From contig NZ_CP150637.1 in assembly GCF_038500265.1 (NCBI RefSeq), positions 2,063,501 through 2,127,500 of the forward strand: a stretch of DNA of 64,000 nt. Reading direction: 5' to 3'. This DNA comes from Ignatzschineria larvae DSM 13226 (GTDB taxonomy: Bacteria; Pseudomonadota; Gammaproteobacteria; Cardiobacteriales; Wohlfahrtiimonadaceae). The stretch's first letter is position 1. Each line of letters opens with the position of its first letter. The notes beneath the pieces are model-generated. The model was not told the origin of the DNA and ran no database searches. It saw nothing but the letters and a program-made list of their open reading frames with translations. Below, in pieces: positions 1 through 64,000 of this stretch. A program made the position numbers and the translations under genes.

Positions 1-279
1 AAACATATTCTCATCAACTGTTTACCTGCACTCATTGTCATTGGTGCCCTACAAATTGCAAGAGCGATTACCCTTGAGGCAACGATGAGTTTCTTAGGGC
101 TTGGCGTTCCGATTACTGAGCCCTCATTAGGTCTTTTAATTTCAAATGGCTATCAATATCTACTATCAGGACAATATTGGATTAGCCTCTTTCCCGGCAT
201 TGCATTGCTCTTAACGATTGTCTCTCTAAACTTAATCGGCGATCGTTGCCGGACACTGTTTAATCCGAGGTTACGCTAA
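1..279 (+). CDS. Dipeptide/oligopeptide ABC transporter permease (DppC-like), 5' truncated
   Basis: The reading frame is open from base 1 and ends with TAA at 277-279, so only the last 92 residues are present. The fragment has the late EAA-loop region of a DppC/OppC permease (ITLEATMSFLGLG) and a final hydrophobic helix (ISLFPGIALLLTIVSLNLIGD) ending in a short basic tail. These inner-membrane subunits form the channel for imported peptides or similar solutes. The stop overlaps the start of the following ATPase gene by one base, so the genes are translationally coupled. The first permease (DppB type) presumably lies upstream of the window. Confidence 0.9.
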   Translation, partial: KHILINCLPALIVIGALQIARAITLEATMSFLGLGVPITEPSLGLLISNGYQYLLSGQYWISLFPGIALLLTIVSLNLIGDRCRTLFNPRLR

Positions 280-1343
280 TGGATCGATCATTACTCTTAG
301 ATGTGCAACATCTCAAAACCGCTTTCCCAAGTAAAGAGGGGGAGCTATTTGCGGTCAATGATGTCAGTTTACAGTTACAACCTGGGGAAATTTTAGGGCT
401 TGTCGGCGAATCAGGTTCAGGGAAGTCGGTGACCGGTTTTTCCTTGATGAATCTCATTGATAAGCCGGGAAAAGTGGTGAATGGGAACGTCTATTTTAAA
501 GGACAAGATCTGCTAACATTACCCGAAAAAGCAATGCGTTCTCTTCGGGGCAATCGAATTGCAATGATCTTTCAAGATCCAATGATGACGCTCAATCCGG
601 TATTACGCATTGATGTGCAGATGATAGAGACATTACAAGCTCACAAAAAGATCAGCTATAAAGCCGCTCGAGCACGCGCCGAAGAGGCCTTAGCCCTAAT
701 GGGAGTTCCTAGCCCTAAAGAGCGACTGCAGTCATACCCTTATCAGCTCTCCGGCGGTATGCGTCAGCGGGTTGCCATTGCCATTGCTCTATTACTGCAA
801 CCGGATCTGATTATCGCCGATGAGCCGACGACAGCACTCGATGTCACGATACAAGCGCAGATCTTATCGGAAGTACAGAAGCTTGCGCATAATTATGGTA
901 CCGCGCTGATTTGGATTACCCACGATCTCTCTGTTGTTGCGGGGTTAGCCGATCGTATTGCCGTAATGTATGCCGGTAAAATTGTAGAATCAGGACGGAG
1001 CGAAGCCGTTTTATCGTATCCGCAACATCCTTATACACAAGGCTTAATCAATAGCTTACCGAGCCATAATATTCGGGGCGAACGTTTAACACAGATTAAT
1101 GGTATGACACCTAATTTAGCCGATCTACCTAGCGGCTGTGCCTTTGCGCCTCGCTGTGAACGCGCCACCGAACAGTGCCATACTCAACCGCACCTTACCC
1201 CCATTTCAACTGATACCCACGATATTCCTCATCAGGTTAGTTGTTTCTTCCCGAGTCATTCGATTGAGAATACACCCAGCAAGTCCCCTATCTCATCATC
1301 GACCACTTCATCGCCCACAATAGCAAAGGAGCCGACACTATGA
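279..1343 (+). CDS. Peptide ABC transporter ATP-binding protein (DppD/OppD-like)
   Basis: The 354-residue ATPase has Walker A GESGSGKS at residues 43-50, the Q-loop motif MIFQDPMMTLNP, the ABC signature LSGGMRQRV, and Walker B followed by the D-loop (LIIADEPTTALD). It ends with the Cys-containing oligopeptide-transporter extension (GCAFAPRCERATEQC) typical of DppD/OppD proteins. The last ~40 residues are an unusual Ser/Thr/Pro-rich tail not needed for the fold. It starts at the stop of the permease (TAATG overlap) and overlaps the next ATPase gene by four bases (ATGA). It should power import at the cytoplasmic face of the membrane as a heterodimer with the DppF-like partner. The substrate is unknown; the neighbours suggest a small-molecule catabolic unit rather than general peptide uptake. 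Confidence 0.93.
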   Translation: MDRSLLLDVQHLKTAFPSKEGELFAVNDVSLQLQPGEILGLVGESGSGKSVTGFSLMNLIDKPGKVVNGNVYFKGQDLLTLPEKAMRSLRGNRIAMIFQDPMMTLNPVLRIDVQMIETLQAHKKISYKAARARAEEALALMGVPSPKERLQSYPYQLSGGMRQRVAIAIALLLQPDLIIADEPTTALDVTIQAQILSEVQKLAHNYGTALIWITHDLSVVAGLADRIAVMYAGKIVESGRSEAVLSYPQHPYTQGLINSLPSHNIRGERLTQINGMTPNLADLPSGCAFAPRCERATEQCHTQPHLTPISTDTHDIPHQVSCFFPSHSIENTPSKSPISSSTTSSPTIAKEPTL

Positions 1344-2341
1344 ACTCTCCATTAGTCCAATTAGAAGGCATCTCTAAATATTTTGGTGCAAAAAAACAGG
1401 GCTGGATTGGACACTATTTAACCCACTTAGGTTTACAGAAATCCCCTACCATTACGGCAGCCGTTAATGATGTCAATCTCACAATTCAGAAAGGTGAGGT
1501 TGTAGGATTAGTTGGGGAATCAGGTTGCGGCAAATCCACATTAGGTCGAGTTGTCGCTGGGATTCTTCCACCGACGGCCGGCACAATGCGTGTCGAGGGT
1601 AAAGCCATTGAAACAATGAATCGGCAAGAGTGGAAAGAGACACAACTGCGCATTCAGATGATCTTTCAAGATCCTTATGCAAGTCTTAATCCTCGGCAAC
1701 GTGTTGCGAATAGTATCGGGGAAGCACCGCTCATTCATCATTTAGTCTCTACCAAATCTGTCGATCATTATGTCAGTGAACAACTTGAACGCGCCGGCTT
1801 AAATGCAAGCTACCGTCAGCGGTTTCCGCACCAATTTAGTGGCGGACAGCGACAAAGAATTGGTATTGCCCGTGCTTTAGCCGTACAACCGGATATGTTG
1901 GTCTGCGATGAAGCAGTGGCGGCGCTCGATGTTTCGATTCAAGCACAGATCGTAAATCTCTTTATGGATTTGCGAGATGAATTAGATCTCACTTATCTCT
2001 TTATTAGTCACGATTTAGGCGTTGTTGAGCATTTCTCTGATCGTGTGGCGATTATGTATTTAGGCCGTATTGTAGAAACTGCCGCAACTGAAGAAATCTA
2101 TGCGCATCCTAATCATCCTTATACCCAAGCTTTATTAGCTGAAATCCCACGCATTACCGATCGCAAAAAACAGTTTGTCGCCATTAAGGGTGAGATTCCA
2201 AGCCCCCTCAATCCCCCGGCAGGTTGCCATTTCCACCCACGTTGTCCGCTTGCCACAGAGCGGTGCCGAGTAGAAGCGCCCCTATTAAAAGAGGTAAGCC
2301 CTCAACATTTTAGTGCGTGTCATCTCAATGATCAGGCGTAG
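1340..2341 (+). CDS. Peptide ABC transporter ATP-binding protein (DppF/OppF-like)
   Basis: The second ATPase of the importer has 333 residues. It has Walker A GESGCGKST, the signature FSGGQRQRIGIARAL, Walker B in the DppF form (VCDEAVAALD) and the C-terminal Cys motif GCHFHPRCPLATERC of the oligopeptide-transporter family. It overlaps the upstream ATPase by ATGA, and the binding-protein gene follows after 138 bases with its own Shine-Dalgarno site. In the family the two ATPases pair as a heterodimer beneath the two permeases. No substitutions are seen in the nucleotide-binding motifs, so both sites are probably active. Confidence 0.93.
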   Translation: MNSPLVQLEGISKYFGAKKQGWIGHYLTHLGLQKSPTITAAVNDVNLTIQKGEVVGLVGESGCGKSTLGRVVAGILPPTAGTMRVEGKAIETMNRQEWKETQLRIQMIFQDPYASLNPRQRVANSIGEAPLIHHLVSTKSVDHYVSEQLERAGLNASYRQRFPHQFSGGQRQRIGIARALAVQPDMLVCDEAVAALDVSIQAQIVNLFMDLRDELDLTYLFISHDLGVVEHFSDRVAIMYLGRIVETAATEEIYAHPNHPYTQALLAEIPRITDRKKQFVAIKGEIPSPLNPPAGCHFHPRCPLATERCRVEAPLLKEVSPQHFSACHLNDQA

Positions 2342-2479
2342 TGCCACAATGCTGAATACCACTCATTTACTCAAATTATTATCAATCGTAGCTAGCGATA
2401 AGAACGATAAGAATAAGATAACAACTAGGCAACATCCCCAATAACACCAAAATATAAACACAAACCCCAAGGAGACATT

Positions 2480-4048
2480 ATGAAAAAATTACTGACTATC
2501 GCCCTACTTTCAGGGCTACTCGGCACCGGGGCACTAGCGCAGGAGAATCATCTCAAAATCGCTTTTGCCGATAACCTCTCATCACTTGATCCACAGCTCA
2601 ATAATTTCGCCGGCGATCGCTCTGCCAGTATCTTCTTCTTTGATACTTTAATAGAAGATAAAAATGGCGGCCAACTCTATCCTGCACTTGCTGAAAGCTG
2701 GCGCAATATCGATCCCTTAACGTGGGAGATTAAGCTTCGTAGCGATATTCTTTGGAATAATGGTACGCCTGTCACTGCCGAGGATGTGGTCTATTCCATT
2801 GAACGTATTCGCAATGTTCCCGGCTCTGTTGCGCCCTTTACCGGCTATGTTCGCACCATTGATACGGTGACGATTCTAGATCCTACAACGCTCGAAATTA
2901 AAACGAATGTGCCCAATCCTGACTTACCGCTCAATCTCACTTCCGTCTACATTGTCAATAAAGCGGTTACTGAGCAAGCGAGTAGCGAAGATTTTAACTC
3001 GGGGAAAGCGTTAGTGGGTACAGGGGCTTATAAACTGGTGAGCTATACACCGGGGGAAAAAGTCGTAGCTGAGAAGAATCCGCAATATTGGGGAGAAGCA
3101 CCGGTTTGGGATACGGTAGAATATCTCTATATGCCAAATGCCGCTTCCCGTACGGCTGCACTCCTATCCGGCGGTGTTGATGTAATCGATAAAGTGTCAG
3201 TTTCAGATCTTGCCCGCTTACAGAAAGAGTCAAAAGTAGAAGTCTTCCCCTATGATGGTTTACGGGTATTCCTACTGCAACCGAGCTTCAATCCTGCGGT
3301 GAATCAATATATTACCGATAATAACGGGAAGCCTCTACCAACCAATCCCCTCCTCGATCAAAGAGTGCGAGAAGCATTATCAATCGCTATTAATCGGGAA
3401 GCCATTGCCGATCGTATTTTACAAAATGGCGTAACCGTTGCCAATCAATGGATGCCGAAAGATAGTACAGGTTATAACCCTAATATCGCGCCCATTCCCT
3501 TTGATGCAGCAAAGGCAAAAGCCCTCTTAGCGGAAGCGGGTTACCCTGATGGCTTCCAAATTACCATTCACGTGCCGACAGATCGCTATCCTTTAGCGCC
3601 GGAAACAGTCCAAGCCGTTGCACAATTTTGGACGCGCATTGGTGTTAAAACACAGGTAGAAGTGGTGCCTTGGGCGGTCTACTCCTCTGCGGCTCGTCAA
3701 AATGAGTATGCCGTATCTGTCATTGCTTGGGGAAATGGTACCGGCGAGGCTTCTTATGCAATGGTTAATATTCTCGCAACGGTGAATCCTGAAGCGGGTT
3801 TAGGGGCATCTAACTGGGGACACTATAGTAGTGAAAAACTCGATAATAGCCTGAAAGCGGTCACTACTGAATTTGATAGTGCAAAACGAGAAGCCTTAAT
3901 GCAAGAGGCAGCGGTTACTGTGAGTGAGGAAGTGGGTATTATTCCGCTATTTCATTACAAAAATATCTGGGCAGCAAAAAAAGGATTAATCGTAAAACCC
4001 CTTCGTTCAGATCGAACAGTACCGCAAATGGTTACGCCACAAAAGTAA
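2480..4048 (+). CDS. ABC transporter periplasmic substrate-binding protein (SBP family 5)
   Basis: The protein has 522 residues and a Sec signal peptide (basic MKK, hydrophobic LLTIALLSGLLGTG, cleavage probably after ALA-Q). The mature part has the family-5 solute-binding hallmark around residues 70-110 (LAESWRNIDPLTWEIKLR, then LWNNGTPVTAEDVVYSIER). A strong AAGGAGA site precedes the ATG. It should bind the substrate in the periplasm and deliver it to the DppBCDF-like importer encoded just upstream. The downstream CMD-domain pair resembles that found in the KPN_01854/Avi_7169/Avi_7170 gene neighbourhood described in TIGRFAM models, so this may be that binding-protein subfamily. That assignment is from memory and is not confirmed. 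Confidence 0.9.
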   Translation: MKKLLTIALLSGLLGTGALAQENHLKIAFADNLSSLDPQLNNFAGDRSASIFFFDTLIEDKNGGQLYPALAESWRNIDPLTWEIKLRSDILWNNGTPVTAEDVVYSIERIRNVPGSVAPFTGYVRTIDTVTILDPTTLEIKTNVPNPDLPLNLTSVYIVNKAVTEQASSEDFNSGKALVGTGAYKLVSYTPGEKVVAEKNPQYWGEAPVWDTVEYLYMPNAASRTAALLSGGVDVIDKVSVSDLARLQKESKVEVFPYDGLRVFLLQPSFNPAVNQYITDNNGKPLPTNPLLDQRVREALSIAINREAIADRILQNGVTVANQWMPKDSTGYNPNIAPIPFDAAKAKALLAEAGYPDGFQITIHVPTDRYPLAPETVQAVAQFWTRIGVKTQVEVVPWAVYSSAARQNEYAVSVIAWGNGTGEASYAMVNILATVNPEAGLGASNWGHYSSEKLDNSLKAVTTEFDSAKREALMQEAAVTVSEEVGIIPLFHYKNIWAAKKGLIVKPLRSDRTVPQMVTPQK

Positions 4049-4176
4049 TTCATAGCAATCATCCCTAGAAACAATACGGCAAGTATCCCATTGTCGTAAA
4101 TAGATCACTGTCATCGAATCTCAAAGATTGCAAAATCTTAAACAATTTTAAAATATCTAAAAGGAGCATTCATCCA

Positions 4177-5484
4177 ATGGAACTGACCATTACGCCCACT
4201 AAAGCGGCCATTGATACTCCTCGAGAGATTCGAGTCAGTGGTTTACAACCATTTGAAACGATCGAAATATCCACAGAAACACTCCGCGCGGGCATTCCTT
4301 GGCGCAGTCACGCACGATTTAAAGCCGATGCAAAAGGCATTGTTGATCTCACTCAACAAGCCCCTTTACCCGATAAAAACCAAGATTATCAAACGATCGA
4401 TCCTATGGGACTAATCTGGTCTCAAACACCGGATCAGATCGCACAAGAGAACGCGAGAGATACACCAATTTTCTCTCAAGATCTCTTCGAACCTATTGCG
4501 ACCAAAGTGAGGGTTACTGGGGTACAAGGCACTATAGAGGCAACCTTCTGGCAACAACTTGCAGATCAAGGGATTCGCCGTATTGAAGTACGAGAAAAGG
4601 GATTAGTTGGTGTAATATATCAACCGAAAACAGAAGGGCCTCATCCGGCAATAATGATTCTCAATGGTTCTGGTGGCGGAATGAATGAACCACGAGCGGC
4701 ACTCTATGCAAGTCGAGGATATATCGCCTTTGCCTTAGCCTATTTCAAAGCACCGGGACTATCGGACTATATTTCTAATACAAATTTGGAATATTTTAAA
4801 AGTGGCCTTGATTGGCTACGTCAGCGTTATAATCCTCTCGATAATTTTGTGGCACTCAACGGACAATCTCGAGGGGGCGAGCTTGTATTACTATTAGCAA
4901 GCCTCTTTCCTGATGATGTTTCCGCTGTAATCGCCTATGTTCCGGGCGCTGTAATTCATTCCGGACAAAATGCGGCCGATCCGAAAATTGGGCGAGAAGC
5001 ACCTACTTGGTACTATCAAGGGAAAGCGCTCCCCCACCTTTGGGAGAATAATCGCACTGCGAGCTGGGCACCTTTTGATGAAGGCCCTAATCCTCATCGA
5101 CACGAATGGGCTATCTTAACAGCCCTTGATGACCCGGAAGCGGTTGAACGCGCGATGATTCCTGTGGAGAAGATCCGATCGCCGATTCTCTTAATCTCCG
5201 GCACCGATGATGGCGCTTGGCCCTCAAGCCGGTATTGCCAAATGATTATTGAGCGATTGGCACAATATGATTTTCCTTATGCTGTCCACTGGTGCGATAC
5301 CCCTAATGCCGGACATAGCATTCTCTTCCCTTATCTACCCACAACACAAATCACCCATACACATCCTGTTTCAGGGCGCATTAATAGTAATGGGGGTTGC
5401 CCTCAAGCCAATGCCAAGGCAAATGAAGCGAGTTGGCAGGCAGTACAAACCTTTTTAACAGATCTACTCAAGGAATCTCTATGA
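4177..5484 (+). CDS. Acyl-CoA thioesterase / BAAT-like alpha/beta hydrolase
   Basis: The protein has 435 residues in two parts. The N-terminal ~130 residues resemble the beta-sandwich domain of the acyl-CoA thioesterase/bile acid-CoA:amino acid N-acyltransferase family. The C-terminal alpha/beta hydrolase carries the nucleophile motif GQSRGG (Ser231), an acid in SGTDDGAWPS (Asp344 or Asp345) and His380 in NAGHSI. The nucleophile is Ser, as in thioesterases, rather than the Cys of BAAT acyltransferases. An AAAGGAG site lies upstream. The stop overlaps the next start (ATGA), so it is coupled to the two CMD proteins. It probably hydrolyses an acyl thioester or ester derived from the imported compound; the substrate cannot be told from sequence. 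Confidence 0.85.
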   Translation: MELTITPTKAAIDTPREIRVSGLQPFETIEISTETLRAGIPWRSHARFKADAKGIVDLTQQAPLPDKNQDYQTIDPMGLIWSQTPDQIAQENARDTPIFSQDLFEPIATKVRVTGVQGTIEATFWQQLADQGIRRIEVREKGLVGVIYQPKTEGPHPAIMILNGSGGGMNEPRAALYASRGYIAFALAYFKAPGLSDYISNTNLEYFKSGLDWLRQRYNPLDNFVALNGQSRGGELVLLLASLFPDDVSAVIAYVPGAVIHSGQNAADPKIGREAPTWYYQGKALPHLWENNRTASWAPFDEGPNPHRHEWAILTALDDPEAVERAMIPVEKIRSPILLISGTDDGAWPSSRYCQMIIERLAQYDFPYAVHWCDTPNAGHSILFPYLPTTQITHTHPVSGRINSNGGCPQANAKANEASWQAVQTFLTDLLKESL

Positions 5485-6053
5485 CACAATTGAATCCCAC
5501 GATACAGATCGGTGCGGACAATCCCGCCGAGCATCAAGCCGAAAATCAGGCGCATCGATTTGATCTCATCGATACGCTATTAAAACTCAATCCTGCAGGA
5601 AGCACCTATCGCGCGCGCCATTTTCGAGATAATATCTGTCACAGCACTCAAGCCAGCTATGATGCGCTCTTTAGCAATAAACTACGTCTCCCCCTGCAAA
5701 CCCGTTGGCTTGTTGCACTCTATGCCGCTCAACTGACACAATCGCACGAATTAACCCGTCATTACCTCAATGAAGCAGAGGATGCAGGTGTTACTGAAGA
5801 GGCTTTACAAGCGGTTTTGCAGGATGATCTTGATCTCATTTCTGAGCCTACTTTATACGCTATTTTACACTTCACCCGCACCTTAACCCTCAAGCCAATT
5901 GAAGGGGATCAAAGAGCCCTACTTACCCTTGAAAGCGTCGGTGTTGCAACAGAAGATTGTATCGCTTTAGCACAATTAATCGCCTTTCTCTCTTATCAAA
6001 TTCGGTTAGTTACCGGTCTGAAAGCAATGCAAGCCTTGGAGGATACCCAATGA
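5481..6053 (+). CDS. CMD-domain protein, Avi_7170-like
   Basis: This 190-residue protein has an all-helical carboxymuconolactone decarboxylase/AhpD-like fold. It resembles the CMD protein family named Avi_7170, which occurs beside a second CMD protein and a peptide-type ABC transporter. It lacks the redox CxxC of AhpD, unlike its neighbour. I chose the ATG at 5481, preceded by AAGGAA and overlapping the upstream stop, over an upstream in-frame ATG at 5433 that would overlap the thioesterase by 50 bases. Its stop overlaps the next start by ATGA. The reaction is unknown, and a structural or partner role to the next protein is possible. Confidence 0.8.
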   Translation: MTQLNPTIQIGADNPAEHQAENQAHRFDLIDTLLKLNPAGSTYRARHFRDNICHSTQASYDALFSNKLRLPLQTRWLVALYAAQLTQSHELTRHYLNEAEDAGVTEEALQAVLQDDLDLISEPTLYAILHFTRTLTLKPIEGDQRALLTLESVGVATEDCIALAQLIAFLSYQIRLVTGLKAMQALEDTQ

Positions 6054-6634
6054 AAAACCCAATTAGAGCCAATGGCTTTACCAATGAAATGCTCGGCTGG
6101 AAAGCTTGGCTCAAAGTCCTTGATCTCAAACAGGCAACGCCGGAACAGATCACTGTTTTAGAAGAAAGTCATCCTAAAGCGAAAACGATGGATTACTACC
6201 TACTACTTGCGCATCAACCTGAAATTTTGCATCACCGTTCTCAAACTTATAATGAAATTATGTATGCACCCGAAGGTTTAAGTAGAGCAGAACGAGAACT
6301 CGGCGCACTAACAGTCTCTCAGATCAATGGCTGTATCTACTGTGCTTCTGTTCATTCTCAACGTTTTGTAATGGCCTCAAAACGCCCGGAACTCGTGCAA
6401 CCGATCTTTGAGAATCCAAGAGCTGCCGCAGAAACAGCCCGCGATGCCGCCATTATTGACCTTGCCATTGCCCTAACAGAACAACCTGGCACACTCAATC
6501 CGCAATATATCGAAAACCTCAAAACCGCCGGCCTAGATGAACTAGAGATCCTAGATCTCATCCAAGCAGTCTCAATCTTCGGCTGGGCAAATCGCTTAAT
6601 GCTCAATTTAGGAGAAGCCATTCTTCCTGAGTAG
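6050..6634 (+). CDS. Alkylhydroperoxidase/CMD-domain protein, Avi_7169-like
   Basis: This 194-residue AhpD-like protein has the catalytic motif family Glu...CxxCxxxH, visible as ERELGALTVSQINGCIYCASVH. That fits a peroxidase-type thiol pair with its general-base His. The likely start is the ATG at 6050, directly after GGAGG and overlapping the preceding stop by ATGA; a longer reading from 5957 would run into the upstream gene. It is the last gene of the transporter-thioesterase-CMD unit and is followed by a strong terminator. It may protect against, or carry out, a peroxide step in breakdown of the imported substrate. That is inferred from family and context only. Confidence 0.85.
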   Translation: MKNPIRANGFTNEMLGWKAWLKVLDLKQATPEQITVLEESHPKAKTMDYYLLLAHQPEILHHRSQTYNEIMYAPEGLSRAERELGALTVSQINGCIYCASVHSQRFVMASKRPELVQPIFENPRAAAETARDAAIIDLAIALTEQPGTLNPQYIENLKTAGLDELEILDLIQAVSIFGWANRLMLNLGEAILPE

Positions 6635-6679
6635 GAACTATTGTAAGAAACAGTAATTGAGATAGAAGAAAGAAGAGAG

Positions 6680-6700
6680 AAACCCGCGTAAGCGGGTTTT
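6680..6700 (+). terminator. Intrinsic terminator after the CMD operon
   Basis: The hairpin AAACCCGC-GTAA-GCGGGTTT is followed by T residues, 46 bases after the last CMD stop. It separates the transporter unit from the dynamin operon. Confidence 0.9.
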
Positions 6701-6769
6701 CTGGTTTGGGATAGATAAAAGTAAAAAAACAAAAATATGAATAAATATTATTAAAATTAATATTTATTA

Positions 6770-6798
6770 TTAACCTTAGACACAACCTGTCATATGAT
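6770..6798 (+). promoter_or_regulatory. Candidate promoter of the dynamin/TerB-like operon
   Basis: A weak -35 (TTAACC, 6770-6775) and a good -10 (TATGAT, 6793-6798) are separated by 17 bases, about 55 bases before the first dynamin gene and after the preceding terminator. Spacing and position are right, but the -35 matches poorly. Confidence 0.35.
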
Positions 6799-6852
6799 GA
6801 TAGTAATATTTTATTAAGCTATTAACTTTCTTTTATCACAGGAATAATAATT

Positions 6853-8508
6853 ATGTATCCTATACAAACACTGTTGCTCAATAACAAAGAGAATATAAAT
6901 CAATGGCTAACGACTTACACCCCTAATCATATACCGATTAATTGGAATAATATCGAACATTTTAAGATTCGGGTTCCCTTAATCGGCGCTTTTAGTGCGG
7001 GAAAATCTTCTCTTCTTAATCGATTCTTAGATGATTCACTACTGCCCTTAGATATCACCCCCGAATCAGGAATTGCGATCGAAATCTCTTATGCTAATCA
7101 GAACCAATTCCGCGCAGTTAATGCGGGCGGTGTTGTACAAATGTTACAAGCAGACGATCTTAAATCTGCAGATCTTGCCAAGAAAATGGTAGAGAAAGAT
7201 GCGTGGTTAGAAGCTGATTTAAATAAATCGATATTGGCCAATATGCCCCATATTACAATTGTGGATCTGCCAGGATTAGGATCAGGCCAAGATATTCATA
7301 GTAAAGCGATTGATGAATATATTGCAAGAAGCCTTGCCTACTGTATTGTTGTAAGCGCTGAAGATGGCGATCTGACCGCTTCTACTCAAGCCTTCCTAAC
7401 AGAACTTGCTCAATTTAAATTGCCCATCGTTTTAGTGATGACCAAAGCAGATAAACGCGTAGGTAGCGATGCAGAGGCTGTCTTTACTAAAATATCGCAA
7501 TCCGTTGAACGTGTGATGGGACAAAAACCTTTAGCCGGCATTATTGCCTCTCGCCGAGAAAAAGGAAAATTACAAGAAGAGCTACAACAAGCTTTTTCAC
7601 TCTTAGAATCTCGAGCAGAATCGGTTTTTATCTCACACGTTGCAAGCAAAGTGAAAGAGCAACTCCTTTCTGTAAGAGCGCAATTAGCAATTCTACTCAA
7701 TCAAGAAGATTTAACGAGCGAAGAGCTTGAAGCAAAACAAGAAGAGATCAAAAAATCACTCCAACAATTTCGAGATCAAGTAGAACACGAAACAGTCCAA
7801 CTAGAGAATGCTTGCGCCCAAGCAATCCCCTCTATCTGTAACATCGTGCAACAACGCCTCCTCTCTCAACGCGATAGCTTAGCACGAGCCGCACTAAATC
7901 AATCGAGTCTTGAACCCATGATTATGCCTACCGTTCGCCTAGCCATTACTGAAGGAATTCAATCCCAATTCATCCCAAAAGTTGAGCGTTATTTAGCCCG
8001 TATTGATGCAAATGTTCCGGCGGATATCTCTGTAAATTCCGATTTTAACGCCTCCGTAGGATTAGATGGCGATAGTAGTTTTCCTTTAGCTCAAATCGGA
8101 ACAACCCTGCTTCCTGTATTAAGTAAAGTCTTTGTAGCGATTCCTTTTGTCAATATTATCGCCCCTATTCTTGGTGCTATTGCTTCTTGGTTTACTAATA
8201 AACAATCCAAAGAAGATGCTCGCCGACAACAATTTGAAGAGGCTTGTAGCCACATTACAGGCAGTGTCATTCCACAGGTAATGAGCCAAGTAAATTCTGT
8301 TGTTAGTAGCTATCTCAATGAACAGATTCTGAAAGCGAAAGAGGCAATCTTAGAGAAAGCGACTGAACGAGAGCAGGAGTTGCAACATACGATTAATACG
8401 CTTTTAACACAGCTTAAAGAGAGCAAAGAAGAGTTCGAACGCCAACAGGCTACTTACGAATCAGATCTTGCTGAGATTAATCACATTCTAAAAGCCATTT
8501 CGGAATAA
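6853..8508 (+). CDS. Dynamin-like GTPase 1 of the cluster
   Basis: This 551-residue large GTPase has P-loop GAFSAGKS at residues 45-52, G3 motif DLPG at 138-141 and G4 motif TKAD at 197-200. A helical region follows. At about residues 415-455 there is a strongly hydrophobic Gly/Ala/Ile-rich stretch (VFVAIPFVNIIAPILGAIA) that looks like a membrane-inserting paddle or hairpin. The C-terminus is a coiled coil (ILEKATEREQELQ onward). This arrangement fits bacterial dynamin-like proteins, which remodel or patrol membranes by GTP-driven assembly. It is the first gene of a six-gene cluster, 59 bases ahead of a second, different dynamin-like GTPase. Its specific biological role is unknown. Confidence 0.87.
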   Translation: MYPIQTLLLNNKENINQWLTTYTPNHIPINWNNIEHFKIRVPLIGAFSAGKSSLLNRFLDDSLLPLDITPESGIAIEISYANQNQFRAVNAGGVVQMLQADDLKSADLAKKMVEKDAWLEADLNKSILANMPHITIVDLPGLGSGQDIHSKAIDEYIARSLAYCIVVSAEDGDLTASTQAFLTELAQFKLPIVLVMTKADKRVGSDAEAVFTKISQSVERVMGQKPLAGIIASRREKGKLQEELQQAFSLLESRAESVFISHVASKVKEQLLSVRAQLAILLNQEDLTSEELEAKQEEIKKSLQQFRDQVEHETVQLENACAQAIPSICNIVQQRLLSQRDSLARAALNQSSLEPMIMPTVRLAITEGIQSQFIPKVERYLARIDANVPADISVNSDFNASVGLDGDSSFPLAQIGTTLLPVLSKVFVAIPFVNIIAPILGAIASWFTNKQSKEDARRQQFEEACSHITGSVIPQVMSQVNSVVSSYLNEQILKAKEAILEKATEREQELQHTINTLLTQLKESKEEFERQQATYESDLAEINHILKAISE

Positions 8509-8567
8509 AAAATAAAGAAGAGCCCCTTTTTTCAATTTTTCATCCTCTTTTATTTCAAGGAATCATC

Positions 8568-10061
8568 ATGGATCAAACAAATTATCAAGAGAAATATCAT
8601 CTCTATTGTAAAGCAAGCTGTGGTATGCCCTACAATGCCTTACCGCCAATGTACCGAAGAATGCGCCAAATCTTAACAGAGGAGTTACCACAACTTCTCA
8701 CAGAGCAACCGCCTGCCAATGATTTAGCAATTTATGATAGCTTTCGCCGAGATCTTGAGCTTCTAAAATATTATTGCCATTTCCCCTCGCTCTTTAGCAA
8801 AAATATTGTCGCTCTCGGTGGTCGCTTTAGTTCCGGAAAATCGACTTTTATCAATCGATTACTCGGCGATAAACAGCTCTCTGCGGATGTCAATCCTACC
8901 ACTTCTGTACCCACCTATCTGCTTAAAGGCGAAGAGAATATTATCTATGCACAAAACTTCTTAGAGCGAGTCGTTGCACTGAATGAAACTGAGTTTGCTT
9001 CATTAGTCCACGATGAAGATAATGAATTTGGTAGCTCTATTTCACGTCTCTTTACCTCGGTTTATATCGAGCAAGAAAACTTCAAATGGGATAATCTCGC
9101 GATTCTTGATACACCGGGATATAGTAAACCCGACAATGAAGAAGAGACGGTGACCGATAAAAATATCGCAAAGTCACAGCTCAATTCAGCTGATTATATC
9201 CTTTGGCTCATCTCTGCTGAAGATGGCACAATCACAGAAGAAGATCTACAATTTTTAGCCTCCCTCTACCCTCATATCCCTAAACTCATTCTACTCAATA
9301 AAGCCGATAAGAAGAGTGAAGAAGATATTGTTGATATCGTAGCGCTTATTAAACGCACCTTACAACAGCGCAACATTCAATATGAAGATGTCATTCCGGT
9401 ATCTGCCCGCCCTCGCTCCCCTTTTACAACGGATGTGATTGCTGAAAAACTTGATCAATGGAATGATGAAAGTGGTTATCACCCACTTGCCCTTGATTTT
9501 AAAAAGCATTGGCTTGCGATTAATCAATATTATCAAGCGCAATTAACCCAAGCACAAACTCGCGTTTCTGATCTCAATCGAATCGTAATGTTAGCGGATA
9601 ATGATGAACAAGCAGCAGAGCTTGAAGCCTTAAAAGCGAACTTCTTCCAAAGACAAGAGAATCTCCGTCAATTACAGCTAGAGCTACGAGAAGCCCAAGT
9701 AGAATTTTTCCAACAACTCAATCTCCTTGGCGAATCCCTCGGCATTGAACTTAAAGAACCAACAGATCTTGAGGTCATGCAACTCAACCCCTCTCACAAC
9801 TTTATGGCTGAGTTAAGTGCCGTCTGCAAAAAGCTCAATATTAGACCACAAGATGCCGAAGTCTATCTCCCTAAATTAACGAAAGCGAGTGATTCCATTC
9901 CTCTACAGCAACTTATTCGCAAAGATAGCGGGCAATTTATTCCTTTATTGGAATCCCTCTCCATTCAGCAAAAAGATGCAGATATCACGCAATTGACACG
10001 CTCTAGTAAATCAAACTTACTGAATAACCTTTTAACGACTTTGAATGTCGCAAATTCATAG
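8568..10061 (+). CDS. Dynamin-like GTPase 2 of the cluster
   Basis: This 497-residue GTPase has P-loop GGRFSSGKS at 84-92, G3 DTPG at 181-184 and G4 NKAD at 244-247, so the nucleotide site looks complete. A long helical, probably coiled-coil region follows (about residues 310-385). No clear transmembrane stretch is visible, unlike GTPase 1, so it may be a soluble partner of a membrane-inserting subunit. Paired dynamin-like proteins that work as hetero-assemblies are known in other bacteria (for example Campylobacter DLP1/DLP2). An AAGGA site precedes the ATG, and the next gene begins nine bases after the stop. Confidence 0.87.
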   Translation: MDQTNYQEKYHLYCKASCGMPYNALPPMYRRMRQILTEELPQLLTEQPPANDLAIYDSFRRDLELLKYYCHFPSLFSKNIVALGGRFSSGKSTFINRLLGDKQLSADVNPTTSVPTYLLKGEENIIYAQNFLERVVALNETEFASLVHDEDNEFGSSISRLFTSVYIEQENFKWDNLAILDTPGYSKPDNEEETVTDKNIAKSQLNSADYILWLISAEDGTITEEDLQFLASLYPHIPKLILLNKADKKSEEDIVDIVALIKRTLQQRNIQYEDVIPVSARPRSPFTTDVIAEKLDQWNDESGYHPLALDFKKHWLAINQYYQAQLTQAQTRVSDLNRIVMLADNDEQAAELEALKANFFQRQENLRQLQLELREAQVEFFQQLNLLGESLGIELKEPTDLEVMQLNPSHNFMAELSAVCKKLNIRPQDAEVYLPKLTKASDSIPLQQLIRKDSGQFIPLLESLSIQQKDADITQLTRSSKSNLLNNLLTTLNVANS

Positions 10062-10070
10062 GAGTTTATA

Positions 10071-11513
10071 ATGAAAGCTGAAAAAATGATCGCCACTTTA
10101 GATCAATTACAAATTACCGAACGTCCTTATCAAAAACATTATTTGGCTGATCTCCCCGAAAGTACCCGTCATCAATATCTACAAATGCTCTATGCTATTG
10201 TCTCATTAAATCAACTCAACGAAGCGCAGCAACGAGTATGGCAACTCTTAGTTAACTCTATGGAGACAGAGAGCGCTACCGGTACCGTAGATCAAGTGGT
10301 TATTGAGCAATTTGCCAAAACTTGCCGGGAAAAGGATCTTATTTTTGTATTTCTTCTTGATCTCTTTGTCCTACTTCGACTCAATCAAGTCACTCAATCT
10401 CAAGCAAAAGTGATTGCGGAATTTTTTGCACTCTTTGAATTGAATACAGATGACTTACAAACAATTACCCACCTATCAGATCGGATCTTAAACCTCACTA
10501 CGGATGCCGAAGATCTTGTCGCATTCAACTACAACACTATTCGTCATTGGCACGAATTGAGTTATCAAGTCCTGACCGTAGAAGCATTAACCAATGGAAT
10601 TGAGGGCGGATCGTGGATTGCTACACAAGATTTCGATCTCAATGTAGATATTAAAATCCGAAAAGCTCAAATAGTCTGTCTAGGAAAGGAATTTAAAATT
10701 ACTTCTCGTGAAGAATCTGAAATGAAGCTACAAGAGAGCTTTTTGACTATTAATTTTGAAAAAATTGGGAATAAGTTATTGGCAGAATCTTGTCATTTCG
10801 CCAATAGCTCAATGGAAATAAATCACTATGCGACTATTAACTTTATAAGCTGTACATTTAAACGTACTTTCCCCCTCGACGATGAACATCCTGCCTATTT
10901 AAAATTATCCTCTAGAGTTACCATAATAGATCAATGTACTTTCGAATTAGAAAATATCCCTACCATTGATAATAAAAGTGGTTCTTTGACCGTAGAAAAC
11001 TCCCAATTTATTAAGTGTGGAAATCCTAAAGGCAATGGCGCTATAAATAGTGATGTAATAGCATCCATTAACAACTCAACCTTTAAACAATGCATCGCAA
11101 AAAAAGGGAATGCAATTATTCAAATCCACACTATTAATCTCTCCCTATTTTTCAGCCTTAATAACCAAAACTCTAAAGATCCTATTATTACCAACTCCCA
11201 ATTTATCGATTGCCATAATCAAGAGATTACGTCTGAGCAATGGCAAGAATTAGCAGAAATAAGTCCTGGCCTACGATTTGTTTCTGATAAAGATAAGCAC
11301 CACGATGATATTACGTTGCTCGATAATTGCCGATTTACCAATAGCGGTCTTAATCTATCTTGTTTTTATCTGCGGTACAGTCACTATAAAACAACCCTCA
11401 AAAACTGCCAATTTAAAAATTCTCCAATCATTGCACACAAAGATACACAGCTAACAACCAACAATTGCCAATTCGATAATGCCGGCAAAGAAAATATTAT
11501 TACTGTAGGTTAA
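10071..11513 (+). CDS. TerB-like domain fused to a parallel beta-helix
   Basis: The protein has 480 residues. Residues ~20-145 resemble the N-terminal domain of the next two proteins: LPESTRHQYLQML aligns with MPDHFREQYVALL, and FLLDLFVLLRLNQVTQ with FMMDLMLIARIPGNFS. The pattern is TerB-like, but the acidic metal-site residues of TerB are not apparent. From about residue 190 to the end there are repeated short rungs (SCHF, SCTF, QCTF, NSQF, NSTF, NCRF, NCQF), typical of a right-handed parallel beta-helix. There is no signal peptide, so the helix is probably cytosolic and may bind a carbohydrate, nucleic acid or protein filament. It sits between two dynamin-like genes and two related TerB-like genes. 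Function is unknown. Confidence 0.72.
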   Translation: MKAEKMIATLDQLQITERPYQKHYLADLPESTRHQYLQMLYAIVSLNQLNEAQQRVWQLLVNSMETESATGTVDQVVIEQFAKTCREKDLIFVFLLDLFVLLRLNQVTQSQAKVIAEFFALFELNTDDLQTITHLSDRILNLTTDAEDLVAFNYNTIRHWHELSYQVLTVEALTNGIEGGSWIATQDFDLNVDIKIRKAQIVCLGKEFKITSREESEMKLQESFLTINFEKIGNKLLAESCHFANSSMEINHYATINFISCTFKRTFPLDDEHPAYLKLSSRVTIIDQCTFELENIPTIDNKSGSLTVENSQFIKCGNPKGNGAINSDVIASINNSTFKQCIAKKGNAIIQIHTINLSLFFSLNNQNSKDPIITNSQFIDCHNQEITSEQWQELAEISPGLRFVSDKDKHHDDITLLDNCRFTNSGLNLSCFYLRYSHYKTTLKNCQFKNSPIIAHKDTQLTTNNCQFDNAGKENIITVG

Positions 11514-11523
11514 GGGGAGAATA

Positions 11524-12636
11524 ATGAGCAATATTCAACAACAACTGCAAATGCTCCTGCAACAGCAAAAAGCTTTAAATATCGCCGTTAATCAATGTGC
11601 CGCTGCAATAGAATCACAAGGAGAAAGTACGAAGGCTGATCTTAATAGCCTCATTAGTGGTGCGATGATCAATGAGATCCCATTACAAGATCACACTATT
11701 GCCACAATGCCGGATCATTTTAGAGAGCAATATGTTGCACTCTTGATCCACGCACTCAAAACTGCAACGCCATTACTTTCAGAAGCGCAATATACCTTAT
11801 TAGGCTTACTGCTACGATCAATGAAGTTACCCCAAAAAAATAGTGCTTATTTTGAAAATAGCCAAGAGATTAATAGCGATTTTCTTCTAAGCTTCAAAAA
11901 AGAGAATACATCCGATAGCGCCGCAAGCTTTATGATGGATCTGATGCTCATTGCCCGAATTCCCGGCAACTTCTCAGCACAGAGCCTACAACTCTTTTCA
12001 CAACTCAGTGAGTTATTGGGATTGACCGCGAAACAACTTCGAGAAATTGATGAGTGGTGCGCTTATCTATTGGGGTTGTCGGACAAAGTTTCTCTAAAAA
12101 AAGAAGAGGTAAAAGAAGAGGTAAAAAAACTATGTACATTCTTGGAAATTATTGAATTGGCATTGGAAGAAGAGTTCGGATTACAAGAAGAGTTTTCTCT
12201 ACTTGTCACTAAAATTAATACGGGACTTATTATTAATTCAGAAACTCCTCTCATTAAAGTTGATTGCTCCCCACTCATTTTAAATATATTTAAAGATAAT
12301 CTATATTTTATAGAAAATATAAAACAAAAATGCTATTCCGATAATCTCTTCCTACTTTCTTACCCCGGATATTTTTATTCAAATTTTAAAAAAGGGGATC
12401 TCATCAAAGGGGATCTATTAAAAGAACAAAAAAATGAAGCTGTATTAAAAGAAATTTCTAACCTGATGGATGATGTATACAGAGAGGAGAAAGACGATAT
12501 GCTAAAAGAAATTTCTGACTATCTAAAAAAATCTAAATCAAAAAACATCCTACTTGGCTATTATTACCCCCTCCCTCGATTCGCCCTTTTCTGGTTCTCC
12601 TTTATCGATTTTGATGCACTTATTCAAGGACAATAA
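11524..12636 (+). CDS. TerB-like domain protein, paralogue A
   Basis: This 370-residue protein is not recognised beyond a TerB-like helical domain (about residues 45-185, ending DEWCAYLLGL). The N-terminus is Gln-rich and helical. Residues ~190-225 are a charged helix (repeated EEVK) probably forming a coiled coil. The final ~30 residues (LLGYYYPLPRFALFWFSFIDFD and the short tail after it) are aromatic and hydrophobic. It is a close paralogue of the next gene over the first ~185 residues and the last ~30, while the centre has diverged. A GGGGAG site lies just before the ATG. The hydrophobic C-terminus may contact a membrane or one of the flanking dynamin-like GTPases. Confidence 0.7.
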   Translation: MSNIQQQLQMLLQQQKALNIAVNQCAAAIESQGESTKADLNSLISGAMINEIPLQDHTIATMPDHFREQYVALLIHALKTATPLLSEAQYTLLGLLLRSMKLPQKNSAYFENSQEINSDFLLSFKKENTSDSAASFMMDLMLIARIPGNFSAQSLQLFSQLSELLGLTAKQLREIDEWCAYLLGLSDKVSLKKEEVKEEVKKLCTFLEIIELALEEEFGLQEEFSLLVTKINTGLIINSETPLIKVDCSPLILNIFKDNLYFIENIKQKCYSDNLFLLSYPGYFYSNFKKGDLIKGDLLKEQKNEAVLKEISNLMDDVYREEKDDMLKEISDYLKKSKSKNILLGYYYPLPRFALFWFSFIDFDALIQGQ

Positions 12637-12638
12637 TT

Positions 12639-13742
12639 ATGAGTTCTCTTCAACAACTACAAACACTGCTTCAACAAAAAAAGGCGCTCAATCTTGCCGT
12701 TTCTCAATGTATTGATGAGTTAGAGCTAGATGCTTTAGACTCACAAAGCAAGAAAACAGATCTCAATAGCATCATCAGTGGCGCAATGATTAATGAGATC
12801 AAATTACAAGACCATACTATTGCCACAATGCCGGAGCATTTTAAAGAGCAATATGTAGCACTTCTCATCCACGCGCTCAAAACTGCAACACCGTTACTTT
12901 CAGAAGCGCAATATACATTATTAGGCTTACTGCTACGGTCAATGAAGTTACCGCAAAAAAATAGTGCCTATTTTGAAAGTAGCCAAGAGATCAATAGCGA
13001 CTTTCTCCTACGTTTTAAAGAAGCAAATATATCTGATAGTGCTGCAAGCTTTATGATGGATCTAATGCTCATTGCCCGAATTCCCGGCAATTTCTCAGCA
13101 CAGAGCCTGCAACTCTTCTCACAACTCAGTGAGTTATTAGGATTGACTGCGAAACAACTACGAGAAATTGATGAATGGTGCGCTTATCTGTTGGGATTAT
13201 CTAAAACAATTACGATAGAAAAGATCAATATTCAAGAAGATATCGGATCCGCTAGTCATTCCGATCTTGGAGAAAAAAAAGCAATTATTACTGAAGTAAA
13301 TACGGGAATGATTAATGGGGAGAAAAAACCTCTTCTCAAATATTCTATAGATACTAGCTCAAAATGGTATGAACCTTTTTCTTGGGGGAGAGAGAGTAAT
13401 AAGAGTAATTCTGAGACTCTAAAGAAATATACAATTCAATCACCGGCACCTCTAGGGTATTTTGTTACAACCAAAGTAGTTGGGGAAGAAATCGAGTTCA
13501 CAAAAAAATCTAGTAGCAGCAGTAGCAGTAGTAGTGGAAGAACGACTAACTCATGGATCTCTACTATGTCTAGTTCGGATGTTCCCGAGCATATTAGAAA
13601 AGCCTTACATCGCGGAGTCAGCGCTTCTAATGACCAGTCCTCTGAGGAAAATATCTTATTAGGCCACTACTATCCTCTCCCTCACTTCGCCCTTTTCTGG
13701 CTCTCCTTTATCGATTTTGATGCACTTATTCAAGGACAATAA
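12639..13742 (+). CDS. TerB-like domain protein, paralogue B, with Ser tract and KWYEPFSWG motif
   Basis: This 367-residue protein is nearly identical to paralogue A through the TerB-like domain (about residues 42-188) and over the last ~30 residues. The centre differs: residues 242-250 read KWYEPFSWG, closely matching KWWNPFSWG in dynamin-like GTPase 3 of the same operon, and residues 291-299 are nine consecutive serines. Only two bases separate it from paralogue A. Its Shine-Dalgarno sequence (AAGGA) is encoded within the last codons of paralogue A, and its own 3' end likewise supplies the site for the next gene. The two genes are best explained by a tandem duplication with later divergence of the middle. 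Confidence 0.7.
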   Translation: MSSLQQLQTLLQQKKALNLAVSQCIDELELDALDSQSKKTDLNSIISGAMINEIKLQDHTIATMPEHFKEQYVALLIHALKTATPLLSEAQYTLLGLLLRSMKLPQKNSAYFESSQEINSDFLLRFKEANISDSAASFMMDLMLIARIPGNFSAQSLQLFSQLSELLGLTAKQLREIDEWCAYLLGLSKTITIEKINIQEDIGSASHSDLGEKKAIITEVNTGMINGEKKPLLKYSIDTSSKWYEPFSWGRESNKSNSETLKKYTIQSPAPLGYFVTTKVVGEEIEFTKKSSSSSSSSSGRTTNSWISTMSSSDVPEHIRKALHRGVSASNDQSSEENILLGHYYPLPHFALFWLSFIDFDALIQGQ

Positions 13743-13744
13743 TT

Positions 13745-15871
13745 ATGGAACAAGCGATTCAAGCAATGACTCAAGAGCAATCTCGTTTACAGGGAATCCT
13801 TGAGGATTATCAACAAAAGTTACCGGAATCAGATCTCCTATCGCCGGCGATTTCTAGTTTAAAAGAGATTCAGAAAGATTTTAAAGAGCGTTTTAAACAA
13901 GCACAAGATGCGGGGCGTAACCTCAATATTGCGATTATGGGGCAAGTCAAAGCAGGAAAATCTAGCTTTTTAAATGCCCTACTCTTCAATGGTAAAAATA
14001 TTCTTCCTGAAGCAGCAACCCCCAAAACAGCCAACCTTACCCGTATCTCTTATGCTGAAAAACCTAGTTTAACGGTTGAATATTACAGTAATGAGGAGTG
14101 GGAGAGCATTCAAGAAACCGCTCAAAGTGGTGGCAATGACTCTGCAACTAAAGCAGCGCGAGAACTCGTTAAGCTCATTGAAGAACACAATATCGATATC
14201 CCGGCGGTTTTACAAAAGCAAAAAGAAGTCATTCCTGCGGAAAATATTGATGAATTGATGGGCGTTCTTAATGAATATACCGGCAATAATGGAGCTTATA
14301 CTGCACTTGTAAAGATGACGCACCTGCATCTGCCTTTAGAAGAATTGCAAGGATTTGATATTGTCGATACACCGGGAATGAATGACCCTGTTATTAGTCG
14401 AACTATTCGCACACAAGAAGAGATGTCCCGCTCTGATGTAGTCTTCTTCCTCTCTCGCTGTAGTCAATTCCTCGATGTATCTGATATGGCACTGCTCTCT
14501 GAACAACTGCCTAGTAAAGGTGTCAAACGGTTAATCCTCGTGGGCGCACAATTTGACTCCACTATTCTAGATGATGGCTATGATCGTAAAAGCTTACAAG
14601 AAACGGAAGAACGTATTTTCCAAAGGCTTTCACAACGCGCAGCAAAAGAGATGGAAACGCTCGCTTCTCGCATTGAAGAGAGAGATCCTGAAAAAGCGAC
14701 ATTAATTCGTAGTCTAAAAACACCGATTCTAGTAAGTACCTATGCTTACAATTTTGCGAATTTCCCGGAAGCTCAATGGCAACAACACGCAGGAATGAAG
14801 CACGTTTATGATGAATTGGTAGCCTTAGGAGAAGATGAATGGGATGATTATGTTTGGCAATCTGAAGATTGGCAACGTATTGCCAATTTTACCCCCTTAC
14901 AAGCAGCCTATCAGCAAGCACGTCAAGATAAAGTTGCGATTATTCAAGCACAAATCGATTCCCTACTACCGGCAACTAGAAGTCGCTTAACAGAATTTAC
15001 ACAACAATTACAGGATAATGTGAGTAATCGTATTACGGTACTGACACAAGAAGATCTCGATACATTACAAACACAAAAATCGCACTATTTAGCCCAAATT
15101 AACACCATTATTCGTAAAATTGAAGAGTTATTAGGGGCAATTGCCATTGAAGCAGAAAAAATGCGTAATGAGGTCTCTGCTGATCTTCGAAAATCACAAC
15201 AGCATTACAGCAAGGTTCAAGAGCAAACAGGCACAAGAATTGAGGAGGATTCTTATACCGTAAGTACATCTAAATGGTGGAATCCTTTCTCTTGGGGCAG
15301 TAGTGAAACTCGATACACCACTCGTACGATCAATTATCAATATGTATCGGCCTCAGAGGCGGCTTCTCAAGTGAGAGATTTTGCCTATGAATGTGTAAAC
15401 TCGATTCAAGATGCTTTTGATCAAATTATCAGTATTCGTCAAATCAAAGCGACATTAAAGAAAGCATTACTTGACCATCTTCCTGTTGATAGCCAAGATT
15501 TTGACCCTACTTTCTTCCGCAATATTATCGATGGTGAAATTGATCAAATTACCATCCCTGAATTGAATCTCTCTTGTGATCATTTGGTACAAAATATCAC
15601 CCAAAATTTCCAAGGAGAAGTAACAGGAAGTAATATCGATCGTCTAAAAGAGACATTAGCGCAAACAGTTGCTGAGATATTCAATAGCCTTGTGACAGAT
15701 TATGGTCAAAAAACAGAAGTGATTATTCACGCTGTTGAAAACCTTAGAGACTCTCTAGGATCAATATTGACTGAGCGACTCACAGCGGACTTAAGTAAAG
15801 TGGAAGAAGAGTTTGCTCATAAAGAACAAAATATCGCCCTTTATAAAGCGTTATTAGCTGAAATTGGTTAA
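13745..15871 (+). CDS. Dynamin-like GTPase 3 of the cluster
   Basis: This 708-residue dynamin-family protein has P-loop GQVKAGKS at 66-73 and G3 DTPG at 208-211. The expected N/TKxD specificity motif is not obvious; its place is taken by LVGAQFDS near 266-272, so guanine specificity may differ. Long helical regions flank residues 400-500. An aromatic motif KWWNPFSWG at 511-519, followed by a Thr/Tyr-rich stretch, could be a membrane-contacting loop. It starts two bases after paralogue B and is the last gene of the tight operon. Membrane remodelling or sensing is inferred from the family; no specific role is known. Confidence 0.87.
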   Translation: MEQAIQAMTQEQSRLQGILEDYQQKLPESDLLSPAISSLKEIQKDFKERFKQAQDAGRNLNIAIMGQVKAGKSSFLNALLFNGKNILPEAATPKTANLTRISYAEKPSLTVEYYSNEEWESIQETAQSGGNDSATKAARELVKLIEEHNIDIPAVLQKQKEVIPAENIDELMGVLNEYTGNNGAYTALVKMTHLHLPLEELQGFDIVDTPGMNDPVISRTIRTQEEMSRSDVVFFLSRCSQFLDVSDMALLSEQLPSKGVKRLILVGAQFDSTILDDGYDRKSLQETEERIFQRLSQRAAKEMETLASRIEERDPEKATLIRSLKTPILVSTYAYNFANFPEAQWQQHAGMKHVYDELVALGEDEWDDYVWQSEDWQRIANFTPLQAAYQQARQDKVAIIQAQIDSLLPATRSRLTEFTQQLQDNVSNRITVLTQEDLDTLQTQKSHYLAQINTIIRKIEELLGAIAIEAEKMRNEVSADLRKSQQHYSKVQEQTGTRIEEDSYTVSTSKWWNPFSWGSSETRYTTRTINYQYVSASEAASQVRDFAYECVNSIQDAFDQIISIRQIKATLKKALLDHLPVDSQDFDPTFFRNIIDGEIDQITIPELNLSCDHLVQNITQNFQGEVTGSNIDRLKETLAQTVAEIFNSLVTDYGQKTEVIIHAVENLRDSLGSILTERLTADLSKVEEEFAHKEQNIALYKALLAEIG

Positions 15872-15920
15872 CCACTAACTCTTACAATCTAATCTAAATT
15901 ATCATTATGCGAGGAACAAA

Positions 15921-17069
15921 ATGAAACAACTACTCAAAATAGCTACGCTCACTTTGTTGGCTTCTTCAATGTCATTGGCATTTGGGCAAGGAAAGAAGAT
16001 TGAACAGGTCTTTTCTTACGATATGATCGGAGCTGATATTCCTTATCTTGAGAGCTTTATTGGCATTGCTAAAAGTACAAATACCTATTCCCAAACAAAA
16101 ATATATATAGTCGATGGATGTGAATTAGAAGTCGGGTATGAAGGCAATTCAATTACAACAATGGCTGTCTCAACAGGCGGTAAATGTAATTTTACGATCG
16201 ACGATATTCCAATGGGTTCTCCTATTAATACCAATCAGGTTGTTTTTGGAATGACCGGACCGGTAAATTACTATGCGGATTGTCTCTATCTTTGCGGCAA
16301 TGCTTATGATCCCTCGGTATATGAACATTATCAAGGGGCTCGTGTAGAAGGATTCAGAGAGATATTATTAGGTTCATCTATTGTGCCCTATGAAGCGACT
16401 AGCCAATGGGTTGATGCAATGATTACGAAAGAAGGTGAGGATTGGGTAATGGATGGGAATTATAATTGTAATCCTCAAAAATACCATAATGTGGCAGAAA
16501 AGGCACTCAAAGGTCAAAAAGTCGATTGGATAATGATTGGCTATAATCTTAAAGAAAAACGCCAACTCGATAGAGATTGCCAAAATCAATTTGAAGCTCA
16601 AACAGTAGCACCGACACCCGCTATGCAGAAAGAGCTCATCGCCGAAATCCCTTATCAAGTTGCCTATCAAGATGAGCCTTATACCTACTATCTAGGTTCA
16701 CAAATTATTAGTGGTGAAGTGATCTATGAACCCAATGATATGTATGGTTATCGTTTTGAATTCAAACCCGATCAAAAGAGTCAAAGTAAGCTTCCCCCAA
16801 TGGCGCAAGGAAGACAATTTATTCTCAATGAATATAGCGAAATGTCGGAAAATCAATTGCTCGGTGCATCTTACTATTTAGGAATTGAAAATAACCTTAT
16901 CGAACCTGATTTTGCCGATAACCTCTGTACTCTCAAAGGGCCTGCAACATTCCAAATTATCGGTATGGGGCTCTACTTGCCTGATGCAGGTGAACCTTTT
17001 ACCGACATCAAATCGCTCAAAATTATCAGTGGTGGCCCTTATAAGATCACTCAGTGTGATGCGTTGTAA
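15921..17069 (+). CDS. Secreted cysteine-containing protein of unknown function
   Basis: The protein has 382 residues with a clear Sec signal peptide (MKQLLKIATLTLLASSMSLA, cleavage near FGQ). The mature part has several cysteines in pairs suited to disulfides, including CLYLC near residue 115, so it is probably periplasmic. I do not recognise the family. There is no lipobox and no transmembrane segment after the signal. It starts 49 bases after dynamin-like GTPase 3 with a GAGGAA site and no intervening terminator, so it may be read from the same transcript. Whether it belongs functionally to that operon is unknown. Confidence 0.7.
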   Translation: MKQLLKIATLTLLASSMSLAFGQGKKIEQVFSYDMIGADIPYLESFIGIAKSTNTYSQTKIYIVDGCELEVGYEGNSITTMAVSTGGKCNFTIDDIPMGSPINTNQVVFGMTGPVNYYADCLYLCGNAYDPSVYEHYQGARVEGFREILLGSSIVPYEATSQWVDAMITKEGEDWVMDGNYNCNPQKYHNVAEKALKGQKVDWIMIGYNLKEKRQLDRDCQNQFEAQTVAPTPAMQKELIAEIPYQVAYQDEPYTYYLGSQIISGEVIYEPNDMYGYRFEFKPDQKSQSKLPPMAQGRQFILNEYSEMSENQLLGASYYLGIENNLIEPDFADNLCTLKGPATFQIIGMGLYLPDAGEPFTDIKSLKIISGGPYKITQCDAL

Positions 17070-17109
17070 TTGAGTTCTATCATTCCTCAGAGCAATATCT
17101 AACTAAATC

Positions 17110-17156
17110 AATGCAGTCAGCTCTATGCCCATTGTGATCGTAGCGCTGATTGCATT
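17110..17156. other. Hairpin downstream of the secreted protein gene
   Basis: Twelve-base arms AATGCAGTCAGC and GCTGATTGCATT can pair with one G-U around a loop of about 23 bases. There is no T-run on either side, so this may be an mRNA 3'-end stabiliser or a weak terminator. Confidence 0.5.
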
Positions 17157-17322
17157 TCCTTAACTTTCTATTATTGATCGTCTCATAAAATACGCCCATT
17201 AAGTTAGATGTCACAACTTGTCATAATGCTAAGTTATAATCATAAGTTATTAATAGTAACAATCGATTAAAATCAGATAATTAACAGCATATAAATATAT
17301 TCATTCTTATCAGGAGTACTCT

Positions 17323-17544
17323 ATGGCCTTTGCCCCACCCAATCCTATGATCACCCGTTGCAAAAAATGTGGTTGGTCTCACAAACAAAGTAGTGATGTC
17401 ATTGAAACTTTCAGCAGTTGCCCTAAATGTGGCAGCGAAGCATTAGAAATTTCTTTTGCGAAGGGAAACCCTTTTGGCGCTGATTCAGAGCAATCAAATG
17501 GCGATAGCCTACTCAATAAAATTAAAAATCTCTTCAAATCTTAA
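17323..17544 (+). CDS. Small zinc-ribbon protein
   Basis: This 73-residue protein has two Cys pairs, CKKCGW and CPKCGS, about 20 residues apart, forming a four-Cys zinc ribbon. A short amphipathic tail follows (LLNKIKNLFKS). It is preceded by CAGGAG and lies 48 bases before the WYL regulator gene, probably on the same message. Small zinc ribbons of this kind often bind nucleic acid or a partner protein, but nothing in the sequence fixes the role. Confidence 0.7.
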   Translation: MAFAPPNPMITRCKKCGWSHKQSSDVIETFSSCPKCGSEALEISFAKGNPFGADSEQSNGDSLLNKIKNLFKS

Positions 17545-17592
17545 ACGTACAGATACGTCTATTTCTCAACACTGCTTCTCTCAAGGTATTGT

Positions 17593-18504
17593 ATGTCCAG
17601 TAAAAATCTTAATTTAGCCTGCCGGTTAGCCGATATTCTCGCAAAGCTCAATCAAGGGGAGCGCCTTGAAGTGAATGCACTTGCCGAAGAGTTTAATGTT
17701 ACACCACGCACTATTATGCGTGATCTCAAAGATCGACTTGTCTTTCTACAATGGGAAGAGTGTGGACCTAGATATTATAGTCTATCCAAATCTACGCTTG
17801 GACAGCTTTACCAAGAGGATATTGAGCGTTTTGCTCATTTTGCAAGTATTCAGAATCTCTTCCCTAAAATTGATCGGGAATTTTTCCAGAAGCAACTCAC
17901 GCAGAGCATCTATGTAAAAGGCCATAATTATGAGGATATCTCTCATAAAACTGCTGATTTTGAACTCATCAAAGCCGCTATTGAAGCCCATCAATATCTC
18001 GATTTCTCTTATCACAAAAATGGGGGAGAAGTTAAAAACTATCGTGTTAGCCCTTATCTACTTCTCAACCGTTCCGGTATTTGGTATTTAATTGCGATTG
18101 ACTCGGGGCAGGTAAAAACCTTTAGTTTTGCTAAAATTAGTCAAATTAGTGTCTTAAAAGAGACTTTTACCATCGATCCCCACCTTCTTGCAGAGATCAA
18201 ACAGAACGATAGCATCTATTACGGTAATCAGATCGATGAAGTCACCATCAAAGTCGATGCTTCGGTCGCAAACTATTTTATTCGGCGTAAATTACTCCCC
18301 AATCAAATCATTCAAGAAGAGAATGATGAGGGGGATCTTATCGTGATTAGCGAAAATGTGGCCGCACAAGAGATCCTCGCGCTGATGCGTTACTGGATTC
18401 CTAATGTCGAAATTATTGCTCCTCAACATCTGCAAATAGAGTTAGAAGAGGGCCTTCGGCAATATCTTACCGCCCAAGATCAAAAGGAAAAATCAGCACA
18501 ATAG
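17593..18504 (+). CDS. WYL-domain transcriptional regulator
   Basis: The protein has 303 residues. An N-terminal DeoR-like winged helix-turn-helix (about residues 10-60, VNALAEEFNVTPRTIMRDL) is followed by a WYL domain. The WYL triad is at 164-166 within SGIWYLIAIDSG, and a C-terminal extension runs to residue 300. WYL proteins sense ligands, often nucleic-acid-like, and frequently control phage-defence or DNA-damage genes. It lies downstream of the dynamin/TerB-like operon and the zinc ribbon and could regulate either; no operator is evident. Its stop is ten bases from the convergent S49 peptidase gene. Confidence 0.85.
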   Translation: MSSKNLNLACRLADILAKLNQGERLEVNALAEEFNVTPRTIMRDLKDRLVFLQWEECGPRYYSLSKSTLGQLYQEDIERFAHFASIQNLFPKIDREFFQKQLTQSIYVKGHNYEDISHKTADFELIKAAIEAHQYLDFSYHKNGGEVKNYRVSPYLLLNRSGIWYLIAIDSGQVKTFSFAKISQISVLKETFTIDPHLLAEIKQNDSIYYGNQIDEVTIKVDASVANYFIRRKLLPNQIIQEENDEGDLIVISENVAAQEILALMRYWIPNVEIIAPQHLQIELEEGLRQYLTAQDQKEKSAQ

Positions 18505-18514
18505 AAGCAATCAA

Positions 18515-19561
18515 CTACTGCCAACCCACATCCGGGAAGGCGGTTTTGACACCTGTTGCAATCCCCATTCCCATCGCTTGCATCAGTTTAACAAAAGGAT
18601 CTTCTTTCTCGGTAAAGTCCACCATAAAAGGCGCGGCGAATTTTTCTCTCGCAATCGACTGCGGCGAGGCTAAACCATCAATCAGACCGATTGATAACGC
18701 TTGTTCCCCATTCCAAATTAAACCGCTATAGAGATTAGGATAATTGCGCTGTAAACGATCTCCCCGACCAGCTTCTACAGCTTTGATAAATTGCTGATGT
18801 ACCCCATCAAGCACCCCTTGCCAAAACTCTGTTTCCACTGCATTTTGAGGAGAGAATGGATCTAAAAAGGCTTTATATTCGCCGGAAGTATAGAGCCGGC
18901 GTTCAATTCCCACTTTATCAATGAGCTGTGTAAAGCCAAAACCTGCCGCCGTGACACCAATAGAGCCAACTAAACTCGCCTTATCCGCATAGATCTCATC
19001 ACTTGCAGCGGCAATATAGTAAGCACCAGATGCTCCAATATCTTCAATCACCGCAATCACTCTCTTCTTAGGATAGAGCTTCTGCAAACGCTGAATCTCA
19101 TCATAGACATAACCACTTTGTACTGGAGAACCACCCCCTGAATTGATCCGAAGAATGATGCCCGCCACTTTCGGATCTTGATAAGCCCGTTGTAAGCCTT
19201 TGATAATACGACTTGCACTTGCTTCACTATTATCGGCAATCACCCCTTTAACATCAATCACAGCGCTATAACGATCCACCACATTTCCATTACTATCCAA
19301 GTAGAGATCGCTACTACTTAAAGATTTAAGCCCAATAAAGATCACTAAAAAGAGCAGACAGAAGAAGCCAAATAGGAGCTTAAAAAAGATTCCCCAACGA
19401 CGCTTCCGGCGCGCTTCCACAGTGGCACTATTGAGTGCTGCTGCTAAAGTTTGTGCTAAAAGCGCTTGCGATAATTCTGCTTGGGAGGAATGATTTTGAT
19501 TCGCTGAACGCTGATGATTCAATGCACCGCTATCTAAAGGTGGGGGATTTTGGTCGCTCAT
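18515..19561 (-). CDS. sppA: S49 family signal peptide peptidase (SppA, short form)
   Basis: The protein has 348 residues. A soluble Gln/Asn-rich N-terminus precedes one transmembrane helix (about residues 60-80, LLFGFFCLLFLVIFIGL), followed by a periplasmic S49 protease domain. The nucleophile is the Ser of GASGAYYIAAAS, and the likely general-base Lys is in TSGEYKAFLDPF. The length fits the ~36-kDa single-domain SppA class rather than the double-length E. coli SppA. It would degrade residual signal peptides in the inner membrane. I prefer the ATG at 19561; an in-frame GTG at 19585 would add eight residues but has no ribosome site. Confidence 0.87.
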   Translation of the reverse strand: MSDQNPPPLDSGALNHQRSANQNHSSQAELSQALLAQTLAAALNSATVEARRKRRWGIFFKLLFGFFCLLFLVIFIGLKSLSSSDLYLDSNGNVVDRYSAVIDVKGVIADNSEASASRIIKGLQRAYQDPKVAGIILRINSGGGSPVQSGYVYDEIQRLQKLYPKKRVIAVIEDIGASGAYYIAAASDEIYADKASLVGSIGVTAAGFGFTQLIDKVGIERRLYTSGEYKAFLDPFSPQNAVETEFWQGVLDGVHQQFIKAVEAGRGDRLQRNYPNLYSGLIWNGEQALSIGLIDGLASPQSIAREKFAAPFMVDFTEKEDPFVKLMQAMGMGIATGVKTAFPDVGWQ

Positions 19562-19657
19562 AAGGTGATCGTTCGCCTCTTTCACTCATAAAGGGATAGT
19601 CAATTTGATTGAAGAAAAATGGTTGTTAAGCCGTTAATATAGGAACGATAATAGATT

Positions 19658-21007
19658 TTATCGTTTTGGCAATTTACCTTTCAGAGAGCGCATCATTTTA
19701 CGTACGCCGCCGCCTTTAAATTGCTTCATCATCCGCTGCATCTGATCAAACTCTTTTAGTAGTTTATGCACTTCTTGAATATTCACACCGGCACCATCTG
19801 CTATCCGTTTCCGGCGTGGGGCTTTGATGATTTTGTGATCTGCACGCTCTGCAGGTGTCATTGAGTTGATCATCGCAATTTTTTGAACGAAGATTTTATC
19901 ATCTACTTTACCTTTCGCCTTTTCGGCAATATCGCCCATTCCCGGAAGTTTGGTCAATAAGGTATTAATACCGCCCATATTGAGCATCTGTTCCATCTGT
20001 GCTTTAAAGTCATTGAGATCAAGGCCTTCCCCTTTCTTAAACTTATTCGTTAAACGCTCCGCTTCTCCTCGGTCAACTTTCGCTTCCATCTCTTCCACAA
20101 GCGATAAGACATCACCCATATCCAAAATACGAGAAGCTAAACGATCCGGGTGGAATGGCTCGAGCGCTTCGAGCTTCTCCCCGACACCTAAGAATTTAAT
20201 CGGCTTTTGTGTAATATGACGAATTGAAAGCGCCGCACCTCCGCGTGCATCTCCGTCGATCTTCGTTAAAATAACACCGGTTAAAGGCAAGGCATCATTA
20301 AAAGCTTTCGCGGTATTCGCCGCATCTTGCCCCGTCATACTATCGACCACAAAGAGCGTTTCAATCGGATTAAGCACCGAATGAACTTCTTTAATCTCTT
20401 CCATCAAGACTTCATCAATATGTAAACGACCGGCAGTATCGACAATCAACACATCGGCATTCATCAATTTTGCTTTCTCAATCGCATCTCGTGCAATATC
20501 TGCCGGTTTTTGATCTACCGTTGAGGGGATAAATTCAGCACCGACTTTACTCGCAACGGTGCGAAGCTGCTCAATTGCCGCAGGACGATAGACGTCCGCA
20601 CTCACCACCGCCACTTTTTTCTTCTCTTTTTCGTGTAAGAAGCGGGCTAATTTACCAACACTCGTTGTTTTACCGGCCCCTTGAAGACCTGCCATTAAAA
20701 TAATCGCCGGTGGCTGAGTACGAAGATCAAGGGATTCATTACCCTCTCCCATAATTTTGATGAGCTCTTCGTGTACCACTTTGACAAAAACTTGCCCAGG
20801 ATTGAGGCTCTCAACGACCTCACGTCCAACAGCTCGCTCTTTTACTTGATTAATAAATTCCCGAACCACCGGTAATGCAACGTCCGCTTCTAAGAGTGCC
20901 ATCCGCACTTCACGCAATGCATCTTGAATATTGCTCTCGGTTAATCTTGCTTGTCCACGCAGTGAACGCATCGTTTGTCGTAAACGACCGCTTAAATTCT
21001 CAAACAT
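19658..21007 (-). CDS. ffh: Signal recognition particle protein Ffh
   Basis: The protein has 449 residues, the usual Ffh length. An N domain is followed by a G domain with GLQGAGKTT (about residues 105-113), DTAGRL and TKIDGDARGG. The C-terminal M domain is Met-rich and ends in the basic RNA-binding tail MMRSLKGKLPKR. With 4.5S RNA and FtsY it targets nascent inner-membrane proteins to the translocon. It is transcribed divergently from the CcsA/HemX-like gene, a pairing common in gammaproteobacteria. Confidence 0.97.
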   Translation of the reverse strand: MFENLSGRLRQTMRSLRGQARLTESNIQDALREVRMALLEADVALPVVREFINQVKERAVGREVVESLNPGQVFVKVVHEELIKIMGEGNESLDLRTQPPAIILMAGLQGAGKTTSVGKLARFLHEKEKKKVAVVSADVYRPAAIEQLRTVASKVGAEFIPSTVDQKPADIARDAIEKAKLMNADVLIVDTAGRLHIDEVLMEEIKEVHSVLNPIETLFVVDSMTGQDAANTAKAFNDALPLTGVILTKIDGDARGGAALSIRHITQKPIKFLGVGEKLEALEPFHPDRLASRILDMGDVLSLVEEMEAKVDRGEAERLTNKFKKGEGLDLNDFKAQMEQMLNMGGINTLLTKLPGMGDIAEKAKGKVDDKIFVQKIAMINSMTPAERADHKIIKAPRRKRIADGAGVNIQEVHKLLKEFDQMQRMMKQFKGGGVRKMMRSLKGKLPKR

Positions 21008-21136
21008 AAAAACCCTTTTTAGCTTTTATTTATAATTCTTATAAAATTTCTAGTAAAATCACTGTATAGTTTACTTGAAATAGGAAGTTCTTTAAAGGCT
21101 CACTTCTAGATATAAAAAGGGATGATTTGTAAGACT

Positions 21137-21967
21137 ATGACGTTAATATCACTCAATATCGGACTCTATCTTCTCGCAACGCTCTTTCTCATTGGAACGC
21201 TGTTAAGAAAAGGCCCAAAATACTGCTGGCCCCTTGGTTGTATAACCATCATCGCCGGCCTGATTCTACAAGCTTATAATTTAAGCTTCCAATTAACGCT
21301 CGGTAATTTTGATGAGATTAGTGCCTTTGAAGCGCTCTCACTCGCCTCATTAATTATGGTATTACTCGTCCTTCCTTATCTCAAGCGCCATTTAAATACG
21401 GCGATTATCATCACGCTCTTTGCGGCGGCAACACAAGTTTTATCGCTCTTTGATACCAATGATGTGAGTTTTGGCACCCCCTCTGCTTGGCTCAGTATTC
21501 ACATATTGACCTCAATTGTTGCCTATGCAATCTTGCTATTAGCCTCGATTCAAGCGCTATTAGTCTACTTTAGAGATCGCTCTCTCAAACAAAAGCGCTC
21601 GATTGCTCATCGGCTACCACCGATTATGCGAATGGAGCATCTCCTTTTTCAGCTGCTCCTGATCGGCTTTATTATGCTGACTATTAGCCTATTGACGAGC
21701 CTTGCCTTTTTTGACCAATGGTTTACAGCACACTTTATCCATAAAACTATTTTAACAGGCTTTGCTTGGCTACTTTATGGCGCGATCCTTTTCGCACGCT
21801 ACAAATTTGGTTTACGCGGGCAAGCGGCGGCAAAATATATTTTAATTACCGCTGTCATTTTACTATTAGGGATTACAGGTACAAGGTTAATTCAGGAGTT
21901 TCTCTTTACCCCTGAAACAACGATTGAGATATCGGCGCTGTCAAGCACAATACAATCAACAAGTTAA
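21137..21967 (+). CDS. Cytochrome c assembly (CcsA/HemX/YpjD-like) inner-membrane protein
   Basis: This ~276-residue protein has about eight hydrophobic segments and resembles the cytochrome c assembly/HemX (E. coli YpjD) family that is usually divergent from ffh. The family is related to heme-handling membrane proteins, but the role of the ffh-linked member is poorly defined. Conserved His residues are visible in the second half (for example HILTSIVAYAILL and HKTILTGFAWLL). The start is uncertain: the ATG at 21137 gives a natural membrane-protein N-terminus, and an upstream ATG at 21122 adds five residues with its purine tract too close. Confidence 0.78.
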   Translation: MTLISLNIGLYLLATLFLIGTLLRKGPKYCWPLGCITIIAGLILQAYNLSFQLTLGNFDEISAFEALSLASLIMVLLVLPYLKRHLNTAIIITLFAAATQVLSLFDTNDVSFGTPSAWLSIHILTSIVAYAILLLASIQALLVYFRDRSLKQKRSIAHRLPPIMRMEHLLFQLLLIGFIMLTISLLTSLAFFDQWFTAHFIHKTILTGFAWLLYGAILFARYKFGLRGQAAAKYILITAVILLLGITGTRLIQEFLFTPETTIEISALSSTIQSTS

Positions 21968-22097
21968 TCTCTAAAATCGTATCCTTGTCACATTCAAAGC
22001 AGATAATAACTTAAAGTGACCTTGCGACTGTTATACAATTTGTATCCTCCATTAATCTATTTCGATTCATCTTATATTAAGAATATTGATTACAACT

Positions 22098-22904
22098 ATG
22101 ACCACGAACCCCACAAAAGAACAGACTTTTATTCATCATCTGATCGAACTTCGAGATCGTCTCATTCGTGCAGGTGTCGGCGTATTACTTGTCTTTGTCT
22201 GTCTTGTTTACTTCTCGAATGATATCTATAACTTTGTGGCAACACCACTATTAAAAGTGATGCCGGAGGGTGGCAGAATGATTGCCACAGATGTGGTTGC
22301 GCCGTTTCTTGCCCCGATTAAATTGACGCTCTGGGTCTCATTCTTTATCGCCATTCCTTGGGTTCTCTATCAAGTGTGGGCCTTTGTCGCACCGGGGCTT
22401 TATCAGCACGAAAAGCGGGTTGCATTCCCGATTATTTTTACGAGTGTTCTGCTTTTCTATCTTGGAATGTGCTTCGCCTACTACGCAGTGATGCCGGTGA
22501 TGTTCAAATTCCTCTCAGGCTCAGCTCCTGCTGGCGTTGAGATTGCCACTGATATTAACAAATATCTTTCAACGGTCCTTCGCCTTTTCTTCTTCTTTGG
22601 TGTGGTCTTTGAAATTCCAATTATTCTCATTATTCTCGTCTCTCTACGAATCTTAAAAACTGAGAATTTAACGAGTAAACGTCCCTACATTATTGTCGGG
22701 ATTTTTACCGTATCGGCGATCGCTACACCTCCCGATCCCTTCTCAATGATTATCTTCGCAAGTGCGGCAATTCTACTCTTTGAATTAGGGCTCTATATTG
22801 GCAAGCGCATTGAGAAGAAACGCGCCTTGACCGAAGCCGAAGAGATCGAAAATGAGAATGAAACCCCTAATGTTCCGGCGGAAACGACAGAAAAAGAGTC
22901 ATAA
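22098..22904 (+). CDS. tatC: Sec-independent protein translocase TatC
   Basis: The ~268-residue protein has six transmembrane segments. The conserved TatC N-terminal signature FIHHLIELRDRLIRAG binds twin-arginine signal peptides, and the family motif GLYQHEKR is in the first periplasmic/cytoplasmic region. The C-terminal tail is acidic (EEIENENE). No tatA or tatB lies beside it, so those genes must be elsewhere. The ATG at 22098 is preferred over an upstream TTG at 22086; no good Shine-Dalgarno site is seen for either. Confidence 0.95.
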   Translation: MTTNPTKEQTFIHHLIELRDRLIRAGVGVLLVFVCLVYFSNDIYNFVATPLLKVMPEGGRMIATDVVAPFLAPIKLTLWVSFFIAIPWVLYQVWAFVAPGLYQHEKRVAFPIIFTSVLLFYLGMCFAYYAVMPVMFKFLSGSAPAGVEIATDINKYLSTVLRLFFFFGVVFEIPIILIILVSLRILKTENLTSKRPYIIVGIFTVSAIATPPDPFSMIIFASAAILLFELGLYIGKRIEKKRALTEAEEIENENETPNVPAETTEKES

Positions 22905-23122
22905 GCGCAATAGAAAGAGACAACAAAATAATCTAAGAGGAATCCCCGTGATTCAACACGTTGAATTCCTAAAATAATAATCAATTACAACAATACACGA
23001 TCAACCCCTTATCAAGAGCAGAATCAAGGGATTAATCAGCGATTTGTCACTATCAGTGTTACAATTAGAGACATATTCGTTATTTTTACCTACTATTTAA
23101 TTATTGGAAATATAAAACAATT

Positions 23123-24547
23123 ATGATGGTTAAAACTCGCTTTGCCCCATCTCCAACGGGCTATCTTCATATCGGCGGTGCTAGAACTGCCCTCTTCTCT
23201 CATCTCTATGCCCTTCACAATAAAGGGACAACGGTACTTCGAATCGAAGATACGGATCTTGAGCGTTCAACGCCGGAAGCCGTTGCGGCGATCATTGAGA
23301 GCCTTGAATGGTTAGGATTACACTATGATGAAGGTCCTTACTATCAAACAAAGCGTTTTGACCGTTACAAAGAAGTGATTGCCGAGCTACTCGAATCAGG
23401 TCATGCCTATTACTGCTACTGCACACAAGAAGAACTTGCCGAAATGCGCGCAAAAGCGGAAGCGAAAAAAGAGAAGCCCCGTTATGATGGTACTTGGCGC
23501 CCTGAACCGGGTAAGACACTACCGGCGATTCCTGAGGGGATTCAACCGGTGGTGCGCTTTAAACAACCCCAAGTAGGTGCTACCACCTTCGTGGATCTTG
23601 TTCATGGCAATTTAAGTGTACAAAATAGTGAGCTTGATGATCTGATTATCGCTCGAGGGGATGGCTCTCCGACTTATAACTTCTGTGTCGTTGTCGATGA
23701 TGTTGATATGGAAATAACCCACGTTATTCGTGGTGATGACCATATCAATAATACCTATCGCCAAGTCAATATCTTCAAAGCGATGAATAAACCGGTCCCT
23801 AAATTTGCCCATTTAGCAATGATTCTCGGCGATGATGGCCAAAAACTCTCAAAACGTCATGGCGCAGTCGGCGTGATGGAGTATTACCATCAAGGTTATC
23901 TACCTGAAGCAGTCCTTAACTATCTCGTCCGTCTCGGTTGGTCACATGGCGATCAAGAGATCTTCTCCTTTGAAGAGATGGTGCAATATTTTGATTTAAA
24001 CAATGTGAATAAATCAGCAAGCGCCTTTAATACTTCTAAACTTCGTTGGCTCAATCAACACTATATGATTGAGAAAAACCCTGCAGAGCTTGCAATGTTA
24101 CTCAAACCATTCCTAGAGAAACTCGGCGTTCAAACGGAAACATCACCAGAGTTTGATAACTATCTCACTAAAGTAGTGGAAGCCCATGTGAAGCGCTGTG
24201 AAACACTTGTTGAGCTAGCCGAAATGGTCCTCTATCTCTTCACAGATACCATTGAGATGGATGAAGCAGCGAAAGCAAAACAACTCACACCGGTGTCAAA
24301 ACCTGTACTTGAGAAGCTCGTGGAAATCCTCGGCAATGTTACTGAGTGGACACCGGCCAATCTCGATGCTGCAGTGAAAGAAGTCACGCAAGCCCTTGAA
24401 GTGGGTATGGGAAAAGTGGGTATGCCACTTCGTACTGCAATCGTGGGTCGTACCAATTCCCCTAATCTCGATGAAACCCTCTTCTTAGTGGGCAAAGAGC
24501 GAACGCTTGATCGTCTTGGTAAAGCCATTGCGATGATTGAGGGTTAG
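23123..24547 (+). CDS. gltX: Glutamyl-tRNA synthetase
   Basis: The protein has 474 residues, a typical bacterial GluRS. The class I signature is HIGG within RFAPSPTGYLHIGGART, and the KMSKS-type loop reads KLSKRHGAVGVM. The anticodon-binding domain occupies the C-terminal third. It charges tRNA-Glu, whose gene is at 32413-32487 in this window. The start has two adjacent ATG codons (23123 and 23126), either of which could be used. It stands alone, ending before an inserted ~170-bp repeat and a bidirectional terminator. Confidence 0.97.
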   Translation: MMVKTRFAPSPTGYLHIGGARTALFSHLYALHNKGTTVLRIEDTDLERSTPEAVAAIIESLEWLGLHYDEGPYYQTKRFDRYKEVIAELLESGHAYYCYCTQEELAEMRAKAEAKKEKPRYDGTWRPEPGKTLPAIPEGIQPVVRFKQPQVGATTFVDLVHGNLSVQNSELDDLIIARGDGSPTYNFCVVVDDVDMEITHVIRGDDHINNTYRQVNIFKAMNKPVPKFAHLAMILGDDGQKLSKRHGAVGVMEYYHQGYLPEAVLNYLVRLGWSHGDQEIFSFEEMVQYFDLNNVNKSASAFNTSKLRWLNQHYMIEKNPAELAMLLKPFLEKLGVQTETSPEFDNYLTKVVEAHVKRCETLVELAEMVLYLFTDTIEMDEAAKAKQLTPVSKPVLEKLVEILGNVTEWTPANLDAAVKEVTQALEVGMGKVGMPLRTAIVGRTNSPNLDETLFLVGKERTLDRLGKAIAMIEG

Positions 24548-24571
24548 TGAGATCGTTTATGTTTTAACATT

Positions 24572-24741
24572 TATAGTATTGGTTTAAGAAAAATATTTTT
24601 TATGCAGTGAGTGGAATTTTAAAAGAACATCAAACCGTACTAAACAACACTTGCAAGATGCCGGATAGAACAGCTCCCTCGCCTCGATCAGCTGATGCAC
24701 CGGCATTTAAATAATGCTTATTCTGAACCGATCTTACTATA
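24572..24741 (+). repeat. MITE-like interspersed repeat, copy A
   Basis: This ~170-bp element has ends TATAGTATTGGTTTAAG on the left and, on the opposite strand, TATAGTAAGATCGGTTCA on the right, which are imperfect terminal inverted repeats. Inside, ATGCCGG and CCGGCAT form the arms of a long hairpin. It matches copies at 31799-31972 and 59864-60036. It lies between the convergent gltX and rarA genes. Confidence 0.85.
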
Positions 24742-24755
24742 ATAAATACTTACAT

Positions 24756-24793
24756 TAAAAAGCAGTCATTCAAATTGAAGACTGCTTTTTTTA
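24756..24793. terminator. Bidirectional terminator between gltX and rarA
   Basis: Arms AAAAAGCAGTC and GACTGCTTTTT surround a 12-base loop, with A- and T-runs on both sides. The hairpin can therefore end both gltX (+) and rarA (-) transcripts. Confidence 0.88.
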
Positions 24794-24810
24794 ATACGTG
24801 TAATAATGTT

Positions 24811-26136
24811 TTAAGATCCCCGCCGAGCTTCTTCATCTAACGATTTAAGGTACTTTAACTTCTCGCCAATCTGTTTCTCAATACCACGCTCGGTAGGATG
24901 ATACCACTGCATCTCTTCCATTCCATCAGGGAAATAGTATTCGCCGGCAGCGTAAGCACCGGGTTCATCATGGGCATAACGGTAATTTTTGCCATGTCCC
25001 ATCTCTGCCATAAGCTTCGTGGGAGCATTGCGTAGATGAAAAGGAACCGGCCTTGTTTGGTCTTCGGCGACAAATTTTCGAGCTTTTTTAAAGGCCATAT
25101 AACCGGCATTTGATTTTGCGGCACAAGCGAGATAGATCGCAGCTTGTGCTAGTGCTAAATCGCCCTCAGGACTCCCGAGGCGCTCATAAGTGGTTAAAGC
25201 ATCGGTGGCGATTTGTGTTCCACGTGGATCAGCGAGCCCCACATCCTCCCAAGCAATCATTAAGATTCTTCGCCCAAGATAGCGCGGATCAACGCCACTC
25301 TCCATCATCAGACAGAACCAATAGAGAGCCGCATCAGGATCTGAGCCCCGAATGGATTTATGTAATGCCGAAATCTGATCATAGAAGTAATCGCCGCCCT
25401 TATCAAACTTCTTCGGCTGACTCGTTAGAATCTGCTCTACAAGTGATTTTTCAATAGTTGTGAGTTCATTACTCTGCGCAACAATCAAGAGTTGTTGCAA
25501 TAGATTCAGTGAACGCCGACCATCCCCGCTGGCATAACTCACCAATAAGGCCATCGCATCATCTGTTAATTGATAATCAGGATAATAGGTCGTTAAAGCC
25601 CGATTTAAAAGCGTTGTGACTGCTGCTTCATCAAGCGGTTGTAGGACATAAACAAAAGCACGAGATAAGAGTGCCTGATTAATTTCAAAAGAGGGATTCT
25701 CAGTAGTTGCCCCAATAAAGGTCACTAATCCTGATTCCACAAAAGGCAATAATGCATCTTGTTGCCCTTTGTTAAACCGATGAATTTCATCGATAAAAAG
25801 AATCGTGCGCCGACCTTGTAGCCGATACACTTCTGCCTCTTTGATTGCTTCGCGAATCTCTTTCACACCTGAAAATACCGCGGAAAGATCGATAAACTCG
25901 GCATCAAAAGCCTTCGCCACTAAACGCGCAAGCGTTGTCTTACCAACCCCCGGTGGCCCCCAAAAGATCATTGAGTGGGGAATACCGCTTTTAAAGGCTT
26001 CATAGAGTGGTTTTCCTTCGGCAAGTAGATGCCGTTGACCCACTACTTCAGAGAGATCTTTGGGCCGCGCTAAATCCGCTAATGGGGCAAACTGTTGTTG
26101 CGTTGATTCTTGTAACGCATCAAATAGATCCGCCAT
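24811..26136 (-). CDS. rarA: Replication-associated recombination protein RarA (MgsA), AAA+ ATPase
   Basis: The protein has 441 residues. It has Walker [10 protein letters not shown], Walker B with the DEIHRFNK motif ([15 protein letters not shown]) and the sensor region GATTENPSF. The C-terminal tetramerisation domain has the typical [17 protein letters not shown] near its end. RarA acts at stalled forks with SSB and RecA. The start lies two bases after the lolA stop, so the pair form a lolA-rarA operon as in many gammaproteobacteria. Confidence 0.95.
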
Positions 26137-26138
26137 TG

Positions 26139-26825
26139 TTACTTGCTCTCATCAATCACATCCACATCTTGTGGAACTTTAAAATCAAACAGATTTGCAT
26201 CGACAGGCTTATTCTCAACCACTTTTTTCATCACAAATGAGATTGTTTGCCCGGTAACATCTTCTACTTTAAAGGAATAGATCTTACGATTGGCAAATAC
26301 GACTTGGATATCATTGATTTGAAGATCATTGTAACTCTGTTTAGGCGTTAAGAGGTATTCCCGGCGATCACGTACTGTTTTAATATCAAAATTCGCCGTT
26401 AAAGGTTGATCACTCAATAGAATCTGCAAGACAGGATTCTCTAAGACACTCTGCACAGGCTTAATAATTACCTGCATCAAGTCAACATCATAGAACCAAA
26501 ATTTTTGACCATTGCTCACTAAGATTTGATGATAAGGCTCTGTGTAGTCAAAGATAAAGCGCGGTTGATCAGCTGCTTTTGTCGAAGTTTCAGTATCGGT
26601 ATCTGCCGACTTTTCAATGATAAGATGCCCCGCTGTTTTATCTGTTTTCTCTTTAGTAGTAATTTCCTGCGTAAAATTCGCCTCTAACGTTTGGAAATTC
26701 TTAAAATAATCCACAATAAAACGCTCATCAGCTAAGCTCAACTGCGAGGTTAATATCATGAATATAAAGCTTGATAGCGCTAATAAACAGCGCTTCTTAG
26801 CTTGTTGCGAAATTTTTCTATACAT
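26139..26825 (-). CDS. lolA: Outer-membrane lipoprotein carrier LolA
   Basis: The protein has 228 residues with a long basic signal peptide (hydrophobic core LLALSSFIFMILTSQLSLA). The mature part has the LolA pattern: FQTLEANFTQEI, PRFIFDYTEPYHQILVSNGQKFWFYD, and a C-terminal KVPQDVDVID. LolA shuttles lipoproteins across the periplasm from LolCDE to LolB. A ~20-residue Lys/Thr/Asp-rich insertion around residues 58-82 (KTDKTAGHLIIEKSADTDTE) makes it slightly longer than E. coli LolA. It is co-transcribed with rarA. Confidence 0.92.
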   Translation of the reverse strand: MYRKISQQAKKRCLLALSSFIFMILTSQLSLADERFIVDYFKNFQTLEANFTQEITTKEKTDKTAGHLIIEKSADTDTETSTKAADQPRFIFDYTEPYHQILVSNGQKFWFYDVDLMQVIIKPVQSVLENPVLQILLSDQPLTANFDIKTVRDRREYLLTPKQSYNDLQINDIQVVFANRKIYSFKVEDVTGQTISFVMKKVVENKPVDANLFDFKVPQDVDVIDESK

Positions 26826-27243
26826 AGATTCTCACCTTTTCAGTGGCTGAAAAATTCAATAAATGTTTCTTCTTTAATGCCATGATTAAAAGTTCGGTTC
26901 AGGTTTTTTCTACTATTTCTGAATTATCCTCATCAATAACTCGCTGAAGTAGCCCAATTTTTAATCCGCAAAGATTGAATTATTATAACAGATTCATAGA
27001 TTACCTATCCGATCGCATTCAAGGAATACTTTCTCTGCCCAACGTTACTCGGCATTTTCCTCTCATTAATCGCCCTACCCGCCAGAGATACTCTTCAAAG
27101 TCTCAAAAATAGATTAGTTAAGGGCTAGAATAACCCCTATCAATTGTAAGTTAATTTAAATTTAGTTATAAAATAGTCAATAAGTATGCTAGATTTTATG
27201 GCAAAAATTATTCTAATAATATTGCAAACATAGGAGTCACAAT
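26826..27243. other. Intergenic region between lolA and gltS
   Basis: This 418-base divergent spacer holds the candidate lolA promoter and must hold the gltS promoter. I see no open frame with coding character, no repeat and no structured RNA in it. Confidence 0.5.
26982..26990 (-). promoter_or_regulatory. Candidate extended -10 promoter of lolA-rarA
   Basis: On the minus strand TGTTATAAT forms an extended -10 element about 155 bases before the lolA start. The -35 region is weak, as expected for extended -10 promoters. Confidence 0.4.
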
Positions 27244-28497
27244 ATGATCAGTTCAAGTATGATCTCGTTTGATGTCTATGGCACGATGGTTATGGCGTGT
27301 CTGACATTGCTACTAGGACGCGTAGTGGTCGCGAAGATCCCTGCGCTTGATAAATTTACAATCCCAAGTCCCGTTGCCGGCGGTCTAATTGTCGCATTTA
27401 GTATTCTAATCCTCAAAAGCTTCTTCGATTTTGAAATCAAATTCGATACCGTTTTACAAACGCCCTTAATGCTGATGTTCTTCGCAACCATCGGCCTTAA
27501 TGCAAACTTCAAGAGCCTGCTTTCCGGCGGTCTTTCGCTCGTCATCTTCCTCGTTGTGGTTATCGTATTCCTCATTATCCAAAATAGTGTGGGTGTTGGC
27601 CTGGCCTCGCTTTTAGGCTTAGATCCATTAATGGGGCTTTTAGCAGGATCCATTACACTCGCCGGCGGTCATGGAACCGGTGCTGCGTGGGGAACGACTT
27701 TTGCCCAAAAATATGGTTTCACCAATGCCACTGAATTAGCGATGGCTTGTGCAACCTTCGGATTAGTATTAGGGGGACTTGTCGGTGGACCGGTCGCTCG
27801 ATTCCTACTTCGTAAACGTCAACCGAAACTTGATAGCTCTATTTTAGATGACCCGAAACCGGAAGAAGCCTCTGACGATAGCACCGCGTTTGAGCAACCT
27901 CGGGCAAGTCGCCGGATCACTTCACGCGCACTGCTTGAAACTATTACGATGATCCTGATCTCAATTACCCTCGGGATTATCATTTCAGATGCGCTAGATG
28001 GCACGAAATTTGCCCTACCCACTTTCGTTTGTGTACTATTTGTCGCCGTCATTATCAATAACGTGCTCTCTCTGATTAGTGATCAGATTATCTTTGAGCG
28101 CTCGGTATCCCTCGTGGGTAACGTCAGTCTCTCCCTTTTCCTTGCGCTTGCTTTAATGAGCCTTAAATTGTGGGAACTCAAATCATTAGCCATCCCAATG
28201 ATTATTATCCTCGCAGTTCAAGCCTGCTTTATGGCGCTCTATGCAATTTTCGTCACCTATAATGTAATGGGGCGTAATTTAGATGGGGCAGTATTTGCCG
28301 CAGGTCACTGTGGATTTGGACTTGGTGCAACGCCTACTGCAATTGCGAATATGCAGGCGGTTACAGAACGCTTTGGGCCCTCGAAGAAAGCCTTCTTAGT
28401 GGTGCCTATGGTGGGTGCATTCTTTATTGATTTAGTGAATGTAATTGTCATTAAGGTCTTCCTGATGCTTCCTATCTTCCCGGCAATTGGCGCATAA
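27244..28497 (+). CDS. gltS: Sodium/glutamate symporter GltS
   Basis: This 417-residue inner-membrane carrier has about ten to twelve hydrophobic segments. It shows GltS-family signatures: DKFTIPSPVAGG near the N-terminus, the loop AGGHGTGAAWG in the first half and HCGFGLGATPTAIANM in the second half, the two inverted-repeat substrate loops. It imports glutamate with Na+. An AGGAG site precedes the ATG, and a strong terminator follows. It is monocistronic. Glutamate use also appears in gdhA at 43496. Confidence 0.95.
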   Translation: MISSSMISFDVYGTMVMACLTLLLGRVVVAKIPALDKFTIPSPVAGGLIVAFSILILKSFFDFEIKFDTVLQTPLMLMFFATIGLNANFKSLLSGGLSLVIFLVVVIVFLIIQNSVGVGLASLLGLDPLMGLLAGSITLAGGHGTGAAWGTTFAQKYGFTNATELAMACATFGLVLGGLVGGPVARFLLRKRQPKLDSSILDDPKPEEASDDSTAFEQPRASRRITSRALLETITMILISITLGIIISDALDGTKFALPTFVCVLFVAVIINNVLSLISDQIIFERSVSLVGNVSLSLFLALALMSLKLWELKSLAIPMIIILAVQACFMALYAIFVTYNVMGRNLDGAVFAAGHCGFGLGATPTAIANMQAVTERFGPSKKAFLVVPMVGAFFIDLVNVIVIKVFLMLPIFPAIGA

Positions 28498-28560
28498 TCA
28501 ATCTGCTATAAAGTGCTAGTCTACTACTCTTAGCGGCAGATTCAATCATTCATATCATCA

Positions 28561-28610
28561 AAATCCGTAATATTGAGATCATTTAAAACCTCAACGATTA
28601 CGGATTTTTT
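28561..28610 (+). terminator. Terminator of gltS
   Basis: The long stem AAATCCGTAAT / ATTACGGATTT, extended by TTGAG / CTCAA, is followed by a T-run. Confidence 0.88.
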
Positions 28611-28623
28611 ATTGCCTATTTTA

Positions 28624-28762
28624 TGGGACTTTAAAAGATAAAACCTTATCTAAACCATAGCAGCAAGATCTTGGATAAAACAGTTTTCTTACTTCTGACA
28701 ATCGATGCCCAACATTTCAATAAGGATTATTTTAAGGTTTATTTTGAACCGATATTACGATA
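28624..28762 (+). repeat. Decayed copy D of the MITE-like repeat
   Basis: The segment aligns with the second two thirds of the ~170-bp element: GCAAGATCTTGGATAAAACAG matches GCAAGATGCCGGATAGAACAG with changes, and the right end TTGAACCGATATTACGATA is almost intact. The left terminal repeat is lost. It lies between convergent gltS and gph. Confidence 0.6.
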
Positions 28763-28819
28763 CTCAATTTTGCTACTGTTACTGATCTTCCTGAACTTAC
28801 TAAATACTAAATATGATCT

Positions 28820-29548
28820 CTATTCTGATTTAACTAAGGGTGCGACTAAGGCTTTGAGAGGTTCAATCTGTAATAAAGATTTAAAATCTCGAATGAGATA
28901 GGTGGGATTTGAGTCCGCAAGCGGAACACCAAAATTATAGCCATACGTTGATCCCACTGAGGCAACCCCGGCAGCCTTCGCCGCTTGAATATCATTGCGA
29001 GAATCTCCTACAAAAAGCAGCTCTGATTGCAATAATCCCCATTCCCCTAAAACTTTAAAAAGCGGTGCAGGATGGGGTTTCTTCATCGCCACATCATCTG
29101 CCCCTAACACAAGATCAAAGAGCGTAGTTAAATGTAACTCATCAAGCAGATCCGGCAAAAACTGAGTCGGTTTATTGGTCACAATCCCTAATCGTAATCC
29201 CGATTCTTTTAGGGTCAACAGTGTCTCTCGCACATCAGGATAGAGTTCGCTGCCTTTCTCTAGTACTGCCTTATAAAATTGATTAAATAGCGCAAATGCT
29301 TGCGGGAATTGCTGCATAGCGACCTCCCCGCCGGCAGATTTTAGCGCAGTTTCTACCAAGCTAATTGCCCCGTGACCAATCCAGAGCGATACCTTATCAA
29401 CGCCGGCCGCCGGATAGCCTAGGCGAGCTAGCATCATATCCACAGCTTCAGCAAGCCCTGCGGCGCTATTAATCAGCGTACCATCAAGATCAAATGCAAT
29501 TCCTTTAATGATTACTTGAGGAGTACTACTTACGGTTGATTTCATCAT
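28820..29548 (-). CDS. gph: Phosphoglycolate phosphatase (HAD superfamily)
   Basis: This 242-residue HAD hydrolase has motif I FDLDGTLINSA (nucleophile Asp), motif II Thr in GIVTNKPTQ, a motif III Lys (MKKPHPAP) and motif IV GDSRNDIQAAKAAG. The cap domain is of the Gph type (TLINSAAGLAEAVD). It dephosphorylates 2-phosphoglycolate, formed during repair of oxidised DNA ends. The start has tandem ATGs behind AGAGG; the outer one is used here. The last codons lie about 60 bases from a decayed copy of the interspersed repeat. Confidence 0.88.
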   Translation of the reverse strand: MMKSTVSSTPQVIIKGIAFDLDGTLINSAAGLAEAVDMMLARLGYPAAGVDKVSLWIGHGAISLVETALKSAGGEVAMQQFPQAFALFNQFYKAVLEKGSELYPDVRETLLTLKESGLRLGIVTNKPTQFLPDLLDELHLTTLFDLVLGADDVAMKKPHPAPLFKVLGEWGLLQSELLFVGDSRNDIQAAKAAGVASVGSTYGYNFGVPLADSNPTYLIRDFKSLLQIEPLKALVAPLVKSE

Positions 29549-29871
29549 ATTAACCTCTCTGAAAAATGTGAAAATGGGATATCTGCCTTCATCTTAATCC
29601 ACACTTCCCTTGAATCTCAAGGCTTATTCTCTGAGGATAAAAGGCAAAACTCCTCGATTTTTTGATTTTATTTCGGTATATTGCCCGCATAAGTCGATTA
29701 GATAAGATTAAATAGAATAATGTAAGCAATATTTATCAATATTAAGCTTTAGACTCATTAGATTATTAATATTGCTCTTTTATATTAAGGATGCCCCTTT
29801 ATATTAAGATCGTTCAAGATCAAATCAAATACTAATCGATAGCCGATTATGAATTTTTTGGAGATAAAACT
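29549..29871. other. Intergenic region between gph and yjdM
   Basis: This divergent AT-rich spacer contains two nearby copies of TTTATATTAAG about 18 bases apart (29780-29810). They could be regulatory or chance in AT-rich DNA. No gene is seen. Confidence 0.45.
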
Positions 29872-30207
29872 ATGACAAATATGCCCGCTTGCCCACAATG
29901 TGGAATGGATCACACTTATAGTGATACCGAATTCTATTTCTGCCCTGATTGTGGCTATGAATGGTCTGTTTCAGAGGAAGCTGTTGAAGATGAAGGGCTC
30001 ACAGCACGCGATGCACATGGCACTATTCTTAAAGATGGTGATTCAGTCACTGTGATTAAAGATCTCAAGGTTCGAGGATCTTCTATGGTGATCAAACAAG
30101 GCACGATGATTAAAGGCATTCGTATCACTGAAGGCGATCACAACCTCGATTGCAAGGTGAATGGTTCTAGCCTACAGCTTAAATCAGAGTTTATGAAAAA
30201 AGCTTAA
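29872..30207 (+). CDS. yjdM: YjdM/PhnA-family zinc-ribbon protein
   Basis: This 111-residue protein has an N-terminal zinc ribbon (CPQCGMDHTY then CPDCGYEW). The conserved PhnA/YjdM C-terminal domain follows (DAHGTILKDGDSVTVIKDLKVRG through NLDCKVNGSSLQLKSEFMKKA). The family is called alkylphosphonate utilisation protein PhnA, but YjdM is not part of the C-P lyase pathway and its role is uncertain. A GGAG site precedes the ATG, and the gene ends at its own terminator, so it is monocistronic. Confidence 0.9.
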   Translation: MTNMPACPQCGMDHTYSDTEFYFCPDCGYEWSVSEEAVEDEGLTARDAHGTILKDGDSVTVIKDLKVRGSSMVIKQGTMIKGIRITEGDHNLDCKVNGSSLQLKSEFMKKA

Positions 30208-30250
30208 AAAACAGATAGCTAATCGTCATAAAAACAATTAATAAACACTT

Positions 30251-30302
30251 ATCCTCAGTATTGATCTTATTTGATATAAATCAGCTACTGAGGATATTTT
30301 TT
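30251..30302 (+). terminator. Terminator of yjdM
   Basis: Arms TCCTCAGTA and TACTGAGGA surround an AT-rich loop and are followed by ATATTTTTT. Confidence 0.82.
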
Positions 30303-30528
30303 GCCTACTACTTTTGAAATCTGCCTTAATAATGTATTGAATTAAAAGATATTAAAATCCTCCGATCAAAGCTGATAAATTCTATTGGAACAACCCATTG
30401 ATTTAAAATAAATTTATATTTAATATATATTTAATTTCAATAATTTTAATAAATTGTTATTTTTTATATTATCCATTAATATAGATAGACAACACTTATT
30501 TATCCACTTGATAGCAAGGAGTTTGTCT

Positions 30529-31614
30529 ATGAAAGATACAATGAAAGCAATGGTTTATTATGGTGAAAATGATCTACGCTTTGAAGAGCGCCCGACCCCT
30601 AAGATCATCGAACCAACCGATGCGATTATCAAACTGACCAAAACCACTATTTGTGGTACAGACCTTGGTATTATGAAGGGCAAAAATCCTGAAATTGAAG
30701 CTACTGAAATCGAAAAAAATGGGCAATTCAATGGCCGTATTTTGGGACATGAAGGAATCGGTATCGTTGAGGAAGTCGGTAGCGCTGTTAAGAAGTTCAA
30801 AAAAGGGGATAAAGTCATCATCTCTTGTGTGAGCCGCTGTGGTACTTGCGAAAACTGTCAAAAACAGCTCAATGCCCATTGTATGAATGAGGGTGGCTGG
30901 ATTATGGGGTATATGATCGATGGAACCCAAGCCGAATATGTGCGCACGCCATTTGCGGATACTTCGCTCTATCATATTCCTGCAGAACTCAATGAAGATA
31001 TCGCAGTTCTTCTCTCTGATGCACTCCCTACGTCTCACGAGATTGGTGTACAGTATGGTGATGTTAAACCTGGTGATACTGTGGCGATTGTCGGCGCAGG
31101 CCCTATCGGTATGGCGGCGCTCTTAACGGCACAGCTCTACTCTCCTAGCGAAATCATCGTTGTTGATATGGATGAAAACCGTCTCAATATGGCGCTTGAA
31201 ATGGGGGCAACAAAAGTGGTAAATTCAGGTAAAGAGGATGCCATTGCTAAGATTCGGGAACTCACAAATGGTCGAGGCGTTGATTGCGCTATTGAAGCAG
31301 TGGGTATTCCGGCGACTTGGAATGTCTGTCAGCACGTTGTAAAAGAGGGTGGTAACATCGCTAACGTAGGTGTACACGGACAATCTGTCGATTTTGCACT
31401 TGAAAAATTGTGGATTAAAAACTTAAAAATCACTACCGGTTTAGTGAATGCTAATACCACTGATATGCTCCTTAAAACGTGCTGTTCAGGCAAATTACCT
31501 CTTGATAAGATGATTACCCATCATTTTAAATTTGAGGATCTTGAGCATGCTTATAAGGTCTTCAAAAATGCAGCGGATGAGAAAGCGATGAAAGTGATCA
31601 TCGATTATAATTAA
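30529..31614 (+). CDS. Zinc-dependent alcohol dehydrogenase (MDR superfamily)
   Basis: The protein has 361 residues from the ATG at 30529, which has AAGGAG at seven bases; an upstream in-frame start at 30454 has no such site. Catalytic zinc ligands are in TTICGTDLGIMKG and GHEGIG. The structural zinc is held by four Cys in CVSRCGTCENCQKQ and the following HC. The Rossmann motif is GAGPIGMAALL. It resembles alcohol or 2,3-butanediol/isopropanol-type dehydrogenases, and the exact substrate cannot be fixed. It stands alone behind a long AT-rich leader and ends in a strong terminator. Confidence 0.88.
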   Translation: MKDTMKAMVYYGENDLRFEERPTPKIIEPTDAIIKLTKTTICGTDLGIMKGKNPEIEATEIEKNGQFNGRILGHEGIGIVEEVGSAVKKFKKGDKVIISCVSRCGTCENCQKQLNAHCMNEGGWIMGYMIDGTQAEYVRTPFADTSLYHIPAELNEDIAVLLSDALPTSHEIGVQYGDVKPGDTVAIVGAGPIGMAALLTAQLYSPSEIIVVDMDENRLNMALEMGATKVVNSGKEDAIAKIRELTNGRGVDCAIEAVGIPATWNVCQHVVKEGGNIANVGVHGQSVDFALEKLWIKNLKITTGLVNANTTDMLLKTCCSGKLPLDKMITHHFKFEDLEHAYKVFKNAADEKAMKVIIDYN

Positions 31615-31726
31615 TCTAAGCTTCGAACAATATCTAAGTTTCGGACAATAAAAGAGTCACTCAATAGTCGTTGAAAACGCAATCTTTCACGATTAAGTAG
31701 CGTAAAACTACAAAACACTGATAAGC

Positions 31727-31764
31727 AAAATCCCCGAGGAGTCTTCATTCTTCGGGGATTTTTT
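31727..31764 (+). terminator. Terminator of the zinc alcohol dehydrogenase gene
   Basis: The stem AAATCCCCGA / TTCGGGGATTT is followed by a T-run, about 115 bases after the stop. Confidence 0.88.
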
Positions 31765-31798
31765 GAGTTTCAACTCTACATCTAATATCGCTTAAAAA

Positions 31799-31972
31799 TA
31801 TAGTAAATATGGTTTAAGAAAAATAATTTTTAGACAGCTATAGTGCCGAATTTAAAAAAACATACAATCGTACTATACAACCGTTGCGAGATGCCGGATA
31901 GAACGGCTTCCTCACCTCGATCAGCTGATGCGTCGGCATTTCAACAAGCTTATTTGAACCGATATTACTATA
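31799..31972 (+). repeat. MITE-like interspersed repeat, copy B
   Basis: This 174-bp copy has left end TATAGTAAATATGGTTTAAG and right end (opposite strand) TATAGTAATATCGGTTCAA, giving the clearest terminal inverted repeats of the three copies. It stops nine bases before the Rieske protein stop codon and lies between convergent genes. Confidence 0.87.
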
Positions 31973-31981
31973 AAAGCGCAT

Positions 31982-32317
31982 TTAAGCCTTCAAAGCACCC
32001 GCTGCTTCACGCTCACTATCTACATAGATTTGATCATCTTCGACCATCACAAAATAGGTTCTCAAGGGTTTTCGACAAGGCGCGGCTGTTGCTTCACCCG
32101 TGATAATATTAAACTCTCCCCAATGCTTAGGACAGCTCACCGTATCATCAAAATAATCCCCTTCTGCGAGTGATGCCGTTGCATGGGTACACTGATCATC
32201 AGTGACATAAAACTCACCATCTCTATTAAATAACAATAGATCACCGACCTCTGTTTCAAACTTACGCATCTCTCCCGGTGCAACATCAGAAATGGAACAG
32301 ATCAAGATTTTCGCCAT
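31982..32317 (-). CDS. Rieske [2Fe-2S] ferredoxin-like protein
   Basis: This 111-residue small Rieske protein resembles the ferredoxin component of ring-hydroxylating dioxygenases. Cluster ligands are CTH in DQCTHATASL and CPKH in VSCPKHWGEFN, with 17 residues between the inner His and Cys. The start is the ATG at 32317 with GAGGAG upstream, not the longer reading to 32338. No oxygenase or reductase subunit lies near, so its electron partner is elsewhere or it serves another role, as with NirD-type proteins. Confidence 0.87.
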   Translation of the reverse strand: MAKILICSISDVAPGEMRKFETEVGDLLLFNRDGEFYVTDDQCTHATASLAEGDYFDDTVSCPKHWGEFNIITGEATAAPCRKPLRTYFVMVEDDQIYVDSEREAAGALKA

Positions 32318-32373
32318 AACATTACTCCTCTTAACCACTATAAATTTTGCTTGTACAATAAAAGTCGATTACG

Positions 32374-32406
32374 CAAAAAAGCCTACTGTCTGAAACAGTA
32401 GGCTTC
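32374..32406 (-). terminator. Terminator of the tRNA-Glu transcript
   Basis: On the minus strand AAGCCTACTGT and ACAGTAGGCTT form a perfect stem followed by TTTTTT, directly after the tRNA 3' end. Confidence 0.92.
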
Positions 32407-32412
32407 TTAATT

Positions 32413-32487
32413 TGGCGTCCCTACGGGGATTCGAACCCCGGTTGCCGCCGTGAAAGGGCAGTGTCCTAACCACTAGACGATAGGGAC
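32413..32487 (-). tRNA. tRNA-Glu (anticodon TTC)
   Basis: Read on the minus strand, the 75-base gene begins GTCCCTATCGTCTAGTGG. The anticodon loop has TTC (CCCTTTCACG), the T arm is GGGGTTCGAATCCCC, and the end is AGGGACGCCA with the CCA encoded. The 5' GTCCCT pairs with the 3' AGGGAC. It has its own promoter and terminator. Confidence 0.97.
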
Positions 32488-32530
32488 TTATCGTCGCTGT
32501 TTACTAGGTGTTCCTCGTGAACAGGAGGCT

Positions 32531-32559
32531 ATAATAGTATAGGTACCCTACTATGTCAA
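32531..32559 (-). promoter_or_regulatory. Sigma70 promoter of tRNA-Glu
   Basis: On the minus strand a perfect -35 (TTGACA, 32554-32559) and -10 (TATTAT, 32531-32536) are separated by 17 bases. The -10 lies 43 bases before the tRNA 5' end. Confidence 0.82.
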
Positions 32560-32749
32560 ACATTCTTAAAGCTTTTTTTGCTTGTTTTTTAAACAGTCCT
32601 ATTTATACCAACGATATCAAAAGGATATACTCATAAGAAGGTCATGAAAAGCTCAAAAATAATATCGCTATTTCGTAATTTATCGCAAAGTTTTATTAGG
32701 CGTATTCACGAATTTCATAAAAAAGTGCTTATATCTCATCAATAATCAT

Positions 32750-32780
32750 AAAAAATGCCACTGACTTTCATCAATGGCAT
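32750..32780 (-). terminator. Terminator of lpd
   Basis: On the minus strand ATGCCA-TGA and TCA-TGGCAT pair and are followed by TTTTTT, about 75 bases after the lpd stop. Confidence 0.8.
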
Positions 32781-32855
32781 CTATTTTCTATTGATTCACA
32801 CTTTACAGCGCTCTTTACAACGTATCTATCGTCATAATTACAATATTGTCACTAC

Positions 32856-34286
32856 CTATTTACGATTCATCATATGAATAGCGCTCTTATGAATACCATG
32901 AGCTGCTTCCATCACACCTTCCGCTAACGTTGGGTGAGCATGGATCGTGCTTGCGATATCTTCAGAAGTACCACCAAATTCAAGTACGATCACCGCTTCA
33001 TGGATTAATTCTGAAGCATTTGCCCCTACAATATGAACACCGAGCAACTTATCCGTTTTTGCATCAGCAATCATTTTAACCATCCCTTCAGTCGCTCCCA
33101 TCGCTTTTGCACGACCTGATGCTGCAAATGGGAATGAGCTCGTAACCACAGCGATGCCTTCTGCTTTACACTGCTCTTCAGTTTTACCTGCCCAAGCAAT
33201 TTCAGGATGAGTGTAGATAACCCAAGGAATCACATCATAATTCACACGACCATATTGCCCAGCAATCCACTGTGCAACCGCAATCCCTTCTGCAGAACCT
33301 TTATGCGCAAGCATAGGACCACGTACTAAATCACCAATAGCCCACACATGGGGTAGATTTGTTTTACATTGGTCATCCACTTTCACCATACGACCATCCA
33401 TTTCAAGGCCAACGGTAGGATCGACGATATTTTCCGTAAAGGCACGACGACCAACGGCAACAAGCAGGTAATCAAAAGTCTCTTCATGCTCCCCTGATTT
33501 ATCACTATATTGAACAGTGACATCTTTATCCGTTGCTTTAGAGCCCGTGACTTTTGCGCCTAAACGAATATCTAATCCTTGTTTTTTAAAGTGCTTCGCA
33601 GCATCCTTCGCAATTTGCTGATCTGCCGCTGAAAGGAACTGATCCATTGCTTCAAAAATTACAACCTCAGCCCCTAAACGTGACCAAACACTTGCCATCT
33701 CAAGACCGATCACACCGGCACCAATCACACCTAAACGTTTGGGTACTTCAGTGAGATCAAGTGCACCAGTTGAATCGATAATGCGTTTGTTATCCACTTT
33801 TGCAGGCGGAATATCCATAGGTACAGAACCTGTGGCAAGAATGATATCTTTCGCTTTATAAGTTTCTGCTTTACCTTCATGGCTTGTCACTTCAACAACA
33901 TTATCTTTGAGTAATTTACCGGTACCCTGTAGCCATTCCACTTTATTCGCTTGGAATAACATCGCGATACCGCCGGTTAATTCTGCAACAATCTTATCTT
34001 TACGTTCAATCATTGCTTTAGGATCCATTTTGATATCACCCACTGTAATACCATGAACCGCTGAATGATCTTTCGCTTCTTCAAAAAGCGCAGAAGACTC
34101 CAGCAATGCTTTAGATGGGATACAACCGACATTTAAGCAAGTACCACCTAATGCAGGCTTGCCTGATTTACCGATCCACTTCTCAACACAAGCTGTTTTT
34201 AAACCTAATTGCGCTGCACGAATCGCCGCTACATAACCCGCAGGACCGCCACCTATAACGATTACATCAAATTCTTTTTGTGCCAT
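32856..34286 (-). CDS. lpdA: Dihydrolipoamide dehydrogenase (E3)
   Basis: The protein has 476 residues. The FAD-binding motif is GGGPAGYVAAIRAAQ. The redox disulfide is in GGTCLNVGCIPSKALL, and the NAD motif is GAGVIGLEM. The C-terminal catalytic His-Glu is in HAHPTLAEGVMEAAHG. It reoxidises dihydrolipoyl groups of the 2-oxoglutarate dehydrogenase complex and probably other complexes. It follows sucB in the same direction after 164 bases containing a terminator-like hairpin, so its expression may be partly separate from sucAB. Confidence 0.96.
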   Translation of the reverse strand: MAQKEFDVIVIGGGPAGYVAAIRAAQLGLKTACVEKWIGKSGKPALGGTCLNVGCIPSKALLESSALFEEAKDHSAVHGITVGDIKMDPKAMIERKDKIVAELTGGIAMLFQANKVEWLQGTGKLLKDNVVEVTSHEGKAETYKAKDIILATGSVPMDIPPAKVDNKRIIDSTGALDLTEVPKRLGVIGAGVIGLEMASVWSRLGAEVVIFEAMDQFLSAADQQIAKDAAKHFKKQGLDIRLGAKVTGSKATDKDVTVQYSDKSGEHEETFDYLLVAVGRRAFTENIVDPTVGLEMDGRMVKVDDQCKTNLPHVWAIGDLVRGPMLAHKGSAEGIAVAQWIAGQYGRVNYDVIPWVIYTHPEIAWAGKTEEQCKAEGIAVVTSSFPFAASGRAKAMGATEGMVKMIADAKTDKLLGVHIVGANASELIHEAVIVLEFGGTSEDIASTIHAHPTLAEGVMEAAHGIHKSAIHMMNRK

Positions 34287-34302
34287 GATTATATTTCTCC
34301 TT

Positions 34303-34345
34303 CAAAAAGAATCCTTTATCGACTAATGCAATAAAGGATTCTTCA
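34303..34345 (-). terminator. Terminator-like hairpin between sucB and lpd
   Basis: On the minus strand AAGAATCCTTTAT and ATAAAGGATTCTT form a 13-base stem followed by TTTTT, only about 17 bases before the lpd start. It could attenuate readthrough, or act as a processing or translation-control hairpin. Confidence 0.7.
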
Positions 34346-34450
34346 GTTTTAATTCAAGTTTGAGAGATTGCGTAAGCGATTTATCACTTATTACGACCGC
34401 AATCAACTCATCTTAATGATGATTGAATAGACTCAAAATAATTGAGAATA

Positions 34451-35653
34451 TTAGAGCTCAAGAATCATACTTGCTGGATCTTCTAAGGCATTCTTAATAG
34501 AAACTAAGAAACCAACCGCTTCTGCACCATCGATAATTCTATGATCATAAGAATGTGCAACATACATCATTGGTGCTGCAATAATTTGACCATCTTTGAC
34601 GATAGGACGCTCATAAGTGTTATGCATTCCTAAGATACCGCTTTGTGGTGGGTTAATGATAGGTGTTGATAACATTGAACCAAATACGCCACCATTGGTG
34701 ATTGTGAATGTACCGCCAGTCATCTCTTCGATGGTTAACGTACCCTCTTTCGCTTTAGTTGCATACTCGATGATTTGTTTCTCGATATCTGCAAGGCTTA
34801 ATTGATCCGCATTACGAATAATAGGTACTACTAAACCACGTGGTGATGATACTGCGATACCGATATCGAAATAACCATGATAAACAATATCATTACCATC
34901 GATTGAGGCATTCACTGCAGGGTATTTTTTCAATGCTTCTACCGCAGCTTTCACGAAGAAAGACATAAAGCCTAATTTCACACCATGCACTTTAGTAAAG
35001 CGATCTTGGTATTTCTTACGCATGCTGATCACAGGTTCCATGTTGATCTCATTAAATGTAGTCAACATCGCAGTGGTGTTTGTTGCATCTAAAAGACGCT
35101 CAGCAATACGCGCACGTAAACGTGTCATTGGAACACGTTTCTCTACGCGTTCACCTACAGGCATTGCTGCAACTGATGCCGATTTAGCTGCAGGTGCCGC
35201 TTTAGCTCCACCATTTTTCAAGAAGTTTTCAATATCTTCTTTTAAATGACGACCATTTTTGCCTGTTGCAGGAATTTTAGTAATATCGAGTTTATTCTCT
35301 TCCACTAAACGACGTACAGTAGGTGACATACCCACTTCATCATCTTCATTTGCTGCCGGCGCTGTTGCTTGTGCTTCCGCTTTGGGTGCTTCTTCTGCTT
35401 TCGCTGCTGGCGCACTACCTGCTTCAATAATTGCAAGTACAGTACCTGCGGTGACATCCGTACCTTCTGTGACTTTGATCTCTTTGATCGTACCGCTTGC
35501 AGTTGCAGGTACCTCTAACATCACTTTGTCAGTTTCAAGATCAACAAGATTTTCACCCTCTTCAACGTGATCACCCACTTGTTTGTGCCAAGTAGAAAGA
35601 AGCGCATCCGCAACAGATTCAGGAAGCGCTGGAACTTTAATCTCAATACTCAT
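34451..35653 (-). CDS. sucB: 2-oxoglutarate dehydrogenase E2, dihydrolipoyl succinyltransferase
   Basis: The protein has 400 residues. One lipoyl domain (residues 1-75) has the lipoylated Lys in DLETDKVMLEVPA, followed by an Ala/Pro/Lys/Glu linker. A peripheral subunit-binding domain lies at about 108-145 (MSPTVRRLVEENKLD). The acyltransferase domain has the catalytic motif HSYDHRIIDGAEA near the C-terminus. It forms the core of the complex, passing succinyl from SucA to CoA. Gene order sucA-sucB-lpd is kept. Confidence 0.96.
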   Translation of the reverse strand: MSIEIKVPALPESVADALLSTWHKQVGDHVEEGENLVDLETDKVMLEVPATASGTIKEIKVTEGTDVTAGTVLAIIEAGSAPAAKAEEAPKAEAQATAPAANEDDEVGMSPTVRRLVEENKLDITKIPATGKNGRHLKEDIENFLKNGGAKAAPAAKSASVAAMPVGERVEKRVPMTRLRARIAERLLDATNTTAMLTTFNEINMEPVISMRKKYQDRFTKVHGVKLGFMSFFVKAAVEALKKYPAVNASIDGNDIVYHGYFDIGIAVSSPRGLVVPIIRNADQLSLADIEKQIIEYATKAKEGTLTIEEMTGGTFTITNGGVFGSMLSTPIINPPQSGILGMHNTYERPIVKDGQIIAAPMMYVAHSYDHRIIDGAEAVGFLVSIKNALEDPASMILEL

Positions 35654-36012
35654 ATTAACTTCTCCTATTTAAAAACATAACCTTAAAGATAATTTTGAAA
35701 ATATTTTTAGGATCTTTAAGAGCGTCTCTTCTCTATGTAAAACCAATCAATCTAGTAAAACCAATACAAATCATTCAAAAACATTAAAATATGTTTTAAA
35801 ACAGCCTTTAATAGACCTATTAAAGAAAACTATTAAAGAAACCTATTAAAATACTATTACTGATAATTTAATTATAGTCTACTTTAGTCAACCATCTCAC
35901 ATAACAAGTACAATCTTAAAAATCACATCAATTCATTTATGAAACTCGTTGCGACTTTAATTCATTTCTGAATTTCAAAATCGCAACGCTTCATCAATAA
36001 CGCTGTAACAAA
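35654..36012 (-). other. sucA-sucB intergenic region
   Basis: This 359-base AT-rich spacer is unusually long for a sucAB pair. Besides the hairpin at 35947-35988, it has a run of three imperfect ~14-base direct repeats around CTATTAAAGAAA (35816-35850). No reading frame of coding character is seen. A sucB-proximal promoter could lie here. Confidence 0.5.
35947..35988 (-). other. Hairpin in the sucA-sucB spacer
   Basis: Arms CGTTGCGA and TCGCAACG enclose an inner ATTCA / TGAAT stem, 24 bases after the sucA stop. There is no T-run, so an mRNA stability or processing element is more likely than a terminator. Confidence 0.5.
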
Positions 36013-38877
36013 CTATGCATCTGCAAGAGGGAAAATAGCATCTAATAAGGCTTTTTCTTGTCTTACATGCGCATTGTTATAACCTACCGCAGGCGCTGCT
36101 GCTGCCGGTCTTGTAATAAAGACTAATTCTTGCTCATCAGTCACTACATTTTCTAAGTATGGACGAACAAATGTTGCATAACCTTGATTTGCAGGCTCAT
36201 CTTGGATAAAGATCACTTCTGCTGCTTTTGGATATTTCGCCAATTCTGCTTTTAAGGCCGCTGTTGGGAATGGATAGATCTCTTCAAGGCGGATAATCGC
36301 AGTTTTGCTATCTTTGACAGCTTCACGACGATCTCTTACGTCATAGAAAATTTTACCCACAGAGATCACAACGCGTTCAACATTGTTTGTCTCAATCGCA
36401 TCAATCTCAGGTAATACTGAATGGAATTTACCATTCGCAAGATCATCTAAGACATTAACCGCTTGTTTATGGCGGAGCAAGCTCTTAGGTGTCATTACCA
36501 CGAGCGGCTTACGGTACTCTTGCAACATTTGACGACGGAACATATGGAATGCTTGTGCCGGTGTTGTCGGTACAACAAAGCTCATATTATTCTCGGCACA
36601 CATCTGTAAGAAACGCTCAGGTCTTGCTGATGAATGCTCAGGCCCTTGACCTTCATAACCATGTGGTAACAGCATTACAAGGCCATTAAAGCGGCGCCAT
36701 TTAGTTTCACCTGCAGCGACAAACTGATCGATCACGACTTGCGCACCGTTAGCGAAATCCCCAAACTGCGCTTCCCAAATCACGAGCGCATTAGGTTCTG
36801 TTGCAGCATAACCAAATTCAAAGCCTAAAACACCCGCTTCTGACAGAATAGAATCAATTACAGTAAACCGAGCTTGATCTTTAGTGAGGTGTTGGAGTGG
36901 AATATAAGTATTACCATCTTCTTGGTTATGATAAACCGCATGACGATGGAAGAAAGTACCACGACCCGCATCTTGGCCAGAAATACGTACTGGATATCCT
37001 TCTTCGAGAAGCGTTGCATAAGCCATCACTTCCGCAAAACCCCAATCCATTTCGATCTCGCCTTCACCCATTTTTAAACGATTTTCGTGGATTTTCTCAA
37101 CACGATTATGAAGTTTAAAACCATCCGGCAATTGATTCATAATTTGCGCGATTTCTGTAATACGTGCTTTTACAACGCCTGTATCAGGAACAATAGGCCC
37201 TTCCTCATCAAACTTATCATGCGCTTTAGCAATTTTTTCCCATTTTTGCATGTAAGAGCTATTGATCGAATCAATCGTTGGGAAGCCAACAGGAGTACCT
37301 GCTTCTAATTTCTCTTTATACTCTTGGGTGAATTTTTTGAAATCTTCTTCTGTAATCACACCATCTGCAATGAGCTTATCCGCATAGATACGCGCAGGTG
37401 TCTGATGATTACCCACTTTTTTATACATCATCGGTTGCGTTGCTCTTGGCTCATCCGCTTCATTATGTCCAAGACGACGATAGCAAACGATATCTACCAT
37501 TACATCTTTATGGAATGTATTACGGAAACCTAAAGCTAATTGCGTCACATGCTTCACCGCTTCAGGATCATCGCCATTAACATGCAATACCGGCGCTTGG
37601 ACGATTTTCATTGGGTCTGTACAGTATTCGGAAGAGCGGGCATCTAATAGATTTGACGTGGTAAAACCAACACGGTTATTCACTACAATATGAACTGTAC
37701 CGCCGGTGGTATAGCCACGAACTTGTGACAGCTGAAGCGTTTCTAAACCGATACCTTGCCCTGCAAATGCAGCATCCCCATGAATTAAAACGGGTAAAAC
37801 AGTATTAAATGGCAATTGGCCAATCGGCGTACCGGGTTCAACACGGCGCTCAAGACGTGCACGCACAGACCCTTCAACTACAGGGTTGACAATTTCTAAG
37901 TGAGAAGGGTTAAAAGCCAACGCTAAATGGACTGGCGGATTATTGGGTGTTGCCTGTACTGATGACGAGAAACCCATGTGATATTTCACATCACCAGAAC
38001 CTTTTGTAAAAGTAGGACGACCTTCAAACTCATCAAAGAGCTGTTTTGGCGCTTTTCCTAAGATATTGATCAATACATTCAAACGGCCACGGTGCGCCAT
38101 GCCAATGACAATCTCTTCAGCACCAAAGTCAGATGCGCCGACAACCATTTCATGAAGCATTGGGATTAGTGCATCTCCCCCCTCAAGTGAGAAGCGTTTT
38201 TGTCCCACATAACGAGTATGTAAGTAACGCTCTAAACCATCTGCTGAAACGAGCTCTTTGAGCATCTCAACTCGCTCCTCATTTGAGAAGCGATAGTTAT
38301 CTTTCACCTCTTCTAAACGTTTTCTAAGCCAGATTCGCTCTTCATCATTGCCGATATGCTCAATTTCAACACCAATATGACCGGTATAAGTACGTCTTAC
38401 AGTGTCAAGAATTTCGCGTAAAGGCATTGCATCTTTACCCGCAAGCCCCCCCGTCTTAAATACGGTATCCATATCCATTTCAGTTAAACCAAAAAAGGCA
38501 GGATTTAACTCAGGAACTACTTTCTCTTCACGCAAATGAAGAGGGCATAAGTCTGCAACTTGATGCCCTCTTCGACGATATTCTTCAATTAAACGTAAAA
38601 CACCCACTTGTTTTGCAAGATGTACCTCATCAACTTCATTACCTTGCGAAACTCCGCTTCTATGGCGCATCTGTTCAAATGCTCTTTTCACAGGACCTTG
38701 TGCCACATCTTGACCATCCTCATTTTTGAAATCAGCAAAATATTTTTGCCACTCTTCTGACACAGATTGAGGATCTTCCAGATAGGATTCGAATAACTCT
38801 TCTACATAGGTCTGATTTGCACCATTGAGTGCCGACGTTTCTCTGAACTTATCTATTAGTTTCATATTATCGCTCAC
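36013..38877 (-). CDS. sucA: 2-oxoglutarate dehydrogenase E1 component
   Basis: The protein has 954 residues, the usual length for SucA. It has the N-terminal E2-binding segment (residues 1-45, YVEELFESYLEDPQSV), the catalytic His region GMAHRGRLNVL, the thiamine diphosphate motif GDAAFAGQGI ending in NNRVGFTT, and the transketolase-like pyrimidine domain with SGQDAGRGTFFHRH. It decarboxylates 2-oxoglutarate and succinylates the E2 lipoyl group. It appears to start with GTG at 38877, five bases after AAGG; the ATG four codons inside has no comparable site. It is divergent from oxyR. Confidence 0.96.
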   Translation of the reverse strand: MSDNMKLIDKFRETSALNGANQTYVEELFESYLEDPQSVSEEWQKYFADFKNEDGQDVAQGPVKRAFEQMRHRSGVSQGNEVDEVHLAKQVGVLRLIEEYRRRGHQVADLCPLHLREEKVVPELNPAFFGLTEMDMDTVFKTGGLAGKDAMPLREILDTVRRTYTGHIGVEIEHIGNDEERIWLRKRLEEVKDNYRFSNEERVEMLKELVSADGLERYLHTRYVGQKRFSLEGGDALIPMLHEMVVGASDFGAEEIVIGMAHRGRLNVLINILGKAPKQLFDEFEGRPTFTKGSGDVKYHMGFSSSVQATPNNPPVHLALAFNPSHLEIVNPVVEGSVRARLERRVEPGTPIGQLPFNTVLPVLIHGDAAFAGQGIGLETLQLSQVRGYTTGGTVHIVVNNRVGFTTSNLLDARSSEYCTDPMKIVQAPVLHVNGDDPEAVKHVTQLALGFRNTFHKDVMVDIVCYRRLGHNEADEPRATQPMMYKKVGNHQTPARIYADKLIADGVITEEDFKKFTQEYKEKLEAGTPVGFPTIDSINSSYMQKWEKIAKAHDKFDEEGPIVPDTGVVKARITEIAQIMNQLPDGFKLHNRVEKIHENRLKMGEGEIEMDWGFAEVMAYATLLEEGYPVRISGQDAGRGTFFHRHAVYHNQEDGNTYIPLQHLTKDQARFTVIDSILSEAGVLGFEFGYAATEPNALVIWEAQFGDFANGAQVVIDQFVAAGETKWRRFNGLVMLLPHGYEGQGPEHSSARPERFLQMCAENNMSFVVPTTPAQAFHMFRRQMLQEYRKPLVVMTPKSLLRHKQAVNVLDDLANGKFHSVLPEIDAIETNNVERVVISVGKIFYDVRDRREAVKDSKTAIIRLEEIYPFPTAALKAELAKYPKAAEVIFIQDEPANQGYATFVRPYLENVVTDEQELVFITRPAAAAPAVGYNNAHVRQEKALLDAIFPLADA

Positions 38878-39107
38878 ATTTACCTTGGATTAAAAAAATT
38901 GACAGGAACTAAAAAAGAAAGAAATTATCTTTATTATACCCTATATTTGACGATTTAGCGCATTTTCTAACCGCTTTCACTATTCGTACAATAATATTCC
39001 CTAGCTGACAAATTTTATTATTCCGATGCTTATTTAAATTTACCTTAATCTAAATATGATAGTATGTAAATAATAAACACAATTAGTTTTCTTTATGAGG
39101 TTGTTGC

Positions 39108-39980
39108 ATGAAATTGAATGAACTTCGTTACTTTATCGCCGTCGCAGAAGAGCGACATTTTGGACGTGCTGCCCAAAAGTGCTTCATCTCCCAACCTGCT
39201 CTTTCTATCGGTATCAAAAACCTAGAAGCTTCAATGGAAGTCTCTCTTTTTGAAAGAACTACCAATGAAGTATTACTCACGCCGGAAGGAGAGAAAGCGC
39301 TTCCTAAAGCAAGAAGAATCTTTGAGCTTGTTGATGAGCTCTTTACGCTAAGCCATGAATCAAATTCCATGGAAGGACGTTTTAACTTAGGCGTGATATT
39401 CACAATCGCACCTTATCTTCTTCCTCGTATGATTCCTGTTTTACGCAAAAATGCGCCAGAAATCCAGCTTCATATTTATGAAAATATGACAGACAGTCTA
39501 CTTCCAATGCTTAAGACGGGAGAGATTGATGCTGCGATCTTAGCCCTTCCAATTTCTGATCCAACTTTTGAAGTAATCGAACTCTATGAGGAACCTTTTT
39601 ATGTTGTAACACCTAAAGATCATCCTTTAGCAGAGAAAGAGATTATCTCACCAGAAGAAATCCATGAGTATGATCCATTACTCCTCAATATTGGTCATTG
39701 CTTTAGAGATCAGGTTTTAGATAGCTGTAAAGAGATCAATGCAACAAACTCGCATCATCATTCTTTAGAGACAATTCGTAATATTGTTGCCGCAGGTCAT
39801 CAAATCTCCGTGCTCCCTAAATACGCTTTAATGGATGATCACTTAAGTGAGTTACTACATTACATCCCTTTTACAGAACCAGTGCCTACCCGTAAAGTAG
39901 CGCTCATTTATCGCAAAGAGTTCACACAAATGCGTAAAATAGAGATGATTGCCCAATGTATTTTAGATCTCAAGCTTTAA
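39108..39980 (+). CDS. oxyR: OxyR, LysR-family peroxide sensor
   Basis: This 290-residue LysR regulator has an N-terminal helix-turn-helix (LRYFIAVAEERHFGRAAQ, then ISQPALSIGIKNLE). The redox pair is Cys198 and Cys207 in GHCFRDQVLDSC, nine residues apart as for C199-C208 of E. coli OxyR. It should form the disulfide under peroxide and activate antioxidant genes. It starts 230 bases from the divergent sucA gene, and moaA follows after 36 bases, probably co-transcribed. Confidence 0.92.
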   Translation: MKLNELRYFIAVAEERHFGRAAQKCFISQPALSIGIKNLEASMEVSLFERTTNEVLLTPEGEKALPKARRIFELVDELFTLSHESNSMEGRFNLGVIFTIAPYLLPRMIPVLRKNAPEIQLHIYENMTDSLLPMLKTGEIDAAILALPISDPTFEVIELYEEPFYVVTPKDHPLAEKEIISPEEIHEYDPLLLNIGHCFRDQVLDSCKEINATNSHHHSLETIRNIVAAGHQISVLPKYALMDDHLSELLHYIPFTEPVPTRKVALIYRKEFTQMRKIEMIAQCILDLKL

Positions 39981-40016
39981 TTTTTGCCATTTCTTTCCCG
40001 TCGTAGGAGGCATTCG

Positions 40017-40991
40017 ATGTTAATCGATCAATTTGGTCGGAAAATAGACTATGTACGTATTTCGGTTACAGATCGCTGTGACCTGAGATGTACTTACTGT
40101 ATCCCCAAAGGCTTCAAAGGATTTGAGGTCAATAAGAACTGGCTCACATTTGATGAGATTATGCGAGTCGTTACCGCATTTTCATCAATGGGAACAGACC
40201 ACTACCGAATTACCGGGGGTGAGCCTTTACTGCGGAAAGATATTACAGAACTGATCGCTAGAATGGCAGCTATTCCCACCATTAAAGATTTATCGATGAC
40301 GACTAATGCGACACAGCTTGAACGTCATGCCAAAGCACTTAAAGAAGCCGGGCTTAATCGACTCAATATCAGTTTAGATTCTATCAATCCGCTAACCGTA
40401 CATCAAATCACCGGCAATGACTGCATTGAAAAGGTACAAAAAGGGATCTTTGCCGCTAAAGAGGCGGGATTTGAAACGATCAAAATCAATATGGTGCCTA
40501 TGATTGGCGTCAATGATCAAGATATTGACTCTATGATCCAATTTTGTATGGACAATGGTTTAATTCTCCGCCTTATTGAAGCGATGCCAATGGGAGTTAC
40601 AGGTCAGCAGACACAAGGGGATAATCTCACCAAGCTACTAGAGACTTTACGACAGAAGTATGGCCTTATCGATTCAACAAAAACCTTAGGACAAGGTCCC
40701 GCTCGTTACTATGAATCCCCCGATGGTAAATTTACAATGGGATTAATCACGCCGATGAGTCAACATTTCTGTGATACTTGTAATCGTGTTCGATTAGCGG
40801 TCGATGGCACACTCTATATGTGCTTAGGGCAAGAAGAAGCCTACCCACTTCGTGATATGCTTCGAGATAACTGTAGTGATGAGGAGCTTCAACAAGCCAT
40901 TCGCAAAGCAATTGATCTTAAACCTCAAAAACATGAGTTCCGTACCGATGCCACTAAGATTAAACGGATTATGTCCATGACAGGTGGCTAA
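40017..40991 (+). CDS. moaA: GTP 3',8-cyclase MoaA
   Basis: This 324-residue radical SAM enzyme starts molybdopterin synthesis. The N-terminal cluster is held by CDLRCTYC (Cys21, 25, 28) and the SAM-binding GGEP motif is present. The C-terminal second cluster uses CDTCNRVRL and a further Cys in LYMCLG. The protein ends in Gly-Gly, as functional MoaA does. The ATG at 40017, six bases after TAGGAGG, is chosen over an upstream start at 39984. No other moa gene is adjacent. Confidence 0.94.
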   Translation: MLIDQFGRKIDYVRISVTDRCDLRCTYCIPKGFKGFEVNKNWLTFDEIMRVVTAFSSMGTDHYRITGGEPLLRKDITELIARMAAIPTIKDLSMTTNATQLERHAKALKEAGLNRLNISLDSINPLTVHQITGNDCIEKVQKGIFAAKEAGFETIKINMVPMIGVNDQDIDSMIQFCMDNGLILRLIEAMPMGVTGQQTQGDNLTKLLETLRQKYGLIDSTKTLGQGPARYYESPDGKFTMGLITPMSQHFCDTCNRVRLAVDGTLYMCLGQEEAYPLRDMLRDNCSDEELQQAIRKAIDLKPQKHEFRTDATKIKRIMSMTGG

Positions 40992-41112
40992 TCTTAATGA
41001 GTCCTATCGGTACAAGTCATACAATTTTTGTGCTTATACACTGAATTTTAGTACTATTAGATAGATCAATGATGATAGTAGATCAATAATAAACTTTAAA
41101 GGGAGCCTAAAG

Positions 41113-41319
41113 ATGAGTAAACAATACGGTGTCAAAATGACCCTTCCACAACTCTCAACCTTTCGTCGAGAGAATTTACTTGGCGATAACTTCAGTGCAG
41201 AACGCTGGTTTAATAGTGAAGCTGAGCGTCAGCAATTCCTCGATAGCTACCAGAAGGATTTTCTCTACTACCGCGTTGGGGATCGTCCTCGCTATGAGTA
41301 TACGCTGATCGAAAAGTAA
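41113..41319 (+). CDS. Small protein of unknown function (68 aa)
   Basis: This 68-residue protein starts with an ATG twelve bases after AAAGGGAG and is followed by a terminator-like hairpin, so it looks like a real single gene. The composition is rich in Arg, Tyr, Phe and Glu, with no membrane segment, Cys or known motif. The middle (FSAERWFNSEAERQQFLDSY) is likely helical. I do not recognise the family. Confidence 0.65.
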   Translation: MSKQYGVKMTLPQLSTFRRENLLGDNFSAERWFNSEAERQQFLDSYQKDFLYYRVGDRPRYEYTLIEK

Positions 41320-41406
41320 CCACACTTACCTTACTGCAATTTTAATCACTTTCAATGCAATACTTAGAGAAAACGACTATAGGTCGTGACTAATATTCAT
41401 AAAATA

Positions 41407-41438
41407 GAGGTCTACTATCATATTAGGTAGGCCTTTTG
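41407..41438 (+). terminator. Terminator after the 68-aa gene
   Basis: The stem AGGTCTAC / GTAGGCCT, with one G-U pair, is followed by TTTT. Confidence 0.65.
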
Positions 41439-41602
41439 TAAATTTAAAGTCTTACAACAATCATAAAAGAATCCCATTTAATCGCACAAAAAGAGATTAT
41501 TTTGTTCTACAATGAATACGATATCATTCCCTAATATGAAGTACTTTCAGACTTTAGGGATTTAAAAGATAGCGATAAAATTAAACACTTAAGGGAGAAA
41601 AT

Positions 41603-42997
41603 ATGAGCGATATTATTGTTAAAAATCCAGCTACCGGCGAAATTCTTGCCACCGTCAAAGCCGATAGCGCTGAAGTTGTGAATACCAAATTAGAAAAAGG
41701 CGCAAAAGCTTTCGCACATTTTAGCAAAACGGATGCGTATGAACGAGCCGCCCTACTTGAAAGATGGGCTGAACTCATTATGAAGCATCAAGATGAGCTT
41801 GCGGAGATTATGACCAAAGAGAATGGGAAGCCGCTCAAAGAATCACAAGGGGAAGTGCTCTATGCCAAGAGTTACCTTACTTGGTATGCAGAGGAAGCAA
41901 AGCGTATCTATGGACGTACCATCCCCGCAAGTAGCCCCAATAAGCGCCTTTTAGTTACCCGGCAAGGCGTAGGCTTAGTGGCAGCGATTACCCCTTGGAA
42001 CTTCCCGGCGGCGATGATGACCCGTAAAGCAGGTCCTGCCCTAGCAGCCGGCTGTACCTTTATTGTTAAACCCGCCGAAGATACCCCTCTAACGATGATT
42101 CGCTTAGTGGAACTTGCTCATGAAGCAGGCATTCCTGAAGATGTGATTCAAATTGTCAATGGTCAGGGGGCAGATATTGGTCCACTTTTTACGGCAAGCC
42201 CTTATGTGCGTAAAATCACCTTTACCGGTTCAACGCCGGTCGGTAAATTACTGATGAAAGAGAGTGCCGATAGCGTTAAACATGTCTCTATGGAGTTGGG
42301 CGGTCATGCGCCTTTTATCGTTTGTGAAGATGCCGATATCGACTACACTGTAACGCAAGCGATCGCTTCAAAATTCCGCAATGCTGGCCAAACCTGCGTT
42401 TGTGCTAATCGCTTCCTAGTCCATGAAAATGTATTAGCCGAATTTAGTGAGAAATTTGCCAAAGCCGCTAAAGCGCTCAAAGTGGGCAATGGTTTAGAAG
42501 AAGGCGTCGATGTAGGTCCACTCATTAATCAAAAAGGTTTCCAAAAAGTGGTGGCACAAATTGAAGATGCCAAAGCGAAAGGTGCAAAAGTCCTTACCGG
42601 CGGTACTACCCATTTTGACGATGAGAAAGGATTCTACTTTATCGATCCTACCATACTTGCGGATGTCACGCTTGATATGAATATTATGCAAGAAGAGACC
42701 TTTGGCCCTGTGGCACCGATTGTCGCCTTTAAAACCATTGAGGAAGCCATCGAAATTGCTAACAGCACACCTTTTGGCCTAGCTGCTTACTTCTTCACCA
42801 ACAATTATCAAACCGGCATCTACTGCCAAGAGAACCTCACTTTCGGTATTCTCGGTTGGAATGATGGTTTACCCAGCACTGCCCAAGCGCCATTTGGTGG
42901 ACTCAAAGAGAGTGGCATTGGCAACGAAGGAGGATCTGAAGGCATTGAACCTTACCTTGAAACGAAATATCTCTCTATTGGGAATGTGAAAGCGTAA
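41603..42997 (+). CDS. gabD: NAD(P)-dependent succinate-semialdehyde dehydrogenase (GabD-like)
   Basis: This 464-residue aldehyde dehydrogenase has the motif TPWNFPAAM, the cofactor motif FTGSTPVGK, catalytic Glu in [11 protein letters not shown] and nucleophile Cys in [12 protein letters not shown]. It also has the C-terminal [26 protein letters not shown] typical of the SSADH group (split here by function only). It oxidises succinate semialdehyde to succinate, feeding the TCA cycle. No gabT or gabP is adjacent, so the aldehyde source is unclear. A GGGAG site precedes the ATG. Confidence 0.9.
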
Positions 42998-43072
42998 GTT
43001 TTTGTGCTGTTCGATCATAAAGAACAGAGCGAATAAAAGATCAAACTATCAAAAAAACTCAATAGTGAACCG

Positions 43073-43108
43073 CACCTCAGAAGTTAGAGACAACTTTTGG
43101 GGTGTTTT
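43073..43108 (+). terminator. Terminator of gabD
   Basis: CACCTCAGAAGTT pairs with AACTTTTGGGGTG, with some G-U pairs, and is followed by TTTT. The sequence also resembles an IS3-type end, but no partner end is seen. Confidence 0.65.
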
Positions 43109-43340
43109 CATATCATCGTTATATAAGAAAGAAACAATCAGTAATATTAATCGGTTAAGGCTATCTATCTATGATCCTATTTTAACCTCAAATTTATCAT
43201 TAATCAGTCACAACAATTATCCGATAGATGCAGATAAAATCTAGGATCTAACACAATAAACCTAGCGCCTTCAATCTCCGCAAAAATAGTTTTTCACAAG
43301 GTATCACTTAAAACTTTTTTCACATTAAAATAAAAAAAGC

Positions 43341-43371
43341 TTGAAATATAGCCTAAAACTAATGCTATATT
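43341..43371 (+). promoter_or_regulatory. Candidate promoter of gdhA
   Basis: TTGAAA (43341-43346) and TATATT (43366-43371) are 19 bases apart. The long spacing is offset by an extended -10 (TGC before TATATT). Confidence 0.4.
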
Positions 43372-43495
43372 CAATGGGTAGTTGCTCAATAAAAACAATA
43401 ATTAACAAGCAAATGCAAATCATTCTCACATTTCCTAAAATTCTCACAACACGGAAATGAGGAGTATTACCTCACAATATAAAAGGAGGGAAACG

Positions 43496-44827
43496 ATGAG
43501 TTCATTATCATCATTTCTAGAATCTGTACAAAAAAGGGATCCCCTACAACCTGAATTTCTACAAGCTGTCCGCGAAGTATTTACCTCGCTTTGGCCATTC
43601 TTAGAAAATAACCCTAAATATCGAGATCAAGCACTACTTGAACGTTTCGTAGAACCAGAAAGAGCGATCCAATTTCGTGTCTGCTGGGTGGATGATCAAG
43701 GTAAAGTGCGGGTAAATAGAGCTTGGCGCGTGCAATATAGCTCTGCAATCGGCCCATTTAAAGGGGGAATGCGTTTTCACCCTTCAGTGAATCTCTCTAT
43801 TCTCAAATTTCTAGGCTTTGAGCAGACATTAAAAAATGCCTTGACCAAATTACCTATGGGGGGCGGAAAAGGTGGATCTGACTTTGATCCTAAAGGGAAA
43901 AGTTATGGCGAAGTGATGCGTTTCTGCCAAGCATTGATGACCGAATTATATCGCCATTTAGGTGCAAATACGGACGTACCTGCCGGCGATATCGGTGTCG
44001 GCGGACGTGAAGTCGGTTTTATGACCGGCATGATGAAAAAGCTATCTAATGATACCTCCTGTGTCTTTACCGGCAAAGGGCTCTCTTTCGGTGGAAGCTT
44101 AATTCGACCAGAAGCAACAGGTTATGGCCTTGTCTATTTCACCAATGCAATGCTACAACGTCATGGGTTAGGCTTTGAAGGGATGCGCGTTTCTGTATCA
44201 GGTTCCGGTAATGTGGCTCAATACACCATTGAAAAGTGCATGGAGATGGGTGCAAAAGTCATTACGGCTTCTGACTCAAACGGTACGGTCGTCGATGAAG
44301 AGGGCTTTACCCCAGAAAAGCTTGCTCGCTTAGAAGAGATCAAAAATAATTATGGTCGGGTAGAAGCTTATGCAAAAGAGTTTGGCTTAACTTATTTAGC
44401 GGATCAACAACCTTGGTGTGTTCCTGTTGATATTGCTCTACCCTGTGCAACTCAAAATGAGTTAGATGTAGAAGCAGCACAATTATTAATCAAAAATGGC
44501 GTAAAAGCTGTTGCTGAAGGCGCTAATATGCCGACGACTATCCCGGCTACAGAGCTTTTCATTGAAGCGGGCGTACTATTTGCCCCCGGTAAAGCCGCGA
44601 ATGCCGGCGGCGTTGCCACATCCGGTTTGGAAATGGCGCAAAATGCTGCTCGTATGTCTTGGGATGCTGAAAAAGTCGATCGCTATTTACACCGCATTAT
44701 GTTAGATATCCATAATCACTGCGTCGAATTTGGTGGCGAAGCGAAACAGACCAACTACATTCAAGGCGCGAACATCGCCGGCTTTGTGAAAGTTGCAGAT
44801 GCAATGCTTGCACAAGGTGTATTGTAA
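43496..44827 (+). CDS. gdhA: NADP-specific glutamate dehydrogenase
   Basis: The protein has 443 residues from the ATG at 43496, five bases after AAAGGAGGG; an in-frame ATG at 43457 would add 13 residues. It has the catalytic Lys motif KLPMGGGKGG, the PAGDIGVGGREVGF region, and the nucleotide fold SGSGNVAQYTIEK. The length and the form of these motifs fit the hexameric NADP biosynthetic enzyme that aminates 2-oxoglutarate. Together with GltS and the 2-oxoglutarate dehydrogenase genes it gives a strong glutamate/2-oxoglutarate theme in the region. Confidence 0.95.
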   Translation: MSSLSSFLESVQKRDPLQPEFLQAVREVFTSLWPFLENNPKYRDQALLERFVEPERAIQFRVCWVDDQGKVRVNRAWRVQYSSAIGPFKGGMRFHPSVNLSILKFLGFEQTLKNALTKLPMGGGKGGSDFDPKGKSYGEVMRFCQALMTELYRHLGANTDVPAGDIGVGGREVGFMTGMMKKLSNDTSCVFTGKGLSFGGSLIRPEATGYGLVYFTNAMLQRHGLGFEGMRVSVSGSGNVAQYTIEKCMEMGAKVITASDSNGTVVDEEGFTPEKLARLEEIKNNYGRVEAYAKEFGLTYLADQQPWCVPVDIALPCATQNELDVEAAQLLIKNGVKAVAEGANMPTTIPATELFIEAGVLFAPGKAANAGGVATSGLEMAQNAARMSWDAEKVDRYLHRIMLDIHNHCVEFGGEAKQTNYIQGANIAGFVKVADAMLAQGVL

Positions 44828-44863
44828 TTCTAAATAGCTTTTTATCGATACAATAGCAATCTA

Positions 44864-44908
44864 GAACCTCATAAGGACTTCTATTTTAGTGCCTTATGGG
44901 GTTTTATT
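44864..44908 (+). terminator. Terminator of gdhA
   Basis: AACCTCATAAGG pairs with CCTTATGGGGTT around a 15-base loop, followed by a T-rich tail. Confidence 0.85.
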
Positions 44909-44980
44909 GTTTTACTCAATAAAGATAGTACCCACTTTTCAGATATGGGAAAACTTTCTGAAATTTTTTCATTCTTATTA

Positions 44981-45221
44981 AAAGCCGATTTGCGGCGGGA
45001 GGGAATGATCGTGAAACCAGAACAATCGAGCGCCCGCGGATGAGTGATTCTTAATCTCTCGGCAAGAGCGCCGATCCCGCAGATGAGCGATTCTCAATCT
45101 CTCGGTGATAGTGCAGATTCCGGCATTCAAGATATTACCCGACGCGAAAGCGCCACAACTGCCGGCGCGTGATCGATGGAAGAACGGGATATTTCCCCCG
45201 GCGATGCGGTCAATTTTCTTA
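44981..45221. repeat. GC-rich tandem repeat, unit 1
   Basis: This ~241-bp unit begins AAAGCCGATTTGCGGCGGG and ends GCGGTCAATTTTCTTA. It is nearly identical to unit 2, with a period of 254 bp. Within it a ~43-bp segment (CCGCGGATGAGTGATTC...) is itself repeated imperfectly. It is visibly richer in G+C than its surroundings and has no convincing gene. Confidence 0.92.
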
Positions 45222-45234
45222 GTCGTTCTAAATC

Positions 45235-45476
45235 AAAGCCGATTTGCGGCGGGAGGGAATGATCGTGAAACCAGAACAATCGAGCGCCCGCGGATGAGCA
45301 ATTTTCAATCTCTCGGCAAGAGCGCCGATCCCGCAGATGAGCGATTCTCAATCTCTCGGTGATAGTGCAGATTCCGGCATTCAAGATATTACCCGACGCG
45401 AAAGCGCCACAACTGCCGGCGCGCGATCGATGGAAGAACGGGATATTTCCCCCCGGCGATGCGGTCAATTTTCTTA
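45235..45476. repeat. GC-rich tandem repeat, unit 2
   Basis: This is the second copy of the unit, differing from unit 1 by only a few substitutions and one extra C in a C-run. A 13-base spacer separates the copies. Open frames here are long on both strands but follow the repeat rather than coding constraint. Confidence 0.92.
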
Positions 45477-45627
45477 TTTCAAACATCCCCAATCACCGCT
45501 CAAAATACCCAAAATAGACTTATCCTGACTATGCTTAAGGCATTATATTAAGTTAAACTAATCCTATTGTGGTATCTTTTAGTGAAGTTATTATTTCTCT
45601 TTTAACCAAAATTGAAGATCTTTATAC

Positions 45628-47679
45628 GTGGAAACGCTCAAGAATAGACCGATTACAAAACTGAAAGGTGTTGGGCCGAAAATGGCTGAAACACTCGGTA
45701 AGCTCGGGATTCATAATTATCTCGATCTGCTCTTTCATCTGCCTTTTCGTTATCAAGATCGAACCCGTATTACCCCTATTGCGATGGTGCAACCCTCACA
45801 GATTGCCATTATTGAAGGGGAGATTATCAAAAAAGAGATGAGTAAAGGCCGAAAGCCGACGCTATTGATCTACCTTAAAGATGAGACCGGCGTCATGGCA
45901 GTACGATTTTTTAACTTCTTCCCCAATATGGTCAAACGCTTTGAAGCGCTCAAGGTGCTCCGCTGCTATGGTGAAGTGCGTTATGGTTTAAATCGCCTTG
46001 AGATGAGTCATCCGGAGGTGCTTAATTTCTTAGATCAAAATAGCGAGCTTGAAGAGCGAATGACGCCGATCTATTCCCTCACGGCCGGCATTACACAGCG
46101 GCAGATGCAAGGCTTTATCGATAATCTGCTCAGCGAATTAAAGGATGAACACTTTCCCGCCTATCTCGAAGATGAAGATATCAACCTTAAAGATGCGCTC
46201 TACTTTCTCCATAAACCCCCGACCGATGTCAATATCGAAAGGCTTGAACAGAAACACTATCCTGTACAGGAGATTCTCGCCCTTGAAGAGATTGTTGCCC
46301 ATCAAATTGCGCTTAAACGCGCCCGCGCCCATTTTCATAAAGAGCGCTCTCAACCGATTCATCTTGATCCTAAAGCACAAGCCACTTTTCGGGAAAATCT
46401 CCCCTTTACCTTTACCAATGCGCAAAACCGCGTGATTTCCGAGATTGAGCAAGATCTACAATCTCAAGCGCCGATGATGCGTTTAGTACAAGGTGATGTA
46501 GGTTCAGGTAAAACCGTTGTCGCCGCAAGTGCGCTGATTCACGCGGCCAAAGCAGGCTTTCAGGCGGTCTTTATGGCGCCCACCGAACTCTTAGCCGAAC
46601 AGCATTTTATTAATCTCGAAAAGTGGCTGACGCCGCTCAATATCCCTACGATTCTCTTAACTGGTAAACTCACCGAAAAGCAGAAACGAGAAGCACAGCA
46701 GAAAATAAAATCGGGGGAGGTTTCTGTGATTATCGGCACTCATGCCGTTTTTCAAGAGAGCGTAGAATATCAAGCGCTCAATCTCGTGATTATCGATGAA
46801 CAACATCGCTTTGGTGTTGAGCAGCGCTTAACCTTACAAGCCAAAGCGCCCAAAGGTTTTACGCCCCATCAATTGATGATGACCGCAACCCCCATTCCAA
46901 GAACATTGGCCATGACGCTCTATGCTGATCTCTCAAGCTCTGTGATTGATGAGTATCCGCCTAATCGAATCCCGATTACTACGACTGTCGTAAGTGATAA
47001 AGCGCGGGATAAAGTGATTGAACGCGTTAAAGCGCAGTGCCAAGAGGGAACGCAAGTCTATTGGGTCTGTACGTTAATTGAAGAATCTGAAGTTTTGCCG
47101 GCAAAGGCTGCTGAAAAGGCTTATGAAGATCTCTGTGAACGACTGCCGCACTTACGCATCGGGCTCATTCATGGCAGGCAAAAAGCCTCTGAAAAAGAGG
47201 CGATTATGGCGAGCTTTAAAGCCCATGAGCTGGATATTTTAGTGGCAACAACGGTCATTGAAGTGGGTGTTGATGTGCCGAATGCTTCCATTATGATTAT
47301 TGAAAATGCCGAGCGACTTGGTTTATCTCAGCTCCATCAGCTTCGTGGGCGTGTTGGGCGAGGTTCTAAAGCTTCTTTCTGTCTACTAATTTATTCACCG
47401 CCATTATCACAGATGACGCAAGAGCGCCTTGAGATTATGCAAGCGACGAATAATGGCTTTGAGATTGCCGAGAAAGATTTTGAGTTGCGCGGGGCCGGCG
47501 ACATCTTCGGTACTCGACAAACAGGAGAATTTCGTTTCCGTATGGCCGATCTCTTTCATCATCAACCGCTGATTGAACGCGCCACCGAGATTGCCAATCG
47601 GGTGATCGATGATCCCCAATTAACTCAAAAGCTCATTGATCGTTGGATTGGGGAGAGCGGACAATTTGTCTGGAGTTAA
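45628..47679 (+). CDS. recG: ATP-dependent DNA helicase RecG
   Basis: The protein has 683 residues. The N-terminal wedge/OB domain begins at ITKLKGVGPKMAE, followed by the helicase core: Walker A GDVGSGKT, motif Ia MAPTELLAEQH, motif II DEQHRFG, motif III TATPIPRTLAMT, and motif VI QLRGRVGRG. The C-terminus carries the TRG motif region (RGAGDIFGTRQTGE). RecG reverses stalled forks and processes Holliday junctions. Translation appears to start at a GTG, 45628, with a weak upstream site. It lies about 150 bases after the tandem repeat. Confidence 0.95.
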   Translation: METLKNRPITKLKGVGPKMAETLGKLGIHNYLDLLFHLPFRYQDRTRITPIAMVQPSQIAIIEGEIIKKEMSKGRKPTLLIYLKDETGVMAVRFFNFFPNMVKRFEALKVLRCYGEVRYGLNRLEMSHPEVLNFLDQNSELEERMTPIYSLTAGITQRQMQGFIDNLLSELKDEHFPAYLEDEDINLKDALYFLHKPPTDVNIERLEQKHYPVQEILALEEIVAHQIALKRARAHFHKERSQPIHLDPKAQATFRENLPFTFTNAQNRVISEIEQDLQSQAPMMRLVQGDVGSGKTVVAASALIHAAKAGFQAVFMAPTELLAEQHFINLEKWLTPLNIPTILLTGKLTEKQKREAQQKIKSGEVSVIIGTHAVFQESVEYQALNLVIIDEQHRFGVEQRLTLQAKAPKGFTPHQLMMTATPIPRTLAMTLYADLSSSVIDEYPPNRIPITTTVVSDKARDKVIERVKAQCQEGTQVYWVCTLIEESEVLPAKAAEKAYEDLCERLPHLRIGLIHGRQKASEKEAIMASFKAHELDILVATTVIEVGVDVPNASIMIIENAERLGLSQLHQLRGRVGRGSKASFCLLIYSPPLSQMTQERLEIMQATNNGFEIAEKDFELRGAGDIFGTRQTGEFRFRMADLFHHQPLIERATEIANRVIDDPQLTQKLIDRWIGESGQFVWS

Positions 47680-47776
47680 TATCCGCAATCAATCTCGATC
47701 AAAGATCTTATGGATTTTTAATCCTAATTTTTCAATCCTATGTTTTCCAACTAGACTTGCAATCAGGCTTTCAATC

Positions 47777-48751
47777 TTAGGCTTTTTCAACCACTTCTCG
47801 TGTCGGTAATTTGGGCGCTAATAACCATTTAAATGGATAAATACTCGCTAATCCTACAGCAATAGTGATTGTAATGAGGGTAAAAAGAATCGCCATCGGT
47901 AGATCTAAGCGCAATCCTGTTCGTTCTAGAAGCGTTAGAATAATGATACATAAGATCGGGTGAATAAGGTAAACACCCAGCGATTTCGGGGCGATATCTT
48001 TGAGTAAAGTGCTGTATCGAATCAGATAGAGCGAAAGCGCGCCAAAGAGTAGATTGAAGAAGGTAAAAACGCAGTATGTTAGAAGCGCCTCATCTATTTG
48101 CCACTGCCAAAGCGTCATAAAATCGGGCGCAAGCGGCAAATAGTGGTAGCACCATAAGAAGAGCAGAATCGTGCCTAACAAAAATAGCGTAAATACCATC
48201 CACGATTGATTACGCCAGCGCATAATTGTCTCAGCCGGAATACGCCGACCTAAGAAGAAGATGGGGAAATAACCGAGTGTTAAGGCAAATCCTGTATAAG
48301 GCTGCAACCAATAGAGCCCGGCAAATCCAATTGCAAAGAGTATTAAAAAAGAGATCAACGGATGATGCCGAAGCTCGACATTCATCACGCTCACCCATTG
48401 CCAAACAGGCACAGCAAGAATAAACCAAACCCCATCTAGCGGCATGATAAAGAAGTTTAACCAAGAGAATTCACCACGCATAATAAGCGGAATCGTATCG
48501 ATCATCTGAAAGCCATAACAGGTAATGATCGCCGGGATTACAGCATGACGGATTTCGGTCTTTGTAATATCCTTCGCTAAATATCCCGAGATAAAGACAA
48601 ACATCGGAATTAACGTGGTATTGAAAGCAATCATCAAGCCCTCAACACCTGCTGAAGGCGCCAACAATCGATCGAGATAGTAGGTTAACACCATTAAACT
48701 ACTCAACATAAAACGTAATGTCTGCCAAAATGGCTTCGGCGTATCCGTCAT
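47777..48751 (-). CDS. Acyltransferase family 3 membrane protein
   Basis: This 324-residue protein has about ten hydrophobic segments and resembles acyltransferase-3/NolL-type O-acetyltransferases that modify sugars or other cell-surface groups. The expected N-terminal Arg is seen in TLRFMLSSLMVLTYYLD. The His that usually follows one helix turn later in the family is not obvious in this region, so activity is uncertain. No glycan genes are adjacent, and it is convergent with recG. Confidence 0.72.
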   Translation of the reverse strand: MTDTPKPFWQTLRFMLSSLMVLTYYLDRLLAPSAGVEGLMIAFNTTLIPMFVFISGYLAKDITKTEIRHAVIPAIITCYGFQMIDTIPLIMRGEFSWLNFFIMPLDGVWFILAVPVWQWVSVMNVELRHHPLISFLILFAIGFAGLYWLQPYTGFALTLGYFPIFFLGRRIPAETIMRWRNQSWMVFTLFLLGTILLFLWCYHYLPLAPDFMTLWQWQIDEALLTYCVFTFFNLLFGALSLYLIRYSTLLKDIAPKSLGVYLIHPILCIIILTLLERTGLRLDLPMAILFTLITITIAVGLASIYPFKWLLAPKLPTREVVEKA

Positions 48752-48946
48752 TTGATGAACCTTTCCTTGCTAGATTAGTGAATAATAGTGACTATTGTAA
48801 CAAAATAATATTTTATATATTAGTGTTTTATATATCGATATACATATCAATATTTATATATATCGACATTTATATTTTTTAATATTTATCTATTAACCTT
48901 ATAACCGTTACATAACACCCTAACCTATTGCATCTCGACTCAAACC

Positions 48947-51900
48947 CTACCCCTGTACCCTCAATGGTAAAATATCCTCTATAATCATTTTCGTGTAAGC
49001 CTCTTTGACAGCTCTGTTATAACGCAAACGCATTACCGGTTTTTCGGTGATCTCTCGATATTGCTCGTAATTGCTACTTTTACGCAGATCATCTTCACCA
49101 ATTTGAGGTTCATCGATTTTACTCGGATTAAAGTTATCTACCACAAACTGTAATTGCTCTGGTTGAACCGCCCACCTTTTGGCAAAATTATCTACTAAAT
49201 GCTCAATCGTATTGTTCACCATCTCACCGAGCAATTCATTGATATTTCTCCCTCGGTAGGCTTCCGGCGATTGTTGAATATTGCGCCATAACTGTGCCAT
49301 CAAGTCGGCCAACTTGCCATTTTCGATCCGTAATTGTGCAATATAATCATCAACCTCTTGTGATTTAACACCGCTATCAAATTGTGGCTCCGGCGTATAG
49401 CGCTCTTTTGGAACAAAACGCTGAATCAGAGATAATATATAGTGATAATTGATCTCATCACTATGATGGGTTTGCAGATCGTATTCAATATCAAGCGGCT
49501 CTATTTCAGGATCTTCGGCAATATTTTTCCGTAGCTCTTCTAGAACATTTTGATATTTCCCATAGTATTCCTCCATCTCACTATCAATAATGCCAAATTC
49601 CTCTGCTAGGCTGTCTGGATTAAATTCGTAATAGGTTTTAATGGCACTCAGAGCTTTATCAAGCTCCTGAAAGGCTTTCGCGAATTTGCGTTTCTCCTCA
49701 ATTAAGAGCTCATCCACAACCGCCGGCGTTGGCACTATATTTTTTAACGCCGCAAAGGCTTCTGCTAAATTCTGCGCTGCCTCTTTATAACTCGGTGCAA
49801 GCACATAATTCTCACCCCCATTTGAATATAAGAAAAGCGCATCATTCACCGCTTGCATAAACAGCTCTGGCGTTTGAAATGTGACGATCTGGCCAAACTT
49901 CTTCCCCTGATCATAGAGTCGATTAGTACGAGAAAAAGCTTGAATAATATTAGGCGCGCTCATCGGCGGACGATCAATAAAGAGTGTTGAAATTGCCGGC
50001 GCATCGAATCCTGTTAATAAACGATCGACAACGATAATAATGTCAATCTGCTCATCTCGATGCTGATAGCGCTCCTGTTTGCGTGCAAGGCGTAAATTCA
50101 CATTTTGATTGTAGGCACGAATCGTCTCTAAAGTATAACTCGTGCCATACATCGCATTATAATCCGCAATTGAGGCGGCCATCTTCTCCTGATTATCAAT
50201 AGAGCTCTCTTCATTTTCAGAGATCGAGTAAGTAATCGCCACTTTAGGAAAATCGGGCAAGATCGCTTTGGTTCGTTCACTAATTTTTACCGTTTCATTG
50301 CCGGCAATCACACTTTGAAAAAGCGCATAATAATCTTGTGCAGCAGCAATACTCGAAACAGTTAAGATCGCCCCATAGGCTCTACCAATACCATTTTCAG
50401 TAGTGAACCCAAGTTTACTGCGCGACTGATTCACAATGGAATCGATCACCTTTAAACGATGATCTTTCTCTTCGTACACTGTTTTAGGAATGAGTTGTTC
50501 TTTCTCAATATCGGAAAGAAACTCAGGATGCTTATTGGGATGATAATATTCCACAATCTCATCAATCATATCTTCTTGAAACGGATTTTTATATTCAATC
50601 TGGAACCCGAGCACCGCGCCATCATTAATGGCTTCTTTTACCGTATATTGATGTAGACATGAACGATCGCTATCTGCTTCAGTCGGTCTATTTTGTGCGC
50701 TACTATAGAGCATTGCCGTGGTTGTTTTCTTCTTCAACTCTCCAAAAATAGGTGTACCGGTAAATCCGTACCACAATGCATAGCGAAAAACCTGATCTAG
50801 CTCCTTTTTCTTTTGCGGTGTCACTGCTCGATGACATTCATCCACAATAAAGGCCACTTTTAATGCTTTAATTTTGGCATAACGCTTGGCACTACGTTCA
50901 CTCATCTCCTCTTCAGCCATTCTTTTCATCAGATGATTGAGCTTTTGGATTGTCGTCACAATTACCGTTCGATCATCGCTGGTAAGACGCTTGACTAGAT
51001 CATTGACATTATCCGTTTCATCAATTGAAATAGGGTCAAACTCGGCATAAGAGGCAAAAGAGCTTGTTGTTTGCTGATCTAAATCGACACGATCTACAAT
51101 AAAGACCGTTTTATCAATTGCGGGTATTTGAAGCAGATTACAGGCCACCTTATAGGATGTGAGCGTTTTTCCCGAACCGGTTGTATGCCAAACGTAACCT
51201 GATTCCTGTACGCGCGAGGCATTTTTAACCGCTTCAATGGCGTGAATTTGATAAGGCCGTAATAGAATCAACGCCTCTTTATCCCGATCAGTAATAGAAT
51301 ATTGGGTCACCATTCGATGCGCTTGCGGGATTGATAACACCTGTTTCGCAAAATCGAGATAATCCGTGATCGGCTTATTATCCGCATCGACCCATTTACT
51401 TAAAAATTTCTCATTGAGATATTTGTAATTACTCGATGCAATATAGCGGGTATCTGTGCCGTTACTCACCACAAACATCTGCACACTTGAAAAGATCCCT
51501 TTGAACTTATCCTCTTTAAGATACTTTTTAATTTGCCGGAAACTATCCATGTAAGGGTGCTGACGATTTTTAAGCTCCACATGAATCATCGGCAATCCAT
51601 TGATGAGCAATGAAACATCAAACCGGCGCTCCCGCCCCGCTTCTTGCCGACTCGTATATTGATTAATCACCTCATAAACCGTCGTACCACCGGCGATATC
51701 CGCGCGGTTAATCACATTTAGGCGAATAGTACCCAGACTTGCATCTTCCCGCTGTACCTGCACTTTTGCAATCCCATTTTCCCCTGAAATCCATTTGGCC
51801 GCTTCATAGAAGTTGGGGAATGTAAGCTGTGCTTTAATCTGATTAAATTCCTGCTCGGTAAGATTTTCACCATCTAATACCGCACGATTATTGCGCTCTA

Positions 51901-52033
51901 GGATCTCTTTAAAGTTTGTCCAGAGATCTTTTTCGGTCCGCAGATCTTCACGGTAAATCCATTGGGATTCGCCGGAGGTCAATTGATTAATGAGATTCTC
52001 TTCAAGCTTTGCTTCTTTTGTAAATTTAACCAT
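48947..52033 (-). CDS. hsdR: Type I restriction enzyme R subunit (HsdR)
   Basis: The protein has 1028 residues. The N-terminal nuclease domain has Asp139 and the E-x-K pair at 153/155 (FDVSLLINGLPMIHVELK). The SF2 translocase motor has Walker A TTGSGKT, DECHRA and TGTPIF, and later RLLTGFDAP and QAFSRTNR. A C-terminal helical domain should contact the modification core. It cuts unmodified DNA far from the recognition site. It is the last gene of the hsdM-hsdS-nuclease-dinD-hsdR operon, and an AAAGAG site sits before the ATG. Confidence 0.95.
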   Translation of the reverse strand: MVKFTKEAKLEENLINQLTSGESQWIYREDLRTEKDLWTNFKEILERNNRAVLDGENLTEQEFNQIKAQLTFPNFYEAAKWISGENGIAKVQVQREDASLGTIRLNVINRADIAGGTTVYEVINQYTSRQEAGRERRFDVSLLINGLPMIHVELKNRQHPYMDSFRQIKKYLKEDKFKGIFSSVQMFVVSNGTDTRYIASSNYKYLNEKFLSKWVDADNKPITDYLDFAKQVLSIPQAHRMVTQYSITDRDKEALILLRPYQIHAIEAVKNASRVQESGYVWHTTGSGKTLTSYKVACNLLQIPAIDKTVFIVDRVDLDQQTTSSFASYAEFDPISIDETDNVNDLVKRLTSDDRTVIVTTIQKLNHLMKRMAEEEMSERSAKRYAKIKALKVAFIVDECHRAVTPQKKKELDQVFRYALWYGFTGTPIFGELKKKTTTAMLYSSAQNRPTEADSDRSCLHQYTVKEAINDGAVLGFQIEYKNPFQEDMIDEIVEYYHPNKHPEFLSDIEKEQLIPKTVYEEKDHRLKVIDSIVNQSRSKLGFTTENGIGRAYGAILTVSSIAAAQDYYALFQSVIAGNETVKISERTKAILPDFPKVAITYSISENEESSIDNQEKMAASIADYNAMYGTSYTLETIRAYNQNVNLRLARKQERYQHRDEQIDIIIVVDRLLTGFDAPAISTLFIDRPPMSAPNIIQAFSRTNRLYDQGKKFGQIVTFQTPELFMQAVNDALFLYSNGGENYVLAPSYKEAAQNLAEAFAALKNIVPTPAVVDELLIEEKRKFAKAFQELDKALSAIKTYYEFNPDSLAEEFGIIDSEMEEYYGKYQNVLEELRKNIAEDPEIEPLDIEYDLQTHHSDEINYHYILSLIQRFVPKERYTPEPQFDSGVKSQEVDDYIAQLRIENGKLADLMAQLWRNIQQSPEAYRGRNINELLGEMVNNTIEHLVDNFAKRWAVQPEQLQFVVDNFNPSKIDEPQIGEDDLRKSSNYEQYREITEKPVMRLRYNRAVKEAYTKMIIEDILPLRVQG

Positions 52034-52035
52034 GT

Positions 52036-52488
52036 TTACTCTTTCTGTAACGATTCATCGATTAATAAAGGCTGATTATCAATTTCAGATTTTTGTTTCT
52101 CCTCTATTTTTGCTCTTACTCTCTCTAATTGTTGAACACCTTTTGTAGGGGTTTCTAAATCCTCCGGCATAGTGCCACCTAATTCACTAATTGTTTGCCG
52201 TACTTTTTTCCCAACATCAAAATGTGTTCAGCAGGCATAACGAGAAAGTTTTATATCTGAAATTTCTCTACTTGTTCCAAGCCCTAACCCAACCATTTTG
52301 CGCACTTCCGCAAAATGGGAAAAAACGTCATTATTAGAGGCTTTACAGGCCTCCATTGCCTTTTCAATAACCGGTAAAAAATTACGCCATTGTTTATATT
52401 CTAATAATGGCGCTAGCTCACGTGCTAACCAATATTCATTACCAAATTCATCCATTTTTCGAATTGTCTCAAAGCTCACGGCTTTCAT
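52036..52488 (-). pseudogene. dinD: Decayed dinD (DNA-damage-inducible protein D)
   Basis: The first ~86 residues match the DinD N-terminus (GNEYWLARELAPLLEYKQWR, then DIKLSRYAC). There a TGA stop (52228-52230) follows, and the frame continues without shift into a DinD-like C-terminus (THFDVGKKVRQTISELGGT, then MPEDLETPTKG). The large central part of the ~280-residue family is missing, so an internal deletion has joined the two ends. An in-frame TTG at 52530 could extend the 5' end. It lies between the nuclease and hsdR genes of the type I operon. Confidence 0.8.
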
Positions 52489-52533
52489 CCTCCACACATT
52501 CACCAAATGATTAGATGATTTAATCCTCAATCA

Positions 52534-53202
52534 CTACCCTTTACGACTTCCGGGAACACCACGGCACGATTCACACCAATCGTAGTTACTTTGTTTTTCT
52601 CGATATAGTTTGAAGAGTTTTCCTTCTTTACAATTGGGGCAATTAGCTTGATCTTCTAAATTTTGAGTATATGCAATTTTACTCATTGATTGCGGGAAGA
52701 AGCGGGTTAAAAGTGCGTAGAGTTGCCGGCGATCAATTAAGATCAAATTATCATCTGCTGCTTTTAGAGCATAATCATCGAAATAGTGTGTCGTGATAAA
52801 TATTCCTTGTTCAATTTTTTTACTCGAAAGTGAACCTCGAAAAGCATTAATTTCCTGAGTACTAATGCGCTTATTGAGCTTTTTAGGATTCCACTGTTTA
52901 CATTGCACACCGATTTTACGCACATTATTTTGATAGCCAACAACATCAATCCCGCCATCTCTCATTCCATCGACAATCTCGGCGTTATACCCTATTTTTT
53001 CCAAAATTGCTTTTGCAATCTCATTTAAATCTTGAGGTGGAACATTCCGATCATATTTCCTCATATCTAAATTCTGAATAGCGGTGATGAGATCTAAAGG
53101 TTCATCACTATCACAAGCGAGTAAATCAGCTAACCGAATTTCCGGCATTTTTTGAACATCTTCTACACTATTCTTTCCCTTAAACCAATTTTTAAAAAAC
53201 AC
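52534..53202 (-). CDS. Mrr-like restriction endonuclease with C-terminal zinc ribbon
   Basis: The protein has ~222 residues. The Mrr-type catalytic domain shows GGIDVVGY and VQCKQWNPK (Asp, then Gln-x-Lys), with upstream ILEKIGYNAEIVDGM. A C-terminal four-Cys zinc ribbon (CPNCKEGK, then CESCRG) follows. It lies inside the type I operon between hsdS and the dinD remnant. A GTG at 53202 is preferred for its AGAGGAG site; an ATG at 53226 is possible. The ribbon is a DNA-binding or partner-binding extension whose target is unknown. Confidence 0.8.
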   Translation of the reverse strand: MFFKNWFKGKNSVEDVQKMPEIRLADLLACDSDEPLDLITAIQNLDMRKYDRNVPPQDLNEIAKAILEKIGYNAEIVDGMRDGGIDVVGYQNNVRKIGVQCKQWNPKKLNKRISTQEINAFRGSLSSKKIEQGIFITTHYFDDYALKAADDNLILIDRRQLYALLTRFFPQSMSKIAYTQNLEDQANCPNCKEGKLFKLYREKQSNYDWCESCRGVPGSRKG

Positions 53203-53269
53203 TTTTATTCTCCTCTTTAATCGCATCTAAATGATGAGCACTGATTTTATAGATATCCATATCGCCCCT

Positions 53270-54493
53270 TTACACAAACATGCGTTGTAACATTGCTTTT
53301 TTCAGCTGTTGATAAGTGGCGAGTTTCTGCGCTTGTTGTTCGATCTGTTGATCAAGCTTTTGGAAGAAGTTGCCGATTTGGATTTGTTCCTCTAATTTTG
53401 GTATATGCATTTTGCATTTTTCCAGAGTTAACTTTGATAAATTACCAATTGCACCATTCCCTCCCTGAACTAATTGCAACATTACTTTATATTCAAAAGT
53501 ATTCATCCAAGAATTAATAAAAAATGGCACTTTTGTCCTTGCTATAAGCATAAATCCGCCGTGTACAGTATTTTGCAATTCAGTTGTTAAAACGGCATGC
53601 TTACCTACTAATCGGCTACTTCCATTAGCTGCAGTGATGAGGATATCCCCAACCTTAATGTTTTCTAATTTCACTGCACTCTTTTTTACAAAAACATCAT
53701 CCTTATTTAATACAAGGATATCTTCATCTATATTCGATGAACGTAAAACCCTGATACCGTCGCCCGGTTTTACAACATCTGTCGGTTTATAAGTCAATCC
53801 TCTATAGATAGTTGCCACATTTCCCAGCTTCTCCTCTTTCCAATCCCCACTAAATCCGGCAAAACGCACACGCGGAACTTTTTCCCCTTTTAGTGGGAAC
53901 ATCTTTTGCAACATCGATTGTTTATAAGCACGCGCCGTATCGAGTGCCTTTTGTTGTAGCTCAATCACTTGATCAAGCTTTTGGAAGAAGTTGCCGATTT
54001 GGGTTTGTTCTTTAATATTAGGGAAAAAATACTCTTTATTTAGTAAGTCATTATTATACAACCTTTTGATAGTACTACCTTCTAACTCATTCCAAGATGT
54101 ATTGTTTAATACTTGGAGTAAATATTCGTTCAATAGTTTTTTTCTATTATGTTCTAACCAAACAATATTTGAGTCTTGGTAATATGCTTTTTCACCATTA
54201 TAAACAACAGTTCTACCAATCGTTCCTGATGCAGATATTAAAATATCCCCCTTCTCAGGATAAGGATATTTCTCTACATATTCTTCATATATCTCTTCAG
54301 AAATAAATGAATCTGGCTCTTTTCCAAAAGTCCCTATTTTATAGAAAGGAATATCTCCAATCTCCGTTGTTTCTTCTTTAAAAATACGTTTACACATTCG
54401 TATTTTTCCGAAAAATCCTAATTTTTTCTTCTCCCATTCCCCCTCAAATCCCTTAAACCGAATTTGCGGAATATTCATTTTATCCTTCGCCAT
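53270..54493 (-). CDS. hsdS: Type I restriction specificity subunit HsdS
   Basis: This 407-residue protein is built of two target-recognition domains, each followed by a conserved helical spacer. The first spacer contains IGNFFQKLDQVIELQQ (about residue 164) and the second IGNFFQKLDQQIEQQ near the C-terminus. The spacers separate the two DNA half-site readers. The two spacer regions share a 34-base identical DNA repeat. It starts one base after the hsdM stop. Confidence 0.93.
   Translation of the reverse strand: MAKDKMNIPQIRFKGFEGEWEKKKLGFFGKIRMCKRIFKEETTEIGDIPFYKIGTFGKEPDSFISEEIYEEYVEKYPYPEKGDILISASGTIGRTVVYNGEKAYYQDSNIVWLEHNRKKLLNEYLLQVLNNTSWNELEGSTIKRLYNNDLLNKEYFFPNIKEQTQIGNFFQKLDQVIELQQKALDTARAYKQSMLQKMFPLKGEKVPRVRFAGFSGDWKEEKLGNVATIYRGLTYKPTDVVKPGDGIRVLRSSNIDEDILVLNKDDVFVKKSAVKLENIKVGDILITAANGSSRLVGKHAVLTTELQNTVHGGFMLIARTKVPFFINSWMNTFEYKVMLQLVQGGNGAIGNLSKLTLEKCKMHIPKLEEQIQIGNFFQKLDQQIEQQAQKLATYQQLKKAMLQRMFV
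53348..53381 (-). repeat. hsdS direct repeat, distal copy
   Basis: This is a 34-base perfect match to 53969-54002, 621 bases apart and in the same reading frame, within the second conserved spacer of hsdS. Confidence 0.9.
53969..54002 (-). repeat. hsdS direct repeat, proximal copy
   Basis: This is the partner of 53348-53381, in the first conserved spacer. Recombination between the copies would delete or exchange the second target-recognition domain in frame. Confidence 0.9.
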
Positions 54494-54494
54494 C

Positions 54495-56144
54495 TTATTC
54501 CCCTTTCAGTGCTGCTTTAAAGGCGGTCAGCTCGGCTTCGGCTTCGGCATTGGTGCCGGTTAGCTCATCGAGCATGGCAAAGAGCGCTTGCTCGGCGCTT
54601 TGCAGTTCGCTATTAACCGCTAAAAGATCGGCAGAGATATCGGCAAGTGGAATCTCAGGCTCTGGCTCAAAAGTATCTACATAACGCGGAATATTGAGGT
54701 TAAACTCATTTTCAACAATCTCCTCAAAGCTTGCCACATAACTATATTTATCAATCGTTTTACGCTCCACATAAGTTTGTAAAATCTTGTTGATATGCTC
54801 GGCGGTGAGGATATTTTGTGTGCGTACTTTTTCAAACTCGTTTGAGGCATCAATAAAGAGTACATCGCGCTGATCATAATCTTTTTTGAGGACAATAATC
54901 GTTGTAGGAATGGAGGTATTAAAGAAGATATTTGAGGGTAGCCCAATCACCGCATAGATATGACCATTTTCCAGTAAGATTTTACGGATCTTCTCCTCCG
55001 CACCGCCCCGAAATAGAACGCCATGCGGCAAGACAATCGCCATCGTGCCGGATGATTTCAGATGATAAAAACCATGTAAAAGAAAGGCAAAATCTGCTTT
55101 CGACTTCGGCGCTAATACGCCATAAGGTGCAAAGCGCACATCATCCAAGAACCCTTTTGCCGCACTCCAATCCGCAGAATAAGGCGGATTCATTAATACC
55201 GCATCGAAGTTTGTAGGCTCTTCTGTCGGCCAATCCTCGTCGAGTGTATCGGCATTGCTTAAATGTTGATTGGCGATCGGCACACCATGAAGCATCAAAT
55301 TCATGCGCGCTAAGTTATAAGTAGAGGTATTAATCTCCTGCCCAAAATAGAGCACTGTATTGGGCTCGGTTGTCTCTTTTTTAATATTGAGCATGAGCGA
55401 ACCTGAGCCCATTGTGGGATCATATACGCTAAAGCCTTTTTGATTCTCTTTGCCATGAATGACGATTTTGGTCATCAGCTCGGCAACTGGTTGCGGCGTG
55501 TAGAATTCCCCGGCCTTTTTCCCTGAATCGGAGGCAAACTGCCCAATCATATACTCATACGCATCGCCGAGAATATCGCCCGAATGGCCGGCAAAGTCGA
55601 TCTCGGCAAGGGCTTTCATAATGCCGGAGATGGTTTCATTCTGCTTTTGAGGTGTCGAGCCTAATTTACGGGAATAGAGATCAATATCTTGGAAGAGATT
55701 GGCAAAGGCTTCGGACGATTGCTCAATATTCCGAAATCCTTGTTGTAAACTCTCAAGCTGAAAAGATTGATTAAATACTTCATTAATCAAGTGTGTAAAA
55801 GTATAGTCCGGCGCAATCACATAGGAAAATTCCTCTCTAAGCGCATCTTTCAGATCATTTTGAATCTCGGGATTTTCATAGGCAGCGCGATAAACTTCTT
55901 GCTTAAAATTCAGTTCCTGTCGCTCACTCTCTTTCCATTGAGAGAGTATATTCTCCGGTAGAAGCATTTCGATCTCATCTTCTAGCTGGTCTACTGCGTA
56001 ATGGAGCATTTTATCAGAGAGGTATTTATAAAAAATAATCCCCAATAGGTAATTCTTATACTCGTTGGCATCCATTTTGGAACGTAAAATATCGGCAGAT
56101 GCCCAAAGTGCGCTATATAAAGTTTTAGAATTTTGCTCTGACAT
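54495..56144 (-). CDS. hsdM: Type I modification methyltransferase HsdM
   Basis: The protein has 549 residues. The N-terminal helical domain (LYSALWASADILRSKMDANE) is followed by an N6-adenine methyltransferase core: motif I YDPTMGSGSL binds SAM and motif IV NPPYS is catalytic. A C-terminal helical tail rich in Glu/Ala pairs with HsdS. It is the first gene of the operon (hsdM, hsdS, nuclease, dinD remnant, hsdR). The first base after its stop begins the hsdS ATG region, so translation is tightly coupled. Confidence 0.95.
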   Translation of the reverse strand: MSEQNSKTLYSALWASADILRSKMDANEYKNYLLGIIFYKYLSDKMLHYAVDQLEDEIEMLLPENILSQWKESERQELNFKQEVYRAAYENPEIQNDLKDALREEFSYVIAPDYTFTHLINEVFNQSFQLESLQQGFRNIEQSSEAFANLFQDIDLYSRKLGSTPQKQNETISGIMKALAEIDFAGHSGDILGDAYEYMIGQFASDSGKKAGEFYTPQPVAELMTKIVIHGKENQKGFSVYDPTMGSGSLMLNIKKETTEPNTVLYFGQEINTSTYNLARMNLMLHGVPIANQHLSNADTLDEDWPTEEPTNFDAVLMNPPYSADWSAAKGFLDDVRFAPYGVLAPKSKADFAFLLHGFYHLKSSGTMAIVLPHGVLFRGGAEEKIRKILLENGHIYAVIGLPSNIFFNTSIPTTIIVLKKDYDQRDVLFIDASNEFEKVRTQNILTAEHINKILQTYVERKTIDKYSYVASFEEIVENEFNLNIPRYVDTFEPEPEIPLADISADLLAVNSELQSAEQALFAMLDELTGTNAEAEAELTAFKAALKGE

Positions 56145-56175
56145 AGTTGACCCAATGATTAAGTATATTGATAAA

Positions 56176-56218
56176 TAGGCCTCAATTCTAGCAGATTTAC
56201 CGCCAAAATTGAGGCCTT
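56176..56218 (-). terminator. Hairpin between the DUF1445 gene and hsdM
   Basis: Perfect 11-base arms AGGCCTCAATT and AATTGAGGCCT surround a ~19-base loop, about 32 bases after the DUF1445 stop. The T-run is weak on the minus strand. Confidence 0.5.
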
Positions 56219-56249
56219 ATAAGGAAATAAGTATTTTTTATAATATTAA

Positions 56250-57059
56250 TTACAACGAATCTAGCTCATTATTTTTAATATCGGTAATGAACATATGCCC
56301 CGGTGCATGAGTGATGACAAAGCTCGGTTTAGAACGAATCACCGCCGCTTGAGGTGTCACGCCGCACGCCCAGAAGACAGGGACTTCACCGGGGAGAATA
56401 CGTACCGCATCGCCAAAGTCGGGTTTGCTAATGTCTTGAATGCCAATAAGTGCAGGATCCCCAATATGCACCGGCGCACCGTGAACTTCAGGGTGTTGAC
56501 TAGTAATCGTAACGGCTTTTACAACCTGCTGATAAGGGATAGGGCGCATACTGACCACTAACGGCCCGCTAAAAATACCGGCCGGCTTTGTCTGAATATT
56601 AGTGACATACATCGACACATTCGAACCATCATCAATATGGCGCATTTTAATGCCCGCCTCAATAAGCGCAGATTCAAAGCTAAAGCTGCATCCTAAAAGA
56701 AAGCTCACCAGATCATCTCGCCAATAATCCACAACATCATCAACTTCACCTTGCAATTGTCCATCTTTAAAGATGCGATAACGGGGAATATCCCGCGCGA
56801 TATCTGAGCCTTTCGCCGTTAATTTAAACTCTCTCGAACCCACATCACTCACCTCTAATACTGGGCAAGGCTTAGGATTACGCTGTGTATAGAGGAGAAA
56901 ATCATAGGCATATTTCTTAGGAAGTACGACTAAATTGCCTTGGGCAAATCCCCCTGAAATACCGGCGGTAGGTTGACGAATTCGGCCTTCTCGAATTAAA
57001 GAGCGTACTTTTTGCGGATGAAGTTGGTAAAGTTGCGTCAAATTAAAGTGTTCCAACAT
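56250..57059 (-). CDS. DUF1445 (D-glutamate cyclase/putative hydro-lyase) family protein
   Basis: This 269-residue protein of the DUF1445/YcsI family shows [15 protein letters not shown] near the N-terminus, [13 protein letters not shown] in the middle and [16 protein letters not shown] near the end. Related eukaryotic enzymes convert D-glutamate to 5-oxoproline, and bacterial members are annotated as putative hydro-lyases. The true substrate here is unknown. A GGAGAG site precedes the ATG. It lies upstream of the type I operon in the same direction but is probably separate. Confidence 0.88.
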
Positions 57060-57435
57060 AATTCTCTCCTAGGGTAATGACATTTGAGCTGATTCATTAA
57101 AAGATCTTTCTCTATTAATAGCCTGTTATAAAGGGGATATCAAGTGATTCACTGCCGTTATTATCCTGATTGAATTAGAAATCAATAACAGACCACAACA
57201 GACACAACTTTACCTGCCTAGCGACCATCTCAAAGATATCTTTCTATAACGGGAGATCCTATAATAGCCCTTCTATCGACAAAGATTGACACACAACAAT
57301 TTCAATATGAAATTCTATGTCGTTTTCAAGATATGGTTTTAAGGATATGACTATCTTACGAATCCTACCCTGAATACATATGAATACATGCAATTTTGGA
57401 CTTACCTAATTTATACTGACTGAACGTACTATTTT
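57060..57435. other. Divergent intergenic region (DUF1445 gene/ion channel)
   Basis: This 376-base spacer must hold two promoters. I see no gene, clear hairpin or repeat in it. Confidence 0.4.
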
Positions 57436-58230
57436 ATGAAATTACTGGATCGTACTATTACTTTTAACTATCGACTGATTGCCAAAAAAATACTCTATAC
57501 ACTGACAATCCTCGCCTCAATCATTCTGCTGATTGATATTACGATTGTGGATCTCCCTAATATTCAGCGCAATCTCGATGTTACGCCGACTCGTTTGCAA
57601 TTTTGGATCTGTATCTATTTTCTCATTGATTTCATTCTGTTAATGTTAATTGCCGATCATAAATGGCGCTACTTTAGGCGCTATTTTCTGCTGGTGCCCC
57701 TCTCTATTCCCTATCTCAATCTGCTCTCTTATTATGAGATTGATCTACACAATAACCTGCTCTACTTACTCAAATTCCTCCCGATTCTGCGGGGCGTTGT
57801 TGCGCTGATACTACTCATTAATCTCTTAATTAGCAACAAAATCACCACACTTTTTATCGCCTATCTTTCGCTGCTTATCTCGGTTGCTTATATTCAAACG
57901 CTCATTTTCTATCTCTTTGAATCGCCGGTGAACCCCGATGTCAAAAATTACTATGATGTGCTTTGGTGGGCTTCAATGACGGTCACTACGCTTGGTTCTA
58001 ATATTATTCCTATCACCGATATGGGGAAAGTGAGTACTGTCATTCTTGCGGTCACCGGCATTACTGTTTTCCCCATTTTTACGGTCTATGTCACAACAAT
58101 GGTGCAAGCCTGGAATAGTAAAGATAAAGCCCGTTATCAACATCTCTACACACCACAACATATGGTAACCATTACCAAAGATATCCCGAAATCGCTACAA
58201 AATGGACTACAAAAAAATTCCAAAAATTAA
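57436..58230 (+). CDS. Ion channel-family membrane protein with unusual pore motif
   Basis: The protein has 264 residues, with four to five hydrophobic segments in the first 160 including an Arg-bearing one (KWRYFRRYFLL). A pore region follows (YYDVLWWASMTVTTLGSNI) and a last transmembrane helix (GKVSTVILAVTGITVFPIF). The layout is that of a voltage-gated-like K+ channel monomer. The filter reads TTLGSN (residues 184-189) where K+ channels have TVGYG, so selectivity may differ. A short cytoplasmic tail ends the protein. It is monocistronic. Confidence 0.78.
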   Translation: MKLLDRTITFNYRLIAKKILYTLTILASIILLIDITIVDLPNIQRNLDVTPTRLQFWICIYFLIDFILLMLIADHKWRYFRRYFLLVPLSIPYLNLLSYYEIDLHNNLLYLLKFLPILRGVVALILLINLLISNKITTLFIAYLSLLISVAYIQTLIFYLFESPVNPDVKNYYDVLWWASMTVTTLGSNIIPITDMGKVSTVILAVTGITVFPIFTVYVTTMVQAWNSKDKARYQHLYTPQHMVTITKDIPKSLQNGLQKNSKN

Positions 58231-58520
58231 ATTTTTTGATCGCCTAAAATGATCAAAAAAATTAATCTATGGCAAAGAATGTTTGAAAAAGCGATTTACC
58301 TTTCACACAACACAGTATAGAAAGCATATAATGTAGTCATCTTGTAGATCTTCCTCACAAAAAGAATATTTACGCTATAATAGACTTAACAATCAATAGA
58401 TCACAGTTTATGGATAAATTTTGACAATCAATTGACACTTAAGTGCGCGATTGTAATGTCATAATCAGTTTTATTAACGAGTATTAGCCTCTTAGCTAAT
58501 CGAATGAAGGAGAAGTTATT

Positions 58521-59669
58521 ATGAGTAGTACTTTCTTTATGCCCCCTGTCAATGTCATTGGTGAAAATGCTCTTGCTGATGCAGTTGCAACACTTCAAGG
58601 TTATGGCTTTAAAAAAGCGTTAATCGTCACTGATAGTTTCCTCTCTAAATCAGGTATGGCTGATGAAGTGATTAAGCTTCTAAATGAAGTCGATATCCAA
58701 GCGGCAATCTTTGATGGCACCAATCCTAACCCTACGACTAAAAACGTGGCTGACGGTTTAGCAATTTTAAAAGCAGAAAAATGTGATTTTGTCATCTCAT
58801 TAGGGGGCGGTTCACCCCATGACTGTGCAAAAGGTATTGCACTTTGTGCAACGAATGGCGATGATATCAGCGCATTTGAAGGTTTAGATAAAACTAAACA
58901 TCCACAATTACCGATGGTTGCAATCAACACGACAGCAGGTACTGCAAGTGAAATGACCCGTTTCTGTATCATCACTGATGAAGAGCGTCATGTGAAAATG
59001 GCCATTGTGGATAAAAACTCCACGCCTATTCTGTCGGTAAACGATCCGCACATGATGAAAGGTATGCCCAAAGGTTTAACGGCCGCAACAGGGATGGATG
59101 CATTAACGCACTCTATCGAAGCCTATATCTCAACAGCAGCAAACCCTATTACAGATGCTTGTGCGCTGAAAGCAATCACTTTAATTATTGAGAATTTACA
59201 AGCTGCCGTTGAACATGGCGATAATATCGAAGCACGCGACAACATGGCCTATGCACAATTCTTAGCGGGTATGGCATTTAACAACGCATCATTGGGTTAC
59301 GTTCATGCAATGGCGCACCAATTGGGCGGTATGTATGACTTACCACATGGCGTTTGTAATGCGGTTCTTTTACCACATGTATTAGATTTCAATAAATCAG
59401 CCGCTTCTGGTCGCCTCAAAGAGGTTGCAAAAGCAATGCATATCGATGTTGCCAATATGAGTGATATGGATGCAGCAGATGCTGCGATTGCAAAAATCCG
59501 CGAGTTATCAGCAGCAATCAATATTCCTGCGAACTTAACAGCGTTAAATGCCAAAGCGGAAGATATCCCATTACTCTCTAAAAATGCGCTTCTCGATGTC
59601 TGCTCCGCAACGAATCCCGTTCAAGGCACACAAGCAGATGTTGAAAATATCTTTAAAGCAGCAATGTAA
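58521..59669 (+). CDS. Iron-containing alcohol dehydrogenase
   Basis: This 382-residue group III alcohol dehydrogenase has nucleotide motif [13 protein letters not shown]. Metal ligands include the His pair in [20 protein letters not shown] and the Asp-His in [12 protein letters not shown]. It resembles YiaY/Zymomonas ADH II-type enzymes, which interconvert ethanol or 1-butanol-type alcohols and aldehydes. A GAAGGAG site precedes the ATG. TATAAT at 58376-58381 and two TTGACA hexamers (58421, 58432) lie upstream, suggesting complex promoters. It is convergent with the glycerol dehydrogenase gene. Confidence 0.92.
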
Positions 59670-59787
59670 TTTATTATAATCTAGTTATAATCTAGTTATA
59701 ATCTTATTATAAGTTATCATAAACTTTGTAGGTACTATCATCATACCCGATTGATCTTACAAACTTGTTGATAGTATGACAATGTAG

Positions 59788-59816
59788 AACGGCGCTCAAT
59801 TGAGTGCCGTTTTTTT
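59788..59816 (+). terminator. Terminator of the iron alcohol dehydrogenase gene
   Basis: AACGGCGCTCA pairs with TGAGTGCCGTT around a short loop and is followed by a T-run. Confidence 0.9.
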
Positions 59817-59863
59817 ATGAGCTGATTTTATAAGACGACGATCTACTTAGTAATGTCTCAATA

Positions 59864-60036
59864 TATAGTAAGATCATTCCAAATAAGCTTATTTAAATGC
59901 CGGCGCATCGGTTGATCGAGGCAAGGAAGCTGTTCTATCCGGCATCTTGCAAGGGGTATTTAGTAAGGTTTTATGTTCATTTAAAATCCCATACTAGCTG
60001 CATAAAAACCATTTTTCTTAAACCAAATTTACTATA
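59864..60036 (-). repeat. MITE-like interspersed repeat, copy C (inverted)
   Basis: This 173-bp copy in the opposite orientation to A and B has terminal sequences TATAGTAAGATC and, on the other strand, TATAGTAAATTTGGTTTAAG. The internal ATGCCGG / CCGGCAT arms are intact. It lies between convergent genes and between their terminators. Confidence 0.87.
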
Positions 60037-60066
60037 GATTATTCATCTACTCATTACTGAAAACAC

Positions 60067-60100
60067 TAAAAAAGGCTGTAAGCAGAACACTTACAGCCTA
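60067..60100 (-). terminator. Terminator of gldA
   Basis: On the minus strand GGCTGTAAG and CTTACAGCC form the stem, followed by TTTTTT. Confidence 0.88.
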
Positions 60101-60161
60101 TAATTTCATCTTATCAGCCTATTAATCTTCTATTTAGTTAGAAGAGACTCTACATGATCTA

Positions 60162-61271
60162 CTATTCACCTTGTAACCAAGTACGCCCTAAACGATCCGC
60201 AGTAATCATCGCGGCATAAACATCATCCACCGTTACTTTGAATGGCATATTGTGAATAGTTTCCCCTTCAGCACAGCTTAATTTGGCCGCCTCTTTCAAT
60301 TTTTCATGATAATTAGGCGCATCATCTTCAAAGCCAAGTTCTGCAAATGTGACTGGTAATCCTACAGATGTGGAGAACTCTAGCACTTCCTCAATCTCTT
60401 CAAGAGGGCTATTCTCAAGCACTAATTGTACAAGTACGCCGAAAGCGACTTTTTCACCATGATACATATCGTGGCACTCTTCGATCACAGTTAAGCCATT
60501 GTGAATCGCATGACAAGCGGCTAATCCTGCACTTTCAAAACCAAGCCCACTCAATAATGTATTGGCTTCTACAATGTTTTCTACCGCTTTCGTGCTCACT
60601 TTACTCTCAACGGCAAATTTGGCCTTTAAACCCTCTTCAAGTAATGTTTCATAGCAGAGTGTTGCTAATGACATTGCCGCTAATGTCGTTAAACCACCTG
60701 CCATCGTCCCTTTTTGGGCTTCGGTACATGCACGAGCCTCAAAATAGGTTGCAAGCGCATCGCCCATTCCGGCCACAAAGAGGCGAACCGGCGCATTAGC
60801 AACAATCGTGGTATCCATCACCACGATATCAGGATTTTTAGGATAGAGTAGATAACTCTCAAACTCACCACTATCTGTATAGATCACAGATAACGCACTA
60901 GTCGGAGCATCAGTTGAAGCAATTGTAGGTGCAACAACAATCGGCACTTTGCCATAATAAGCCACTGCTTTCGCAGCATCGAGTGTTTTACCGCCTCCGA
61001 TTCCTACGACAATGCCAGCCCCACTTTTCGCAAAGAGTTCGCCTAAACGTTTAATCTCATTTTGTGAGCACTCGCCCTCAAAAGTTGCTTTTGTTAATTG
61101 CATACCACTTTTGGCTGCGCTCGCTTCGATTGTTTTTTCCACTAAGCCAAAGACAAAAGCATCGGCAATTACAAATGCCTTGTCGCTTAATGGTTTCACA
61201 TAATCTGCAATAGAATGAAGCGCATTCGGGCCTTGAACATACTTTCCTGGTGATTGTAATACTTTTAACAT
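60162..61271 (-). CDS. gldA: Glycerol dehydrogenase
   Basis: The protein has 369 residues. It has the NAD motif GIGGGKTLDAAKAVAYY, the APTIASTDAPTSALSVIY loop and the metal-site region CHAIHNGLTVIEECHDMYHGE. The N-terminal segment QSPGKYVQGPNAL is characteristic of GldA. It oxidises glycerol to dihydroxyacetone with NAD and zinc. An AAGGAG site precedes the ATG. No dihydroxyacetone kinase genes lie next to it in the window. Confidence 0.94.
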   Translation of the reverse strand: MLKVLQSPGKYVQGPNALHSIADYVKPLSDKAFVIADAFVFGLVEKTIEASAAKSGMQLTKATFEGECSQNEIKRLGELFAKSGAGIVVGIGGGKTLDAAKAVAYYGKVPIVVAPTIASTDAPTSALSVIYTDSGEFESYLLYPKNPDIVVMDTTIVANAPVRLFVAGMGDALATYFEARACTEAQKGTMAGGLTTLAAMSLATLCYETLLEEGLKAKFAVESKVSTKAVENIVEANTLLSGLGFESAGLAACHAIHNGLTVIEECHDMYHGEKVAFGVLVQLVLENSPLEEIEEVLEFSTSVGLPVTFAELGFEDDAPNYHEKLKEAAKLSCAEGETIHNMPFKVTVDDVYAAMITADRLGRTWLQGE

Positions 61272-61658
61272 ATATAAACTCCTTCAGTTGTGTACCCACA
61301 AATCGGATTCCGATTCTTGAATAAGATAGCTCTTGATCCGTCATTCAATTTCTTAAAATCAGGAAGCTAATCTCCTATCTCCATACTACCACTCTTCTCT
61401 ACAAACCTCTAACCATCACAGTAATTAGATTGCTTAAAATAACTCGCCACAATTAGAGAATTAGCCCCGATAACAGCTAAGCGCAAAAATAGGCTGATAC
61501 AAGAATTCCATCTTCCTTTGACGAATATCAAGCCATAAAATCCAACAATAAAAAAGAGCATCTGTATGGCTACAGATACTCTTTCGCTTCCTCTATTTAT
61601 CTAACCATCTATAACGCCTCTACTGCTGTTATGATCTTTAGAAGTAAGGTATCCACTG
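61272..61658. other. Region between the DyP peroxidase and gldA
   Basis: This 387-base spacer holds the peroxidase terminator (61549-61593) and presumably the gldA promoter. No gene is seen. Confidence 0.45.
61549..61593 (-). terminator. Terminator of the DyP peroxidase gene
   Basis: On the minus strand GAGTATCTGTA and TACAGATGCTC surround GCCA and are followed by TTTTTT. Confidence 0.82.
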
Positions 61659-62579
61659 TTATGCAGCGCCGATCTCTTCAAGCTGATCAAGTGATGGCAC
61701 ATAGAGGAAACTCCCCGTTACCGCATGAGTATAAGAGAGCATGTGATCAAAATGACCATCCTCATCGCCAAACATACGCGCAAGCATCTTCTCATAGCGG
61801 GTTAATTCCGCACTATAAGCTAAGAAGTAGAGCCCTTTCTCACCGCTTGCATAACCATACGGTAAGCTATGACGAACAATTTCAAGCTCTTCCCCATCTT
61901 CATCAATCACCACCCGTTCAGTATGCGCGCCGACAGGTTTTTCATCATCATCCATTTCAATATCATCGACTTTTGTCCGTCCAAAGATATTCTCTTGTGT
62001 TTTCAGATCAAAATGTTCCACTTGCTCAAGAGAGTGAATCCATTTTTGCGCAATCACGTAACTTCCGCCGGCATCTGCACCCTCTTGAATAACTGCAACT
62101 TCTGTACGATCTTTGCAGCCTTTAGGATTCTCCGTACCATCGACAAAGCCACTTAAATCACGGGCTTCTAACCAACGGAAACCGTGAACTTCCTCTTCAA
62201 TCGTCACTAAGCCTTTAAAGAGCTTCACAAGGTCCTGTGCCACAGAGAAGTTAATACGGTGAGAGTGGGAGTTAATATGAACAAACATATCTCTTTGTGT
62301 TGCTTGTGCCATGCCATATCCAAGCTCTTTAAAATCCACAAGCTCCGGTGCACTTTCAGGATTGCCGGATAACTGAGTCCATGCATCACGTCCAAAAGCC
62401 ACCACGATTTGCAAGCCACAATCTCCAAAACGGACGTTATATGACCGTTGACGCGCTAATAAACCGGCGATGGCCTCTTTAATCGCATCTAAATCATCGC
62501 TTTTGAAATTGATTTCCATGAAAATAGCATGATCACGATTCTCTACAATCAAACCTTCCTGAAAATTTAATTCACTCAT
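61659..62579 (-). CDS. DyP-type heme peroxidase (YfeX-like)
   Basis: This 306-residue protein is of the DyP class, with the signature DLSGFVDGTENPKG (Asp of GxxDG on the distal side). Histidine-rich segments NSHSHRIN and EIVRHSLPYG follow; the latter contains a conserved Arg-His and probably lies near the heme. There is no twin-arginine signal, so it is cytoplasmic like YfeX. The start is the ATG at 62579 behind AAAGGAGC; the longer reading to 62627 lacks a site. It uses H2O2 to oxidise porphyrinogen- or dye-like substrates; the substrate is unknown. Confidence 0.9.
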   Translation of the reverse strand: MSELNFQEGLIVENRDHAIFMEINFKSDDLDAIKEAIAGLLARQRSYNVRFGDCGLQIVVAFGRDAWTQLSGNPESAPELVDFKELGYGMAQATQRDMFVHINSHSHRINFSVAQDLVKLFKGLVTIEEEVHGFRWLEARDLSGFVDGTENPKGCKDRTEVAVIQEGADAGGSYVIAQKWIHSLEQVEHFDLKTQENIFGRTKVDDIEMDDDEKPVGAHTERVVIDEDGEELEIVRHSLPYGYASGEKGLYFLAYSAELTRYEKMLARMFGDEDGHFDHMLSYTHAVTGSFLYVPSLDQLEEIGAA

Positions 62580-62974
62580 CTGCTGCTCCTTTCTATCACA
62601 AAATTTCAAGGGGACATTGTCTTGCAATGTATTTATTGATTTATTTCTATCGCTTTTAATAATCGTGCGCCTATGTCACAAGCTATATTACAACCTATAT
62701 CGCAAAATAGATCTTAGGATAATAGCCGACATGCCGATTATTAAAAATTATTAAAATTAATCGAATTGACGCTATTTTACGCTTTTTCTGAGTATTTAGC
62801 CGAAAAATTAATAAGCAATTGATCTAGCGCTTAGCCACTTAAGTTCTGATCACAAACCAATTTTGATACGATTGAGAATAATTTTAACAAATATACCCGC
62901 TAGTTCCCGTACAATAGAATGATCTATTTTTTGCAGTACGCTATTCTTTTTCCACTCTTATTAATGGGAAACAT
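62580..62974. other. Divergent intergenic region (peroxidase/Nudix)
   Basis: This ~395-base AT-rich spacer must carry both promoters. No OxyR-type site or structured element could be identified by eye. Confidence 0.4.
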
Positions 62975-63466
62975 ATGTCATCAGCAACACAGACTCAAAC
63001 CTCGATTATTGACCCCGATAAACTCTTTATCCTTGCCGCCGGCATTGTGATTGATCCTCGCGGTCGATTACTCGTTGTCCGCAAACAAAATACCGAGAAA
63101 TTTATGCTTCCTGGCGGCAAAATTGATCAAGGGGAAAGCCCCATAGAAGCGCTTATTCGAGAATTTAAGGAGGAGATTGATCTGACGATTGCGCCTAATC
63201 TAGCGAACTTCATCAAAACTTATGAAGCCCCGGCAGCGAATGAACCCGGTTACTTTATCCGCTCTAACCTCTTCTTTGTACTGCTACCCATGCCCGTTGA
63301 GATTACCCCAAGTGCCGAGATCGCCGAAGCAAAATGGATTACACCGCAAGATGTTGCCGGCATGAACCTTGCGCCTTTAATGGTGAGCTTTGTCATTCCG
63401 ACTTGGCTCGATCTGCTTAAAGATGCTGGCGAAAGCTTAGGATTTGATACTCATTTAGATGCTTAA
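62975..63466 (+). CDS. Nudix hydrolase
   Basis: This 163-residue protein has a Nudix box (GGKIDQGESPIEALIREF, then KEEIDL). The usual Gly of the final EExG is Asp. The catalytic Glu residues of REx2EE are present, so activity is likely kept. It belongs to the MutT-like group cleaving nucleoside diphosphates linked to another moiety; the substrate is unknown. It may be co-transcribed with the carboxylesterase gene 95 bases downstream. Confidence 0.88.
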   Translation: MSSATQTQTSIIDPDKLFILAAGIVIDPRGRLLVVRKQNTEKFMLPGGKIDQGESPIEALIREFKEEIDLTIAPNLANFIKTYEAPAANEPGYFIRSNLFFVLLPMPVEITPSAEIAEAKWITPQDVAGMNLAPLMVSFVIPTWLDLLKDAGESLGFDTHLDA

Positions 63467-63552
63467 TTCAGCTAAAAAAGCGTTGCCGGCATCATTAGAC
63501 AATCGGCGTTATAATACCCGGATAAATATCACTTTTACTCATCACTGGATAA

Positions 63553-64000
<448 letters not shown>

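Follow-up and report, generated by a model that had tools for sequence, protein, structure and literature searches.

The tandem duplication at positions 44981-45476 of the window, the 64,000-nucleotide stretch of the Ignatzschineria larvae DSM 13226 chromosome analysed here, probably consists of two units, duplicated locally, of a non-coding, BIME-like family of repeats that is characteristic of this fly-associated bacterial genus and occurs without a RAYT. Throughout the family a module A alternates with an inverted A, the arrays are placed between open reading frames (ORFs), two helices exhibit compensatory changes, copies are present in all nine Ignatzschineria genomes searched, and the number of units differs at some of the sites that two species share in synteny.

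The array is located between gdhA and recG, and the interval that separates it from gdhA carries a terminator-like site. TRF delimits a tandem repeat with a period of 254, 1.9 copies, 97% matches and a score of 950 at exactly 44981-45476, which confirms the 254-bp tandem duplication described in the initial annotation, while a gap-free repeat finder reports two families (231 nt at 96% and 30 nt at 97%, with spacings of 254 and 255). Global alignment of the two units reveals 236 identical columns out of 243 (~97%), and two of the seven remaining columns are gaps, one of them where the alignment is cut off. All parts of the array are described here on the forward (+) strand. An optional AT-rich linker, designated C, precedes it at 44918..44974, as judged from a comparison of junctions that leaves its left limit approximate, and many longer B-to-A junctions outside this array contain a similar segment. 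The left arm of module A (44975..44994, consensus nnAATAAAAGCTGATTCnCG) is followed by the first copy of module A (44995..45037), which comprises 43 bp enclosed by a terminal stem GCGGG/CCCGC, and by two copies of a hairpin that we call hp1, at 45041..45061 and 45084..45104; this doubled hairpin is the nested ~43-bp repeat noticed earlier, which is thus real. The first copy of module B (45160..45206, 47 nt, stem GCCGG/CCGGC) is an inverted and diverged A, a homology that was recognized from other B modules. A 42-bp junction composed of a right arm and a left arm (45207..45248) leads to the second unit, in which module A (45249..45291) is identical to its first copy, the two hp1 hairpins lie at 45295..45358 (the positions of unit 1 plus 254), and module B (45414..45461) has 48 nt. 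The array is bounded by a right arm that terminates in TCTTA (45462..45476).

The GC content of the unit is 53%, compared to 41.3% in the whole window, about 0.30-0.34 in nearby, mostly non-coding segments and about 0.37-0.52 in segments within gdhA and recG. The initial annotation had called the duplication compositionally foreign, which is overstated, because the segments inside the two genes reach similar values; nor is a foreign origin supported, given the presence of the family in all nine genomes searched and several arrays syntenic with I. ureiclastica. The four ORFs of the window array have no match in Pfam up to an E-value of 0.1, and among 45 A-to-A periods of less than 350 bp in arrays of I. 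larvae, 25 are not divisible by three. Both results agree with the earlier remark that the long frames look incidental, and the repeat is not visibly coding. An assembly artefact is an unlikely source of the duplication, since the published assembly of this strain (CP150637.1) is a single contig of 2,563,334 bp with 40.5% GC, obtained from Nanopore and Illumina reads (PMC11556009).

The unit has many relatives in its own genome, and the suggestion that it could be a dispersed repeat was right. At E<=10 a BLAST search returned 149 matches, of which the weakest resemble chance; beyond the window, unit positions 1-241 are matched with 74% identity at best. Profile searches of 24 fetched I. larvae stretches identified 99 A and 105 B modules with more than 25 bits, at 45 sites that together occupy 22.1 kb, numbers that are a lower bound for the genome. 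The basic element is 43 bp long, with a conserved terminal stem of 5 bp, and exists in two forms, A and an inverted, diverged B, which are combined into the module A-spacer-B. Form A (GCGGG...CCAGA...CCCGC) has a conserved left arm, and B, 47-48 bp in the window (GCCGG...AAGAAC...CCGGC), a conserved right arm; when B is reverse-complemented, 29 chosen rows of the two forms can be aligned over 43 columns with a single gap of one base. A and B alternate strictly in 36 of the 41 multi-module sites (five deviate), and every one of the 45 sites is confined to one strand. Of 60 B-to-A junctions in I. larvae, 37 span 38-43 bp, and among the remaining 23 there are 20 that measure 91-107 bp owing to an added AT-rich segment. 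The A-to-B distance ranges from 76 to 308 bp; the 23 arrays with two or more such distances divide into 13 in which it stays within 2 bp and 10 in which it varies, so that many arrays cannot be regarded as clean tandem duplications, although part of this variation is perhaps due to modules missed by the word patterns.

Two helices of the family have changed in a compensated manner. At its third pair, the terminal stem has G-C in A and C-G in inverted B, and elements from three other species carry T-A; this pair is of the Watson-Crick type in 121 of 125 distinct elements (60 G-C, 56 C-G and 5 T-A) retrieved from loci L050 and up with a pattern that left both bases of this pair free. An alignment of 29 chosen rows, which includes five T-A rows added because the free-base scan had revealed them, exhibits pairing in 99.3% of cells. 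Measured against shuffles that ignore the relatedness of the sequences, so that the figures constitute support and not probabilities, the covariation score of this stem was reached by none of 500, with other measures staying within the shuffles (16 of 500 for pairs changed on both sides, 381 of 500 for pair types), and that of hp1 was likewise reached by none of 500, its numbers of both-sides-changed pairs (66 of 500) and of pair types (96 of 500) not being beyond the shuffles. Pairing in hp1 is found in 85.4% of cells; one pair fails in 16 of 45 sequences, and at each of three pairs both sides have changed in 12 of the 45. Folding of 57 hp1 hairpins was better than the mean of mononucleotide shuffles in 51 cases and not better in six. 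The predicted fold of the 275-nt segment 44960-45234, made up of the unit and 21 bases to its left, has no advantage over dinucleotide shuffles, whichever strand is taken (z of 0.32 and 0.82), and Rfam yields no family at the gathering score, its single hit lying outside the unit and reaching 19.9 bits where 60 would be required.

A covariance model of A with its hairpin detected the family in all nine Ignatzschineria genomes searched, with at least 126, 121, 106, 55, 26, 19, 18, 13 and 4 matches at E<=0.01 among the 150 candidates scored per genome, where matches near E 0.01 in the low-copy species are individually uncertain; three of the nine genomes thus possess more than 100 modules. None of nine genomes from three sister genera of the same taxonomic family contains the repeat according to this model. 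An exact degenerate pattern, scanned against a collection of 84,980 species, was found only in I. ureiclastica and I. cameli, the genome of I. larvae being possibly outside the scan, and blastn with words of 11 gave no match of the unit to phage and plasmid records. The comparison with its own and other genomes, which had been proposed as a check, revealed a repeat that is dispersed, genus-wide and missing from the sister-genus genomes searched. No description of the family was found in the literature on Ignatzschineria repeats or palindromes or on REPs, judged largely by title.

When I. larvae and I. ureiclastica were compared by synteny with the repeats masked, arrays appeared at the same places in both species, sometimes with a different number of units. 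I. larvae has two units versus one at two sites and one versus two at a third; a further array differs by one B (nine versus eight modules), and another reads ABABA versus ABABAB, in an I. ureiclastica stretch that ends just past the array. Two other syntenic arrays are equal (AB and BABABA). A recent dispersal of the family is not demonstrated, since several arrays predate the split of the two species. In I. ureiclastica, where about 20 kb separate gdhA from recG, the 9.5 kb fetched before recG contain no counterpart of the window array, and the closest relatives of the window unit are located elsewhere. A query with the window flanks matched recG without gdhA in six other genomes of the genus and neither gene in a seventh, and hits of more than 25 bits are absent before recG in the stretches fetched from six other genomes, one of which provided 869 bases only. 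The ~97% identity of the two window units, compared to 74% for the next best whole-unit match in the genome, leads us to infer that the 254-bp duplication originated locally, in tandem, from a single A-spacer-B module. It might have proceeded via replication slippage aided by the hairpins or via unequal recombination.

Among the known repeats, the closest parallel is offered by BIMEs, which consist of REPs regularly spaced in alternating orientation and are tied to RAYTs in the cited account (PMC2817692). The features described there for BIME-2/REP elements of E. coli, Stenotrophomonas and Xanthomonas include alternating inverted palindromes, linkers, extragenic clusters, length variation (between strains in the case of BIMEs) and complementary stem changes (PMC2817692), all of which recur in Ignatzschineria. 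The Ignatzschineria unit, however, is 43 bp long, its terminal stem is short (5 bp) and a second hairpin is conserved outside of it, the nine genomes lack a RAYT/Y1 gene, and the GTAG tetranucleotide at the stem end is absent from the A and B consensus when inspected by eye. A REP unit is given as 20-40 bp in PMC3733652, a range that 43 bp narrowly exceeds. That source also records REPs of the CGTC type, which have no dedicated transposase, and REP-like families that have no tag (PMC3733652). The former share with the Ignatzschineria family the palindromic repeats without their own transposase, but are reported there to possess stems of 8-9 bp, loops of 4-5 nt and rare clusters (PMC3733652), in contrast to a 5-bp stem and common clusters here, and the CGTC (or TGTC/CCTC) tag is not seen by eye in the Ignatzschineria consensus. 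The untagged families, listed there for M. tuberculosis, D. radiodurans, Bordetella, Brucella and Cyanobacteria, likewise lack a terminal tag, a likeness that is by description only (PMC3733652). As it exhibits alternation, extragenic placement and compensated stems, while deviating in the RAYT, the tag and, narrowly, the unit size, the Ignatzschineria family is best called BIME-like. MITEs and ERIC are imperfect palindromic intergenic elements of 100-300 bp. Compared to them, the Ignatzschineria units form tandem alternating arrays, and no target-site duplication was found.

The absence of an evident mobilizer bears on several other explanations. An ordinary REP/BIME system moved by a RAYT (Y1) transposase, whose gene was missed or has been lost, is what the alternating inverted palindromes, linkers and extragenic clusters would suggest, as they reproduce the published BIME architecture (PMC2817692). 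However, PF01797, the Y1 family that includes RAYTs, has no match at E<=0.001 in any of the nine Ignatzschineria genomes, although the same search is effective in controls (it matched 11 of the 40 genomes searched as well as the E. coli control), and neither a GTAG nor a CGTC tag is visible by eye beside the stem of the consensus, so we regard this explanation as unlikely. Only slightly less doubtful is a MITE, i.e. a non-autonomous DDE transposon with imperfect terminal inverted repeats of ~65 bp (arm and A at one end, B and arm at the other), which would have been inserted and then amplified in tandem. The alignment of A with inverted B over 43 columns provides terminal inverted repeats, the arms that flank A and B are conserved, and among two-module sites detected by word patterns 12 are A-B, one is A-A and none is B-A. 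On the other hand, the more sensitive profile classified the two-module sites of I. larvae as seven A-B and one B-B, an unsystematic look at the fetched stretches noticed no transposase-bearing element directly between A and B, and no target-site duplication was detected: over 26 arrays the mean longest shared string was 6.0 versus 5.9 for re-paired ends, in a comparison where the ends are uncertain and a short duplication could escape. In the low-copy species, no gene travelling with the units was noticed when the beginnings of ORFs were inspected by eye. Without a RAYT/Y1 gene or a target-site duplication, the earlier idea of a remnant of a mobile element finds no support. An integron-like attC array, or another cassette array of site-specific recombination, is suggested by tandem hairpin sites separated by spacers, but is most improbable, as the spacers in eight arrays repeat each other instead of being different cassettes, and no integron integrase exceeds the cut-off in the nine genomes (best score 80.3 bits against 265, with a model that below the cut-off also matches all 14 controls).

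The placement of the arrays bears on yet another explanation, in which the repeat is a structured RNA or a 3'-UTR element that acts in the transcript of the preceding gene as a terminator or stabilizer. All 45 I. larvae sites lie between mechanically called ORFs, with three of them touching or overlapping an ORF end by 3-18 bp, by a method that could not reveal intragenic sites; 19 are convergent, 22 tandem and four divergent with respect to the adjacent genes. The excess of convergent over divergent sites (two-sided binomial ~0.003) suggests that the arrays avoid promoter regions, because convergent and divergent gaps must be approximately equal in number on a circular chromosome. The same excess would suit a 3'-UTR element, as would the covarying helices and the proximity of the arrays to gene ends, 24 of the 60 that face an array having less than ~40 bp of room before it. 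In 26 of these 60, however, including gdhA, a terminator-like site already precedes the array, and at the tandem sites eight arrays are read with the genes and 14 against them, which means that there is no fixed sense. The structured nature proposed in the initial annotation is upheld as far as the two compensated helices of the modules are concerned, but a dedicated RNA is not supported, because the whole unit folds like its shuffles, Rfam contains no match at the gathering level and arrays occur in both senses; an RNA-level role is therefore improbable.

The BIME-like family without a RAYT thus remains our preferred explanation. Because the arrays take either orientation to the neighbouring genes, a recombinase or the replication machinery probably reads its hairpins in single-stranded DNA rather than in an RNA of a fixed sense. 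The enzyme that would bring modules to new sites does not appear to belong to the RAYT/Y1 family, as far as the nine genomes show. According to the usual account, REP/BIME arrays depend on RAYTs, which makes Ignatzschineria suitable for testing if arrays can arise and persist without them, and also for asking what else recognizes such hairpins. Besides, the arrays may serve as length-polymorphic typing markers for bacteria of maggot-infested wounds.

Several observations concern the neighbours of the arrays. I. ureiclastica possesses five CRISPR arrays with one common repeat, and four of them have a BIME-like array 39, 48, 104 or 105 bp away (stretches L064:1150-12660 and L088:4349-5121); two of these four are flanked by BIME-like arrays on both sides, the distance on the other side being 224 bp. 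The four may be segmental duplicates and therefore not independent cases. The CRISPR repeat, with up to three mismatches allowed, is found in none of the other eight genomes of the genus. A type III-B CRISPR-Cas locus with Cas1, Cas10/Cmr2, Cmr1, Cmr3, Cmr4 and a Csm6-type ring nuclease (L088:4742-11522 and L089:1315-8912) is located in the gdhA-recG interval of I. ureiclastica, in which I. larvae possesses the window array only. Deletion of such a locus from I. larvae via recombination between two arrays was considered and is not supported by the I. ureiclastica layout, because that species has an array on the gdhA side and none in the 9.5 kb fetched before recG, and its closest relatives of the window unit are elsewhere. 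The nearness of CRISPR arrays in this one species raises the question, which can be tested, of whether repeat arrays are linked to the relocation of defence loci. It is conceivable, though doubtful, that BIME-like arrays spread by an enzyme of another kind than RAYT act as recombination platforms that carry neighbouring DNA, such as CRISPR arrays and accessory genes, and that they have scattered the type III-B CRISPR arrays of I. ureiclastica.

Accessory genes also occur among the arrays of I. larvae itself: in L032:2764-15431 a Fic adenylyltransferase, an AbiEii protein, a Gp49/HTH toxin-antitoxin-like pair and an integrase-core (IS3-like) transposase are each located between successive arrays, the stretch with Fic being unmatched in the syntenic segment fetched from I. 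ureiclastica. A second dispersed motif, TTCTATCCGGCATnTTGCAAG, occurs with its variants beside some arrays and in other species (flanks of L038 and L060, L097:7966-8010 and L099), and by eye it resembles a relative of the B type. Finally, I. ureiclastica contains a 42-bp tandem repeat at L088:7367-7585, within an ORF of 110 codons that has a signal-like start.
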